Below, piece after piece: positions 1-64,000 of a DNA stretch of 64,000 nt (its first letter is position 1; each line of letters begins with the position of its first letter). This stretch comes from Tetmemena sp. SeJ-2015 (Eukaryota > Ciliophora > Spirotrichea > Sporadotrichida > Oxytrichidae): contig JAJKFJ010022837.1 in NCBI GenBank assembly GCA_027382625.1, forward strand, positions 124,001-188,000, written 5' to 3'. The notes under the pieces are model-generated. The model searched no databases. It saw nothing but the letters and a program-made list of their open reading frames with translations, and was not told the origin of the DNA. A program made the position numbers and the translations under genes.

Positions 1-587
1 TGGTTTGATTTATACTGTCTAAGCATTAGTCAGAGTCTCAACAGACAAGTGATCTATAGCATATAACTCTAAAACTAAAAACAAGAGTCTTTTTCTAAGA
101 TTTAGTTGCACTAACCACTCAATTTGGAGCCCTTTGTTGCTATTTCTCAAGTCTTACATATCTTTCATGCTTTCAAGAGATAAAAGAAGACTGAGTCTCC
201 CTAAGTTCAACATCACTGAAATAGTCGATGCTGAAAAGCAAGTTCAACTTATCAAAGGCTTCTCAAGAAAGTGCTTAGTCGTCAAGTGATGATATACAGA
301 TCGTCTAAGTGAGAAATACGAATCTTGTTTAGCTAATGAGTTAGAGATTTTAATTTTATAAAAGTTAATTTAACTTAGTTTATTCAAATTTATAAATAAA
401 AGCATTCTTCATTCTGTGAAAAATCAATGAAAAGTGCTGTAATCAGGTAACTAGTGGCAGTGTAGGAATCTTGAGTGAGTTTGGCTTCTATTCTTTGGCA
501 TTAGATCACGCTTACAAGCCAACTGACCCTACTCTAAGTTAGGACCCTAAATATAGCTTCTTACCAACGATTGAAGAGTGTAGATGA
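1..587 (+). CDS. Unidentified protein, partial at window start
   Basis: Plus-strand coding with TAA/TAG as glutamine. Frame 1 is open from the first base. A second coding-like frame follows from about 168, with a Met start and KFNITEIVDAEKQVQLIKGF. After removal of an IES at 340-430 the frame reads CLANEKCCNQVTSGSVGIL and continues to TGA at 585-587. The frame change between about 160 and 290 means at least one more insert or a separate small gene is involved. I do not recognise the product. A Cys-rich stretch (CLANEKCC) and several aromatic residues are all that stand out. It converges on the minus-strand gene at 752-1246. Confidence 0.4.
340..430. other. IES, pointer AATGA
   Basis: AATGA occurs at 335-339 and 426-430. 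The 91 bp between them, counting one copy, are AT-rich and break the frame. Excision joins the CLA codons to NEKCCNQV in one open frame. Confidence 0.65.
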
Positions 588-751
588 TTATATAAGCATC
601 ATGGAAAAGATGTTGATGAAATTTACTTGTACAAAATAATTAGTTTCTTAATTTAATTAAAAAATGAGAGTATTTTAAACCTGTTTTCTTCTTAATTCTA
701 TCATAGAGTTAAAATGCACCATTAACATAGAAATTAAAGTATAAATTATTG

Positions 752-1246
752 TCATAGCTTTACAAACTCCTCCTATTCGATCGCTTTAATAAATAATACC
801 ATCTTTAAATTTTAATTGTAGCTTTGATTTTAGATTCCTTTATAGCTCTGATTCTCTCTTCTTGTATTTCCAAGTCTAAATGAATTCAGTAAACATTAAA
901 TTGGTGAGAGAGAATTAAAGATACCTAGTTAAGTGGCTAATGCTTCTGCCTCTTTTTTTTATTTGTCTTCAAAGTCCATAAGGAAGTTTAGCATCCGAGA
1001 ATTAGTTTTATGTAAAGCTCGAACGCAATCTAATTAACTTAAAAATAATTTATCTAAACAATCTTAGAGACATTTCTTTTCAGAGCTATATAGCGCAGGG
1101 TCCTTGAAATTCAAGCAGCGAGGCATACACATCTAGTTTATTTGAGTTAGAGAGTGACCTATTATGGCCGATGACTTTTCCTTCTTTAACTTTTTTAGAT
1201 TTTTCTCCTGCTCTTCAAGCTCTTATAAACTGACTCTTTTCTCCAT
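752..1246 (-). CDS. Small Tim-like (twin CX3C) protein
   Basis: An uninterrupted 164-codon minus-strand frame, from ATG at 1246-1244 to TGA at 754-752, with several TAA/TAG glutamines. Residues about 40-65 hold two CX3C motifs, CMPRC and CLQDC, 14 residues apart. This is the spacing of the Tim8/9/10/13 family of intermembrane-space chaperones that escort hydrophobic proteins across the mitochondrial intermembrane space. The N-terminus is a charged helix (ELEEQEKNLKKLKKEK). The protein is longer than usual small Tims (about 80-110 residues), with an extra C-terminal tail. The family call rests on the cysteine pattern only, so another twin-CX3C protein is possible. No IES or intron is seen. It lies just beyond the 3' end of the next minus-strand gene. 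Confidence 0.6.
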
Positions 1247-1348
1247 TTTGAAGTGGCTAAGTTAATATAATAATGCAGATGAGTGGTTTATAAATTTGAA
1301 GTTTATACTTACACAGGGAATAATGGGCATACTAAAAATAATTTTTTC

Positions 1349-4213
1349 TCAGTCTTCCGATTTAAAGTGGGATGAGACTGAAGTGGAACATGTACTTTTC
1401 CTGTGGCATGAATAATTAAATTTGAGCTCTCCTCCTATGTAAAAGTCATCTGACTCTTCAATCATAAATTCAGAGTCAATGACCATTTCAGACTGATTCT
1501 CAATCTCCAGCTCCAAATCACTTATAATAGAGACTAGTAAAAGACTCCTCGTTTAGAATTCTCAGCTTCAGAGGGATGTCGATCAGAGTTAAGGGAGGAC
1601 TTGGAACTATGCACTGAATCAACTGCGAAGAATGGCATTACTGGTCTAGCTATATCGAGTTGTACGGGTCCTCAGAAGGATTCAAGTCCAATAGATCACT
1701 TGTCTAATTAAATCGGAGAATTTCAATTTTCGCTTTTTAATTAATGCTTAGAACCAGTTGATGGTGATGCTTTGATTCCTAACAGTTGTGGTTCAACACT
1801 CTGAGATATGGAATACCATGAGAAGAGAAGCTCTCCGAACTGATCAATTTCTAGCTTTTTCTTTTGATTACTTGCAGCATTATGTGAATTAGACTCTGGA
1901 GCATTCTAAATCTTGACTCTGAATATTTGCTCGAAACTTTCCCCAGGAGAAAGTCTCACAGTGTCATTCGTTCCTCCGCTAGAGAGCAGAGTTGAAACTG
2001 TGGATACCCTTTCAACCCTGGAGGTGTCGGTTATCTCTAGATTGACTCCTTGCAAGCAAACATCTTTGCTCACACTTTATGAAATGAAGGTGCAATTCAA
2101 CCAGCTTTCTTCATTGTTAGGAGCAACAAGAGTAGATAGTTAACTTATATGATTTCGAAGTTTCAAGTTTTGGATAAAAGGATCCGAATTCTTAATGATA
2201 AGAAATTTTGAATGGGCTCACACTGTGAATTTTAAGTGTCTTGCGATGACTCTGTCTCATATTTTTACTCCAATTTTATTATGCTTATCAGAATTCTAAG
2301 TAAATCCATATCTAAAAATTAGGTTGACAGTTGTGACACCTTCAGTGTATATCTTAAATCCAAATCTGAGTTTTCTAGTATCTATATGCATATCTAGCTT
2401 GTTCCCTTGCTCTGTCTAGTAATCTACTTCTTGCATTTCTTTGGATTCTCTTTACTCTTCGCTTGTGCCTGGAGATCCAGACGGGTGGGTGTTTTAATAA
2501 TTCTCTCACATTTATTAAATAATAAAGAGCTCTCTCGAACCACATTCAAATTCTTGAAACTTCCGACTTGGCTTGATATCTCTTTATTCATATAAATTTA
2601 AGACGAGGCTAGAGTCTTAGAATCATCGATTAATCAAACCATCAAGTTCTAGTTCTCTAACTAGTTCGGACTAAAATATTCTTTAAGAATTTAAAATTTA
2701 AAATTATAACTGCTGCCATTTTCTTAGCCCAAATGTTATGTTGCTTCTATCGAAACTCCATCTACAACCACACTCATCTCTGTTAATGTAACATCTTCTG
2801 GCTCGAAGGAAAAGTATTCAGGGATTTATACCATAAGCAATTTACTTTGAGAGACTTGGCTTTTCATGATTTGGACTAGGGCTAAATACTTCGATCATAA
2901 CCTCGGTGAGTTGAACGAAGTCCCTCGGTAAGTTGATTTTCCTTGGATATGTAAAGCTCCCTTGAAAGAAATATGGGCCTATTCTTAGATAGCATAAAGT
3001 CTCCTTGAATTTCTTAGTTCATGGTATTCTCATTGAATCTTAGTATTACCTTTTTAACAGGAATTTCAATAAAATCATATTTGAACCAAGATAAAACTTA
3101 TTTCTTGCTCAAGCTGAGAACATATTTCAATGTTGAGCTTATTGTAATTATTGACTTGGATGTTTGACAAGTCAAAATGAGCTCTTGACCACAGCAACTT
3201 TGGTCCAACTATCTAACTTATAAGTTGTGAATTTGCTGGCTTAGCGTTGGCAACTTTGCTATCCTCAGCCTTGGCTTCCTCATGAAGGAGACTAAAGTCT
3301 TTTACTTTTTGGATGAGATCGTAGAATCTTGTCTATCTCTCTGCATTTGTCAATACTCTATCATAGTTGAGTATCTCCATTTCATAAACGAAAACATCCT
3401 CCATGCTCTCTTTTGCATTGGATTTAGCTTTCTCGACGAATTTGAGAGCTTCTTATATCCAACCCTCTTAAATCAAAGACCTTGCAATCTATCTAAAAAC
3501 TTTAAAGCTTTACTAAGAATACTAATTTATACGCTATCCTCTGTATTTCTATGTCTTAACTCCGTTCTGATCAGTCTAGGCGAGCACGAATTCTGAGATG
3601 TGATAAGTGATAAAATGCACCATTCTTCTAAATACCAATCCCGCATTGCCCTTCATCTGTCTCGACTTGCTCTTATACTTTAGAAGAAAAAAAAGCTTTT
3701 ATAAACCAATTAAATACTAAGAAATTGCTTTCTAGGCATAATCAAGTACAAGAGAATCAACATCGCAGATAGTTTCTTGATATATCTTGTATTTTTCTAC
3801 TAGAAACTTTTGATCTGTCTGAGTCTTAGAGTTTCCTCCCAATGGGTCTCTCAAGTCCTAAAGTATGACATCCTTGCCTATGTAATTGTACTACTTTGGT
3901 ACCATGTTAATACAAATGGATTAACAAGCTAATTACAAGTCTGGATATATGTTAGTTAACAGACTTATATTTATGATAGATATATGTTCTACATTTCAGC
4001 CACTCCTTTGAATAGGTCTATAGTAGGATTGTTGCTTGCAAAGGAAACGAGTCTCTGAAACTCTTATTTTCTCGCAATCTGAGTCCTTTCTTAATATATA
4101 AATACCTCTTTTCAAATACACTATCGCTATCAATTAAGATATTTTAAAGTTACCTGATTGGAGGCTGCTCTTGTGCTAACTAAAATTAATTAATTATTAT
4201 AATGATGTGGCAT
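1349..4213 (-). CDS. Large protein, possible TRAPP II/III subunit (TRAPPC9/10/11-like)
   Basis: Long minus-strand coding locus. The ATG at 4213-4211 begins MPHHYNNQLILVSTRAASNQ. After an IES with pointer TCAG the frame continues through IARKQEFQRL, a putative ATG-pointer IES near 3903-3995 and a long helical region (ARSLIQEGWIQEALKFVEKA). Beta-rich segments follow, such as PVKKVILRF near 3070 and ITDTSRVERVSTVSTLL near 2000. Helical repeats followed by Ig-like strands fit the large TRAPP tethering subunits of ER-Golgi traffic, but no motif is diagnostic. Coding changes frame near 3100, 2900, 2200, 1700 and 1500. Only some of these have been matched to pointers, so extra short IESs, sequence errors or decay remain possible. 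The last in-frame TGA is taken as 1351-1349. Confidence 0.4.
4083..4157. other. IES, pointer TCAG (CTGA on +)
   Basis: CTGA occurs at 4079-4082 and 4154-4157. On the minus strand its removal joins AASNQ directly to IARKQEFQRL in frame. Confidence 0.65.
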
Positions 4214-5066
4214 CCTATTATACATTTATCGTTTGATTTTTGAAATTGTAGAAATATAATCAACTTTTGATTAGTTAACGAATTAATAATCAATTAATTA
4301 ACGATTCCCCTAAGGGGTATTCAGGCCAGTAGACATATAACAGTAAGTAAAAAATTTTTAATAGAGATTAGTAAGCTAAAATTTAAATATAGAGATTAAC
4401 TATATATAACTTACTTCAGATTTAAAAAAAATTAGAAATGGAGTTTTTTTCTCCATTACCCCTGTGGGCCCTCCTGATTAATTTTCTATTTTAATAATTC
4501 CCAAGCCCGCCCACCACCCAAACACGTGCAAGACAACTACAAACTAGGTAAATAAATATGCTTCTTAATTTCTATAGATATATTTTAGAGATCAAGTCAA
4601 GAAAAATAAAAACTCAAAATATTTCAGGTGCTATATAAGATGGAGTTCCACAGAATAAAATTAAGATAATAATTATTCTGAAAAACATGGAGTAAGTCAA
4701 AAATTATGTAATTATTTTAAATCCTTACTTTGCTTTCTTTTAGGTTTTGTGCACGGCGAGGGTGGTGGGTGGGCCTGGGAATTATTAAGATAGAAATTGA
4801 ATAATTGGGCGTAGAGATATACGAGAGAAAAATTTTCCATTACTAAAATCCGTAATGTGATGTAAGTTAATATAACAGATGTCTTTATTTATAATTTGGC
4901 TAATTAATGACTTATTGATATTAAGGCTCACAGTTATATATCTAATGGGTGAGTTCCCTAATGGCCCTATTTATTATTTTTTAATTCCCATTACGTTATT
5001 AACTACATTCTTAATATAGTTTTTACAATTTCAAAAATCAAACGATAAATGCATAATATTATCCAA
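4214..5066. mobile_element. Degenerate inverted-repeat element, about 850 bp, non-coding
   Basis: The outer ends match as inverted copies: TATTATRCATTTATCG followed by TTTGATTTTTGAAATTGT at 4216-4250, and its complement at 5022-5064. Further inside, a C-rich block at 4470-4535 (CCCGCCCACCACCC) is mirrored by GGGTGGTGGGTGGGCC at 4758-4776. The arms are therefore roughly 300 bp each and partly diverged. No coding frame is seen. ATCC flanks both ends as a possible 4-bp pointer or target repeat. It fills the space between the end of the RGG/FG gene and the ATG of the TRAPP-like gene. Confidence 0.65.
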
Positions 5067-6240
5067 AATCAGACACTGCGTTATTGCTTGCTTAGAGACT
5101 TGACCCGCCAAATAATTGAGAAGTCTAATTCTATGTAGTTACTGTAGTTCCTGACACCATCGTGACATTGCCAAAAGTATTCTGAGTGCTCTGTAAATTA
5201 TTAAAATAGTAAGATTAATTTGACTGTTTTAAATTAGGTTGACTACCAAATGCACCAGAGATTTGCATTGAGTTCTGTGACATATTCAAATCTTGATTCT
5301 AAGCTTAGCTTATCTAACCAAACTGGCTAAATCCTGCTCCTCCATTAGGTGCATTACTTGCACCACCGAGACCTCCAAAGGCCCCAAAGCCTTGAGCTGA
5401 TGAAGCTGCTGGTGCGTTAACTCCAAAAGCTCCACCTTAGTAACCTTATGCTGAAGATGATTATGGAATCTAATTCAAGACTGAGGGAATATTCTACTGC
5501 TGGAAAGCTTGAGGCTGGACAAAGGAAACTGCTCTGCTTTATGGTGCAGGTTGATTGAAGCTTCCTTAATTCTGTTAGGGAGCTCCGCCATAGAATCCTC
5601 CGAACCCTCCTCCACTTCCAGCGTTCATTCCAGAGTTTGCTTGATTCTCAAATGGAAAAGTAAATACCTCAAATTGTGATGGAGCATCATCTTGCATTGA
5701 ACTATCTCCTCCAAATCCGCCTCCTCTTCCCCTGCCATAGCCTCTGCCACGTCCACCTCGATCATTTACTTCATTATATTATATTGATCACCCTAATAGC
5801 CTCCTCTGTCTCCTTAATAGTTTCCCCTTCCTTAATAGCCTCCCCTATAACCACCTCTGTCGTTTTAACCTTGGTAGCTTCCTCTATCATTCTGACCTTG
5901 GTAACCACCTCTATAGCCTCCTCTTTCATTCTAGCCCTGATAGCCCCCTCTGTCATTTGAGCCCTAATAGCCTCCTCTGTAATTTGGATTGCCGCCTTCA
6001 AATCCTCTTCCCCTGCCTCTTCCTTATCCTTGGAAACTTTGTTGCTCTTGATTCATGTTTTATGGCTAGAATTGATTTTGTTAAGGCTATTATTGCTGCT
6101 AGAAGTTTTAGTTGCCTCCTCTGTTTCCACCTCTGTATCCTCTGCCCCTCTACCCTCCTTGATCTATATAAATTTATAGAAATATTATTTTGATCAAAGG
6201 TCCTAGTTTGCGCTTGCTGGACTTACGCCTGAGAAAACAT
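5038..6240 (-). CDS. RGG-box and FG-repeat protein
   Basis: ATG at 6240-6238. With three short IESs removed, the frame reads an N-terminal Q-rich part with RGRG and RGGN motifs, then about five repeats of the type NDRGGYQGQ, a GRGRGGGFGG stretch, and a C-terminal half rich in FG, GGF, Q, N and S (GAFGVNA, GFGAFGGLGG, FSQFGQ). RGG boxes bind RNA and are methylation targets; FG-rich tails occur in nucleoporin-like and hnRNP-like proteins. No RRM or zinc finger is visible, so the exact role is open. The last in-frame TGA falls in the arm of the neighbouring inverted-repeat element (5040-5038), so the true 3' end may differ. Confidence 0.7.
5195..5227. other. IES, pointer ACAG (CTGT on +)
   Basis: CTGT occurs at 5191-5194 and 5224-5227 around an AT-rich insert. 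Removal joins PNLKQ to STQNTFGNV on the minus strand. Confidence 0.6.
5765..5790. other. IES, pointer TGATC (GATCA on +), 26 bp
   Basis: GATCA occurs at 5760-5764 and 5786-5790. Without removal the RGG repeat loses its frame. With removal the frame reads GYQGDRGGRGRGYGRGR. Confidence 0.75.
6165..6195. other. IES, pointer GATCAA
   Basis: TTGATC on + at 6159-6164 and 6190-6195. Removal restores TFDQGGQRGRGYRGG near the N-terminus of the RGG/FG protein. Confidence 0.7.
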
Positions 6241-6624
6241 TCTTATTTATTATAATACATTTTTTTTTATCAAATTTATTAAATATTCTCTCTAGTAAAA
6301 ATTTCCATTTTTAATATAGAGATGAAGAAATAAGGGTTGCATATTCTAAGTCTTAGTTTAATTTACTCGATTTTGGCCAGAAAAGTACAAAAAATGACAC
6401 TCTAAACAAAAGTATGAAACTAATTTACTTTTAGCAGAGAAGGATATTGTTATAGATAAAAGCATAAATATATATATTAATTTCCTATAATATTTATCCC
6501 CAGACTAATTATTAATATTTTAATATACTCAAAGCAATAATAAACCCTCACAGTTGAACAGCAGAAAAAAGCAGACAGAGTAAATTTGTACTTACTTATG
6601 AATTTGGTATTCTATTATTTTGAG
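6241..6624. other. AT-rich intergenic spacer
   Basis: It lies between two divergent genes and probably holds both promoters. I see only A/T runs and no coding frame. Confidence 0.5.
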
Positions 6625-9600
6625 ATGCTTAAAAGAAGAAATAGAATAGAGTCTACTGACAACGAAGAGGAGGAAGACATTTTCCAGTATATAGAGAAAA
6701 GAGACAGATACATTTAGAAAAGCCACTATTCTTTATATAAGCTTTATTATAAGATAGTCAGTTGTGAATGATAACTTCAAACATCTCTGGAAAATGAAGA
6801 AATCTTGCAATAATATATTTTTTTATTAACCTTTGCATTTTTTGCTAATCTGTGATAAGGGAGGTATTGTAGCAACACTCTAATTCTTAAGTTAGCAAAA
6901 GATTATCCATTAATTCCAAACCATAATTGTCCAGCTCGAACCTGCAAGTTATTTCTAAGCTAAACTCCTAAGCCCTGAGTAAACAGGGACCAAGAGAAGT
7001 TAGCGGAAGAGTTTAAAAAGTCAACAGCTGAGTATTCTCTAAATAAGTGCGGGTGGTCAATGACAACAGTTCCAAGAGCAATAACAAAACTGTCAACGTA
7101 GACACTTTTGAGGAATTTACAGCTTCTTAATGCGTTTATTATGTCTTTAGTTTTAAAAGCCTATATGGATACTGGATGAGAGGAATTTGATCCCAAAAAT
7201 AATGGGTAAATTAAAACTCAGAAAACAAAAAAGGACATTACCACTCGCTATCCAGAGTCGAATATTTCTCTTTTCATTTTTAATTGCTCTTATATTTCGA
7301 GTCGCAAGATTACATTGATTAAAGCAGCGGTGGAGGATCCTTCCACAAGCGCAGTAGATAGAAAACGTTCTCTATTCTTGAAAAGAGAAAATTTCAGGAC
7401 AGTTAGCAATCTAGTGATTTAAATAACTCCAGGGACACTACACAACCTTTTGACTTCAATAGCAAGTAACCGTATGGGTCTCAAATTTTAAGAAGAGCTG
7501 ACAGTCAGGACTCTTTCAAAACAAGACTGAAAAAAGGCCAAAACTAGACCTCTAAGCACTCAGAGAAAACTGAGAGTGAAAGACCGAAAGGAGAAAGCTT
7601 CTTGGAGAAGAGATCTCATGACGAATCAGTTAAAAATATGATTTAAATGCTATGTGTACTTATGTTTTAGAGTTTACAAGAGTAAAAGCAGGAATAGAAT
7701 CAGCAACTTGGCGGGAGGGTAAAAATTCAACACGGCGGATGTCATATCTTCGAAGAAAAACGACTAAAGCAGTGGAACTCACAGCACTGGAAGGATATCA
7801 TTCGTTCACAAAAGAAACTTGAACGAGATTTCTAAAATAATGCAGAGCAGTAGTGAGGAGGAAGACTTCTATGTAACTCAGGTACCCTAAGGTGTATTAA
7901 GAGAGTCACTTCATTCTCTTAGTTCAAATGAATTTTACAAATTATTATCTTGTATCGAAGAGGAATAGAATTAGAAGGGCCACAGTTACAAAGAACACCA
8001 AATTTGCAGGGGACAGAAATGTCATGGAAATTAAATTTCTTACTTTTAGAAAAAATCTTCTTTAGTTAAACTATAGAGAATCAAGTCAAGAATATTGAAA
8101 AGAGAGCATAGAAGAAATTTGAAGAACCGATTTTCGATCCGAACGCTAAGCCCTCGAAGAAGAAAAGCCTCAAAAGACGAACCCAGCTCAGATTTGAGTT
8201 TGATCCAGATGAGTCAGACACTGAACTGCCATAGATTGTGAGAGTAGGTAGACCTCAGCTCACAGCAAACGAGTACCTAAAGTTGTTCAATTAGAAAGAT
8301 CAAATGCACGGAGATCGAGAGAAGGCTCAGAATATAAATTACTTTCAAAATTTTTCTTTATAAGCATTTTTATATAGCAGCCAATATCATATTGCCTCGG
8401 GATAACTCAGAGTACATGCAAAATCCAATGTTTAATAAGCAAAAGAAGCTAGATAAGAACATAAACTTACACTTGCAGGATCTGTTCTCCATCTCACAAA
8501 TTGAAGAGAAAACCATCCTAGCTATTCATGAGTAGCAAAACATCTATGATGATGATATATTCTAGGAAAATCTTAAAATGCATATCCTATCGCAGAAGCA
8601 GATTATAATGATATAGATTTTGTTTAAAAGTGCAAATTAAAATAAGATACAAGAGAAGTAGTCCTAGATTTTAAACGCCAATCATTCTTATGATATTCAA
8701 AGCAACTCAGAATCTTTTTAATTAGATTAAAGCTAAAGAGGCCTATACGTTTAAATTTGAATTAACCCTGAATTTAATATGCTTTATACTAGAGTTAACA
8801 TGATGGTAGCATCTACAATCAAAGTATGATAGGTTTTGGAAGTACTCTTGAACAATCAAAGCTTCCTTAGGGAATTTAAATCAAGCAAACTACAGCAAAC
8901 AATTCACCTCAAGCCAGGCCCACCCAAAGCAAGAAATAGAGTCCTAACATTTCTCCCTCGTCATAGTAAGTCGATGCTAAGTCCTCCTCTAAGCTTTTGC
9001 AAATGAAGCTTAAACTAGACCTTGAGAAAGTTCACTAAAGCCAATAGGAGTTTTTAATTTTGTGTCATTTGTAATTATCTTAGTCTCAAAAGAATAGTCC
9101 TCCAAATTAAGCTTATGAAGATATGTAAACTTTATAATCCTATTTAATGAAAGCTACATCTAGTCCTGAATAAGCAAGTGCAAAATCAAAGCTAGTAGAG
9201 AATATAAATTAACTGAAGTTGCAAAAGCAAGTGGAGAAATTCCAAGCAAAACTCAAGAAAATTCAAGAGCAAAATTTGTAGTAGTAAAAGGAGAAGCAAA
9301 GAGAGGCATAACTTTAGAAAAGAAAGCAGAAAGAATTGTTGCAATAAAAGATTGAGAACAGTGAGAGATCAAGAGTATCTACAGCACTCCAATTATAGAT
9401 TGTTTATATAGAGCAAGGTTTCAATTGTAGAATAAAATAGCAAACACTGAGTTTAAGGGCACTCCTCTACCTAATCATGCATCGAGCTTAACTCACTAAG
9501 TTTAGAAAGCCCCTTTTGTAAAGTTGAAGAAGCTCACTTATAATACACTCTCTATTATAATTAGCTCTTTAGCGATAAGGTGAAAGAGATGGACGTGTTC

Positions 9601-11149
9601 AATAAAAAGAAGATGATAGATGATTACGATTCGAATACCCTAAAGACTGTGAGGAAACTTGGAGAAACTGAGTACAGAGTTTACGTTAGAGATCAATTAG
9701 CGAATGGTAGTGAAGAGTTGCTTATACTATAGTAAAATATTGTCCTTAGTTTTAGGAGATCTATTGCTTGATAAGAATCTTGAGAGTGCAATGAGAATAC
9801 CTAAAACCCTGAAAGAATAGATGGAGCATAAGTTCAGTATCAAGTAGAACGAGTTAGAGCCCTTCTTTCATGAAGAAGTAGAGAAGAAGAATAAGTTTAT
9901 GACGGTCAAAGTCAAAATTCCCTAAGATAAACACTTCAGTCTCATGGAACTTAACAAGATGGAATTTTAAAAAGAGATTGAGAAGGTGGAGTAAGATATT
10001 CAGGACTCAGAACACAAGTCAAAGAGAGAGTACACTATATAAGGAATATGAATTATGCTTTCTATAAAAGTACATTAGATAAAAATTGACTGAAAGGCTA
10101 CACTAGAAATCTATGAAGGATTTCCAGAATAAGACTGCTTATACAGAGCAAGGCTTCTCATTTCCTTAGCTGCTAACCCAATCCACGAAGGATGATGACG
10201 AGACCACAATTCGATCTGGAAACACTAATACCTTGGACAAAAAACTCTCTCCATCGAAGTCTAGGAATGTCTCTTTTTTATTGGAAAGAGATCCTAGTGC
10301 ACAACTATTAATGGAAAAAGATCCATACCTCATGAGTTAAACTTAATCATCCACTCTTAATCGCAACTCAAAATCTTCCATATTAAACGTTCGCTCAAAG
10401 TCAAATTTGGAACTATAAAATAGAATGCCGCGTATACATATGAAGGTAGCCGGGCAATATCCATCTTCTGGTATACTAAAAAAGGAAAATTAGCTCTTTG
10501 TGAAAATCAAGAATTAATAGAGCGAGCTCTTCGACTAATCTAAATCAGTATTCGATAACATGGTAAAAACTTAGCGTGAGGAGGAATGTCTCAGCATCTT
10601 GGATGATTCTTAAGCCACTCTTAAGACTCTCAATCGAATAGTTAAAGATAAGATTAAGAACCAAACGAAAGAAGTGGAGTTCGGTTCTCCAAGCCATTCT
10701 AATTTAAATGCTTTTAAATTTGAGAGCGAGATTAGACTCGATAGCTGAGAGCTAACAGGAATATCGATTCATAAAAGCCATTTCTTAATTTCTTAGTCTC
10801 TCTTTAATATGCAAACTTATCTAAGTAAAATACTTAGCTTTTGAATGTCAGAGGCCTTGGCTCAGATCCCAATTCCGCATCAAAGCTTCCCTCACACTCG
10901 CCCCTTTCTCTAACTTCTCCCTACTTTGCGGATAACTCAAACTCCTCCTAGCAGAGGAAAGGTAGCAATAGTGTTATAGGTCTCGAAAATCTAAACTACT
11001 TTGAAATGTACTAGAGTGAATTTTAGAATAAAGTGGTGCAGTGGTGTCAAGAGGAAGTCAAAGATCTCAACTACCAATTCTAAAAACTTAACTGGCTTGC
11101 AACCAAGTCTAATATAAAAGATCGCAAAAGAAGCGGCTTTAGCGATTGA
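6625..11149 (+). CDS. Q/K-rich coiled-coil protein, tandem paralog 1
   Basis: Plus-strand locus from ATG 6625 (MLKRRNRIESTDNEEEED) to TGA 11147-11149, made of many coding blocks separated by AT-rich inserts. Recognisable blocks: NDNSSKSNNKTVNVDTFEEF near 7060, KFEEPIFDPNAKPSKKK near 8120, DNSEYMQNPMFNKQKKLDKN near 8400, a long K/Q/E coiled coil at 9180-9380, QNELEPFFHEEVEKKNKF near 9850, and a C-terminal WCQEEVKDLNYQFQKLNWLATK near 11040. The same blocks occur in the same order in the next gene, which supports this reading. No known domain is recognised; a structural or cytoskeletal role is only a guess. Exact segment borders were not all worked out. Confidence 0.6.
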
Positions 11150-11489
11150 TACAAAGTCATATGAATTCAATTATGTATTTCAATTATAAGAATTAGATGA
11201 GGATTATCTACAGATTACTAAAGCACAGAGAATATTATTTTAGGGTAATGGATTTCTCCATTAGATTCGTGATTGCAAGATTAATTTTAGTTTAAATATT
11301 ATTTTGCAAAATTCTTTAATGATAAAATCCCGACTTTCAGTTCTCAACTAAGTCGACCAAACAAAGTTAAACATAATGATTTTAATCATTCTTCCAATTT
11401 TTATTAAAGTTGGTCTAAAGTAGCAACCTGAAGAAAAGTTAGCTATTATAGGACCAAGACTCAATCTTAGAAACTAACTGAGAACATAA

Positions 11490-14400
11490 GAGAAATGATC
11501 GAGAGAAGAGCAGTGAGAGTAGCTCTGAGGATAGCGCAGAAGGTGATAATGATGCAAAAGTCTTTGGCTTTATTAACAAAGTAGATAAATTGCGTGGCAT
11601 AGATGGCAGAGTCAATATTTTTAAATCTGTCTCTGTTTTTTCTCTCTATTTTTAAGTCAAAGCTATTCTAAATTTGAACAAGCAAACGTATAATGCATAT
11701 ATTTTTGCTCTTTGTATGAGAACAGAATGAGTTCAAGACAGTTAGATAAAAAGCAAACTCACTCTTAAGATAAACTAGGTACCTCTAAAATTGCTACAGT
11801 AGTAAAATCTGGTCTTATGAAAATGATCCCGAGTGCAGTTCAAAACAGAACTGTACTTCATTCCTCAATTGATTAACTAGCAACTCACAGACAGAATGAC
11901 TATCATCAGGAATTAGATCTCAATGTGCAGGCTGGCAAAAATCTTGTTAGCAGCCACCAGACTATCTCGGTTGACAAACTGCAAAGCTATAATATAGAAG
12001 CTAACGAAAATGGAAACTCTTCTCAAGCTTTTGAATAGGACAATAGCTATACGTTTGAGAGTCCAGATGGAGCTAAAAGAAACGTAAGCATAAGTGCTAT
12101 GAAGGGCATGAATAGATATAATGAACTCTTATAATTGCTATTATAAGCTTTTCACTTATATAGATATGGGAGTTATTAAGGGAGCCAACTAATATCAATG
12201 AGATAAAGCCAAACTGTAACGGCCAGGAGGTATGCCAAATTCGTAGAGGATGAAAAGCTCATGCAAGATACAGAGAACGAACTCAAAAACATGGATAAAC
12301 AGGCCTTCGATAAAATGAGAAACCCTAAAAATTCTCATTGAAGATCTAAAGCTTAAGATAATTTTAGAAAACTATCAATATCTCCCATATATTTACTTCT
12401 AAGCATAAGAGTGATTCAGAGGAGTCTGATAGAAATTTACCTGGGAGAATTAATTACTAAAAGCCACAACTATCAAATCAAGAATATTTAAAACTCTACA
12501 ATCAGAAAAATGCTACTCATGATGGAGATAGAGAACGAGCTGGTAGCATAGTTGCCAATCTAAAAATGCCTAAGACTAAGAGCTTTCAAAATAACCCTCT
12601 GTTTAACAAGAATAAGAAACTCGAGAAGAACTTAAACTTGCATGCTCAAGATCTCTACGCAATTTAACAAGTCTAAGAGGGTGATATCGATTTTCTTAAG
12701 AAAGCTAATCAGTATGATGAAATTAAATTTTCTTTGCTATCTATTCTGGCTTAATGATGATCAGATTTTTACTTAGAACATGGTAAAGGAGCTTGAATAG
12801 CAACTACTTCTTGAAGAACAGCTCACCTCTATTCGAAACAAACACGGCCAAGTTAATAAAGAAAGCTTTTCACACTTTCTAAAAAAGATAGGTTTTAAGG
12901 GTAAAATATTCAATAAGAATCTCAGATAAGGAAAATCAGGAGAGGATCATCAACTTGACCATCAAGAGCAATATGAAAAATCTCTGACGAAGTTTCAGTA
13001 GATGGTTAGAAAAATAGCAGATTAAAGGGACAAGTAGCGCGCAGAATAGTTATTTGATAAAAACAGATAGGCTATCATAGAATAACAAATCAAAGCACAA
13101 AAGAAGTTCAAAAATGAGGATATTATAATAACTGACAAGCAGATAAGAGAACTAATACCTGAGGAGTTAGAAGTGAAGATGGAACTACCAAAGAATGCTT
13201 CAAATTTGACTAAGGAAGTGTCTTAATTAAGGCCTATATAACTCAGGAAGCTATTTGGCTTGAAAATTAAAGAGATGGAGAAATATAGAAGGGAGGGAGA
13301 ATTGGACAAGTTTAATTCTAATACGATCCAAACGAAGTAAAAGCAAGCTGATATGCAAGAATACAGACAGCATGTAAGGGAATAACTCCTTGAGGGACAT
13401 GAATGCTTGCTAGATAAGTCCTTGGAATATACTGTCAAACTACCTAATATGTGGAAGAAGCAACTCTAAGAAAAGTACAAAATTAAGGAGAATGATATAG
13501 AGCCTTTCTTCCATGAGAAGGTAGACATGTATTACGAGAAATGTAGAAGCTTGAAATTAAGAAGGAGACAGTAATGGATCTTAATTATAAGGAATACATG
13601 AAGCAACGACAGTCTGTTGCCGCAATCATTGATTAGAAGAAGGTTGAAAGCAATATTTATTATATTCATATTCATTTAGCAAGAACCAAGATACCAATGA
13701 GAAATCTCCAATAAAGTCAGCTAAAAGAGTTAGCTCTATCGGTGCAAATGATTCCATCCTTGGTCTTCCATCAATAATAGAGGACAAAAGTTTGCAAAAG
13801 CTCCCCTCACCTCAAAATTTTTACAGCTCAATCCAGGATATATCTCAAATTTAGGAGAGCCAAGTCTCCGTTTCTCCAAAGCTTTTGAACTCGAAGAAGA
13901 AGATTTTTCACAAAAACTCTTCTATGATATATTCATCCCACGAAAAGTCCGATATCATTAAGAACAGCCAAAACCTTTCCCACATTCGAGACTCCTCTAC
14001 ATTTACTTCTCGCCCCAAATAGAAGTCTAAGAGACTTTAAAAAAGCAAGAATAATATGCAGCTGCCTTATGTCTATGACTCTTCTATAATGAGTTTCTAA
14101 TCTAGTCAGCGATAGTCCTACAATTCTTCAGCACTAAGTAGGTTGAATAAAGTTTTCGACGATACTAAAGTGGAGTCTTAAAGGATATATGATTCTACTC
14201 GGAATATCTACAGCAACTATTACAACAACAATTCAGAGCGCAAATATCTGAGCAGACTTTCTGAGTCGAATGAGAATTTGAGATAACTTAATCAAATAGT
14301 TAAAGAGAAGATTAACTCTCATATTAAGGAGAGAGAATCAAGATAGGGACTAAGGAAAAACAAGACTACAAACCAAACTGAAGGGGTTACTCCAATTCAT

Positions 14401-14898
14401 AAGATGAGTACATTTTTATAATCAGAGTTTTATGTTAAAGCATTTGTATAAAATCATTTTTGGATAATGCAAATCCAACGAATATCAGTGGAGGAGATGG
14501 AAGTTTTCACACTCGCTAAGGCTCTTCTATATCCCAGTTCCTTTTAGGAAGTAATAGAGGAGCTTAGCCTTAGTCTATAAATGTGTCAATTCTTGGAGAA
14601 GGAGGAGCTAAGATATAGCCAGCTTTGAGATTGAGTAAAGTTCAAGAAAGAGACAACTTGATAGATCTAAATAGCTTTGAAATTTATAAGAATGATTTTG
14701 ACAAAAAAGTGATAGAATGTTAAATATTTTGTAAAATTCAACTAATTGTTAAAAGAATGGTGCGAGGATGAGCTTAAATCGCTAAACACAGATTACTAAA
14801 GGCTTAACTACTATGCTACAAAGAAGCTTTATATTTTATTTAGCCGTTTTTACATAGGATAATAGTACGGTTTCTTATCTAGTACTTTTAAGTGCTGA
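11490..14898 (+). CDS. Q/K-rich coiled-coil protein, tandem paralog 2
   Basis: Second copy of the preceding gene. The blocks are KRNDREKSSESSSEDSAEGD near 11490, NPLFNKNKKLEKNLNLHAQD near 12590, EMEKYRREGELDKFNSNT near 13270, KENDIEPFFHEKVDMYYEK near 13490, NKVFDDTKVESQRIYDSTRN near 14150, and LKEWCEDELKSLNTDYQRLN near 14755, ending at TGA 14896-14898. Similarity to paralog 1 is clear but far from identical, so the duplication is old. The start is uncertain: a TGA lies just upstream of the first block, so the first codons may come from another segment. Function is unknown. Confidence 0.6.
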
Positions 14899-15172
14899 GA
14901 TTTGAAATTGATTATTAATTCCATTCCTAAAATTTTACTTTACTTTACTATTTAGCCGTTTGGCCTTTAGAATAGAATGTCCATGCTCAGAGTATGATAA
15001 TATATTCTCCTTCAGCTTTAAACCCAGTTTCTTTAACCCTAAATTACTTTAATTTTTTGCATAACTGTATGATTCAAGAGCTTGATAAAATATCACCTTA
15101 CTGAATAAATAAGCTTACTCGAATAGAGAGAAACTATACCCACAAGAGAGATAGTGAATTGCAATTTACTTT

Positions 15173-16459
15173 TCACTTATGCACTTTCATAGGCTCGCAT
15201 ATAAATTATATTTGATGATGCAAGGAAGACGCAACACTAATCATCCGTTTTCTTCTGCTTCTTGCATTCTCTAATGATTCTTACTTATTTAGTTTTTATA
15301 GTCTTTCAAACCTTATTTTCATTTTTCTCAGCGCATTATTTTTTCTATCATCTGTCTTATTTATAGTCTCATTGTTAGGATTACTGTTTAATATAGATAA
15401 TTTAGTATGATAAATTAATCTGTTGGTCTATATAGGAATTCGCATTCGTTAGTCCTAAGTTGCTGGCACTCTTAGTGTCGTCATTAAAAGTTAAAAATAA
15501 TTATTCACTAAGATTAGAGAATGAAAAAATGAATTACCTTCGGCTCCGTGAAGACTGCTTTTGAAACTTGCATCTGGCTTGAAGCTTGTATTTTACTTGC
15601 TGACACCGAACGCTAAACTTGGCTACTGTCCAAATGACATAGGGTAGACTGATTCTCTTTGTTGAACTTTCAAGCTATAAAAGTTTTTAGCATTACTGAA
15701 TGAGAAGAATAAAAATTTAGATCCATTTCCAGGTTGATGCATCTACTTACTCGGTCTGTGGAGCGAAAGAAAGTGGAGCCCCATCATGATAATCAATTTG
15801 CTAATTGCCATGAGTATTCAACCTTTGAGTCCCTTGATTACTAACATGGCTGCTTGGAAAGGGATTAGCATAGATCTCCCCAGATGGTTATTGTCCTACC
15901 TAACCACTTAAATGAATTAAAAGTCTTGAAATAAAATGAGAACTTCCTTTGTTATCACTCTAGAATTTCTGTTGAGTGTAGAGAAGAGATGTTGTAGCTA
16001 AAGATTATCCTCCCAAGTCGTCACTGCTATGATTTTTCCCAGAATCATTTTATTTGTCTACACTCTGCATGTATGTCGCTATACAAAAGTTCTTTAGTTC
16101 ATCATTTGAATCGTTTATATAAGAGAATTGCTAACGCTTATTTATAAGTTTAGACTAGAATCTGAAAATCTAGAGAATCTGAGCGATTATAAAAGCTCTT
16201 AGCATTGAGGAATGATGGCTCATTCTTACCTCCATACTTGAAGACATTCAGATTTGTGGGCATCTGTTACTGCTATTGACCGGAATTTCCAGTGGTTGAG
16301 TTTTGTAAATCCTTCTTAAGGTATTTATCGCTTGATTAAAAGCCGATACCTTATTTTATATAAGTTAAATATTGATTAGGTGTTCTATGAGGAGGCATTG
16401 CTTTCTGCATTGTCTCTCATGTCTTTGTGATTTTCTTGCTTTACACAGCACGCTCCCAT
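15173..16459 (-). CDS. Unknown protein with MGACC lipidation motif
   Basis: Minus-strand gene. The ATG chosen at 16459-16457 gives MGACCVKQENHKDM, a classic N-myristoylation (Gly2) plus palmitoylation (Cys4, Cys5) context that suggests membrane anchoring. The body is rich in Q, S and N (NSTTGNSGQQQQQMPTNLNV, GEIYANPFPSSHVSNQGTQ). The C-terminus is a basic coiled coil (RKMKIRFERLQKLNKQESLENA) ending at TGA 15175-15173. Frame changes near 16215 and 15735 indicate introns (GTAAG follows KYG) or IESs. The family is not recognised. The frame is also open upstream of the chosen ATG, but the lipidation context favours this start. Confidence 0.55.
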
Positions 16460-16747
16460 TATTAGAGTGCCTTTTATTACTAAATTGTTTCCAATTAACT
16501 TACTATCTAGAGCATATCTCACTACTATCTCATTCAGATATTATTTTACTTTGAAAAGCAAAGCCAGTTTTTAATTAAATTTCTAATCTTTTCTTACATT
16601 TAAATCCAATCATCCATCACTGGTTAGTTTAAATTTGTGCGAAATGGGTCGGATAAGAATGAGAGTGCCAGCGATAATAAATTGACTAAAATATTACTAA
16701 TAAATTACACAACAGGAAATAATGCTAATTTTATTTCTCTTTAAATA
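16460..16747. promoter_or_regulatory. Shared divergent promoter region
   Basis: 288 bp between two divergent genes. It is AT-rich, with no clear single motif that I can defend. Confidence 0.3.
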
Positions 16748-19336
16748 ATGAGTGGATGTGACCTCGACAATATAGAATAAGTCTACAAATTAAATGAGGT
16801 TGACTCCCTTCCAATCTTCATTTATAATTATCATAGATTTATAATCGAGCAGCTCTGAGAGCTATACAAGAAAGCAATCGATGATTTAATGGAGGAGAAG
16901 ATCAAATATGAAGAGTTTGAGTGTAAGTTGAGCCTTTATAGTTTCAATCGGAATTACTGAAAAGGAAGAAATTATCTGTCTGTTTAACGAGTAATGCACT
17001 AAAATGCCTCTAAAATAGTGTCACTAGAATTTTAAAAACCCTTTTCTCAAATGAACTTTACACTTCACTTCTCTTGAACGAGTCTATTGATTTTGTTCTG
17101 CCTTTATCTAAATTCAATATTGACAAGAATTTCATTACATAATTCTTTATCAGTCTATTCGATCAATAATCTATTTTTATGCACCAAATTCAATCAACTT
17201 CTTCTGTAGTGACTAGCAAGGAATACGAGCAAGAGCTTGAAAATATGAATGATCAGAACTAAAAGCGCATAGATGAGCTTGAAACTGAGAATGAGTAAGT
17301 TGTGCGGGACTTTGATCGCATAAAAAATAAGTACGATGCTGATAAAAAGGAATTGCTGAAACTTGAAAAGGAAAACGAGGCTCTTAAGCGAAGCCTTGGA
17401 AGCACAGGTGATTAAGCTAAGATGACTTTCTAAAAGCTCAGAAACCTGGAAATTGAAAACGAAGCTTATGAGGGTCATTTGAGTCAATTAATTAGAGCTC
17501 ATTATGATGATTAAGATTGTTTGAGGTAATCTGAGTAGAAAATCTTAGACTTAGAGCAGAAGTTGGATTTCTCACTGGAGGAATTGGCTTTGCTATAATC
17601 TGAACTTGAAGAATACAAGTTACACTCTTAGGAGTAACTTGAAAGGCTCAAGCAACAGCTTGAAGAGACTAATACCGAACTTCAAGTGAAGGAAAGAGAA
17701 CTCAAGAAGATGAAGATCCAGAGCTTGATGTATGAAACTAGTCTGCATCAATAACAGCAATAGCAGCAGTAATCGCACAATAGCAACACTCTTAACTTAC
17801 TCACTGGATAGCAATAACAGCATTTTGTATCAATGAAGACTGCTGCAGCTGGATCAAATCATCTCGGGGCACCTAATTCAAGCCAGACTAATATAAGACT
17901 AAGCCAAGGAAAGGGCGGCAACATGCTTAATAAGATGAGCAGTCAAGATATGATGTTTGGAGGAATCCCATCTGGCGGAAGAAGTATGACTATCAAGCAT
18001 ACTAGTGGAAATATTTCTTGATTCAATTTTGAAATCAGGTAGAAAATCTTGGGGGCGAAGATGCCAGATTTAATGCAGCCTCAAGAGTAACAACAGAAGA
18101 GGACCCCTTCACACATCATGGAGCTACTCTTCAGCAAGAGTTAGAGGATTAAGATGGTATTTTTGATAGAGAAGACTATCAAAGATCACAAAGACCAGAA
18201 TCTGCTAGATTTGACATAGTTTAGGGCAGAAGTTCTTCAGTAATGAGCTCTCAGCAAAACTTCAACCTCAAAGAATAAGAGCTGAAATAAAACAGAATCT
18301 CGTTAGGACAGGAGATCTATGACGACAATCAAAGCTCAGCAACGCAGTAATTCAACGAGTCAATTATTCAAAACTAAGAGCAGGAGGTGAGACCTACAGA
18401 AAATGACCACAAAGCAAGTCTTCATGATGCTAATGAGGACTTAAGCTATCAACAAGAAACTTAAAATTAAGAAGATTCAGCCCCTCACGTTGAATAAGTG
18501 GAGGATAAACAAATATAATTAAATGCTCATTTCATATTTAAACATTAGACTCAATCAGACGTTATCAGCACTCCTATTGGAAACTAGCAAGTTGAATAAA
18601 GATCAAGTGAGAAAGAAGATCTGAAAAAGAGTGGAACATTCGCTGGTTCTTAATTGGAAGCTCAATAAGTAGGAAGAAAGTCAAATACATTCATAGAAAA
18701 TGCACAAAGTAAGGGGAACGTGGAGACTAATTTTATCAATGAAAATTAAAATTTGAATCCCAATCAATCTGTTAATCAACAAGCTTACTTTCTGTTTTTC
18801 CGTTTATTGTAATTAATAAATACTACCAAGGAGGATTAGATCCACGATATATGTCAAACCCTATCCCATAAGCTTCTTACTTTAACTACAATAATCAATA
18901 CCCCCACTAATCTCCCTTCGCTCACTAGTCTGGCTATGGACAGAAGGCAAGAGAGCCGCTTGGTTCTTATGCAGCAGGTGGATATAACGGAGCAGCCTCG
19001 GGGCCAGATTTCGATGACAATTTACTAATGGAAGATATAGATATTGATGAGCTACTTGAATGTGACGATATCGAACAAACAGCTTTCATAAACTCTTCAA
19101 AGTATATGCTCGGAATTTTTGATAGCGTCATCAACTCTATTGATGAAAGGATCAACTGCAAGAGAAATAATTTCTATGGACCATCTGCTACAACTCAATA
19201 TCCAAATGGCAGCTAGAACTATTTCTAAGGTGGTGCAAACGGACCACATCGCGGAATAAATCATGAAAGCTTAATGAGAGGTGGCCTTGCTGCTGATAAT
19301 TTCGACAAGACCCGAAAAATATCCGTTCTCTATTGA
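16748..19336 (+). CDS. NudE/NDEL1-like coiled-coil protein
   Basis: The core is a long coiled coil (17200-17740) whose heptads and phrasing match the NudE family: NLEIENEAYE, QKILDLEQKLD, LEELALLQSELEEYK, QERLKQQLEE. NudE/NDEL1 proteins bind LIS1 and dynein in microtubule transport. A poly-Q run near 17755 and a Q/N/E-rich tail follow. After an IES with pointer GAAAT the frame continues into a tail with QVENLGGEDARF, and after a second (CAAG) into GGLDPRYMSNPIP and an acidic patch (LLMEDIDIDELLECDD). Stop TGA is at 19334-19336. The conservative start is ATG 17179. Coding extends in frame upstream, and ATG 16748 (MSGCDLDNIEQVYK) may be the real start, joined through IESs or an intron. It could instead be a separate small gene. 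Confidence 0.65.
18013..18035. other. IES, pointer GAAAT, 23 bp
   Basis: GAAAT occurs at 18008-18012 and 18031-18035. The insert supplies an in-frame TGA at 18019. Removal joins HTSGN to QVENLGGED and extends the protein by about 400 residues. Confidence 0.75.
18784..18830. other. IES, pointer CAAG, 47 bp
   Basis: CAAG occurs at 18780-18783 and 18827-18830 around an AT-rich insert. Removal reads NQQGGLDPRYM. Confidence 0.7.
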
Positions 19337-19504
19337 GATTGCGAATATGGACGTGCCTTCGCGAAGTTTTGATCCAAATAGGTTATTCATTTTGATACTA
19401 CTATTAAGAAGAACGCTATTTTGACTCTAGATTCGATAATGAAGTTACTATGAAGTATATATGCAAATTTATCAGCCTAAAGAGTTAATACTCTGGCTTT
19501 ATAA

Positions 19505-19865
19505 TAGTTTATTATAGCTGAGAATTTAATAAAAAAGAGAATTAAATTAGATATTAAATTAAAATGGAATAAATCACTTGCAGTTGAAGTGTGTCCAATT
19601 AAATAATAATTACGTCTTTCGATTCAGTATCAATTTTTAGAGCATTTTATCCTATAAACTTTTGTGTGGGAGCGCTCAGCAAAGAGTTATAAGTGACACA
19701 AGTTTAGATGAAGATGATGAAGAGGATGAAGAAGAATGCATGAGTCATATATCGTCAGTGAAGTACTGGGAAGATAATTACAAATTAATTTTTAATAAGT
19801 ATTAAAAAAGCTGCAGATCAGGGGTGAATCTACGATTTCAACTTCCAGGAATTTGCAACTCTCCA
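19505..19865 (+). pseudogene. Duplicated fragment, copy 1 (5' region of the gene near 52.4 kb)
   Basis: About 350 bp that match 52440-52696 plus 53193-53290 in inverted orientation. The coding part keeps the same frame in both copies: CGSAQxRVISDTxL, then an acidic run and EEC. Many differences fall in third positions. Copy 1 has four G where copy 2 has five, which puts TGA in frame after AADQG. Copy 1 is followed by non-coding DNA, so it looks like a truncated duplicate. A short independent gene is the alternative. Confidence 0.55.
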
Positions 19866-19964
19866 TTTATTATTTAATTAATCATCGATTTTAAATAAAA
19901 TTCCTACTATAATTATTTTATCGCTCTCACTTGTATTTAATTTCTATCGTTGCATTTTGAGTCT

Positions 19965-22763
19965 ATGAACTTTGAGAATAACTCTACCTTGGAAACTTCA
20001 CTCACACAAAGTTTTGAGCAGAACAGAGTTTTGAAAGTTTTTACAAGTCAAGACTGTAAGCTATATCAAATTAAATTACCGTTCCTCCTTATCTTACTCT
20101 CTTTTAATTTCTAATTTCACTTTATACAAACTTCTTTTAGTTTCCCTTGATGTGAGTTCAAGCAAATTCTTCAAAAGAGAAAAGAGATTGCCACTTTTTG
20201 CTCTGCTCAGAAAGCCTTAATTTTTCAAAGGCAAGTAAGAGCTAGCAAATCTCTCTGTTTCCCAAATGAAGTCGAAGATTTCCACAGCTTGACCCTAGAT
20301 CTCTGAGAAAAGATTGAGCTTCTGTATGAGAATTTTGAAGAACCAAAGAGCACTTAATCAAAGAGAGTTTGAGTACTTTTTAATCGAAGATTTTGCGCCA
20401 AACCTCCAACTCAATTAGAATCTCAATCAGAGGTAATTGTTAATCTGGTTTTAACTGATTTTAGTTCAAATGTTTTGAGTCTCAGTTTTGAACATAACCA
20501 GATCAAAAGCGAAAGGGAAAAGCTTAGTGGATGCTCTTACATCATAGATATTAAGCTTGAGAATTCAAATCTTGTTCGCCAAAGTCTAGCCTCAATTTTT
20601 TCACACAAGCTTTTCCTCTCTTTTTTGAAACAGATAGTTATGATTTATATGCAAATCTTATTTCAATAAATGATCCAAACTTCAGAGAGCGCTATTTCAA
20701 TTGGTTTTGAGGTAAGAGTTTAAGCTCTTAGATTCACTTGTGAACTTCTGAGGATTTTGAGAACTTCTAGCTTTCCTATTGTCTGCAAGAGATCAAGATC
20801 AAAATCTCATTTGAATCATTGTTCAGTAAAACCAGGCAAGCAAACCCAACCACCTTAAATGCCATCACTATCCTCTCAAAATGAAAGCTCTGATACTTCT
20901 AAGCAGACTCAAACTTAGAAGTCTTCGACTGGTATTGCTCCTCTTAAAAATTCCAAGTAGATCTCCCTAAAATACCAGCCTAAGCTAAACTCACAGTATA
21001 ATTTTTGTAATGCATTTAAACTCGCAGCTTGAAGTCTCCAAGTAATCGAAACTCAACTCAGCTTGCAAGCAAATCTCTTAGATTTTGAAATGCAGCATTG
21101 ATCCTCCATCTAAGCTGAAAACTAAGAGTATGAAAATAAGTTCTACTGAGATTTCATCTCATGAGGAGATACTCTCAAACTTTGCTACCAAGAACTCCTC
21201 TCCAATTTCTTCAGATAATGAAATGTCACCAAACTCAAACTATCCTTTATCTCAGTTGGGAAATAAACAAATAATTTAATCACAGAGCTTAATTAGATGT
21301 GAGACATGGCAAAGTTCAACTTTATAAATTAAGATAAAAACTATTAAGAGAGGCTAATATATTTCTAATAAAAATTTTTTAAAAAGAAAGCCATACTTTT
21401 TATTAAATAGGCTTGAAGACCGAAAATTTTCAGAAATTAGTTTGCAAAGTGCTCTCTTGCAGACATCATCAAGCAGTAGCAAGAAGCCTGGCACTTCGTC
21501 AATTTTTAGCTAAATAATTACTCAAACTATCTAATTCAAAATGAAAGCTAATAAAGATTTATAATTACTAGCATTTTCACTTCTTCTAAGGACGAGATGT
21601 GAATTCATTTAGAAGGGGTAGTGGCAATACTTTTCAAGATGAAAGATTTGAGAGATTTGAAAAGCAAAAATCAAGCTAAAAAATGCTTTCTAGCCCTGCT
21701 AATTTTAACCAGCTTTTGGATGAACCCTCTGGATTTAAAAAGCCCTCAGGTTCGAACAAAAAAGTGAGGCAGAGAAAGAGAAAAACTTATCCACTCTAGG
21801 ATTTTGAAATAAGAGGGTCTGATAAGTTTACTCACCAGGCAAATATAGCTGAGGAACCCAGAGATTTTTAGAGAACCAATCCCACTTTCTAACATCAGTA
21901 TGATCTTGATTTTGAAGGCTTTGATAACCCTGTCTCAAATCATCAGTATGTTGAAGAAGAGGACTACTATGAAGAGACTAGAGAAGAGTTTGTTGACTAA
22001 GATAACTAAGACTATTTATAAATTTAAAGAATATCTCAGCTTTTTTTAAATTTTGAGTACCAAAACTCTCAGAAGGAATTTGATTATGAATACTTCTTTT
22101 CATCAAGTTTTTCACCTTCTGCAAAGCCATCTGTACCTAAAGAGACTTACCAGATAGTAATTCCTCGATCTTGCAAAGAGCTTGGCATCAAGGCTCGCAA
22201 CTACTCAAACAAAGAGAAGTCCCAGTTCGTTGTCAACTCCTCTCGCATCTTGGCTGATGGAAGAACCTCTCTCATGATTAAGAACATCCCCAACAAATAC
22301 TCCAAGCAGCTTTTGATTCAAACTATTGAGATGAATCACAAGAACTAGTCAATAATTAAAGCTTTACAGCTCTTGCGAGTTAATCAAATATTTTATAGTA
22401 TGACTTCCTGTACTTGCCTATCGACTTTCAGAACAAGTGCAACGTGGGGTATGCTTTCATAAATCTAAAGGCTCTGGAGCAAGCGAAGAGCTTCTACAAG
22501 TACTTTCATGGAAGAACTTGGGAGTACTTCAACTCTGACAAAGTTTGTGAGATCTCTTATGCTCGTATTCAAGGTTTCAGCGCACTCAACTCTCATTTCC
22601 AAACTTCTAGCTATATTTTACTATCAAGTATATATTAATCAAGTTTCAAAGCATCAGAATTCAGAAAGATCAAAAGTTGAAGCCTGAGATCAAGTCAAAG
22701 CCAAAGAACAAGCCACCAGTTTAAACTAATTTAAAGGCCTAGAAAAAGAGTGTCCCAAAATGA
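19965..22763 (+). CDS. Mei2-like RNA-binding protein
   Basis: The C-terminal RRM (22260-22610) is of the distinct Mei2 type: RTSLMIKNIPNKYSKQLL, then QYDFLYLPIDFQNKCNVGYA, FINL, and KVCEISYARIQGFSALNSHF. Mei2 proteins bind RNA and control meiotic entry in yeast; plant and ciliate relatives are known. The N-terminus begins MNFENNSTLETSLTQSF and has a GT-AG intron at 20056-20140, followed by FSLDVSSSKFFKREKRLP. The middle part is S/Q/N-rich with a basic KKVRQRKRKTYPLQDFEIRG motif near 21760. IESs with pointers CAG, TAGT and TATAT are removed to restore the frame. Coding between 20260 and 20870 changes frame in a way I could not fully resolve. Stop TGA is at 22761-22763. Confidence 0.85.
20056..20140 (+). 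other. GT-AG intron, 85 bp
   Basis: It starts GTAAGC and ends CTTTTAG. Splicing joins TSQD to FSLDVSSSKFF in frame. No direct repeat flanks it, so an intron is preferred over an IES. Confidence 0.6.
20997..21027. other. IES, pointer CAG
   Basis: CAG occurs at 20994-20996 and 21025-21027. Removal gives KLNSQLEVSKQSKLNSACKQ in the frame used downstream. Confidence 0.6.
22350..22399. other. IES, pointer TAGT, 50 bp, inside the RRM
   Basis: TAGT occurs at 22346-22349 and 22396-22399. Removal joins MNHKNQ to YDFLYLPIDF, exactly the conserved order of the Mei2 RRM. Confidence 0.85.
22617..22633. other. IES, pointer TATAT, 17 bp
   Basis: TATAT occurs at 22612-22616 and 22629-22633. Removal shifts the frame to a basic C-terminal tail (KLKPEIKSKPKNKPPVQ) ending at TGA 22763. 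Without it the protein stops earlier in another frame. Confidence 0.5.
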
Positions 22764-23045
22764 AAACTTTCCTCTTTGAACTTCTGTCACCCATCTTTGG
22801 TTGATATTTAAACTCTTTGAGGAAGGAAGACTAAGACTGTGAGAGTATGAGAGATTTGATATTTCTATTGTAACAATGACCAGAGAGCCTTATATTTGCC
22901 ACTTGATAAGTTTAGAGTTTTTGATTAGATTTTGAGACTTAATTTATTGCTGATTGATTTTTATCTTCGAGGCAGAGATATTAAAATGAATAAAAGTAAT
23001 CTTATGCGTGCATGATATCTTTATTACATATGTCAATCCCATACA

Positions 23046-26000
23046 TCATCTTCCTCGCCACTCCTCTACACTTTTAATGTTTTGAAGTTTTAAAGATAAT
23101 TTTTATATCGGATAAATTGAAGTTCTTATTTTTAGAATCTGCTTGCGCCTATTTGATAGATGCCTCTAAGTCATCATCCCAGTTAGCATCAAAGCTCTCT
23201 AAACATGCGTCTCTCGGTACTGCTTACAAATTAGCATTTTAATTAACTCTTGTGTCCATGTTGAGAGAATTATTCTTACCTAGCCCAGAGTCCTTTCCTG
23301 AAGCATGTTATCGACTGAAAGTGCTGGGATCATTTGCACCATTTATTCCCTTGCTATTTGATTTTACACCATTCAAATTACTTCGCTGCTGAACATTAAA
23401 GAAACCAGATTCAGTTTTTGGACGAGAAGGAATTGCTCCTCTTGCCTAATCAAGTTCAACCTAGACTTCGGGTAACTAATTATCCCAACGTTAGCTCTCA
23501 TCATTTATCTCTTCATTTTATTAGTCAGAGTCTTATTTATGGCTGCTGTATCTGTTCTGCTTGCCAGGACTTCCTCCACTCTGCAGCTTAGAATTAATTT
23601 AAGCTGTTCGGTGATTCAAGTTGTTTTGCTTAAAGTTATGGCTTTTGCTAGTACTGTGTCCTGCACGCTCATGAGCATCTTAATGCATGACAGTCTTGTT
23701 TCCGTAGAATTGCTAATAGTTGAAAGGCTAATTGCTTGTTGATTTAGATGGGAGATTGAAATCTTGAATTTCTGTGTCATACTATATGCTTGAGCTTTTT
23801 TGCATAAAAGTTCCAGTGCCTTTGAGAGTGATCTTATTTTGCTTATCTAGTCTCTCTATAAATTACGCATCACGTTCTCTCTCTAGCAAGGTATCAATCG
23901 TGCTTTACTATAATTGGGAAGTAGCATTGGTTGCAACTGTGTTTTATTAGCTATCTTGCTCAATAATCTTAAACTAAGAAGGCTGATTGAGAGGAAGCAA
24001 TTTAGTAGGACGAGAGCCTGAAGTCACATTGAAAGAATTTGACCTATTAGCAAACTTAGGAATCTCACTGAGTTCCGGAGACATCAGTGCGAACTTTCCA
24101 TCATTCAGAGGGCTCACAAATTCTAGCTTGCCTTGAAAGTTAGAGTGCTGAAACTATTGCGCTTGGTTATCTCTGTTTGTCAGTTCTGCTGGATCCATTT
24201 CCTCATCTATAATAATCTCTTGCTATCTCTTCTTCTAAGATCTGTTCTTCAATAAACTGACTGTATTCTTCCCTACTGCTGTTATATCATCCTCAAAGTC
24301 CTCATGTTGTAACGCTTCCACAACCACAGGATGGTAATCTTTAGAAGGGGATTCTTTATTTTCTGTTTCGTCTTCACTTTACTTTCTTACTTAACCGTCT
24401 GATGCTCCAGCTGCAGAACTGCTACCATGATTATTTTCTTGATTATCTCTCTAAAATAGCTGAACTTGATCCTCTTTATTGACAGTACTTATGTTATTGC
24501 TTCCATTACGAACCATAGATATCAGATCAACTCCATCCATCAGGCCTGATGTCATCAGAGCTCCTCTACCCGTCACTGAACTCTTCCCTCTTTAAACTTT
24601 CACCTTCTTGCGGTTAAAAGTCTTAGGAGGTCTATCGCCAACCTACCCTCCCACTGGAGTCGAATCTTACTCTTCGTTCTCTTTCTAATAATAGATAAAT
24701 ATCTATATTTTTGATTCTCATCTTGGTTTGAAGTTACACCGGCTTCTCCATTTGAGGAAAATTGCTGATTGGTCCCTTGAGTCTGAGATATTAGATTCTT
24801 GATATTTACAAATTCAGATTTTTAGCCTTCAGCTGGCCTTTCCCTTGAGTCTTGTAGCCCTTCATTCATCTTTTTCTAGTTGTTCAATAGCTTTTGCTTT
24901 AGCTATGTAAAATAATTTGCATGCTCATCTCGAAATTGATGATTTGCATAAGTTTACTAATTACAGGATTTTGGTTAGCCAAGACTGGAACTTTTGAAAC
25001 TATTGCGGACCTGTCAATACTCTTCTTGATAACTCTCTTCTTCGGTGAGTTGGAATTTGAACCAATTTGCGTCCTGACATTTTAGATATTTATCTCATTT
25101 TATGAATCTTTTAACTCTAATTGTAGACGGCCTCTCTGTTCTCCGGTCTTTTAAGAAGGACTTAAGATATCTTTCTCTTAAATCTTTGACTAGGTATTAC
25201 CATCGTTATTGATCTCAACCATATTTGCATCTTTCACATCTTATTGACTCTCAAAATATAGATCAAATGTGTAACTAAAATTATTGTTCAATTCTACCCA
25301 GTTGCGCAAGTTTCTCTTGATACTTTTTCTTTTTCTCTTGAGCTTTGGTAGTGATCTTAACCATTCGCTCAGTCTCTGAAATTTAGAATTCAAGGAATTC
25401 TCTCTTCTCTTTTTCGAAAGCTGATTTCTAAGCCTCTAAATCAGAGAACTCTTATAGTACCTACTCCCTCACAGATTAAATGAAAGCTATCTAATCTTTC
25501 AGGTCCTGAGGGATTTACTCCGTACTCATAAAAGCAGTAAGGATAGCAGATTACGCATTTTAAATACTTGCAAGGTTGGCTTAGTTTGCAGGTTCAGACT
25601 ATTAAGCAGGTGTTTGGCCAGCAGTAGCATTCTTTTGTTCTTCATTCTTTGTAGTTTTATCGCTCTTATCACTTAAGCCTAAGCTTGGAAGTGCTTTTGT
25701 CAAAATGGCGTTGAGGATAATCTTTTTTAGTAACTTTTAAAATTTAACTTAACGGATGGGGTTGAGAGATAACTACTTGGCTACTGAGTTTTCCCTCTTC
25801 TTGCCCTTTTTAATTTCCTACTCAGCCAGCTTTTAATTCTCTATGGCTTCCTGTTTCTTTTACTCCTCTCTGTATTTCTCAAGTTCATCAATGATTGGTG
25901 TTCCATCAGGCATCTTATTCCCATGTCTCATAAAACTGCACACTATAAAGATAGATAGTTTAAGAAAGTAAAGTCTTTCATTGAGGCATTTTCTAAAGGA

Positions 26001-26967
26001 AAAGAGAAAGTTGAAGCCATTCACCCACTCTATCTTCTCCTGGACACTCTTTGCGCACAAATGATAGAATCGCTCACTCACTTTCACCTTGAAAGGGTGC
26101 TGGTATTTCTTATGGCAGAATAACTCTGACCCTTCAGAGATTATGAACCGCAAGTCTTTGAACTTGTACCACTTGAATTTGTCAGTAGGGGACTTCGCGT
26201 AACGGAAAGTAGCAGCCATTAAGTCTAACACGAAATATCGACGCTGGAATTTAATTAAATTCACAACTATAAAAAAGGACTTGAGTAAGTTTAAATAAGA
26301 TATTAATTTCTTCTCGTTGAATACAGATTTCTCACTTGTTAACTTTTTTAGGTACCCTTAGATTATCATCGGCCCAAACTAAAGCAAAAGTTGGAGTAAT
26401 GACTTATAAACTTACATAGCTGTAGTCAAAAGGCTCTCCATTGAGAATGAATCGCTAAGTCGGATTATTGTGAATGACAACACGACTTTCATCCAGGTTA
26501 TCCTTAGTTTCCTCTTAGGCAGGCTATTGAATTTCTGTTTATCCCTGCGTCTCATGTTACTACTATTGCTGATTATTATTTTAATCATCGTTCTGATTGT
26601 GAGATTGACTAATAAAATGCATATACGAAATGTATCTTCACTAAAATTGCTCTTAGTTAAGATCAACCTCAGCGTCCTCCCTCTCAAAACTAGATGGACT
26701 CAGACCTTTCCTAATTTCAGTAATCATTTGGTTGGGAGGCAATCCAAGGTTCTCAGCTTTTGCTTAATTCAGTGCGGATAAAAAGTTCATATCTTCATCA
26801 CTTAAATATAATGAAGATAAAAAGGCTTGAGCTTGAGAACTAGCCTCATTGACTTTTTGAGTCTAGCTGTCATCTGTGGCAGGATTTGAGTCCATATAGC
26901 TGTTGGTTCTGACTGCTCTCGGCGGCTGAGGTGCTCCTGCCTGTAGATTAGTTGAATTCTGATTCAT
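23046..26967 (-). CDS. PH-domain coiled-coil protein
   Basis: ATG at 26967-26965 (MNQNSTNLQAGAPQPPRAV). After a Q-rich linker there is a pleckstrin homology-like domain at 26410-26000: LIKFQRRYFVLDLMAATFRY, KFKWYKFKDLRFI, PFKVKVSERFYHLCAKS, KIEWVNGF. It has the usual basic/aromatic first strands and the conserved Trp in the last helix, so it probably binds phosphoinositide membranes. Downstream is a coiled coil (QSVREQVLQEFSDLEAQKSA, near 25450) and a long S/N/Q-rich tail to TGA 23048-23046. Several AT-rich inserts interrupt it, including one inside the PH domain after WVNGF (about 25935-26000). I have not fixed every border. The functional partner is unknown. Confidence 0.65.
23077..23134. 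other. IES, pointer TAAAA (TTTTA on +)
   Basis: TTTTA occurs at 23072-23076 and 23130-23134. Removal gives the C-terminus ADSKSVEEWRGR and stop. Confidence 0.6.
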
Positions 26968-27135
26968 CTTATTATCAACGTTATGTGAATAGTTATCAAA
27001 AATAAAAATCAATTCGCGAGTGCATCATTCAATTAAAAAAAGTTATAACCTCTTTATTCCATTAAATTTATAATTTCCAATTTTAAAACAATAATAGATT
27101 CCACCAACTTTAAAGAAAAGCTCTTTAATAAGATA

Positions 27136-28830
27136 TCATAGATCTTTAATTAAAATTGTACCTTGTTTATCTTAAAGGATCAGAAAATTTTGAATAAGGT
27201 GGGGTTGTGAGGTTTAGCTATAAATCTTTGTAGCTGAATCTATTTAGGAATCCAAGACTGTAAATTCAAAAGCTACTTCCTGACAATGGGCTTTCGCGGT
27301 GACGTGGCACAACTGATCAAGGAGTTACGCCTGTGAATTACTTTAAATTAAGTATTATATGCCCGTTAGGGGATAATTAATTCCTTAACTATTATTATTA
27401 TTATATCAAAAGCTACTTCGAGATTTGAATCTCTTCTTTTATCCACGCAAGTTTTCATAAGGATTATGCTCTGGTTAATTTAATTTTGGTCAATCTCAAG
27501 ATTTCTAGAATCTGATGGCATAAAATCTCCTCCAAAAATTAGGAAGCTATCCTCTATTCTCGTTTTAGTAGATTTTAATCTTATCAAAGGATTTATATTT
27601 TTGAAAACTTCCGGGCTGTCAAGCTAAAGAAAATTGCATCCATAGCTATTCTAAACTTTAAATTTTAAAAGCGAACAAGCATCATCTTCTGCTTATTAAC
27701 TCTTGTTTTCTCCAAAGAAGGGCAATTCTTCAGTAGTTTTTTAGGCTAAGTTATTTCTGATTTTTATATTTCTGTAATCTAATTCCACAAAGTGGAACTT
27801 CTAAATAATCTAATAGGGACTCGAAACTTCAAAGCGCTCGATACTATTTACTGACTCAAAGTCAGTACCTTTCGAGTTGAGGCAACGACCACCAAATATA
27901 TACAAATAGTGCTTATTCCCTAAATTTTCTCCTACTATGCTAAATTATAAAGTTAATGTTTAATTTTATATAATGCAGCAACTAGCCAAGGACCTTGACT
28001 TGATCATACCTCCATTACTTATTTTCTGAGTGCTCAAAACAAATTGACACCTAAAATTTGCATTTCTTTAGGTTACAGGAACAAAAAGCTGAATTGCCTC
28101 TACTGTATTAGTCACTGTAAAAGGAGAGTCATGGCTACCTTGGTTAAAAAAGCTTCCAGGTACTAGACCCCCTATTACAAAAGCTCTCTATTAAGTTTTG
28201 TAGAATACAGAGCTAGCCTGATATCTAGGAATTTCAATTTACTCTCTTTGAAGAGTGAAATCCTTTTTTAGTAAATCGAGTAGATAGATAGATTCTGCAA
28301 TTTTTATTATTATGAAATTAAAAGAATACAATTTGAAAGTTAGTAGCTTTACCTTAAGAAGCTAATGACTGCCTTCTCCCACCAATTATCAATGCTTGAT
28401 GGTGATTTATGAACACAGTCGTGTTCATTTGTGGAGGGACTTCTTTTAGAAATTTGGTCTGACTATTAACGCAATTTAATCTTAGCCCTGTATCTGTTAA
28501 GGGAGTTACTTCATTAGAAACACTAACTCTCTGTCCTTTAACTCATTAAATTTTAAGAATCTTAAGTTTGTAGTCTATTTCGAAAAACTCACAATCAACT
28601 TAGTAAATATAATAATTCTATAAACCAAAAGTAAAGTTTTTGCATTGCTGTTGGAGTCACCTCTCAATAAAATCAGCGATTTATAATTTGCATTTAAGTT
28701 GCCTGGAATCTTTCTAAATAAGAAAGTATGCAAGCCATGCTCAATATAGAATGGTCCATTACTGAGGTTTTAATTTGTATTTAAATTTACAATATCCTCT
28801 CTCTGCAATGCTTAAAATCAAAATTTGGTT
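27136..28830 (-). CDS. Kelch-repeat protein
   Basis: Minus-strand locus with kelch-type blade motifs: ALIIGGRRQS (near 28390), YLYIFGGRCLN with VNSIERFE (near 27870), and FLIFGGDF (near 27540). Each has the GG pair preceded by hydrophobics. The order and spacing fit a beta-propeller that mediates protein interaction. The C-terminus is EFTVLDSQIDSATKIYSQ and on to TGA 27138-27136, after an IES with a 14-bp pointer. Upstream, LNTNQNLSNGPFYIEHGLH (near 28770) is the first block seen. The start codon was not found and may lie in a separate segment between here and the divergent thiolase gene. Frame changes near 28620 and 28330 mark further inserts. Confidence 0.7.
27280..27419. other. IES with 14-bp pointer GAAGTAGCTTTTGA
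   Basis: The + strand repeat TCAAAAGCTACTTC occurs at 27266-27279 and 27406-27419. Removing 140 bp gives SNLEVAFEFTVLDSQ in one open frame to the stop. The pointer is much longer than the others here. Confidence 0.8.
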
Positions 28831-28882
28831 TTACAAAGCTTAGATTATAATTAAAAATCAATCTTTAAATTATTGCCACGAG

Positions 28883-30316
28883 ATGGAAAGCAATACTACG
28901 TCACAACAATCAAGCAATCGCGTTTTTGTCATCGGAAATGGAATGACTAAGTTTTACAAGCCTGGAAAGACTGACAAAGACTACCCTGATCTCGCTAAGC
29001 AAGCTATTCAAAGAGCTCTTAGAGATGCAGCTATCGCATAAAATAAAAATTAATCTTACTAACGCTTAATTGATATTGATAATTTTACAATGAGGTGCAG
29101 TCAGCATACGTGGGGTACGTGTATGGAGATTCTACTTGTGGACAGAGAGCTCTCTATACTGTAGGCATGACTGGAATCCCAATCGTAAACGTGAACAATA
29201 ATTGCTCAACTGGTTCCTCAGCACTCTATTTGGCTCATAACGCAGTTAAAAGTGGAATGAACGAAGTGGCTATGGCTCTTGGGTTTGAGAAGATGTTCAC
29301 TGGCTCACTACAGACCTTCTTTACTGACAGAACTATTCCACTTGATAAGTTTGTCATCAATGATTTGGAGTGGAGAGGCAACTCTAATTCACCCATGGCA
29401 CCTAGACTATTCGGAAATGCTGGAAAAGAACACATGGAGAAGTATGGAACTAAGCTTGAGCACTTTGCAAAGATCGCTTCAAATAAAATATAACTGATTA
29501 TTTTTAGCTTACAAGAACCATAAACACTCAGTGAACAATCCCTACAGTCAATTCAGAGATGAGTACTCACTTGAACAGATCATGAAGTCTCCTATGATTC
29601 ATGACCCCCTCACCAAGCTTTAGTGTTGCCCTACTTCAGATGGAGCTGCCTGCGCCATCCTTGCAAGTGAAGCATATGTTAAGGAACACAACCTGCAAGA
29701 CTAAGCAGTTGAGATTATAGGAATCAATCTCACAACTGATTACTCTTCCACTTTTGAGGAAAAGTCATCGATTAAGCTGATTGGATCTGAAATGGCCAAA
29801 AAGTGTGCTGAATCTGTGTACAAGCAAGCAGGTATCACTCCTAATGACGTCCAAGTAGTCGAGCTTCACGATTGCTTCTCAGCAAACGAGTTAAAATAAT
29901 AGAGTCTATTTAATTCATTGAATAAGAATAAGTTATGCACTTACGAAGCTCTAGGTTTGTGCCCAGAGGGAAAAGCTGGTGAGTATATCGATGGCAATCA
30001 ATTCACTTATGGTGGAAAGTACGTTGTTAACCCCAGCGGTGGTTTGATCTCTAAGGGTCATCCCCTTGGAGCTACAGGTCTGGCTCAATGCGCTGAACTT
30101 TGTTGGCAACTCAGAGGTATGGCTCAAAAGAGACAAGTCTAAGACGCTAAAGTGGCACTTCAACACAATCTTGGACTAGGAGGAGCATGCGTTGTTACTG
30201 CTTACAAGAAGTATCAGCCTGGCTACCAAAAGTCCCTCAGAGCTGATCAAACTGCGGATCCAGCTGTCCTCGAGCAGCTCGAATAGCAGCAAGAGCAGGA
30301 GAGACCCAGACTCTGA
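28883..30316 (+). CDS. SCP2-type (sterol carrier protein x) thiolase
   Basis: Peroxisomal-type 3-ketoacyl-CoA thiolase of the SCP-x class, which cleaves branched or straight 3-oxoacyl-CoAs in beta-oxidation. With three IESs removed the frame is 437 residues, from ATG 28883 to TGA 30314-30316. Family motifs in order: [33 protein letters not shown], the nucleophile in [41 protein letters not shown], and [14 protein letters not shown]. The C-terminal SCP2 lipid domain is absent, as in thiolase-only forms; the tail is Q/E-rich and ends RPRL, which might act as a weak PTS1-like end. It is divergent from the kelch gene. Confidence 0.95.
29041..29087. other. IES 1 of thiolase, pointer TA, 47 bp
   Basis: TA at 29039-29040 and 29086-29087. 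Removal gives [18 protein letters not shown], matching the family. Confidence 0.85.
29480..29510. other. IES 2 of thiolase, pointer GCTT, 31 bp
   Basis: GCTT at 29476-29479 and 29507-29510. Removal gives [20 protein letters not shown], the expected family sequence. Confidence 0.9.
29894..29935. other. IES 3 of thiolase, pointer AGTTA, 42 bp
   Basis: AGTTA at 29889-29893 and 29931-29935. Removal gives [20 protein letters not shown]. Confidence 0.9.
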
Positions 30317-30554
30317 TTAAGCTAAATGAAAAAAGTTTAAATTCTAAGCAATAGCCTATGGAATGAATCTTCTATCAAACTAGTTGTATCTTAAGGATTT
30401 TACAATCGAAATGTTATCCTGGTTGAGTTTGAAATGAATTTTATAACGAATTAAATAATTTTAAATTAGGCATAGTCTTCAAAAGTAAGTATGGAACGAC
30501 TAATTCATCTACTACTACTATTCAAACTTTACAAATAACTCTATTTTTGTAGAA

Positions 30555-32297
30555 ATGAGAGGCGGTCAATCCTTTGGTAGATCTTCAGCCAACCCCATGG
30601 GCTCTTCAATGAATAGTGCTTATGGTAAGACCAAAACTTTCAAAAAAACATTTTATTGAAATTACAAGACATCATTTTTCATTTATATTTGAAACTGTAT
30701 CATCTTAAATATACTTGAAGGAACAAAAAAAGGTGGCAAATTTGGATAAACAGGAGTGAGCTTCAACCCTATGGCTTCACTCGCAAGTGGTAACGGTATG
30801 ACTTTAGGTGGGTCTTTACATCAGTCAACTGTGCCCATGAACTTCCGTGGTCAAGACAAGTCTCGCGACCCTGCACTTGGTCCTAACCCCAACTTGTCAG
30901 TGGAGGATGAGTACATCTCCAACCTGCAACAGCAGATTCATTTCATGGAGTTAGAGTTGAAAATTTTGAAAGAGAAGGTGGTCGAGGATGAAAAGAAGTC
31001 TGGTATTGGCTCGCTCTTTGACGACGAAAAGTCTTCTCATCAGCACATTCAACTTCTGAAATAGAAGTACGCTAAGATGCGCCGTGACTTCGACAAGAAA
31101 CAAGAGGAGTTGAATAAGTACAAGCTGAGAGTGGTGGGCGACTAATTCGTGCTTGATGCTCAAATTAATGTCATGCAGCTTCAGAACTAGAAAATCGAAG
31201 AGAATCAGCGAGAATACGACTTCGCTACTAAGAAGAGACTATTCGAGCTAGAACGCGAATTCAAGGAGATATCAAAACAACGCTTTGATCTTGAGAACGA
31301 GTGCAGGCAAATGGAAAATGAGCTTGCGAGAGAAGGCGAGGACAACTACAATAACAAGATGAATCTCGATAAAGACAAGGCATTTGAAGCACTCGCAGAG
31401 GAAAGACATCTCATAGAGAAGGATCTCAATGAAAGGTTGATAGTGATAAAGAAGGAGAATATTGGCAAACACAGAGCTGACCTCTAGGGAGTTCAAGACT
31501 AGTTCTTGTAAAACAAGCCACTCTAGGATTCATTGGCCGAAGAAGCCAGTCTCAGAGAGCAGATAGATGAGGCTAATGTGCAACTTGAGATGCTCCAGAT
31601 CTAAGTTAAAGAATTGGAAGATGCAACTGAATACCTCAATGATAAGAAAGAGGAGTTGCAAGAGGCAAAGAAGCAAGCTGACATTAGAAACGAAGAACTT
31701 AAGAAAGAGTTAGCTGCAAAGGAAGAAATAGCAGCAAAGCGCCTTCAAGCCAAACTCAACAGAGACAAGAATGCAGAGGTAAAGGAATTGATAGCACAGG
31801 AGGAGACTGCTACTCAGCATAACTAAGAACTTCAGCAGAAGCTTGAAGAGGAAAAGCGCAAGTACGACACGCTTCTAGATGAGAAGATGGATATTGAGGA
31901 ACGCCTAGAGAGAACTAAGTAGCAGCTGGATCACTATAAGGCAAAGATTGGTGAACAATTGGAAGAGATCAAGAGACTTAAGGACTTGATTGAGCAGCAA
32001 CAGAAGGTTGCTGATGACTTGACTGCAGCAGTTGATGATGAACGCAAGATCAACCGTATTGAAGAAGAGAAGCACAGAAAGCTTGCTTAGATGAATGCAG
32101 CCCTTAAGGCACAGCTGCATTTCATTCAGACTAAGTTCGACTACACATCTAATGTGAATGTCCTCAACACAGACGATTTCAAGACCTTGATGACCTCCAA
32201 CGATATGGTGAACCATACCGTCAAGGACTTCGTTACAAGACTCGATGTCATCAAGGATGAAATCCAGAGGTACGAGTCCCTCAGATTCGATGATTGA
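30555..32297 (+). CDS. Long coiled-coil protein, possibly ciliary or basal body
   Basis: 548 residues after removal of one intron, from ATG 30555 (MRGGQSFGRSSANPMGSSMN) to TGA 32295-32297. A glycine-rich head is followed by VEDEYISNLQQQIHFMELEL and then almost unbroken heptad coiled coil (about residues 120-500), with many glutamines from TAA/TAG. The C-terminus is a short helical cap (KDFVTRLDVIKDEIQRYESL). Long coiled coils of this layout are common in basal body and axonemal proteins of ciliates, but I cannot name the family. GC content and codon use are higher than in the flanks, typical of a well-expressed gene. No IES interrupts the main body. Confidence 0.8.
30625..30720 (+). other. 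GT-AG intron, 96 bp
   Basis: It starts GTAAGACC and ends TTGAAG, joining NSAYG to TKKGGKFGQTG. Only one G is shared by the two flanks, so this is an intron rather than a clear IES. Confidence 0.75.
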
Positions 32298-32587
32298 AAG
32301 AGTTTGCTTATTGAAGAAGACTTATCATAAACTGCAGAATAGCTATAGAAATTTTCATATCACTTATACAACAACAGTTTAAGTACTCGATTAAGAATTT
32401 ACATTCAAACATTGTGAAATGTAATCGCAATCATCTATCGAATATGGTTGATAATGATATTAAAAATATTATTTGAGAATTGCGGTAGGGGCTGAAGAAG
32501 CAATAATTGATGATAAAGGTCATTAAAATATTTATTCTGGGAGATAAAGAGCTCTTCTTTTAAATTCAATTGTAATATTCATTAAAA

Positions 32588-34414
32588 ATGTACAGAGACC
32601 CTCGTTTAATGAAGCGACCCAGACTCGATATGGGTAGGTTTGGAGCTAACTAATCGTAGAGTGGATCAAGAACTGCTTCTTCATAGCAGTCTTCTCAAAA
32701 GTCTAACTTCACAGGGGTGGCTTTGTCACAACTCCCTTTCAGTATGCAAGCTCAGCAATAATTCATAAGAAAGGAGCCAGATGTAAGATTCTCTCAAGTT
32801 AAATTACAAGTTTATTAGGAGCCTGAGATAAAGCCAAGACAAGTAATATTGGATGAGCAGGGGAGACTAGTGGACGAGCATGGAAATGTCTTAAATGTAA
32901 AGAAGGCTACAGAGCTGAAAGTCAACTAGAATTCTCAAAAGGACAACAAAGTTAGAGACTTACTCAATCTCAAAAGATTTGGGCAGGTGTCTCAGGGAGA
33001 TATTCTTCAGAAGAGGAAATTCTATGATCCTTCACTTGATACTGGCAGCAAAGCTAACAAAAGAGATAAGCGCAAGAGTGGAGCTTTCAACTTCGTTGAG
33101 GAGGGACAGTTTGTGAAGAGAGCTGAATAGCTCAGGAAGAAGCAATTGATAGAATAATATGAAGCTAAGAAAGCGTAGGAGAAGCTCTATGGGAGATCAT
33201 CTTAAAATTTGGTTGAAGGGGAGAACTTAAATGCAAATGAAAATGAGGAAGAGAAGAAAGCTCAAGGAGACGAAGTGAAAGTAGAAGACAGAAGGATGGA
33301 GAGAGATGAGAACACAGGCAGGATACAGATTAGAAAAACTGTGAGTCTGAAGCCATTAGACCCCATCCCAGATTTCGAATGGTGGGATGCTGCTCTACTC
33401 AGAGAAACACAGGACGAATAAGTTCTCCAAAGGAGAGCTGCTGGGCAGATAGAGGAGGATGACTTGTTTGTGGAGAAAATCACACACTTCATTCAGCACC
33501 CTGTGCCTCTAAAGAATGATTACGTTGAGAATATTAACGAAATGGTAATCCCAATTAAACTGACAGAGAAAGAGAGAAAACGTCTCAGAAAGATGAAAAG
33601 AACTGAGAAGGAAAAAGACAAGCAAGAGAAAGTCAAGTTAGGTCTAATGCCTCCTCCTCTTCCAAAGATCAAGCTTAGTAACTATATGAAGGTCTTAGGT
33701 AAGGAGGCAATCGCAGATCCATCAAGAGTTGAGCAATAGGTAAGAGCCTTAGTTGATGCTAGGCTCGAACAACACTTGAAGAGGAATGAGGATAACAAAC
33801 TCACTAGGGAATAGAGAGAGGCTAAGATGAAGCGAAAGCACGAGAGAGATATTACAAATAACGAGGTGAGGGCTGCTTTATTCAAGATCGACCGCCTCAC
33901 CTAACCGCATATTAAATTCAAGGTTGACATGAATGCACAGTAGTATCATTTAGGTGGATTTCTATTCATAGCTGACTATAACATGGCACCCTCAGACCTT
34001 CCCAACCTAGTTCTGGTAGAGGGTGGTCCCAGAGCTATCAAGAAGTACAAGAGATTAATGTTGAGGAGAATTAATTGGAATGAAAAGTCCAAAAAGAGGC
34101 AGATTAATCAAGGTCAAGAAGAGGAGGGAGAAGGTGAAGGGTAAGAGAGTAGTATTTAAGAGACCACAGAAGCTGAAGATGACATCGATGATGTGAAAGA
34201 GTCCAGAGATAAAAAGTGCTTCCTAGTCTGGGAGGGAATAGTGAAGAAGAAGAATTTTGAAAGATGGAGAGTAGTCGACATTAGGAGCGAGCAAGAGGCC
34301 AAGCGTATTCTCGGAGAGAAGGGTTGCGAGCATTACTGGACAATGGTTGCAAATTTCCACCCCGAAAGAGCTTTGGGCGATGATCCTATGGAATTAGAAA
34401 AGGTTCTAATGTGA
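32588..34414 (+). CDS. PRP3: U4/U6 snRNP protein PRP3
   Basis: One uninterrupted frame of 608 residues from ATG 32588 to TGA 34412-34414. PRP3 binds the U4/U6 duplex in the tri-snRNP and is needed for spliceosome activation. Hallmarks: an N-terminal basic/Q-rich part, KPLDPIPDFEWWDAALL, HPVPL, KLTEKERKRLRKMKRTEKEK, IKLGLMPPP-type PPPLPKIKLSNYMKVLG, and DPSRVEQQVRALVDARLEQH. The C-terminal DUF1115 region has LVLVEGGPRAIKKYKRLMLRRI, VWEGIVKKKNFERW, and a terminal ILGEKGCEHYWTM. Glutamines encoded by TAA/TAG are frequent. No IES or intron is seen, which is notable in this window. Confidence 0.95.
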
Positions 34415-34562
34415 GTTTTTAGATGTTTGAATTAAGAGTGAGAGCGCAAGAGAATTTAGATGTAATTAATTAATTTTGAAATAACATATTTTCCTGGTTA
34501 CTACTCCTGTGAAATAAATACTTTTCAATCGGTATCTTTGTCCAAAGATATACCCTTTTCAT

Positions 34563-37500
34563 TCAGTTACTTCTATTGACTGTATTTCTAGCTCTCTTAG
34601 CTATGGTATCAAAGTTTATATAATTAAAAAAATAAAGATAAATAGAAATGAATTGATTTAGAATTTAATTAAACTTACTTCTTTTAATTGTATATAAAAT
34701 TAAAAGTTGTCAGTGAGTTGATCGAAGTTTGGTCTGTCTTTGATGATCTTATGAATATGTCTCTGCTTCTCTTCCTCTGTCATAACATCGTTTGGAATGC
34801 GACTATATGCATTCGTGAACCACAGTTGCCTTTAGACAATTGGGAAGCGCATGCAAAACTCAACCAACACATCCACGAACTTCTCAGTTACCTCTCTGCT
34901 CGGAGCTGATAGAATTATTCCGAGATACTTATCCACTATAGCTTAGCCGCTCTTCAATAGCTCATCCCATAGGTTCTAAAGAGAAATTATAAGAGGTTTG
35001 GTTAAACTTACTAATTCGTTAGCATGAATTCCATACTCATTCATCACTTGCTCTCTGGTTTGTTTACCTTCAGCTGCGTTCATTGCTATCTCCACGACTT
35101 CTGCATCTTTCTGAAGGATTCCAATCAGCACTATGATGAATTCAGTATGAGTAAGAAGAGCATCTTTATGCTCTACTCCGATTCCATTGTTCCAGGTCTT
35201 TATCAAATCCTCCAAATGCTGGCTTGAGAACACCAAGTCCTTTCTTAATTTCAAAAAGCGAACACACATTCCAAAGAAATCATAAGCCACATCAGGATAA
35301 GAGGTGAAGGCATCAAAAGAGTTCAAGAGTGAGCCTGTTCTAGGTATTAAGTGATTCAAAGAGTCTAAGAATATCTAATCATAGTGAGAATCTTTGTGAT
35401 ACTCAACCAAGCAAAACTCTACTCCGTAGATGAAGCCTGGAATAGGATTCACCTATAGATATGGGTTAAAAAGTCAGCTTTAACTTACCTGGTAGGCTTG
35501 AATTGTCTTTTATAGAAAAGTGATAAGATATTAGTCGAACTCTCTACCTAAAATTCTTAAGCAGTGTTTCACTAGTCTGATAGTCTGCTCAACTATGTCA
35601 TCAATGTGAGTGAAGAGAGTGAGATTTCTCTCTATGAATTAATTCCAGAGATCTCTGAAAATGTCGATGAAAGGATTAGCTCTTCTTTCTCCAATTTGCT
35701 TGCATCCTTTGAGAAACTCACTTATCAGAGACAAGTATCCGGATATAGAGCTTATAGTTCCTTCATTGATGTCTGACTGTTGGAGCATATAGCCTTCCTT
35801 CATGATTAACTACATGACTGAATCTATTTTCTGCTTAAGAGGGAAGGCAAAGGATTGGATGACTCTTTTCAAGCAAGCGTTGCAAGTTTAAGGATCTTCA
35901 ATTCTTTCTACTAAAGCACCAATACCGTCTACTATCAACAGATAATCATTAAACGTTGTTAAAAGAGAAAGGGTTTCATTGTTTTTGAGATAGTTCTGCT
36001 TGACTCCCCAACTAGTAGCTGGATTAGGTATGACTATTATATTATTAGCTCTAAGTGTGATGCTTACTTTTCTCTATGATTTCTGGTGTGAAGCTTTCTA
36101 AGGCAACTGCATGATCGACACATAGCCTTTGAAAAGCTTTGGAGCAAGCAGGTATAGCGTATTTATTCTCCAGTCCTTCAGAAACATAGTCTAAGAACTT
36201 TTTGACATCTTCCTTCACATTTACACCACTATGATTATATATTAAGGATTCTAAGACTAACTTACTGCTCTTTTATTATCCCAGAGAGAGCAACGAAAAG
36301 ATTGGCTCCTGCTCTTTTCAAAGCCACATACTTGTCTGGTAGTTAGAAAACAAGCTGAATTATGTCGTTGATTATCGCAACTTAGTCTAGTTTGAGTGTC
36401 GATGCCAAATCTGCTACACAAGTAATGATACATTCGATGCTGCTCCATTCAGATACCTGGAAACATAAATAAGCATAATAAGTTGCTATAATACCAAGTT
36501 TGGATTCTGCTACACTTGTGCCACATGTCCTTTTAGCTTCTCAAGGATTTAAAATTTAAAGCTTATTTATTTATACTTATAATTTAAGGAACACCACGTA
36601 GATTGTCTGAGGTCCACAGCAATTGCAAATAACCTGAATGAGCTTCCCAAAGTCACTCCTCGCACTACACACCAATCACCATCACATCACGCCCCAAAGA
36701 AATACCAAACATCAATCAAACACCATCATAATAACAACCTCCCGCCGCCTTCATCCTCTCTTAAAACTCTAGATTAAAACCACAATCTTGTGTAGAGTGG
36801 CATTTCAGGAAGAGCTTCGGTGTGTTTTATAAAGTGAGGATTAAACAGTGCCTTACTAGTTGAAGTCATCGAACTGCTCCTCGAACTCTGATGCATAGTT
36901 GAACTCCTCAAACATATCGTCTTCTGCCTTCATTTGGCTAATAAGAGAGTTTAGCAAGTTTATCAACACTGGTTCGAAAACCATCAGCTTAGCTTGCTTT
37001 TGCTCTGGAGTCTCAATCTTTGTAATCTGCTTGAACAATTGCTTCCAAAATGAGACCTGTCTTCTGCATCCTTAAAGTATGGAGATTAAAACATTTTAAG
37101 GTATTAAGGCAAAAATAATGAGCTTACTTAAGTCTGGTATCTTCATGAGTTTCAAGAGTATTTAAGGTATAATTAGAGACCCATTATCTACTATCTGCTT
37201 GAGATTTGATTATCCTAGCTCCACAAAGATATCAAGAAGCTACTCTCCAAGCATTTCATCTTTCTCAAGGACGGCTTGATCAACTCTTCCTGCTAAATGC
37301 TCCACCTTGCTTACAACTACATCCATAATTGATGAAAACTTAAGCGGCTCTCTTTTTGCCAGAATGATCATCTCTATCACGCAATTTGTTGCATTCTCTA
37401 GGTTTTCATCCTTATTTTGCTCTAATTCTCTGAAGACAAACTTAATCAAATCAGGATATCGCTCTGGTAAGCCTTGAACAACCTCCTCAGGGATCTTTAA

Positions 37501-38488
37501 TTTAAGCCACTGATAAAATGCATCGAGCAGCTTTGATTTCATGCGTTGAACTTTAAAGTCTTCAGTTGTCTCCTCGTATGTATTTCCATTTTGAGCTGCT
37601 AGAGCAATTTATTGCTGCTTATGATCTTCGTTAAAGTTGATCTATTAAGCCCATCTGTTGAAGATTAGTTCGAATACCTGCGCTGAGATAGAATCCAAGT
37701 AGGAAAAGAACTAATTTCTGAGTGAACCCTCAATCACGATTGAATCATTATCACAATCTTGAGCCATATACTTGAGAATCATTAAGAGAGAGGTAACTTG
37801 ACTGGGAGTGTTGGATAGCTCAGTAATCAGGGTATCAAATATAGTCTAGCTGCTTTCATTAAGATGCATTATCAAAATGCAATTGCAGTATTGATGCAGT
37901 TAAGCACAAAAGTAGGACGATCTTGCTCAATCATTTTCTTCAAGATCACTATAGTCGAACATTAAAGCCCTCGGATGGAATAAGTATGATCACTTACGTA
38001 GCAAGTTGTCCATGATATTAAAGGATATATTGATGTCTTTATTTCTTAGACCCGCAAAATCGTACATCATTTTGTTTTTCAAGACGTTTGCAGCATGGAA
38101 GTATTCCTAAAAGTCAATAAGATTATGCTTAATCAATTATCATTTTGAGGATTTTGAAATAGTGTTTAAAATATCTTACCTGATCTGAGAGGTTGGGCAA
38201 ACTTAGAGCCTAAATAGTGACGCTCCATGCCTAGTGAGTTTTGGAAAAGCTTGTAAGCAGTTGATCAGCAATCTTATAAGTTTCCTTATCGAAAGAGTCC
38301 TTCAATAATTAATAGCTTCTTCATATATGATCAATTTTATTAAAGTCCTTGGCAGTGGATCTATCCATCTCTTTGACTAAGGCAAGGTAATTCTCGAGAG
38401 TAATGGTATTAGGGTCGACCATTTATGCTAGGTTTTGCTATTAAAGCTGATGGATTTGCTAATGTTATATTATGCTAGAAGGTTCCAT
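34563..38488 (-). CDS. Transportin-3/importin-13-like nuclear import receptor
   Basis: Importin-beta superfamily protein that would carry cargo such as SR proteins into the nucleus. ATG at 38488-38486 (MEPSSIIQHQQ) leads into ENYLALVKEMDRS and SFSKTHQAWSVTIQALSL, the N-terminal HEAT repeat with the conserved Trp. Later blocks include ADQGV-free helices such as KMKSKLLDAFYQWLKLKIPE (near 37540), LILAKREPLKFSSIMDVV, MFEEFNYASEFEEQFDDFGK, and CVADLASTLKLDQ. SYPDVAYDFFGMCVRFLKL (near 35290) resembles the transportin-3 C-terminal region. The end is QLKEVTE at TGA 34565-34563. Introns and IESs alternate; several are assigned separately. An in-frame TGA near 38330 marks an unresolved insert. Confidence 0.7.
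34575..34682. other. IES, pointer AGAAGTAA (TTACTTCT on +), 108 bp
   Basis: TTACTTCT at 34567-34574 and 34675-34682. Removal places the stop codon three residues after IQLKEV. Confidence 0.65.
36548..36590. other. IES, pointer TCCTT (AAGGA on +)
   Basis: AAGGA at 36543-36547 and 36586-36590. Removal gives TIYVVFLEKLKGHVAQVQQ. Confidence 0.75.
36656..36868. other. IES, pointer TGACTT (AAGTCA on +), 213 bp, C-rich
   Basis: AAGTCA at 36650-36655 and 36863-36868. Removal gives EEQFDDFGKLIQVICNCC in one frame. The insert holds a C-rich, G-poor tract on + (about 36655-36770, with CACCATCA-like repeats), unlike other IESs here. Confidence 0.7.
38107..38179 (-). other. GT-AG intron, 73 bp
   Basis: On the minus strand it reads GTAAGATATT to TTTTAG and joins LPNLSDQ to EYFHAANVLKNK. 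It is canonical and lacks a pointer-like repeat. Confidence 0.65.
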
Positions 38489-38559
38489 TATTTAATTAAA
38501 TGCCTGAAATATTCAGAGTTAATTTAATAATCGTATCATTTGCAAATTCATTAGATATT

Positions 38560-39330
38560 TTTACAATGTTGTTGAATAGATCAAGGATGATAAACTTGAA
38601 ATATAAGAACAATTTGAACTCGTCATAATACTTCTATAAAATTTAGAATTGGTTAGGATCCTTTCTCTGATAATAATATTGAGTTATTTAGGTTGATTTA
38701 TTCATTTCCATTTATTCGAGCTATTGTCAATACTAAGTGCAATAATTATTATATCCTAACATTAAATTTAATAATTACATATTTGAGAGTGCTTTTTAAC
38801 TTATCTCTCTGAGCTTGCGCTGCTTATCAATGCCTTGTAAATTTGATAACTCTTAATCTTGCCTCTCTAAAGTGTAAGTTGGTGCGTGAGCTGCGGTGTC
38901 TCTCACAGGATCGTTGTCCTTTAAAATTTTCTTTTGCTCCTGAACTGCTCGAGCATCACTTTCATTTTCATCTCCTGAGTCTATTCCATTAATTTATCTA
39001 TCAAAATATAGTTCATCTCTATTTATCCATATGGCTGATTGTCCATGAAAAGTTTTTGGGGCTTGGATTGGCTGCTGCTCTCTTGATCGAACTTCAGAGC
39101 TTCTTCTTAGTTTCTCTCCTATCGATGGTGGTGGCTCGCCTGCTGATTTTGGTTTGACATTGTACTCTCACTAGAATTGGTTCTTTACAAAATGTGCTTT
39201 GGTTTAATCTTTCTTTGTATGTAGTGGCTTCTTCTTATTTTTCGGTCTTGACTTTGTTGTTGAAGGCAGCTAAGAATTATTTACAAAAGCCAGATGAGCA
39301 GGTTAATTAATAAGCCAGCAATGAACTAGA
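38560..39330 (-). CDS. Unknown protein
   Basis: Minus-strand coding blocks: AHLAFVNNSQLPSTTKS (near 39285), a basic KNKKKPLHTKKDQ, VKPKSAGEPPPSIGEKLRRS (near 39160), HGQSAIWINRDELYFDRQ (near 39040), KILKDNDPVRDTAAHAPTY (near 38910) and a helical end KYYDEFKLFLYFKFIILDLF (near 38620). One frame change lies near 39180. Neither the start nor the stop is certain, and no family is recognised. Its 3' end lies just upstream of the transportin-like gene. Confidence 0.45.
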
Positions 39331-39678
39331 GAAGATAGAGACGATCCAAGAATCTAATAATCATTGAATCCTGATTTATTCTTAATTAAGAGCAACTTAA
39401 ACAAGCAATTCAATCATTCAATTTGCGCAGGCTTATTTCTTCTTTTCTCTCTTATTGAGATAAATTGAACGATGCCATTGATAATACTTATTTTTTATTA
39501 AATCATTAATTTAGAATAAGCTAATATTATAGAGGGCCCTCAATCAGGATTCATGATTTTTTATAACTAAAGAGTTTTAGTAATAGTGAGTGTTGTTTAG
39601 CAATTCCTTAGCTATGGTTTAATTCATGAATAAGGTTAGATAGGTATAGTAGTTGCAGTATTACAAGTAGTATCTTGC

Positions 39679-40161
39679 TCATAAATACTTCTTTAACTCG
39701 TCACCTTTCTCTACTTGATTTTCATTTTCACCTGAGTTCCTTCTCATGTTTCTCCATGATTCAAAAGTCAATAATCCAAAGAGTAGAAAACGATAAAAAT
39801 GATTGGAGAGGGGAGAGTAACTTCGCTGTGAAGTTTTGCTTTTGACTTGGGGAATTAGAGCCCTCGAAGAACATGGATTAGAAACCAGACTCCTTATCCT
39901 TATGTTGACCAAAGTTATTTGAGGGGTCAATCTGATAGTCGTTGAATAGAGGCTTCTGCTCTCCCCACAATTGCTCTGGAGGCACGTAGCCCTTCGGCTT
40001 TATATCATGGTGCTTTCCGTACTCCACAGTTTTGGAAGACTTAAAAGAAGATAGAGTAAAAAGTTCAATCTATAAATAAATAGTGACTTTTCTTCGATAT
40101 TCGTGAACTCTCTTATTTCCTTTTGGACGTCAATTGTATTGGGCTTCAGAAAATTAAACAT
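39679..40161 (-). CDS. Small unknown protein
   Basis: ATG at 40161-40159 gives MFNFLKPNTIDVQKEIREF. After an IES with pointer AAGTC the frame reads EEKSSKTVEYGKHHDIKPKG and YVPPEQLWGEQKPLFNDYQ. The last block is NENQVEKGDELKKYL with TGA 39681-39679. An insert between about 39715 and 39850 is needed to connect it, with borders not found. About 100-110 residues, soluble and charged. I do not recognise it. Confidence 0.5.
40043..40089. other. IES, pointer AAGTC (GACTT on +), 47 bp
   Basis: GACTT at 40038-40042 and 40085-40089. Removal joins NIEEKS to SKTVEYGKHHD. Confidence 0.7.
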
Positions 40162-40294
40162 GCTCTTTTATTAATATTATAGATATTACCAATTTAAACC
40201 AGATACCAGATTTTAAACCAACTCTTTTAATAATTAACTCTAATCAAGTGCCATCTCAATAAATTGGATATTAATTCATAAACTGTGAATAACT

Positions 40295-41163
40295 TCACTT
40301 CAGCTGTTATTGTTGCTGTAGCTTGGATTCCTTCTCAAATTAAGCTAGCTAGTCTGGGTCAATCACCCTTCTCGATTATTAATTATTAACTTAATTTAAA
40401 AATTCGTTAGACTAAGATACAACTATAGGAGCTTTTTGAGTCATAGCGGAGGTGAGACTTTACAAATCTTAATCCTTGTCCTAGTTATTGCAATTCAAAT
40501 TCTCTTATTCTTTTGCTACAAGGGGTTATTGTAGTTTCTTCTACTGTTCATTAGTTTCTTCCTGAGCCAGACCTTTGTCCTAGAGATGAAGCAATTCCTG
40601 ATTTTTGATGAGGCCATAGTGCTCGGAGGGGTGTTGCTCAAGAGTCGACATAATTGGGAAGGAATCCTAGTCACTAGACTCTCTCTTCACATACTCTTAG
40701 TTCTTCATTAGATACTAGGCCTTATCTAAATATTAAAAGTGAGCTTTCCAACTATTCAAAAAGGGAACTCTTACCTCCTTCAGAAAATTGTTTTTCATTA
40801 GAAGGCTACAAATTTGCCTTCTATTGCTATAGATGTATCACATCGGGCTCAAGGTGAGTCTTAGCCTTGAGTTTTGAAGCTTATTTCTTGTCTGCTTTTT
40901 GTTCCAAGTCTGAGAGTCGAATGTGATCAGGTTACAGACTAGGATCGTAGTAAACTAATTAAAAAATGAGCATTAAATGAATGAATGAATCGCAGTTAAG
41001 TTTATTTGAATCTCTAATTTTGACTCATCAATTTATTCCAAGTTTTAATATTTTAACTTACCATCCCCTTCAAATTATTCTGTAGGGAAAGATATCCAAT
41101 CACCTAAATAGCAACAAATAAGTTAAATCAATACTCACACTTTAAATCTCCTCAAACTTAAAA
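40295..41163 (-). CDS. Unknown Q-rich helical protein
   Basis: Blocks in order: KFEEIQSDWISFPTEQFEGD (two pieces joined by a GT-AG intron near 41095-41145), VYYDPSLQPDHIRLSDLEQK, KTHLEPDVIHLQQQKANLQ, an intron near 40730-40775, MSTLEQHPSEHYGLIKNQEL, and a C-terminal RRVIDPDQLAQFEKESKLQ with TGA 40297-40295. It is helical and polar. No start Met was found before KFEEIQ, so a first segment may lie elsewhere or overlap the end of the next gene. The family is unknown. Confidence 0.5.
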
Positions 41164-41194
41164 TATATTAGTGTTACAACAACCTTTTATAGCT

Positions 41195-44100
41195 CATCGA
41201 GTTAGTTTAACTCTCTTATGGATATTTGCACCTCTAAACCTCAGTTTGAGCTTGTCAAGCAGTTCAGCTCTGTCTTATTTAGAATATTGCTGGTCTCTCT
41301 CCTGTATCATTTGCTCTTACTCCTTACCTCCGTTGCTTCCCAGGTGCATTTTTTCGAGACTCTTCCACATCTACTGCTCTTTGTCATTTTCCTCTTGTGC
41401 TCTCTGTTCCAATCTTAGTCTCCTCTTATACTTCTTTTTCTAGTTTTCAGTTGTCCAAGGCTTCTTCTGGAGCTGCCCTTTAGAGTCCAAATAGTAGCCA
41501 GCCTAATTAAACTCCTTTTCTCTGCTGAGAATCATATTGTTCAGAACCGCCTTTTCAACCCGCTCTAGGAACCTCTAGGTTGAAGATGAGATAACCTCAT
41601 TCTGAGCGGACAGCTTTCTATCTCGAGCTAGGGCTCTATCTCGCTCTGACTAGGCTTATCGCTCCTCTAAAGTTGGCTTGCGTTGTCGCTGGTTATTAAA
41701 TTTGTTGAAAACTCGGTCTAGTCTCACTTCAGGAATGATAATCAGATGATCTTCAGAAGTTGCTAGCGTTTTATGATATTAACATAGCAATCACACATAT
41801 TTAACAAAAAATGAGAAAGATTGAAAGGATCTCCGAACAATTCTACAGGATTCATTTGTCGATCCTGCTTCTCAGTTTGCTTTCCTGTCTTGATCTTGAT
41901 TTCCTTTTACTTCTTAGCCCTCTTATTTTTAGTTTACCTTTTAAGCTACAATGCTCTTAGCTGTTCCTGATAATCTAACTCGTTAGGCACAAACTTGATA
42001 GTGTTAGGCTTTTTGTCTAATTGCGAGAGGCTTTTCTCAAGTGGTATTTTCTCACTTTACTTCTTCGACCTTATAATCTTTGTCTTGCCCTCTTGATCCT
42101 CTTCTCCGAAATCCTCATCAAAGAGGGAATCAAGTTCTCCTGATTCAATTTTATAAACTTTTAAGCAGCTAAAACTATTATTTCCTCGTCTAAATGAGAG
42201 CGGTCTTTCTGATAGCACCAGCCGTGAGAATTCTCCCAGCCTTCTTTCATTTGCTGTTGAATCCAATCTCCGTGCTTCTCATCTATCAAATGATGCTCCT
42301 TTAGTTTCTTAGGGCTTTCATGGTAAACTTTGTCTTGAATCTCTATGTTCCATTCCTTCGTTTTGTGATGCTCGAACTATCTTTGCTCTCTTTTAATTGA
42401 AGAGCCTTGGACTGACTCTTAAGAGGTAGATTCGTCAAATAAATTGCTCAAGTCACCTTCTTAGAAGCCAAAGCGATAAATTAATAATTTGAAAGACATT
42501 TTAATTCTCAAGAAGTTTATCATCTATGGAGGACCTGTCTGTCTGATACCACCAACCATCTTATCTTGCGTAGCCTTATTTGCCTGTTTGTTGTTCAGTA
42601 GTTCCATGCTTATAGTCAAAGAATCGAGGTAAGGATTTTTGTTTGGTGGGTTTTTAACTCCTTGCTAGAGCAGCGTTTTTCATTTCTGCTGCTCTTCTTT
42701 CACACCCCTTTTAAGGCTTCACTCTGATTGACTCAACAACTTAGCTTTCATCATAAAGCCTTTCGAGATCTTCTTATTCTAAGTTAAAGCTTCATATAAA
42801 TGCTTTGCTTGAAGTTTGTAAGTAAGTATATAAGTTTATCCTGTATGGCGCTTCTATCAATCTAATAGCACCAACCGTTCTCACATTTATAGCCCTATCT
42901 AGGCATTTACTGCATCCAATCTCCAAGCCTAGGATTTACATTTCTCCTCTACTGCCTCAAAGTTTACTTTTGCTCCCTAGATTCCTTAGTATCCTTAACC
43001 TTTTTGAGATCTTAATCGACGTCTCTCTTAGCTTATTGATTTTATTCAAACTTTTACTAAGAATCCTTCCAAGTTTGCATTTACTTTCGCAGAAGATTAT
43101 CAATGTAGAGCTTCTTCAATTTTTAGGCAGCTCTCCTACGTTGGCTTTTCCTTTTAGGGATTCTTTCCAGCACTTAGGATTCATCAAAAAGCCTCTCTAA
43201 ATCACCTTCTTCAAAGCCAAACTTAAATCAGAAATGAAATTTCATTATGACTGTTCCAAGAGGTTTATCATTGATTTAAGATCTATCTGTTTGATAGCAC
43301 CAGCTATTGACGCACTCATATCCAGGTCTTGGCATTTGCTGCCACTTAGTGCCTCTTCGTTCATTGTAGAGCTTTGCTTCAGAGACCTTTTCTTTACTTA
43401 TTCCTTCCTTCTAATAACTTCGATTATAAAATTACAATTTTTGTGTAAACTTGCTAACCGGTGTTTGATACCTCTCTGTCTCTTGACAGGGATATGCTCT
43501 AGGCACTAAGACTCATCAAAGAGAATTGCGAGATCTCCTTCTTTAAAGCCAAACTAATTCTACTAATCTAAGAATCTATGATCATTATAGAGAGGGGTTT
43601 ATCATCTATCTAGCTTCTGTCAGCTTAGTAGCACCACCCATTCTCGCAATGCGTATCCTTCCTTCAGAGTTTGCTAATCCCAAGTGCCTCTTCTTTCGTT
43701 GTAGAATTGAGGAACCTAATGCTTCACTAGCTCTCGCTTCTACTCTTCTTGATCTTGCTTTGCTTATTTTTGTATTGGTACTACTTCTAGGACTTAACTT
43801 TCGTCAAACAAGCAATCCAAGTCACCTTATTCAAAGCCAAACTCAAAATATGTAAAACAAATTTGTCTCATTCCATATTTAAGGTTTATCCTAAATCTAT
43901 TGTCTATCTTATTGATAAACCCAACCGTTCTTTTCTTCAAAGCCTGGTTTCAAAGTTTACTACAATTTATCCCCATGCTTCATATCAAAGTTTTCCTCTT
44001 ACTTCTTTTCAACTTTGGGCTAAGATTATTTCTAACTGAAGCGACCCTCATATTGCCTTGCTTTGGCGACTCCTTTCTTAAGTTTTTAGGGTTATGTTTG

Positions 44101-46110
44101 AGCTATGAGGGTTTTACCTATTTACTCTTATTTAAAGTAAGCATATTTTTAATTTTCTTGCGTGAGTTTTTATCGAAAAGGCTACTCTGTTTCCTATAAA
44201 CACATATATATCTTAGGAAATTAATTTTAAACTTCCTATTTAGTTCTTTGAATGTTTTCCCTAATGATTTTAATTTTTGATCTTTCATTTCACTTGTAGC
44301 TTCAATTACTCTTTCTGGGCTCTCAGAGCGAAGATGCTTTTTCTCCTCACCAGATATCTTTCTACGTCCTCTCTTTTCTTGGCTCTCTTGGCTTCTTTGC
44401 TCCTCTTAAATGCGGCAAATCTTCTGTTTAATAGCTTCCCTGAACCTTCTCATGAGCTTCTTCTCCCTTCTAGGGTTTTACTTTCTTCCTCACATCAAAT
44501 AATTTTTCCTAGTCCCGAGGCTACTAGATGTTTCTTGCCTCCTGTACCAAATCCTGATTTTCATCTTCTCTCTAGGTAAGCCCTTTCATTTGCTTCATTT
44601 TCAATTTCCTCGTCAAACTCATCCTCTATATCACTGTCACTTCGCACATCCTTTTGCTCCTCAGCGAATTTTTAGTAGACCTTATTGTAGAGAGCATACT
44701 TCATCTTGTCTATCAGAGTCCATTCAGGGTTTATCACAGATTCCTTTGGAGAGGAATTCAAAAGTATGATCTATTAAAAAAGATAGAGGTTTGTGGCTTC
44801 TCCTTCTTTTCCTCTTTCTGGTTCCACCACTTTTACTCATCAGGCATAGATTTAAACCCTTTTTGGAGCAAAGGGGGCTAGCTTTGTGCCTCTTAAGGGA
44901 GGTTGTTAGGAAACATTATAATCTTTCAGCTCTTAGGCAACACCCTAATCAAAGTTCCTTAATGTAAAGGGCTTGGGTATCCTCATCCACTCTCTTTGAC
45001 CTTACATGGGCTACTCTTACTAGCTTTATACTTAGCTTTATAATTATTAACTTCCCTCGAGCACTTATTAAGACTAGAGCGAGCTAGTATCCTTTGCCTG
45101 TTCATGAGGCTAAGACTAGGGAATCTACTTCTGCACTTGGAGAGGCCCTCTCTAAAGTTACAGGTTTAGTAAGGTAAGAATACACATATTTACTTTGGTA
45201 ACTTTAGTGGACCTCCTCTAGCGAGGGCTTCATTTCTTGCTAGTAAGGTGAGACAAATACGTGCTGCGAAGAGTCAAACTTCAAATCCTTCCAGTCTAAG
45301 GAATCTCCCTAGAGAGGTGTCGATGGACTCTTAAGTCTAGAAGCTCTTTCCTCCTGGATCTAGGGATGCATGAATCTATAAAAGCACATTAGGGGAAATC
45401 CTACAACTACCACCTTAGAATAATATTTATAATCAATTTTAAATTGGCAAACTTACTCAGGCTAGGGAAGTCTAGTTGGCTAATCCTCTACTCTCTGGCC
45501 AAATGAAGCTTATACCTCCAAGTCAGTGAGAGGAGAAGAATTTGTGGGGTCTGAAATCTTTGACTAGTCCATCACATATTAAAATGAGTTACTATCAAGA
45601 TAGGAAATGATATTACTCATGAATCAGCTCAGGATTTTCGAAGACTCGCTTTGCATGGAACGGGCTGGCACTCATCTCTTGATTGATAGATCTCGCTTTG
45701 TCTTTATTCTCCAGAACCTTGGAGAGGTCTATTTCCACAACTGGCACATCCTTTTGCTTAGAGGCTTGTCCTGCAAGCTGCTGAGGCTAATCAGACTACC
45801 TCAGCAACTCTTACTATTTTTCATAGGCTTGCATTGTTCGCTCAAAATCTTCCTATGCTTGCTTATGAGAAATTAAGAAAAATTAAACTTTTAATTACTA
45901 ATCAATTTAGGACAATCTATAAATAGTCTAGGATCGGATACTTACCTCGGGATTCAAGATTCCTAATTTCTATTCATCATAATAATTGTGATTCTAAGTT
46001 AACTCAGGAGTTAAGTAATCAACTTTCTTCAATCTTAGGTCTGTTTTTGTCTTCTTTGTATCTTTTATCTTGCTTTTCTTTTGAGGTTCGTTGTTCATTT
46101 TCTTAAGCAT
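41195..46110 (-). CDS. Large protein with tandem WCYQ-DRS repeats
   Basis: ATG at about 46110 (alternative 46098, MNNEPQKKSKIKDTKK). N-terminal blocks: KKVDYLTPELTQNHNYYDE, QASKQKDVPVVEIDLSKVLE, and KDLKFDSSQHVFVSPYQQEM. The central part (about 44200-42000) has six repeat units of roughly 100 residues. Each carries GYxCENGWCYQxDRS, then IDDKxL, then FGFEEGDLxxLFDES and a basic coiled helix. The C-terminal part is a coiled coil (EERQAQSERDRALARDRK) ending KLTR at TGA 41197-41195. IESs or introns fall between repeat halves. The repeat family is not known to me. The conserved Trp-Cys-Tyr and acidic LFDES motifs suggest a binding module. Confidence 0.65.
42040..44110 (-). repeat. Six coding tandem repeats, period about 290-430 bp
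   Basis: The WCYQ.DRS motif (or a variant, WWYQ or WVYQ) is encoded near 42215, 42550, 42868, 43300, 43630 and 43918. Units diverge strongly at DNA level but keep the frame motif and the following FGFEEGDL..LFDES box. The spacing varies because the units contain inserts. Confidence 0.65.
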
Positions 46111-46242
46111 GGAAATCTGATTCTTTGGAATCAGTTAGCTAGATGTCTATTTTAACACTCTCAAGTTTGCTCTTTGCTACATATAAGTAAGAGGGGCCCC
46201 AAGGGGATAGTTCACTTTTTATAATCTTAATTTTGCGCCATT

Positions 46243-49200
46243 TCATTTTGCAGCCATCTCCTACTCTAAAATCTTATTTACCAAAATTTGAGAATTCAAG
46301 AATCGATTCTTGAACTCATCCAAACATCTCTAATCTGATATATTAGCTATTTTCTCTGCCAAGGATGGCTTTCCAACTTAGCTTTAATCTTTAATCTCCA
46401 TGATTAAATTTAGACCAACTTTCTCTTCATAATGAATTAATTCAACAAAATAAAAAGCGAGAGAAATAATACAACACATAACTAAATTCATGCATTTAAT
46501 CTTGGAAGGTATTTCTAATACTTCCATAAGATCGGTAACTATTTCTTTGAGAAACAATTTAGCTTTGGAGATATCTTTATAACAAATTCAGATTTATCCA
46601 CTTCTTTATTTTAGATCACAAAAAATCTCCTCTGTTAATTTATTATTCTTACAATCAGGGTGGTAGTCAAAATTTAAATGTACGTTAGATTCGCGACGAT
46701 GAGCTTGCTGATGGCGTGACTGGAAATGCTTGGCGGTTGGAAATAATATGTTCTATTCTAGGTGGAATTTAATTGGAAAGGAGAATTAATTAAAAGTACG
46801 CCATCATTAAATTAAAAACATCAAATTAGCAAATAATTAGTCTGGAATATTGGAATATTGGAATATTCCAATCTTTGGAAACTGGAATATTCTAGTGGCA
46901 AATAGAAGGAAACAATCAGAATCGGGCCAGGAATACTTAAGAGATGTCCGTAATTAGGGCGTAGAAATATTCCAATAGTCTAAAGTGATTAGACTCGGAA
47001 GTGAGATATATAAAAGAGGGTGTGAATATTCAATTATTATTTAAAACATCGGTGACTCTAGAAAATGAAATACAGCATTCGCAATCTCAACGAAATAATA
47101 TGCAACCTATAAAAGAACACACAAAGAAAGATCCTAAGTCCTACCACAGCAAGAGGGCCTTCTTCAATCAGCTTAGTATGGTCCTGACTCCAGACCAAGC
47201 TTTGTAGCTTTAAGATCAGCTATAAAACTAATTTGAAGAGATTGAGCAGACCCCGATATTCGAAACCACTGGGAATAAGCAGCAGTTCTTGGTGATCCTT
47301 CTGAAATAGAGCTCCTTTGGCAGAAGCAAGTAATACTTTCTCAATATTAACTACGCAGGAAGAAAGTATTTGGACGAGTTGGGGATTCACTGCACAGGTA
47401 TCAGCCGCAGCAATCTTTCGAAGGCAATCAAGTAAAATGGCCCTGCGAAAATGCTTGTTGGAACTGCGGAGCGCATTCTAAAGGAGCTTGAGTGCAAATA
47501 GAAGAGTCCAGCTGTTGAGGGGTAAATCAATATAGCAGAGGAGGAAAAGGAAAGCGATTCAATTTGCCAGCAAGTAATTCAGCTCATTAGAGAAGGCAAA
47601 GTCTTCAGTTACCAGGACCTTTTCAATAGAAATATGGGCGACTCTGTCACGAGTGAGATGCTGACTGACCGCAGAAGGAAGCTAGAAAGCTTATTCAGGC
47701 TCTTTAAAAACGCAGGTGTCATCAAACAACAGAAAGTGGACCACATCGAGCAGCTGGTGATGTACTTGGAAAGAATGAGATTGGAGCCTGCCAGAAAAGC
47801 AACAGCCAATTGTGTTTCGGATGAAGTGATCCGCCATTTCCAGCTTAGAGATGCGTTGGACGCCATTTACGACATCATCATCTTGCAGAGTGATCCAAAA
47901 ATGAAATGTGTCTGGCTTCACGGCCTCAATGGGACTGGCAAAAGTTCCCTAGCAAGACTACTCGAATAGATCTTCCAGTCAGAGAGATTAGAGGAAGTGG
48001 ATGACAATTTCTGCCTGGATTAGAAATCGGAGGGAATACTTCCCACTCTGGCCATATTGGACGAAATCAACTGCCCGATCTTCTTCAGAAAAAAGAGCCT
48101 GGCAAAGATGAAGCGGTTCCTCGAGGGCTCAGGATTTGTACTAAATGTGAAGCACGGGGAAGCAGGCAAGCGATTTGTGGGCTGCTCTACTTTGATCACC
48201 TCAAATGAGACACCTTTGAGACACATGAGTGAGCTGGACAGAGGTGCGTTCTTGGCTCGAGTTAGATTTGTGGAGATGCACAGAAGCAAGAACTACACCC
48301 AGAAGACTTTCCCTTTGAACGCGGATCAACTCGCACTATACTTTGAGCAGAGACTTATTGAGGATGGGAGGATCACGGCTGGTGTAGGAGAAGAAATTGA
48401 TGAGCTCATAGACACCTGCACACAAGACTTCACGCTAATTGACAAGGGAAACTTCTTATGACAATCAATGAGAATGTATGATCGCTAATGCAAATAAGTA
48501 TTTCCCTAAGTAATTTATTAATACATTATATTCACACCCTCTTTTATATATCTCACTTCCGAGTCTAATCACTTTAGACTATTGGAATATTTCTACGCCC
48601 TAATTACGGACATCTCTTAAGTATTCCTGGCCCGATTCTGATTGTTTCCTTCTATTTGCCACTAGAATATTCCAGTTTTCAAAGATTGGAATATTCCAAT
48701 ATTCCAATATTCCAGACTAATTATTTGCTAATTTGATGTTTTTAATTTAATGATGGCGTACTTTTAATTAATTCTCCTTTCCAATTAAATTCCACCTAGA
48801 ATAGAAGATATTATTTCCAACCGCCAAGCATTTCCAGTCACGCCATCAGCAAGCTCATCGTCGCGAATCTAACGTACATTTAAATTTTGACTACCACCCT
48901 GATTGTAAGAATATTGTTAATTATCTTTCTTTTAAGATTTTTCCTCCTCCCTTTGATTAGAATTCTGCGCTTACTAAGAATCCTTAACTTCCTTTTTGTC
49001 GGCACTTTAAGAACTCTCCTTTTTCTTTTCATTTTTGGATTTATCTTTCTGATTCTTATTTGGAGAACGCCATAGCTTAAGCAAGTCAAAATCAAAGACA
49101 GTCAACTATCTTTAAACTATCTGTATCTACGATTATGATAAGTATTTAGAAGAATTCAAGCAACAACTTGTCTTCTATTTTAAGACTAACATTCTAAGTT

Positions 49201-52200
49201 TTCTAAAGTTTAAATACGAAATTTATTATTTCTTGCAACATTATCTATTGAAAAATATAGGATTCTGAAGTTATTTCAATCGAATTAACTAAGATTAACT
49301 CAAGATTCTGCGTGTAGTAAATTAAGAAATCAAATTCATAACTAAGAATCTTGATTCTATGAACTATCAAGTATAAGCTTACTCCTACTCATTATCTCCT
49401 CTGTCCTTGGTACTCACTAGTATCTATATTTTACTGTTTATCTTGTGATCTTAGGTTTTCAGAGAGAATGTTCTCTGGCTTTATTTTGGAATCTCCCCCC
49501 ATTTCTGGGGTGTTCCTTTCGTTATACTTTTTCAAATCCTATTCAGTCACTTCCTTATCCTGCTCCTACCTTCTACGGAGTTCTTATCTGTGCTTAGTTT
49601 GAGCTATCTACTTTTTAAGTCTGTCGTCAGATGACAACCCTACATTAAAAATACTGCTAAATATATCTCTTTGAATAACATCCTTGAGAAAGTCTTAGTC
49701 AGGACTCTACTCGAACTCTCCCTTGTATTTCTTGCCAAGTTAAAATAAGTCCTCCGCAGTTCTGTCTGTCTTCTTCAGCAATCCTAGAGATTCCTTCAAT
49801 TAGAAAATTGATAAATTAGCTTAGTTAATATTAATTATTGCTTAGCTGATTTCCATCTATCTTGCAGAAAAGAGAGACTCCTTATGGGCGTTTGCTAAAT
49901 TTAAAAGACTTGATTTTCACGAAGAAGCAAGGTATTATTGAAACTACAACTTAGTTTTTGATATCGCCTCATGAGTTCAAGAATTTTAATTTAAAAGTAT
50001 ACCATCACCTTCCTCATCATTCATTCCTATAGATGAATTGAAAAAGGAGACTTTAAGTTATTAATCTTAATAGATTAGTTTCATTAACCATAGCTAATCA
50101 TATAAATATAGTGGGCATTAAAAAATCAAGAAGCACGAGGTCAATTCTTCTTGAACCAATTGAATCCTGAGTCTGCCGTCTTGCTTGAGCTATCCACCTT
50201 GTATTCCTCCTCTCTATCAATTAAAAACTCAGGAGGGGGCATCTTATCTGAAATCAAGTCAATATTTATCTATGAGGAATTTAAGTTTCTTAAGTTAAAT
50301 ATATTAATCTCACAATATCGTTTGAGAGCTCTTTCATGGCTATGGTTTCTGAGTCTATGAAATCATTATTCATTTTTCCCTTGAAGTGGGAATAAGATCC
50401 TATGTCATGGTGTCTCTCATTGAATTTGTCTGAGGATCCACTTAGCTTAGAATCCTTATTCAATGCCTGAGCAGCGCCTCTCTTCAAGTCATCAGCTAAT
50501 CCCTGCTTATCGGATTTAAGGTCGAATGAAGAGCCACTAGACTTAGAAGCATTGGTTTCTCTAAAGAATCCTCCAAAACCATCCTCTTGCTTTTTCCTAT
50601 TGCCATCAAGAATCTTCTAAACAGTTTCTTTCCCCTTGCTAAATGGCAAAAGGGGGGGGGCCTTTCCTCGTCATCCACTTTTTTCATGAAAATATGAAAA
50701 ATCACTGTCTTGCCTAAAATTAGCCAGAAACACCAATTTTTTAGTCCTAATTCAATTTAAGAGGGCTTATCACGATCATATTCTTTAATTAAGAAAACAT
50801 TTAGAACCTTCGAGAAATATTAATTTATAAAAAAAATTAAAATTTAAAGGAGTGGCAACATCACTAGGATAATTAATTCATTCACAAGTTGAAGATATCA
50901 AATGTAAAAAATAAAAAGTAATCTAACCACCTTATCACAGTTTTCGAGTCTTTTTCACTTTTAGTATCCCCTAATAGCATAATCTGGGCTACAAAATATA
51001 TCTAAGTCATTTTATTTAAGTAAATACATATTGTTCTTTAATTGTATGATTAAATATGTAATTTCATGTATTTTAGATTTCTTTCAAAATATTCTAGAAT
51101 TGAATATCGAAACCTTAGCTATTAAATAGCAGTAAGCATGTATAAATGAAATTCATCTCATTTATAAATGTCTTTTGTAGAATTGATATTTTCGGTAGTT
51201 AATTATTATCTTATATTTTGAAAACATATATTTTTATTCAATAAAATAAAGTCTTTATTCTATAAAATTGCATTTAAAATACAAAATTTTGTCTTACTGA
51301 TTCTAAATAAATTAAGCTTTATTTTCTAAATTAAAGAATATGATCGTGATAAGCCCTCTTAAATTGAATTAGGACTAAAAAATTGGTGTTTTTGGCTAAT
51401 TTTAGGCAAGACAGTGATTTTTCATATTTTCATGAAAAAAAGTGGATGACGAGGAAAGGCCCCCCCCCTGGCAAAATATTATAATGAATAAGAATAAGAA
51501 ACAAGAATAAGTTTCTTAGGATGATAGCATCTTGAGAATTCATATAGCACTTACTCAGCTAAATCAAAAGATGAGTTTTGATTTTTTTATGAAAAACTGG
51601 CAAAAGGAATTGAGATTTAGGTGGATTATGAGAGGCCACAAAGAGCCTTGAATCGAAGTTTGGTCAAATTATTCAGCATAGCTTTAATTAATTATTAAAG
51701 TCACTTAATCTAGCAGGCAATTGAAAAGTGTGAATGAAATTAAACTAGTAATAAAATCAAGACAAAAATCAGATTAAATTGAATTGTACTAGTTACAGCA
51801 AGAGAGTAAAATTCTCTTTCTCAGCTCGTTCTTGGATCTACAATTGCTGTTAAGAAAATATTTTATAAACTTACTAGAATCGAACAATCCTTTCTTGATA
51901 TGTTAAGTCAATGGTTGAGTAGCTCTTGAACCCTAAGTTTCTGAATCAACGTTGTCATTTTTAACTCTTTCCTCGGCAATTTGTTTGAGATCATACGGAA
52001 CCCCGGGATCTCTTTACACGAGAGGGTCGAAAGAATGCCCCACTAAATTCTCCAAGCCTTACCTATCTTGCATTTAAATCATGTGATGAGGGTTGTCAAA
52101 AGATGGATCAGTAGTTTTAAATATAGCAAGATTCATTTAATTAAGAAAGTTTTGTAAATGTAATGTCTACCCTCATATCCTACTGCACCTTTATTTAAGT

Positions 52201-52345
52201 GATACTTATCGAAGACAGGGTCTGGGTTCACATCCTCATGACTCTTACCAATATTCTTTTCATACTCGTAATCATTTTCTCTAAAGTTTGACATTAACCT
52301 ATCTTTGTGATCTCTACTGACATTTTGATCCCCTTCCTTTCAATT
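46243..52345 (-). CDS. Unknown protein; host gene of two inserted elements
   Basis: Minus-strand coding from about 52345 (Met candidate at 52294; first block DHKDRLMSNFRENDYEYEK) to TGA 46245-46243. Blocks: HYIYKTTDPSFDNPHHMIQM across an IES, GHSFDPLVQRDPGVPYDLKQ, NPPKSQFLLPFSKGKETVQK across the 50.6-51.6 kb insert, GFGGFFRETNASKSSGSSFD, EDLFQLGKKYKGEFEQSPDQ, a lysine/glutamine-rich stretch (SPNKNQKDKSKNEKKKESSQ), then RRFFVIQNKEVDKSEFVIKI immediately beyond the helicase element, and a C-terminal helix LDEFKNRFLNSQILVNKILE. No domain is recognised. The 5' end may extend into the duplicated region near 52.5 kb. Several borders remain unresolved. Confidence 0.6.
46425..46546. other. IES, pointer AGAAA (TTTCT on +), 122 bp
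   Basis: TTTCT at 46420-46424 and 46542-46546. Removal gives KLNCFSKKVGLNLIMEIKDQ in the host gene. Confidence 0.65.
46644..47029 (+). repeat. Left terminal inverted repeat, 386 bp
   Basis: Inverted partner of 48528-48913. It contains several GGAATATT iterons at 46843-46892, including a TTGGAATATTCCAA palindrome, and a TATA box near its inner end. One visible difference from the right arm is G/C near 46749; another lies near 46876. Confidence 0.9.
47007..47016 (+). promoter_or_regulatory. TATA box of the helicase gene
   Basis: TATATAAAAG, about 84-93 bp before the chosen ATG. It lies inside the repeat arm, so the right arm carries the same box pointing inward on the minus strand. Confidence 0.55.
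47100..48461 (+). CDS. Superfamily 3 helicase, parvovirus NS1/CRESS Rep type
   Basis: Intact 453-residue frame from ATG 47100 to TGA 48459-48461, with TAA/TAG as glutamine in at least ten places, so it is adapted to the host code. C-terminal SF3 ATPase core: Walker A GLNGTGKS (residues 275-282), Walker B-like LAILDEI (318-323), a B' motif KRFLEGSGF..NVKHG (338-353), motif C TLITSN (364-369), and the downstream LDRGAFLARVRF arginine region (379-390). This is the order in Rep/NS1 proteins that unwind viral or plasmid DNA. The N-terminal 230 residues are helical and basic. I see no HUH nuclease motif (HxH with a catalytic Tyr), so a nicking activity is not shown. It is more GC-rich than the flanks. 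The first in-frame ATG after the TATA box is taken as the start. Confidence 0.8.
48528..48913 (-). repeat. Right terminal inverted repeat, 386 bp
   Basis: Reverse complement of 46644-47029 with about two mismatches. The iterons mirror the left arm at about 48663-48715. Confidence 0.9.
50644..50651. repeat. Octamer TGGCAAAA, copy 1 of 3
   Basis: Other copies lie at 51469-51476 and 51598-51605. Copies 1 and 2 flank an inverted-repeat element, and copies 2 and 3 flank the adjoining AT-rich stretch. Confidence 0.8.
50652..51468. mobile_element. 817-bp inverted-repeat element, non-coding (MITE-like)
   Basis: Terminal inverted repeats of about 139 bp (50652-50790 and 51329-51468), nearly perfect, with ends G9CCTTTCCTCG. 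The core is AT-rich with no coding frame. It is flanked by the 8-bp repeat TGGCAAAA. The ends do not resemble the helicase element, but the 8-bp flanking repeat length is the same. It needs a transposase from elsewhere. It lies in the host gene between the blocks KSQFLLP and FSKGKETV. Confidence 0.85.
51469..51597. other. IES-like stretch between octamer copies 2 and 3
   Basis: AT-rich, non-coding. With the element it separates two coding segments of the host gene. Collapse of 50652-51605 to one TGGCAAAA copy gives SHNPPKSQFLLPFSKGKETV in frame on the minus strand. Confidence 0.6.
52119..52153. other. IES, pointer AAAACT (AGTTTT on +), 35 bp
   Basis: AGTTTT at 52113-52118 and 52148-52153. 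Removal gives GRHYIYKTTDPSFDNPHH. Confidence 0.75.
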
Positions 52346-52439
52346 AGAATGCGCTTGATTTTTGTCTTGTTAACTATAGTAGAAATTTTAATTAAAATCG
52401 GCGATTTGTTAAAATAATAAATGGAGAGTTGCAACTTCG

Positions 52440-53290
52440 TGTCAGTTGAAATCGCTGATTCACCCCCTGATCTGCAGCTTGTTCGATAGCTTATTGAAAA
52501 TTAATATGAGTTTCTTCTTTAATCATCTTCATAGCACCTCTCAGCAGTGAGATATTACTCACGCACTCTTCATCATCATCTTCATCATTGTCATTCAAAT
52601 TTGTGTCGCTTATAACTCTGTACTGAGCGCTCCCACACAAAAATTGCTAGGATGAAAAGTTCTTAGAATTTCATGCTGAATCGAATGGTGTAATTATGGC
52701 TCAAATACGATTACTTTATCGGAGGTAGATACAAACAAATGCAAAAAAATATATTATTCTCACATAACAGCTGTAGAAGACGAATTTAGAAATAGGAGCT
52801 AAAGCATTTTACTCTGAATTTGAGATGAATTCGTTGACTTTGGCTATGCTCTCAGGTAATTGCAATTTTACATCTCCTTTAAAAAGTTATTATCTTCAAT
52901 TAATCTCTTTGCGAACTATGATTTGGATTGTTTATATTTCAGAATATACTTACTCTTATGCTTTATTCAGTGTTCAGCATTTCGAATTATCATTCTCTCA
53001 TTACAATGTTTGTTAGGAGTGGGCCAAGAAAAACTTTCAATCATGTCGCATTTTCTTCTTTGAGCCAAATGTGAATTCTTACCATCTTATTAATGAAAAT
53101 AATTATCTAAAAAATAATCAAGAATATGAACTATTTAAACTACATTTTATGAGTTTCTCTCAACCTCCGATCAAATAATCGTATTTTAGCCATAATATTT
53201 GAATTTGACACACTTCAACTGCCACTCATTTATTCCATTTATATTTAATATTTAATTTAATTCTCTTTTTTATTAAATTCTTAGCTATAT
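52440..53290 (-). repeat. Duplicated segment, copy 2 (inverted relative to 19505-19865)
   Basis: Similarity to copy 1 covers 53290-53193 and 52696-52440, read on the minus strand, and is split by an inserted 496-bp element. The coding part reads SSQQFLCGSAQYRVISDTNL and an acidic run, then AIEQAADQGVNQRFQ. This copy lies directly upstream of the host gene and may encode its N-terminus. Confidence 0.6.
52697..53192. mobile_element. 496-bp TA-flanked inverted-repeat element
   Basis: The ends are TGGCTCAAATACGATTACTT (52697 onward) and, inverted, TGGCTAAAATACGATTATTT (ending at 53192). The repeat runs about 30 bp, to CGGAGG. TA lies on both sides (52695-52696 and 53193-53194). The inserted DNA is absent from copy 1 of the duplicated segment, which serves as an empty site. 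TA flanks and short inverted repeats fit a Tc1/mariner-like non-autonomous element. No conserved coding frame is seen inside. Confidence 0.75.
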
Positions 53291-54761
53291 CTTAACTCTC
53301 TTAGTCATTGCCTTGATCCCAATTCTATTGACTCAGTTTTGAATCCTAATTCTGCTCTTGTTTTTATCGATGAGCTTGCTTATACTTAACTCCTCCTTAG
53401 TCTTAAGCATTTCCCATGTCTGCCATTAAGTCTGCTTGTAGTTTTGTCTGCTCATCCATTGAGTCTACCACATTTTCAGAGAATTCCTATTCAGCTTCAG
53501 ATTCATTGACTATTTCAGGCTAAAGCTTGGCAATTTTCTCAGCTTCTTATTTATCAGCAGACCTTTAATCTTCTTAACTGTTTGCCTTCATCTAAAATTT
53601 ATCACCCTTTAAAATTCTAATCAGTAACTTTTTATGAACCCTTCTCTTTTCTGTCGTTAGATTCCTGAGATTAGGTTTCGTTTTCTTAAGAATATTGAGA
53701 GCCTTGCTGCTTATCCTGCTTTTTCTAGTAGTGATAGGCATAGCGTGGCAAGTCAGGATTCCTCGAATGGTCATCCTGAAGATCTTGATTGTCTATCTGC
53801 CTTTTTTCCTCCTGAACTGTATATCTATCTTAGCTGTAGTTTCTATCATAAACTACATTGGAATCATTAGACTACTGAGCCTTCTATTTCTGCCCATTAT
53901 TACGGTCTTAATAAGTAATTGCTCTGAGTTAAAAAATAGCAATTTATATCTTCAATGACTTAGTCTTTTAACTCATACTCACTTAACGGCTGCTGGTGTT
54001 TTTCCCTCAAGGAATAATTGTACTCTCTGTTTTCTTAAGGCTTGTTTTGAGCAGATTACAAATCCTGCATTTCTAGTAGTCGCCTCATCATCAAGCTTCT
54101 TGAATCTAGATTCTCCAAAGAATCCACAGATGGCTCCCTTAAAATATAAATAACTAAATTTAAATGTAAGAGTGCCTTTGTCTGATAGTTTCAAGTTCAG
54201 ACTCTATTTTCTTCTCCTTCTTTTCATCATGAGTCTATTAATTTGACCCAAATTAACGATAAAAGGGCTGGGAGTAGAATGACAGTCTTAGTAGAGATAA
54301 TTTGTCTAAGATTATCCTCCTAGGTAGCATCAGATTTTACATTTAATCAATTTTAAGATTCTTTACTCGATATGTCAAGTTAGCTGCTCAATATTATTGG
54401 CTTATCAACTTCAAAATGCACTTTGAAAATATGAATGATTGTATTTAAATGAATAATTCTAGTCTATGGAAGAAGAGGAGGAAGTGGATTGAGTGGAGCA
54501 GGAAGCAGAGAGGGGGATTAGATTCTCCAAATACTTGTCTATGGGGTAAAACTCGCAGTTCTACAGCCACTTAAACTTAGTGGGGTGTTGACTTTGGTCG
54601 TATCTCCCTTCCTTACAGATTCCATCAGCTGTAGTCAGAGGCCATTCGGTCGCTGTCAGGTGTGAAATTAACTATGTTTGCATTTGCTTTATCTTTCTCT
54701 CATGATAAGAAGAGATGATGTCACTGCAGGGGCACGATAAAATAATCATCAATAATTGCAT
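53226..54761 (-). CDS. Unknown protein
   Basis: ATG candidate 54761-54759 (MQLLMIILSCPCSDIISSYH). Blocks follow: TATEWPLTTADGICKEGRYD, HPTKFKWLQNCEFYPIDKYL (54590-54540), a basic EKKEKKIESELETIRQ, a compact domain-like stretch GAICGFFGESRFKKL and NAGFVICSKQALRKQRVQLF (54140-54030), then Q/N/D-rich DRYTVQEEKRQIDNQDLQ, and a helical end QPEIVNESEAEQEFSENVV to TGA 53228-53226. IESs separate the blocks. A TGA near 53608 with a frame change may split it into two genes. I do not recognise the compact domain. Confidence 0.5.
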
Positions 54762-54832
54762 TGAGGAAATTTCAAATTCAATCATCATACGCTATAATAT
54801 TACATACAAATATATTAAACAGACTACTCAGA

Positions 54833-56445
54833 ATGGAATAGCACAAGGCTAAGAGACTCCAAAAACTATATCAATCTAAGTTCATCATTATCAGGCATGC
54901 TACACTTATTTCTATTATATTTGCCAATTCAACCTTCAACTTCTAATGGAGAGTAAATCATAATTCTACGAGAAATAAACCATAACTTCAAAGTTATGTG
55001 AAAATAGAGATCGTGTTTATATTTACTATGAGATTATTCAGAACGAAGATTTACTTGACTGTCCTCTTTCAGATGAAGAAGATAAAATCACTTTTCCATT
55101 TCAAACTGCGTATCTGCTTTTCAAAGACCACAGTAGCTTCAATCTATTTTCATCGTTCACCCTATGTTGAGAGAAAACACTCACACCGTTTGTGATATAA
55201 AATTTAAGTCATAAAATACGAGTTGTAGATATTCCTGAGTGTATTGAAACTGTTTAGGAAGAGTACTCTTCCAAGTTTCCTCATTTAGACTTCTCACTCA
55301 TCGGAGAGAAACTTCCATAAGAAGAAAGACGTGTATGGTACTACCACGACTACCAAGAGCCAGTTGATAGATTTATAGAGATCAGAAACAAGAAGGATTC
55401 CAAAGAGACGAGAAACAAATCATGTTAGATGAAATCAAGAAGACTTATCCTAACAGATTGGAGAGCGCTCTCAATACTTACAAGAGGCGAGAAATCTTTA
55501 AACGCTGCCTTTTGGAGCATCATCAATTGCAAATCTGCATAGTCGGCCACTCTCAGTTCTTTTCACACCTTGCATATAGTGATTAGATACTAAAGACTAG
55601 AATGAGGATATTCTAAAAATAAAAGCTGCCCTGGGTGAGAAATCGCTTTCGACACCATAGTCTTGCGGGTGCAAGCAGTTTGGATAAGATCTTAACGATA
55701 GAAAAGCTAGTAGCGACTCTGAAGGTAGCTGCCGTTTGCACGACCCGTCTCATAAATATACAATTTACTATATAGAGTGATTTAAGCTTAGTTAGAGCAG
55801 AGTATGAGAGGTTGTTTCACCAACATTGCATATAAATACTCTCTGGCTACTATTCAAATCAGTCGAATAGATGCAAGTAATATTAAAATTTAATAAAACC
55901 ACACGAGCAGCTCATCGCAAAAGAAAAATGGGGCTCTAAAAATAGTTACTTGAGCTTATAGTGATTTAATAATTTCAATTTATCTATGACGATATTAAGA
56001 GCTCATATTCTAAAAGACATAAGATAAAATTTTCACAGATAGCTGGTGAGTGAATTTCTTAGATATATAAGATGAAGAAGCCCTAGCGGCATCTAAGTTT
56101 TAAACAGATCACTCAAATTAATGTAAAAAATATTCTAAAGTTTCTGCTGCTTTTTTAGCCAGAGAGATAGATAGTCATAGTGGTTGATATATAAAATACA
56201 TTCTTAATTTATTTAAATTTATCTAATCATATGAGAATATCTATCTCTGCTATTAAAAAAATCAACTTCTAATGGGAGAAGGCCACCGAAGATATTGAGC
56301 ATGGTATAGAGACGGAAAAGAAATACTACTTTAATTTTACTCAGATGTAGGAGTAAGGCAATGTGAGGAGGCTGCTTCACTAGCAGCTTCTCTACAAAAT
56401 GTTAAAACGGTCATGATATCTCCCCTGAGAAGAGCACTTCAAACT
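54833..56445 (+). CDS. Histidine phosphatase (PGAM-like), scrambled gene
   Basis: Branch-1 histidine phosphatase, catalysing phosphate transfer through a phosphohistidine. ATG 54833 (MEQHKAKRLQKLYQSKF) leads to the RHG signature: the IES at 54900-54948 (pointer ATG) must go to give IIIRHGESKSQ. Next comes NEDLLDCPLSD, ending at pointer CAGATG (55070-55075). The following segment in protein order is displaced to 56342-56445: VGVRQCEEAASLAASLQ, then VMISPLRRALQT. It ends in pointer TTCAAACT, which also occurs at 55100-55107, where the next segment begins (AYLLFKDH). Then HPMLRENTHTVCDI, an IES with pointer GATAT, PECIETVQEEYSSKF, and the second catalytic His in CIVGHSQFFSHLAYS near 55550. A frame change near 55130 and the true 3' end are unresolved. 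Confidence 0.8.
54900..54948. other. IES, pointer ATG, 49 bp, splits the RHG active site
   Basis: ATG at 54897-54899 and 54946-54948. The germline reads RHA; removal changes it to RHGES, the catalytic signature. Confidence 0.85.
55199..55232. other. IES, pointer GATAT, 34 bp
   Basis: GATAT at 55194-55198 and 55228-55232. Removal gives ENTHTVCDIPECIETVQEEY. Confidence 0.8.
56342..56445 (+). other. Displaced coding segment (MDS) of the phosphatase
   Basis: It begins with CAGATG (56342-56347) and ends with TTCAAACT (56438-56445). The same words occur at 55070-55075 and 55100-55107. It encodes the VMISPLRRALQT motif, which belongs between DCPLSD and AYLLFKDH. Same strand, about 1.2 kb downstream of its proper place. 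Confidence 0.85.
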
Positions 56446-56973
56446 TGATATATAGGGAAAAAAAAGCTTCAACAGCATCAAGTTCATCGTTCTTTAATCC
56501 TGGGCATCCATGGTAATATTCCATTAATAATAAAGAGCCCGTCAGATAAAAGCTCTTGAATATGTATAGACAAGAAGATTTCTTGGCAATTTTAAGATAA
56601 AATAGCAATATTATCTTTTAGAGCATCATAAAGAAAACAATTTGGGATCTGGCCAGATCTGCAATGCTTAATCGAGAAAGAATGAGTATCTTGTACTTAT
56701 TTAATTAAATTTTAAGAACCTTATCCTCTAATCCTTAGAGTTTTAAGAACCCGTCCCACAAATTTAGAGCGTTGCAAAAAAAAATTTAAATTTTTAATTG
56801 ATGTTGCGCAAATCAAGTTCGTCTACTTCTTTAACAAAGCAATAAGCATCTCTGAGCTAGAAGACTCAAGACTGATTTGAAAATACTCCCTGCTTCAACT
56901 TTGCGAACTTTAAGCTATGTTAAAGTAAAGAGAGAATTAAAATTTAAAAATCTAGAAGAAGTAATTAAATAAT
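56446..56973. other. Spacer, mostly non-coding
   Basis: AT-rich. A short minus-strand coding-like piece (YHGCPGLKNDELDAVEAFF, 56460-56520) overlaps nothing known and might be a stray segment of another scrambled gene. Nothing else is supported. Confidence 0.35.
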
Positions 56974-58999
56974 TCAGTTTTGTTGATTTTTGTTCTTATT
57001 GGTAGCTTGATCGTTCTATTATTTATCGTTATTGTGCTTCTCTAAGTTTCCTTGCATGTTTTGATTCTTGTTGCGGTTCGAGTCACTTTTTTTCGATCCT
57101 TTATTGCTTTGAGATGCTTGATTTCCTTGAGATGTATTATGACTGCCTTTGGAGTCTTTTTGTTCGCTTTGATCGTGCTCATCTTTCCTAGGTCTTCCTG
57201 GATTGTTGTGGCGTCCATCCTCTGGAGAAGTAACCTTTTGATAATCCTATCCTTGATTATGTTGGCTCTTTGAATTATCACTATGAGTCTTTGAGGAGCT
57301 GGATTAATTAGAGGAAGGACTATTATGCTAGTTTTTATTTTGCCTTCCATCGTGATTTTGCTTGTCATCCTTGTCATCACTTTGCTTCATTTTTTGCTCG
57401 TGCTGTGATTACTTTTTGCTTTGCTTTTTATCGTCTTCCTATTGATTATTCTAGTCCTTTTACTTATTTTGTGTGCTTAAACTAACCATTTATAATTTTA
57501 ATGCATAGTGCTGAAGGATCTTCTCAAATCAAAATCGTGAACCTTTTTCTCGCTCTCTATGGTTCCTATTTTCCTTCCAAAGGGTATTTAACTCGCATCT
57601 TGAGCTTAAGAGGACTTTCTCAAATCAGTGCCACTGTCTTCTGCTTAAGAGTCAGAAAAATATTGAGCTTTCCCATCTTGCATAGAAGGAGAAATCCTCT
57701 AAGAGTTGTTTCCATTATCTGGGTCGTGCTTCTCTGGATTTACTTTGTACTCCTTCTAATCTGAAGAGTGAGAATCGGTGAAATTTTCCTTCATTTCTCC
57801 GTATTTCAGAGTCTGAGGCTGAGTCTTGTCATAATACTTGGGATGCTGGTGGTCTGAATTCTGAGATGAGGAATAGTTCTTATCAGCGGAGCGTTGATAC
57901 TCTCCTTCCTTCCCGATATTTCTAATTAGAGGTTCCTCTCCGGAAACCTTAGATACAGTGGTCTTATACTCTGGATCTCTACCCCCTGAATTTATAGGAT
58001 CCTATATTACTGGCTTGCTCTGATGCTTGTTGTCATCATTCTGGCCATATCTTTATTTAGTGTCCACTACACCTGAGCTCATGAACTTGTCATGAGAGTT
58101 GGGATCATGAGGGTGGGGATAATTTGACCGCACACTCTTGGGCTGCTAAACATAGTTAAGATCCATATTTGTAAGTGGCCTCGTTTTGAGCTATAGATCT
58201 TCCTCGTTCTCTCTTTGTGATTTAGAGAAGAATGGAGCATCCGACTCAATGAATCGAGGGGCTCTGTCTGCTTCTGTTGAGTTCGCTTAATCGTTTATTG
58301 TCTAGTTTGATCCCTCTTTTTGAAGGTTAGGATTGTTGCGCGTGTTTATTCCCTCTGTAATGGGATCATCAGGAGTTTATGATTCTGGTCGGTTCGAATG
58401 CTCTTGCTTCTACTCGTTCAAGTTAAGACCCATAAACTCCATCCTTGGAATAGTGCATTACAAAAATAAGGAGAAAGTGTTGTCGTTTGGATTCAAATGA
58501 TAATATATAAAGCTATTCTTGCTTGTAGAAAACTGCCTATTCTACGCTTAGTCGTCCTATTGCTTCTGCTTTTATTGCTGTTGTTGATTGTAGTAAGTTG
58601 AGTAGTCTTTCATGTTCTTATCATAACTGCCTGAAATGAAACATACAAGTTATAAATTGCCCTAATTTGATTCTTGATCCTTTTAACTCTTGGCATCATT
58701 AGTGATTCTCTAATCCTTGCTTTGACCTTACTTGTCTTGATCATGCCTAGTAGATTAGTTAGATCCTTAACCAGAATCCCTATTCTTGTTCTCACTTTCT
58801 TAATTTTGTGATTGCGAAGATTGTTCTTGGGCCTGTCTTTTGGTTTTGTCTCCGAAGTCAGGATTCTTTGTCCTTTAAATATAAATAAAGTTAAATAAGA
58901 AGTAAATTAAATGCTCATTTTTAAATTTAGATTCCTTTGCTCCTATCGATACCTCTCATCTACTTTCTGGGCAAATAATCTATCTATTTTTATAATCAT
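56974..58999 (-). CDS. Hydrophilic Q/N/S/K-rich protein
   Basis: ATG 58999-58997 (MIIKIDRLFAQKVDERYRQE). After an IES with pointer AAAGGA the frame gives QRTKNPDFGDKTKRQAQEQS and a long polar stretch (NQSTRHDQDKQGQSKDQ). Then come GSYDKNMKDYSTYYNQQQQ, a middle part with RAPRFIESDAPFFSKSQREN and SVRSNYPHPHDPNSHDKFMS, and a low-complexity tail of N, Q, S, H and K (SSKTHSDNSKSQHNQGQD) to TGA 56976-56974. It is probably disordered throughout. A second ATG at about 58440 (MEFMGLNLNEQKQEHSNRPE) could start a separate gene. No family is recognised; dehydration-type or RNA-granule roles would be guesses. Confidence 0.55.
58877..58938. other. IES, pointer AAAGGA (TCCTTT on +), 62 bp
   Basis: TCCTTT at 58871-58876 and 58933-58938. 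Removal gives RYRQEQRTKNPDFGDKTK. Confidence 0.7.
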
Positions 59000-59297
59000 G
59001 TGTATAAAATTGAGCGCTTTATTGGTTCTCTTTGTCTTATTACTGATAGAGTAAAATCAATTATGAGTTTATAATTGAATATAATTGATAAGAATTTGCT
59101 AATTAAAAGATCTAATAACTCTCAGAGTCTTTATTAAACTTTTTGAATTCAAAGGAATTTATCTCTCATCTGTTATTTTTACATTAAAAATGATCTTCTT
59201 TGATTACGAATTTCCTTCTATAATCAGATTATTTACTCTGGTTTTAGAGATCTGACTACTTCCCTTTATTTTGCTCTTTATACAAAAATATAAATTT

Positions 59298-59612
59298 TCA
59301 TTTCACATGATAATATTTGAATTAGATTTTCTCAATCTAACTATCTTTAAAATGTTAGAAATATTTGGATGTTAAACTTTAGCAAATTAGTCCGTTTATT
59401 TATTTATGCTCTTGCTGAGCGCTGAAGTGGAGATTGCCCTACCAGTCGCGGAACTTGTCCTCCTCTTTGTCAAAAGCCTTCATGGCCTCGCCCTCCAACT
59501 TATTTAACTCAGCTCGCTTCTTCTCATCAATCTTCTCGTTTTGCATCGCAAAAGGCCACTTCTCTCGCTGAGTAGGACCCGTCGAAAATCCAGCCTACTA
59601 CTCCTAAACCAT
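59298..59612 (-). CDS. Small charged unknown protein
   Basis: 104-codon frame from ATG 59612-59610 to TGA 59300-59298. The first 70 residues look coding (EQQAGFSTGPTQREKWPFAM, DEKKRAELNKLEGEAMKAF, DWQGNLHFSAQQEHK) and are GC-richer than the rest. The final part is AT-rich and may be an IES or UTR. The ATG lies inside a pointer (TATGGTT) shared with 59900-59906, so the start codon is regenerated when the 293-bp insert is removed. The family is unknown. Confidence 0.5.
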
Positions 59613-59613
59613 A

Positions 59614-59906
59614 TACAAGTATAAATTATAACATGCCTAAACAAATGCGCTAAAAAAGTTTAGATGAAAAATCTGAAAGAGTTGAGCTAGCTTTGACACC
59701 CAAACTACTGCTTGGAATGAAGCAAGACTCGAGAGAATTATGATTGAGAGCAAGAATGAGAGTACTTGCTAAGTGTAGCTAGTTTTTTAAATCCTGAGAA
59801 ATTACTGAAATTCATAAACTTAAAGATTATCCTTAAACTCAAGCCCAATGGCTCTTAATATAACTAATGATTTTGATTCGTGAACCTATTTGTTTTGCCA
59901 ACCATA
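59614..59906. other. IES, pointer TATGGTT (AACCATA on +), 293 bp
   Basis: AACCATA at 59607-59613 and 59900-59906. The pointer contains the start codon of the small gene at 59298-59612. Confidence 0.55.
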
Positions 59907-60000
59907 GTTAAGCGAATCAGGTTAAATGAAAGGTCTTGTAAGATTGTAATGAAGAATAACCAATAGAAGAGTATTAGTTAGTGGTGATTCAATAATCTAA

Positions 60001-61763
60001 TCACTTCTTGATGTCTTTATCCTTATTGAGTGGATCAGATGAGGAAGTATAGTGCTGCTGTGATTTCTGAGATGAATCCTACTACTTTCCTGATTGGTTG
60101 CTAGAGCTACCCACAGCATCCTGAATCTTCTCTTATAAAAAATTAATTCACTCTTCATAATTAATGATGGCAACTCTTTGGCAGCATGAACCCCTTCCAC
60201 TACTTTTTCTTGAGCTTGGTGTAGGCCACTCATAACCTTCTCTCCAACCTTGCCTGCCATTTCCTTCACATTTTCAGCAGCCTTTCCAAGAGTGTCTTAT
60301 GCCTTTTCTCCCATAGATTGCCCATGAGATGAATCCTGAGAGCTTGGATCATTAGTCAAGTTAACTTCTTAGAAACAAGAACGAAGAAGATACAATGTTA
60401 ACTTTATGCTAGGTGCTGTATTCCTGAGAACTTTGTTCTGTAGAGCTTTAAATGAAAGAGTAAAATAAATGAAAGCTTCCCACGTTGCCCTTAGATTGCT
60501 ATTTAGAGCTCAAGTCATCTCTCCCTTGATTCTGGTCAAAGTGAGACCCACCTGAGAAGGATTATTGAGTCTTGCTGTCTCCGCCGAAAGTACCTGAACC
60601 AGTTTGGTACTGAGGGTTCTTTTCAGTGAACTTCTCGCTTGATGATGCTTGAGGGTCTTGTGCGTTCCAGGCACCTCCTGAACTGCCTTTGGAGCCAGAG
60701 GACTGACTCTTGCTGTCACCGCTATGCATGGATGAGGATGAAGAGCCAGATTGGCCTTGACCAAACTAGTAAGAGCTGCTGCTTCCACTTCCAGATGTTG
60801 AGCCCTGAGAGGCACTTCCATGAAGTCCAGATGAAGATGATTGAGACTAGTCAGTTGATGACTGATTCTTTTATCTTGATTAGTCGTATTAGCTACCTCC
60901 AGTTGACATTCCACTTTGGCTCTTGCTCGCTCCACCTTAGCTTCCTGATCCAGAGAAGCCTGAGGAAGAAGAGGAGCCTTGACCGCTGCTGCTACTTCCT
61001 GAGCCAGACTTCCAGTCCTTATTCTAGGAGACTCCTTGATTGAATTTCTCACTACTAGATTTAAAGATTATTTGCCTTCATAAAGACAGAGAAAGATACA
61101 AAGCAGAAACTTAGACTCAACTTACTCAGATTGCTCAGAGCCGTAGGAAATTCCAGCACCTCCTTAGCTGCCACCCTGAGATCCAGAGCCCTTAGCAGAG
61201 GTTCCTCCAAGGTTTGAGCCTGCGCTAGATCCTGTTCCGAAGACCCCACTTGAACTCGAAGTTGCACTTCCACCTAAAGTCGGATCATTATATTGACTCT
61301 TACTTGAGCCCCCAAGATTCCCGGATTTGGAACCAAGATTTGAAGAGGACCTACTAGAGTAGAAATATCAATAATGTATAATTAGCAATGAGTCATCGGC
61401 AGAGTCGCCTCCGGAGTTTTTGCCGCTTGGGTTATAGGTTGCCTTGTTAAGGCTAGCAGCGTTCTCCTTCTTCTGCAGATCCTCTTTCTCAGAAATATTT
61501 TTGGGGCTCAATTTTGAATCCAATCCAGTTTTCTGGTCGTATTCAGTATAACTACCTCCTGTTTGGCTAGATTAAGACTATCATGATTTAATTAATTTTC
61601 TTATTTTATTAGAAGTGGGCTTCTTATTATCTGCAGCAAAGCCTTGGCATCTCAAATAAAAAATAAGAGCATTAAAATATGAATAATTGAGATTTAAATA
61701 GAATAGAGGATTGCGTTGCGTAGAGCTGTAAATTGCTCTCATTGACATAAATCTTCTTAACAT
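60001..61763 (-). CDS. LEA-like, Gly/Ser-rich protein with mitochondrial-type presequence
   Basis: ATG 61763-61761 gives MLRRFMSMRAIYSST, basic and hydroxylated with no acidic residue, like a mitochondrial targeting signal. After two IESs (pointers CAA and TCTA): GGSYTEYDQKTGLDSKLSPK and KEDLQKKENAASLNKATYN. A long Gly/Ser/Gln low-complexity region follows (SSSSGFSGSGSQGGASKSQ). Then a helical section GKAAENVKEMAGKVGEKVMS with HQAQEKVVEGVHAAKE, typical of group 3 LEA proteins that protect against desiccation. The end is DPLNKDKDIKK at TGA 60003-60001. Further inserts near 61340, 61080, 60400 and 60160 interrupt it. The assignment rests on composition and the 11-mer-like helix. Confidence 0.6.
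61572..61613. other. IES, pointer TCTA (TAGA on +), 42 bp
   Basis: TAGA at 61568-61571 and 61610-61613. Removal gives NKKPTSSQTGGSYTEYDQK. Confidence 0.65.
61647..61718. other. IES, pointer CAA (TTG on +), 72 bp
   Basis: TTG at 61644-61646 and 61716-61718. Removal gives AIYSSTQGFAADNKKPTS, extending the presequence. Confidence 0.6.
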
Positions 61764-62151
61764 TTTCTCTTTCACTATTACAAAAGAACGATTAGAGGTA
61801 TGTAAGAAATCGAGTATGTCTTACCGAATATTTCATATAAATCATTTATTTAAAGATCTTAATGAAAAATAAATAGTACAAAATATGGATTATATTAACT
61901 TGAAATTAACATGACCTTGAAAGAATTTTTTTTTCAAAAATCTTTTTTCATATAACCTTTAAAATGAAATAATTTATTATATTGAATATGAGGGATATTG
62001 TTTAATAGTTGTTTATTGGTTTAAATTTTATGACTTAAATATTGTGGGGGATCTTTAATTAGAGATTTACTACTTCATGATTCTTGATTCTCAAATGAAG
62101 GAGCAAGATCACTCTAATTAAGAAGATAAACTTTTGAGATAAAGTAATAAA
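61764..62151. other. AT-rich intergenic spacer
   Basis: It lies between two minus-strand genes. A/T runs only; no coding frame or repeat that I can defend. Confidence 0.45.
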
Positions 62152-63378
62152 TCAAGAATCAAATTTAGGAGTCTCAGAATAAAGTTCTATTTCGTATTAA
62201 CTTGTCTGGATAACTAGAAGGGGCCATGATTGAGTCACAGCCTCATTAAATGCTTGTCACACTTTCACTCAAATGTCATGCCCACAGCGTCACCATGCCC
62301 AGCACTTGGAACTAACAAAGATAGTTAGAATATGTCAATATATGTATAGATAATTATCAGGAAAGCATTCAGTTTGGCTTACATTTCAAGCCAGACTCTC
62401 CAATAGGCTTATAAGAATAAATATTTTATATTATAGCAATTAAATTATTATCATGAAAGGCTGCTGAGTTGGATCTTCAATATTCTATCCAGAGGGTTAA
62501 TTTTTGTTGTCGCCGCCCTTCTAAATGTAATCTGATTCTTATGCTCCTGGAATTCGAGGGCGGTCTATCGGATTCATTAAATAATATTCTGATAAAAGAT
62601 CATAAATGCCAATATCCTTATCGAGTGGCTTTATATCTTTGGATTGTCCAGAGGGTTTATTCTAATCAATTTTGGCTATGTCGCCTTTGTGTCCGTGTTC
62701 TTCGCTTAGCATCTACTAAATCTTTTAAACTGATAATCTTCTTTAATCAACTCTTAATGAAATTATTACGATCCTCAAAAGTAGTTTATTAATTCCCTTA
62801 TTCAAGATCTTCACTTAAAAGTAAATGGCGATTTAATTAGTAGGTTTGAATTAGAGATTCTTTAAAATCAACAAAATTTAATGTTACTCAGGATTCCGTA
62901 CTTGATTCCTCTTATTCTCTTCGTCAGTCTACAAAGTATTTAAAATTGCCACAACTTGCATAATAAGTGGGTGGGTGAGTAGTGTTTATATATTTTCAAG
63001 AGTAATGAACTTACCGAAAAATATTTCATGTTACTGACCCCTGTGCATGGCAGCATTACCGATGTAAATTCCAAGTGCTTCATCCTCCGATTTCTTAAAC
63101 ATTTAATGCGCCTTCTGTCTCTATGAGCTATCTTCTCCCTACCTTCTCCTGTCGAGGTCGTCCAAATTCTCCTTGAGATCTATCATGAATTCATTTGTTT
63201 CTGGTTCCTTCTTAGGCAGCAGGACTTGCTCAGCGATGGGCATGGAACTCACAGAGTGAGCGGAGGTGCTATGGGAGCCATGGGAAATAAGCGGTGGGGA
63301 GGTGGGGTAGTTGGAGGAACTCAGCGATGCCTAAGTCTAGGTTGAAAGCTAGTCCAAGTCTTATTCACTATTACTCAT
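62152..63378 (-). CDS. Unknown protein
   Basis: ATG 63378-63376 (MSNSEQDLDQLSTQTQASLS). The N-terminal part is Ser/Pro-rich, then basic-acidic helical EPETNEFMIDLKENLDDLD and ALGIYIGNAAMHRGQQHEIF. A GT-AG intron-like insert (about 62920-63015) leads to DEENKRNQVRNPE. Later blocks are KLIRINPLDNPKIQ (near 62650), NPIDRPRIPGAQESDYIQKG (near 62560), VPSAGHGDAVGMTFE (near 62290) and QSWPLLVIQTSQYEIELYSE, with TGA 62154-62152. No family is recognised. Borders of the middle inserts were not fixed. Confidence 0.5.
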
Positions 63379-63446
63379 CTCTATCAATTTAATCACTTAT
63401 AATTAACAATTAACCTAATTCACTTGGATTCTAGCTTTGATAACAT

Positions 63447-64000
63447 TCATTATAAAGATTAGAGAGAAGGAATATGTTGGAATTTAAAAAAGAGGTAATA
63501 TATGAGTAATCTGTTTTAAAATAAAATTATAATAATTATCTACCCCTGTTCATTTATTTAGTCCAAATTGAATTTAAGTTTAAGGTTTTAAGAATCCTTG
63601 TTAATGGTATGGGCATCACTGATCGCTTCTCTTCGCACCTTCTATTCCAAAAGCCTCCCTTTAGTTGGCTCTTTCTCCAGATGGGAGATACTGCTAAGTC
63701 TTGACATTCGCTCTAAAGCTGTCCCTATTTAAGACATCATATACATATTGAGGTTGACATTCTTGTGAAGCTAATCTTTAAACAATAAGATATTAGTTGA
63801 TTAGTTGATCTTGCATTTCTGGAGGCAGCCCATTTACATACTCATTTTGTCAAGTCTTAAATTTTATTTCTAATATTTGAGTTAAATATACTCGTGGGTC
63901 TATGGGATCTATTCAGACTGAAGTTTCTGTCTCTCTTAGCTTCTAGAAGAAAGTGGATAAGCGAGATCTTAGTGCTGCTAGTAATCCACTCCGTACCACT
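63447..64000 (-). CDS. Unknown helical protein, cut by window end
   Basis: The 5' part is outside the window. Visible frame: QERQKLQSEQIPQTHEY, then across an IES VNGLPPEMQDQLHKNVNLNM, YMMSQIGTALERMSRLSSIS, EKEPTKGRLLEQKVRREAI, to TGA 63449-63447. It is helical and amphipathic with no known motif. The AT-rich last 80 bp may contain an IES, so the true C-terminus may lie nearer 63545. Confidence 0.55.
63779..63812. other. IES, pointer AAGAT (ATCTT on +), 34 bp
   Basis: ATCTT at 63774-63778 and 63808-63812. Removal gives PPEMQDQLHKNVNLNMYMM. Confidence 0.7.
63844..63893. other. IES, pointer GAGTAT (ATACTC on +), 50 bp
   Basis: ATACTC at 63838-63843 and 63888-63893. Removal gives IPQTHEYVNGLPPEMQDQL. 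Confidence 0.75.

Follow-up and report, generated by a model that had tools for sequence, protein, structure and literature searches.

The genome of Tetmemena sp. SeJ-2015 contains a family of small elements that we read, with a probability of about one half, as germline mobile elements whose only gene encodes an SF3-type initiator-helicase, which insert at TA and are copied as linear replicons. One copy lies in the window analyzed here, i.e., the 64,000 nt at positions 124,001–188,000 (forward strand) of contig JAJKFJ010022837.1 in assembly GCA_027382625.1. If this reading is true, an initiator-helicase without a nuclease of its own can sustain a large family of mobile elements in the germline, and virus-like replicons, DNA transposons and ciliate IESs would be linked in one small testable unit. 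For studies of origin recognition, the family would also offer initiators and iterons that vary in matched, naturally occurring sets. More tentatively, and at somewhat less than even odds, these elements might constitute a new class of mobile DNA, helicase-only replicon-transposons, each with its own initiator and an iteron origin in each inverted repeat, copied linearly, borrowing transposases through module exchange and hidden in genes by somatic excision.

The element in the window and its relatives

The preliminary description of this DNA reported inverted repeats of equal length and near-identical sequence, which is what we find (Table 1); the element bounds it gave, 46641 and 48914, are corrected here to 46644 and 48913, with both TAs included. 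The element has a single gene. It contains no capsid gene and none of the PolB, integrase and capsid genes that make up the Polinton/virophage set, its next-largest wholly internal frame being one of 189 codons, antisense, at 46821–47390. A DDE transposase gene is likewise absent according to a profile scan of the encoded protein. The TATA-like box at the inner end of the left arm is a putative promoter.

Table 1. Features of the helicase element, in window coordinates.
Feature	Position	Strand	Details
Whole mobile element	46644..48913	.	2,270 bp from left TA to right TA, both TAs counted
TA copies	46644-46645 and 48912-48913		Deduced from the empty sites of five other copies
Left terminal inverted repeat	46644..47029	+	386 nt; 2 mismatches to right arm
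Right terminal inverted repeat	48528..48913	-	386 nt
Terminal module type A, TATTCTTACAATCAGGG..., swappable	46644..46710	+	Starts of arm matches; comparison of copies
Terminal module, mirror copy	48847..48913	-	Comparison of copies; arm symmetry
Iteron array, 8-bp TGGAATAT, left arm	46843..46890	+	Repeat analysis across copies
Inverted iteron copy ATATTCCAATAGTC, left arm	46967..46980	-	13/14 positions match
Iteron array, right arm (mirror)	48667..48714	-	Sequence; arm symmetry
Inverted iteron copy, right arm (mirror)	48577..48590	+	Arm symmetry
TATA-like box TATATAAAAG, inner end of arm	47007..47016	+	About 84 nt upstream of ATG; sequence
SF3-type helicase gene	47100..48461	+	453 codons, ciliate code (table 6)
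Walker A, GLNGTGKS, residues 275-282	47922..47945	+	Alignment
Walker B, ILDEIN, residues 319-324	48054..48071	+	Alignment
B' stretch, K.K...EG.G...NVK, residues 336-351	48105..48152	+	Alignment
Motif C / sensor 1, TSN, residues 367-369	48198..48206	+	Alignment
TGTTAATT, left flank	46633..46640	+	Judged a chance repeat
TGTTAATT, right flank	48915..48922	+	Judged a chance repeat

Searches of the assembly that contains the window (146 Mb, 5,213 contigs) returned at least 53 matches to the left arm (153 first-look candidates, 40 scored), at least 98 to the window protein (455 candidates, 93 scored) and at least 104 to the protein of a distant member (449 candidates, 96 scored). Combined, the two protein searches give at least 125 distinct loci with identity down to 29%, a lower bound in which duplicated contigs such as C3586 and C1787 are counted twice. 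On both contigs one and the same copy occupies identical coordinates, around 11490–16675, between 400-nt flanks that match at 100% on either side, probably because of assembly redundancy. Such redundancy is the one point in favor of a retained sequence, an assembly artefact or a chance inverted repeat, an explanation of negligible probability that is refuted by 125 distinct loci with differing flanks, by empty sites and by intact genes under selection. The element is multicopy by both arm and protein searches, and the further copies with other flanks that the preliminary description had envisaged do exist.

Forty-one loci were examined closely (the window copy, L017–L036 and L045–L064), and an inverted repeat flanks the gene in 37. 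Counted against the replicon reading are the four loci without one, L027, L050, L056 and L061, two of which, L027 and L050, run into a contig end; several other loci have short arms, some likewise at contig ends. The open frame spans more than 400 query residues in 18 of the 41 loci. Analyses of ends and arms used 31 of these copies, leaving aside L025, L027, L029 (the same as L028), L050, L051, L054–L056, L058 and L061. The most distant copy examined, L066 (29.5% identity), has the same plan: its gene has 437 codons and its arms, 378 nt long, are 99.7% identical. L032–L035 are deletion derivatives that retain the arms and only the final part of the gene, which suggests that the arms alone suffice for movement with help in trans.

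More complex arrangements were also seen. At L023 a different inverted-repeat element (3093–4068, arms 98%) is nested within the SF3 gene copy, and L022 and L023 are apparently one insertion in two inverted contexts, a duplicated locus with flanks 95–97% identical. L067 (151–1564) and L068 (148–1453) are near-complete palindromes with arms of 580 and 569 nt, respectively, that are 100% identical. Both have termini and arm sequence common to the SF3 family and no significant match to the SF3 protein; their GC-rich inner arms are alike by eye. An RNA gene in these palindromes was considered and rejected on a single weak match (E 0.44, far below the gathering score), and no RNA gene was found in the window at the gathering threshold.

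Other repeats occur in the window. A second inverted-repeat element at 50651–51469, possibly a separate IES-like element, has G9/C9 ends, arms of 119 nt at 98% plus 34 nt at the ends, and GGCAAA on both flanks, and lies directly upstream of a minus-strand frame at 50254–50649. A 52-nt inverted repeat (87%, 765 nt apart) at 4203–5071 is possibly an older element, and 19513–19900 and 52387–53289 are diverged copies of a dispersed repeat in opposite orientation. In the assembly as a whole, TTAGGG-type telomere repeats are absent and C4A4 runs gave 18 matches on three contigs, all internal by coordinates, which says little about the host. TEBP_beta, a spirotrich marker protein, has five matches in the assembly (best 5.1e-69) and is found in 0 of 14 control genomes. 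Together with the genetic code and contigs as long as 276 kb, these matches indicate the germline genome of a spirotrich ciliate.

Helicase gene, arms and iterons

The gene runs from an ATG at 47100 to a TGA at 48459–48461, with 11 TAA/TAG codons read as Gln. Open frames are cheap under table 6, TGA being the sole stop, and the gene is backed independently by conservation and selection. The intact 453-codon gene and the motif order Walker A, B, B', motif C of the preliminary description were both borne out: across 15 sequences, the family motifs G..GTGK, ILDE.N, K.K...EG.G...NVK and T.N stand in SF3 order with key residues invariant or nearly so. The DUF5906 profile, which we take to represent an SF3-type domain, matches 15/15 members at E up to 0.1 and exceeds its curated cut-off of 27.6 in five of the six full-length members scanned (28.9–36.3, with L066 at 24.0). 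The SF3-type assignment therefore holds at the level of the family, though the window protein itself, at 21.2, is below cut-off. Matches to the RNA_helicase profile stay below cut-off in family members, and NPHP3_N (P-loop) barely attains it in L060.

Among 16 pairs compared, dN/dS was not computable in five and lay at 0.12–0.46 in the other 11; seven pairs had a dS of at least 0.09, and for these it was 0.12–0.26. These low ratios indicate that the helicase gene is under purifying selection, and therefore kept by it.

The N-terminal part is less easily placed. The family alignment suggests no HUH signature, with neither an invariant His in residues 1–240 nor a profile match, and on these grounds membership of the HUH Reps of Parvoviridae and CRESS viruses was rejected. 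As far as sequence can tell, the preliminary description was right in seeing neither an HUH nuclease nor a transposase. The main rival to the replicon reading is nevertheless that these 240 residues hide an unrecognised nuclease or transposase joined to the SF3 motor, so that one protein cuts and unwinds and the element is a self-sufficient transposon. In its favor are the single gene of intact copies, dN < dS in the N-terminal part too, the block G..K.YF...NY.G conserved in family alignments, and the lack of DDE_3 matches near the elements among the 150 scored (see below). However, the N-terminal ~240 residues have no Pfam match above cut-off in the three members tested, there is no invariant His, and no acidic residue is invariant among 13 sequences (several are nearly so). 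The conserved block could equally be an iteron-binding domain. We consider this rival unlikely.

Within a copy, arm substitutions amount to 1% or less in 24 of 34 copies (the 31 plus L066–L068), with a median of 0.5%; the ten copies whose arms are more than 1% apart, the worst being L045 (75.9% identical), L062 (89.1%), L026 (90.8%) and L022 (91.3%), count against the replicon reading. Linear replication would also keep the two arms identical. A clear 8-bp tandem array is found mid-arm in 26 of 31 arms, the five arms without one again counting against the replicon reading, and in 25 of those 26 an inverted iteron copy follows 76–159 nt further in. Four classes of iteron unit can be distinguished: TGGAATAT; TGGAACAT or TGGAACTT; TGGAATAA; and TGGACTAA. 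In 9/9 arms of the three minor classes, no other class matches the inverted copy as well as its own does, and in the main class (class A) it fits its own unit best in 10 of 17, ties in three and loses in four (losses counted against), related copies not being independent in these counts. In a first pass, the mean match over 14 positions was 12.4 for the own unit, 10.9 for units of other copies and 9.8 for shuffled ones. An array and inverted partner that change together by subfamily would be expected of initiator binding sites. The SF3 protein would thus bind the iterons and unwind from the element ends, as iterons, arm identity and selection together suggest, and would copy the element as a linear replicon.

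The outer ~70 nt of both arms form a module that is exchanged when the window copy is compared with L019 and others, the L019 protein being 94.7% identical, and many arm matches in the assembly start at query position 71 (46711). A self-folding hairpin was not supported: folded as a single strand, the one arm tested gave a z of -1.44, with 8/100 shuffles as stable.

Insertion at TA and position in genes

The preliminary description noted the 8-bp repeat TGTTAATT on both flanks of the element. It is present, and rejected as the duplication made on insertion. In the set of 31, the longest repeat shared by the surroundings of the two ends was 4 bp in five copies, 5 bp in 13, 6 bp in seven, 7 bp in five and 8 bp only in the window copy, so the 8-bp repeat is not shared; mismatched pairs of left and right flanks, taken as a control, reach 8 bp or more in 6.1%, and 1/31 is therefore chance level. 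Element ends mostly start with TATT or TATA in these 31 copies; they are unclear in L024, L026 and L045, and L030, L031, L046 and L060 have a one-sided mismatch.

Empty sites were sought by joining the flanks of 10 copies with one TA left and searching the assembly. Uninterrupted counterparts at 92–98% identity were found for five (L066 139/142, L063 139/142, L048 137/139, L035 138/147, L021 131/140), and read base by base all five have exactly one TA at the junction. The joined flanks of L063 had two further matches on C113 at 83%. The assembly holds no empty counterpart for L062, L034, L028, L049 and L053, which is counted against the replicon reading, and the right host flank at the window locus matches only itself, so that no empty site can be read there. 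The target-site duplication of the family is TA, 2 bp, as shown for five copies. Sequence differences suggest that the empty sites are other alleles or paralogues, and the insertions hence recent; a second reading is that they are excised somatic copies. Under either, what was gained or lost is the element together with one TA.

These junctions weigh on a further alternative, that of an integrated small linear virus or plasmid in which the element is the replication segment and other segments possibly lie elsewhere. End-joining integration is not known to give precise one-TA duplications such as those at the empty sites. In addition, neither a capsid gene nor an HUH signature is seen and no relative was confirmed in IMG/VR. 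Similarity to Parvo_NS1 at E up to 0.1 in 14/15 members (0.00048 at best; the members shown fall short of the cut-off), terminal repeats with iterons, arms that are near-perfect in most copies, and the sharing of termini by L067 and L068 without an SF3 gene are what it has to offer, and we regard it as quite improbable. The earlier characterization as a virus-derived or plasmid-like mobile element stands for the mobile element, and virus descent is not supported, given no apparent HUH signature in the N-terminal half, ordinary stability of the one arm folded and no visible capsid gene.

Tc1/mariner-type DDE transposases typically duplicate TA. DDE_3 genes are abundant in the assembly (the best 150 of 921 candidates were scored, all 150 above cut-off), and all of those 150, judged by eye, are more than 5 kb from any helicase match listed by the protein searches, the smallest distance being 5.2 kb, on C3177. 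Together these observations favor a trans-acting transposase, and, as duplication and module swap also suggest, a putative Tc1/mariner-type DDE enzyme would insert the elements by acting in trans on their terminal modules. The same TA duplication and abundance of DDE_3 genes, with the deletion derivatives and the palindromic copies that lack an intact gene, could also fit a non-autonomous Tc1/mariner derivative (a MITE-like IES) that captured an SF3 gene as passenger or accessory. Purifying selection, conservation down to 29% identity and subfamily-specific iterons are hard to explain for a passenger, and this alternative appears very improbable.

Copies within genes speak for IES behavior. 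L062 splits an ISWI-like gene. When it is removed in silico with one TA left, the gene reads as a single frame, and the translation aligns across the junction with ISWI-type remodellers (best E 1.7e-40; SNF2 domain E 1.9e-44). The alignment is gap-free at the junction itself, with a six-residue gap a few residues upstream, and leaving zero TA breaks the frame after 16 codons. Two cases are weaker: of three lengths tried for L066, one TA alone connects the longest open frames of the two flanks (81 and 134 codons), and L034 is compatible with one TA, other lengths also leaving long open frames. The L028 site is, by eye, presumably an intron of a Vps2/CHMP2-type gene. The elements probably have to be cut out of genes for gene function, and copies in genes would be tolerated through precise excision, leaving one TA, as the somatic nucleus forms.

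The window locus itself behaves otherwise. It had been proposed that the host frame is whole only after exact removal of the element together with one copy of the flanking repeat. Under the one-TA rule the presumed host frame reaches a stop after nine codons, which counts against the replicon reading, and the frame proposed earlier runs ~50 codons to TGA and also stays open for ~115 codons into the element (ORF 48569–49339). With TGA as sole stop, open frames are so cheap that this locus does not decide frame restoration. Since the one-TA frame ends so soon, the element may lie where a gene ends, within an intron or in non-coding DNA; the flanking pieces on both sides have no PDB and no Pfam match. 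Excision as an IES, as first suggested, is thus supported at the family level through L062, and not by the in-frame test at the window locus. IES behavior is a well-supported prediction for the family, with excision predicted strongly for L062 and, at the window locus, from family evidence only. The Prp3 splicing factor gene at 32510–34414 in the window is one uninterrupted frame (PF08572, E 1e-52), and the genome is therefore not densely interrupted everywhere.

Comparison with known elements

The papers considered for comparison were PMC9797194, PMC8354472, PMC9942856, PMC5182062, PMC3671162 and, for TBE elements, PMC4724952. Homologues were not found in the protein collection, where the best 8,000 candidates by shared words were scored per search, and neither the 26 pattern matches in viral contigs (IMG/VR) nor the 218 in prokaryote genomes were confirmed. 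Among the papers listed by searches of the open-licence part of PMC, no title or opening of an abstract described such an element, in agreement with the preliminary description, which knew of no ciliate element of this plan; an earlier description may exist outside that literature. A family of small helicase-only TA elements is apparently undescribed.

Parvovirus NS1/Rep and CRESS Rep proteins have an SF3 motor that acts at terminal or iteron-bearing origins. The present element differs in having no discernible HUH signature, no capsid gene and no significant fold in the one arm tested. With IS630/Tc1/mariner transposons the family shares the TA duplication (5/5 empty sites), but not an internal DDE gene. 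TBE elements end in telomere-like C4A4 repeats; the ends of the 31 copies mostly start with TATT or TATA instead. Tec elements of Euplotes have, like the present family, long inverted repeats and TA insertion; they are eliminated in bulk and are larger.

Tec elements belong to the Tc1/mariner family (PMC9797194), whereas the element described here carries a single SF3 gene. The TBE elements of Oxytricha, which have three ORFs, are likewise of the Tc1/mariner type (PMC9797194) and, like the present one, germline DNA elements of hypotrichs. Some virophages encode an SF3 protein without another recognisable domain and transpovirons are linear elements; virophages also have genes for capsid and packaging proteins, and the helicase of transpovirons is of superfamily 1 (PMC3671162). 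In contrast to this Polinton/virophage/transpoviron network, the element has 2.3 kb and one gene.

TA-bounded IESs of Paramecium and Blepharisma are removed precisely, leaving one TA. The mobile IESs and MITIES of these ciliates are described as TA-bounded, multicopy and located in genes, some families having terminal inverted repeats (PMC8354472, PMC9942856). They are tied to Tc1/mariner or Pogo, one with a tyrosine-recombinase-like ORF, or have no similarity to known proteins, and the word "helicase" is absent from the main texts (PMC8354472, PMC9942856). As far as those accounts describe them, they and the present family are alike in their TA bounds, inverted repeats, multiple copies and genic sites.
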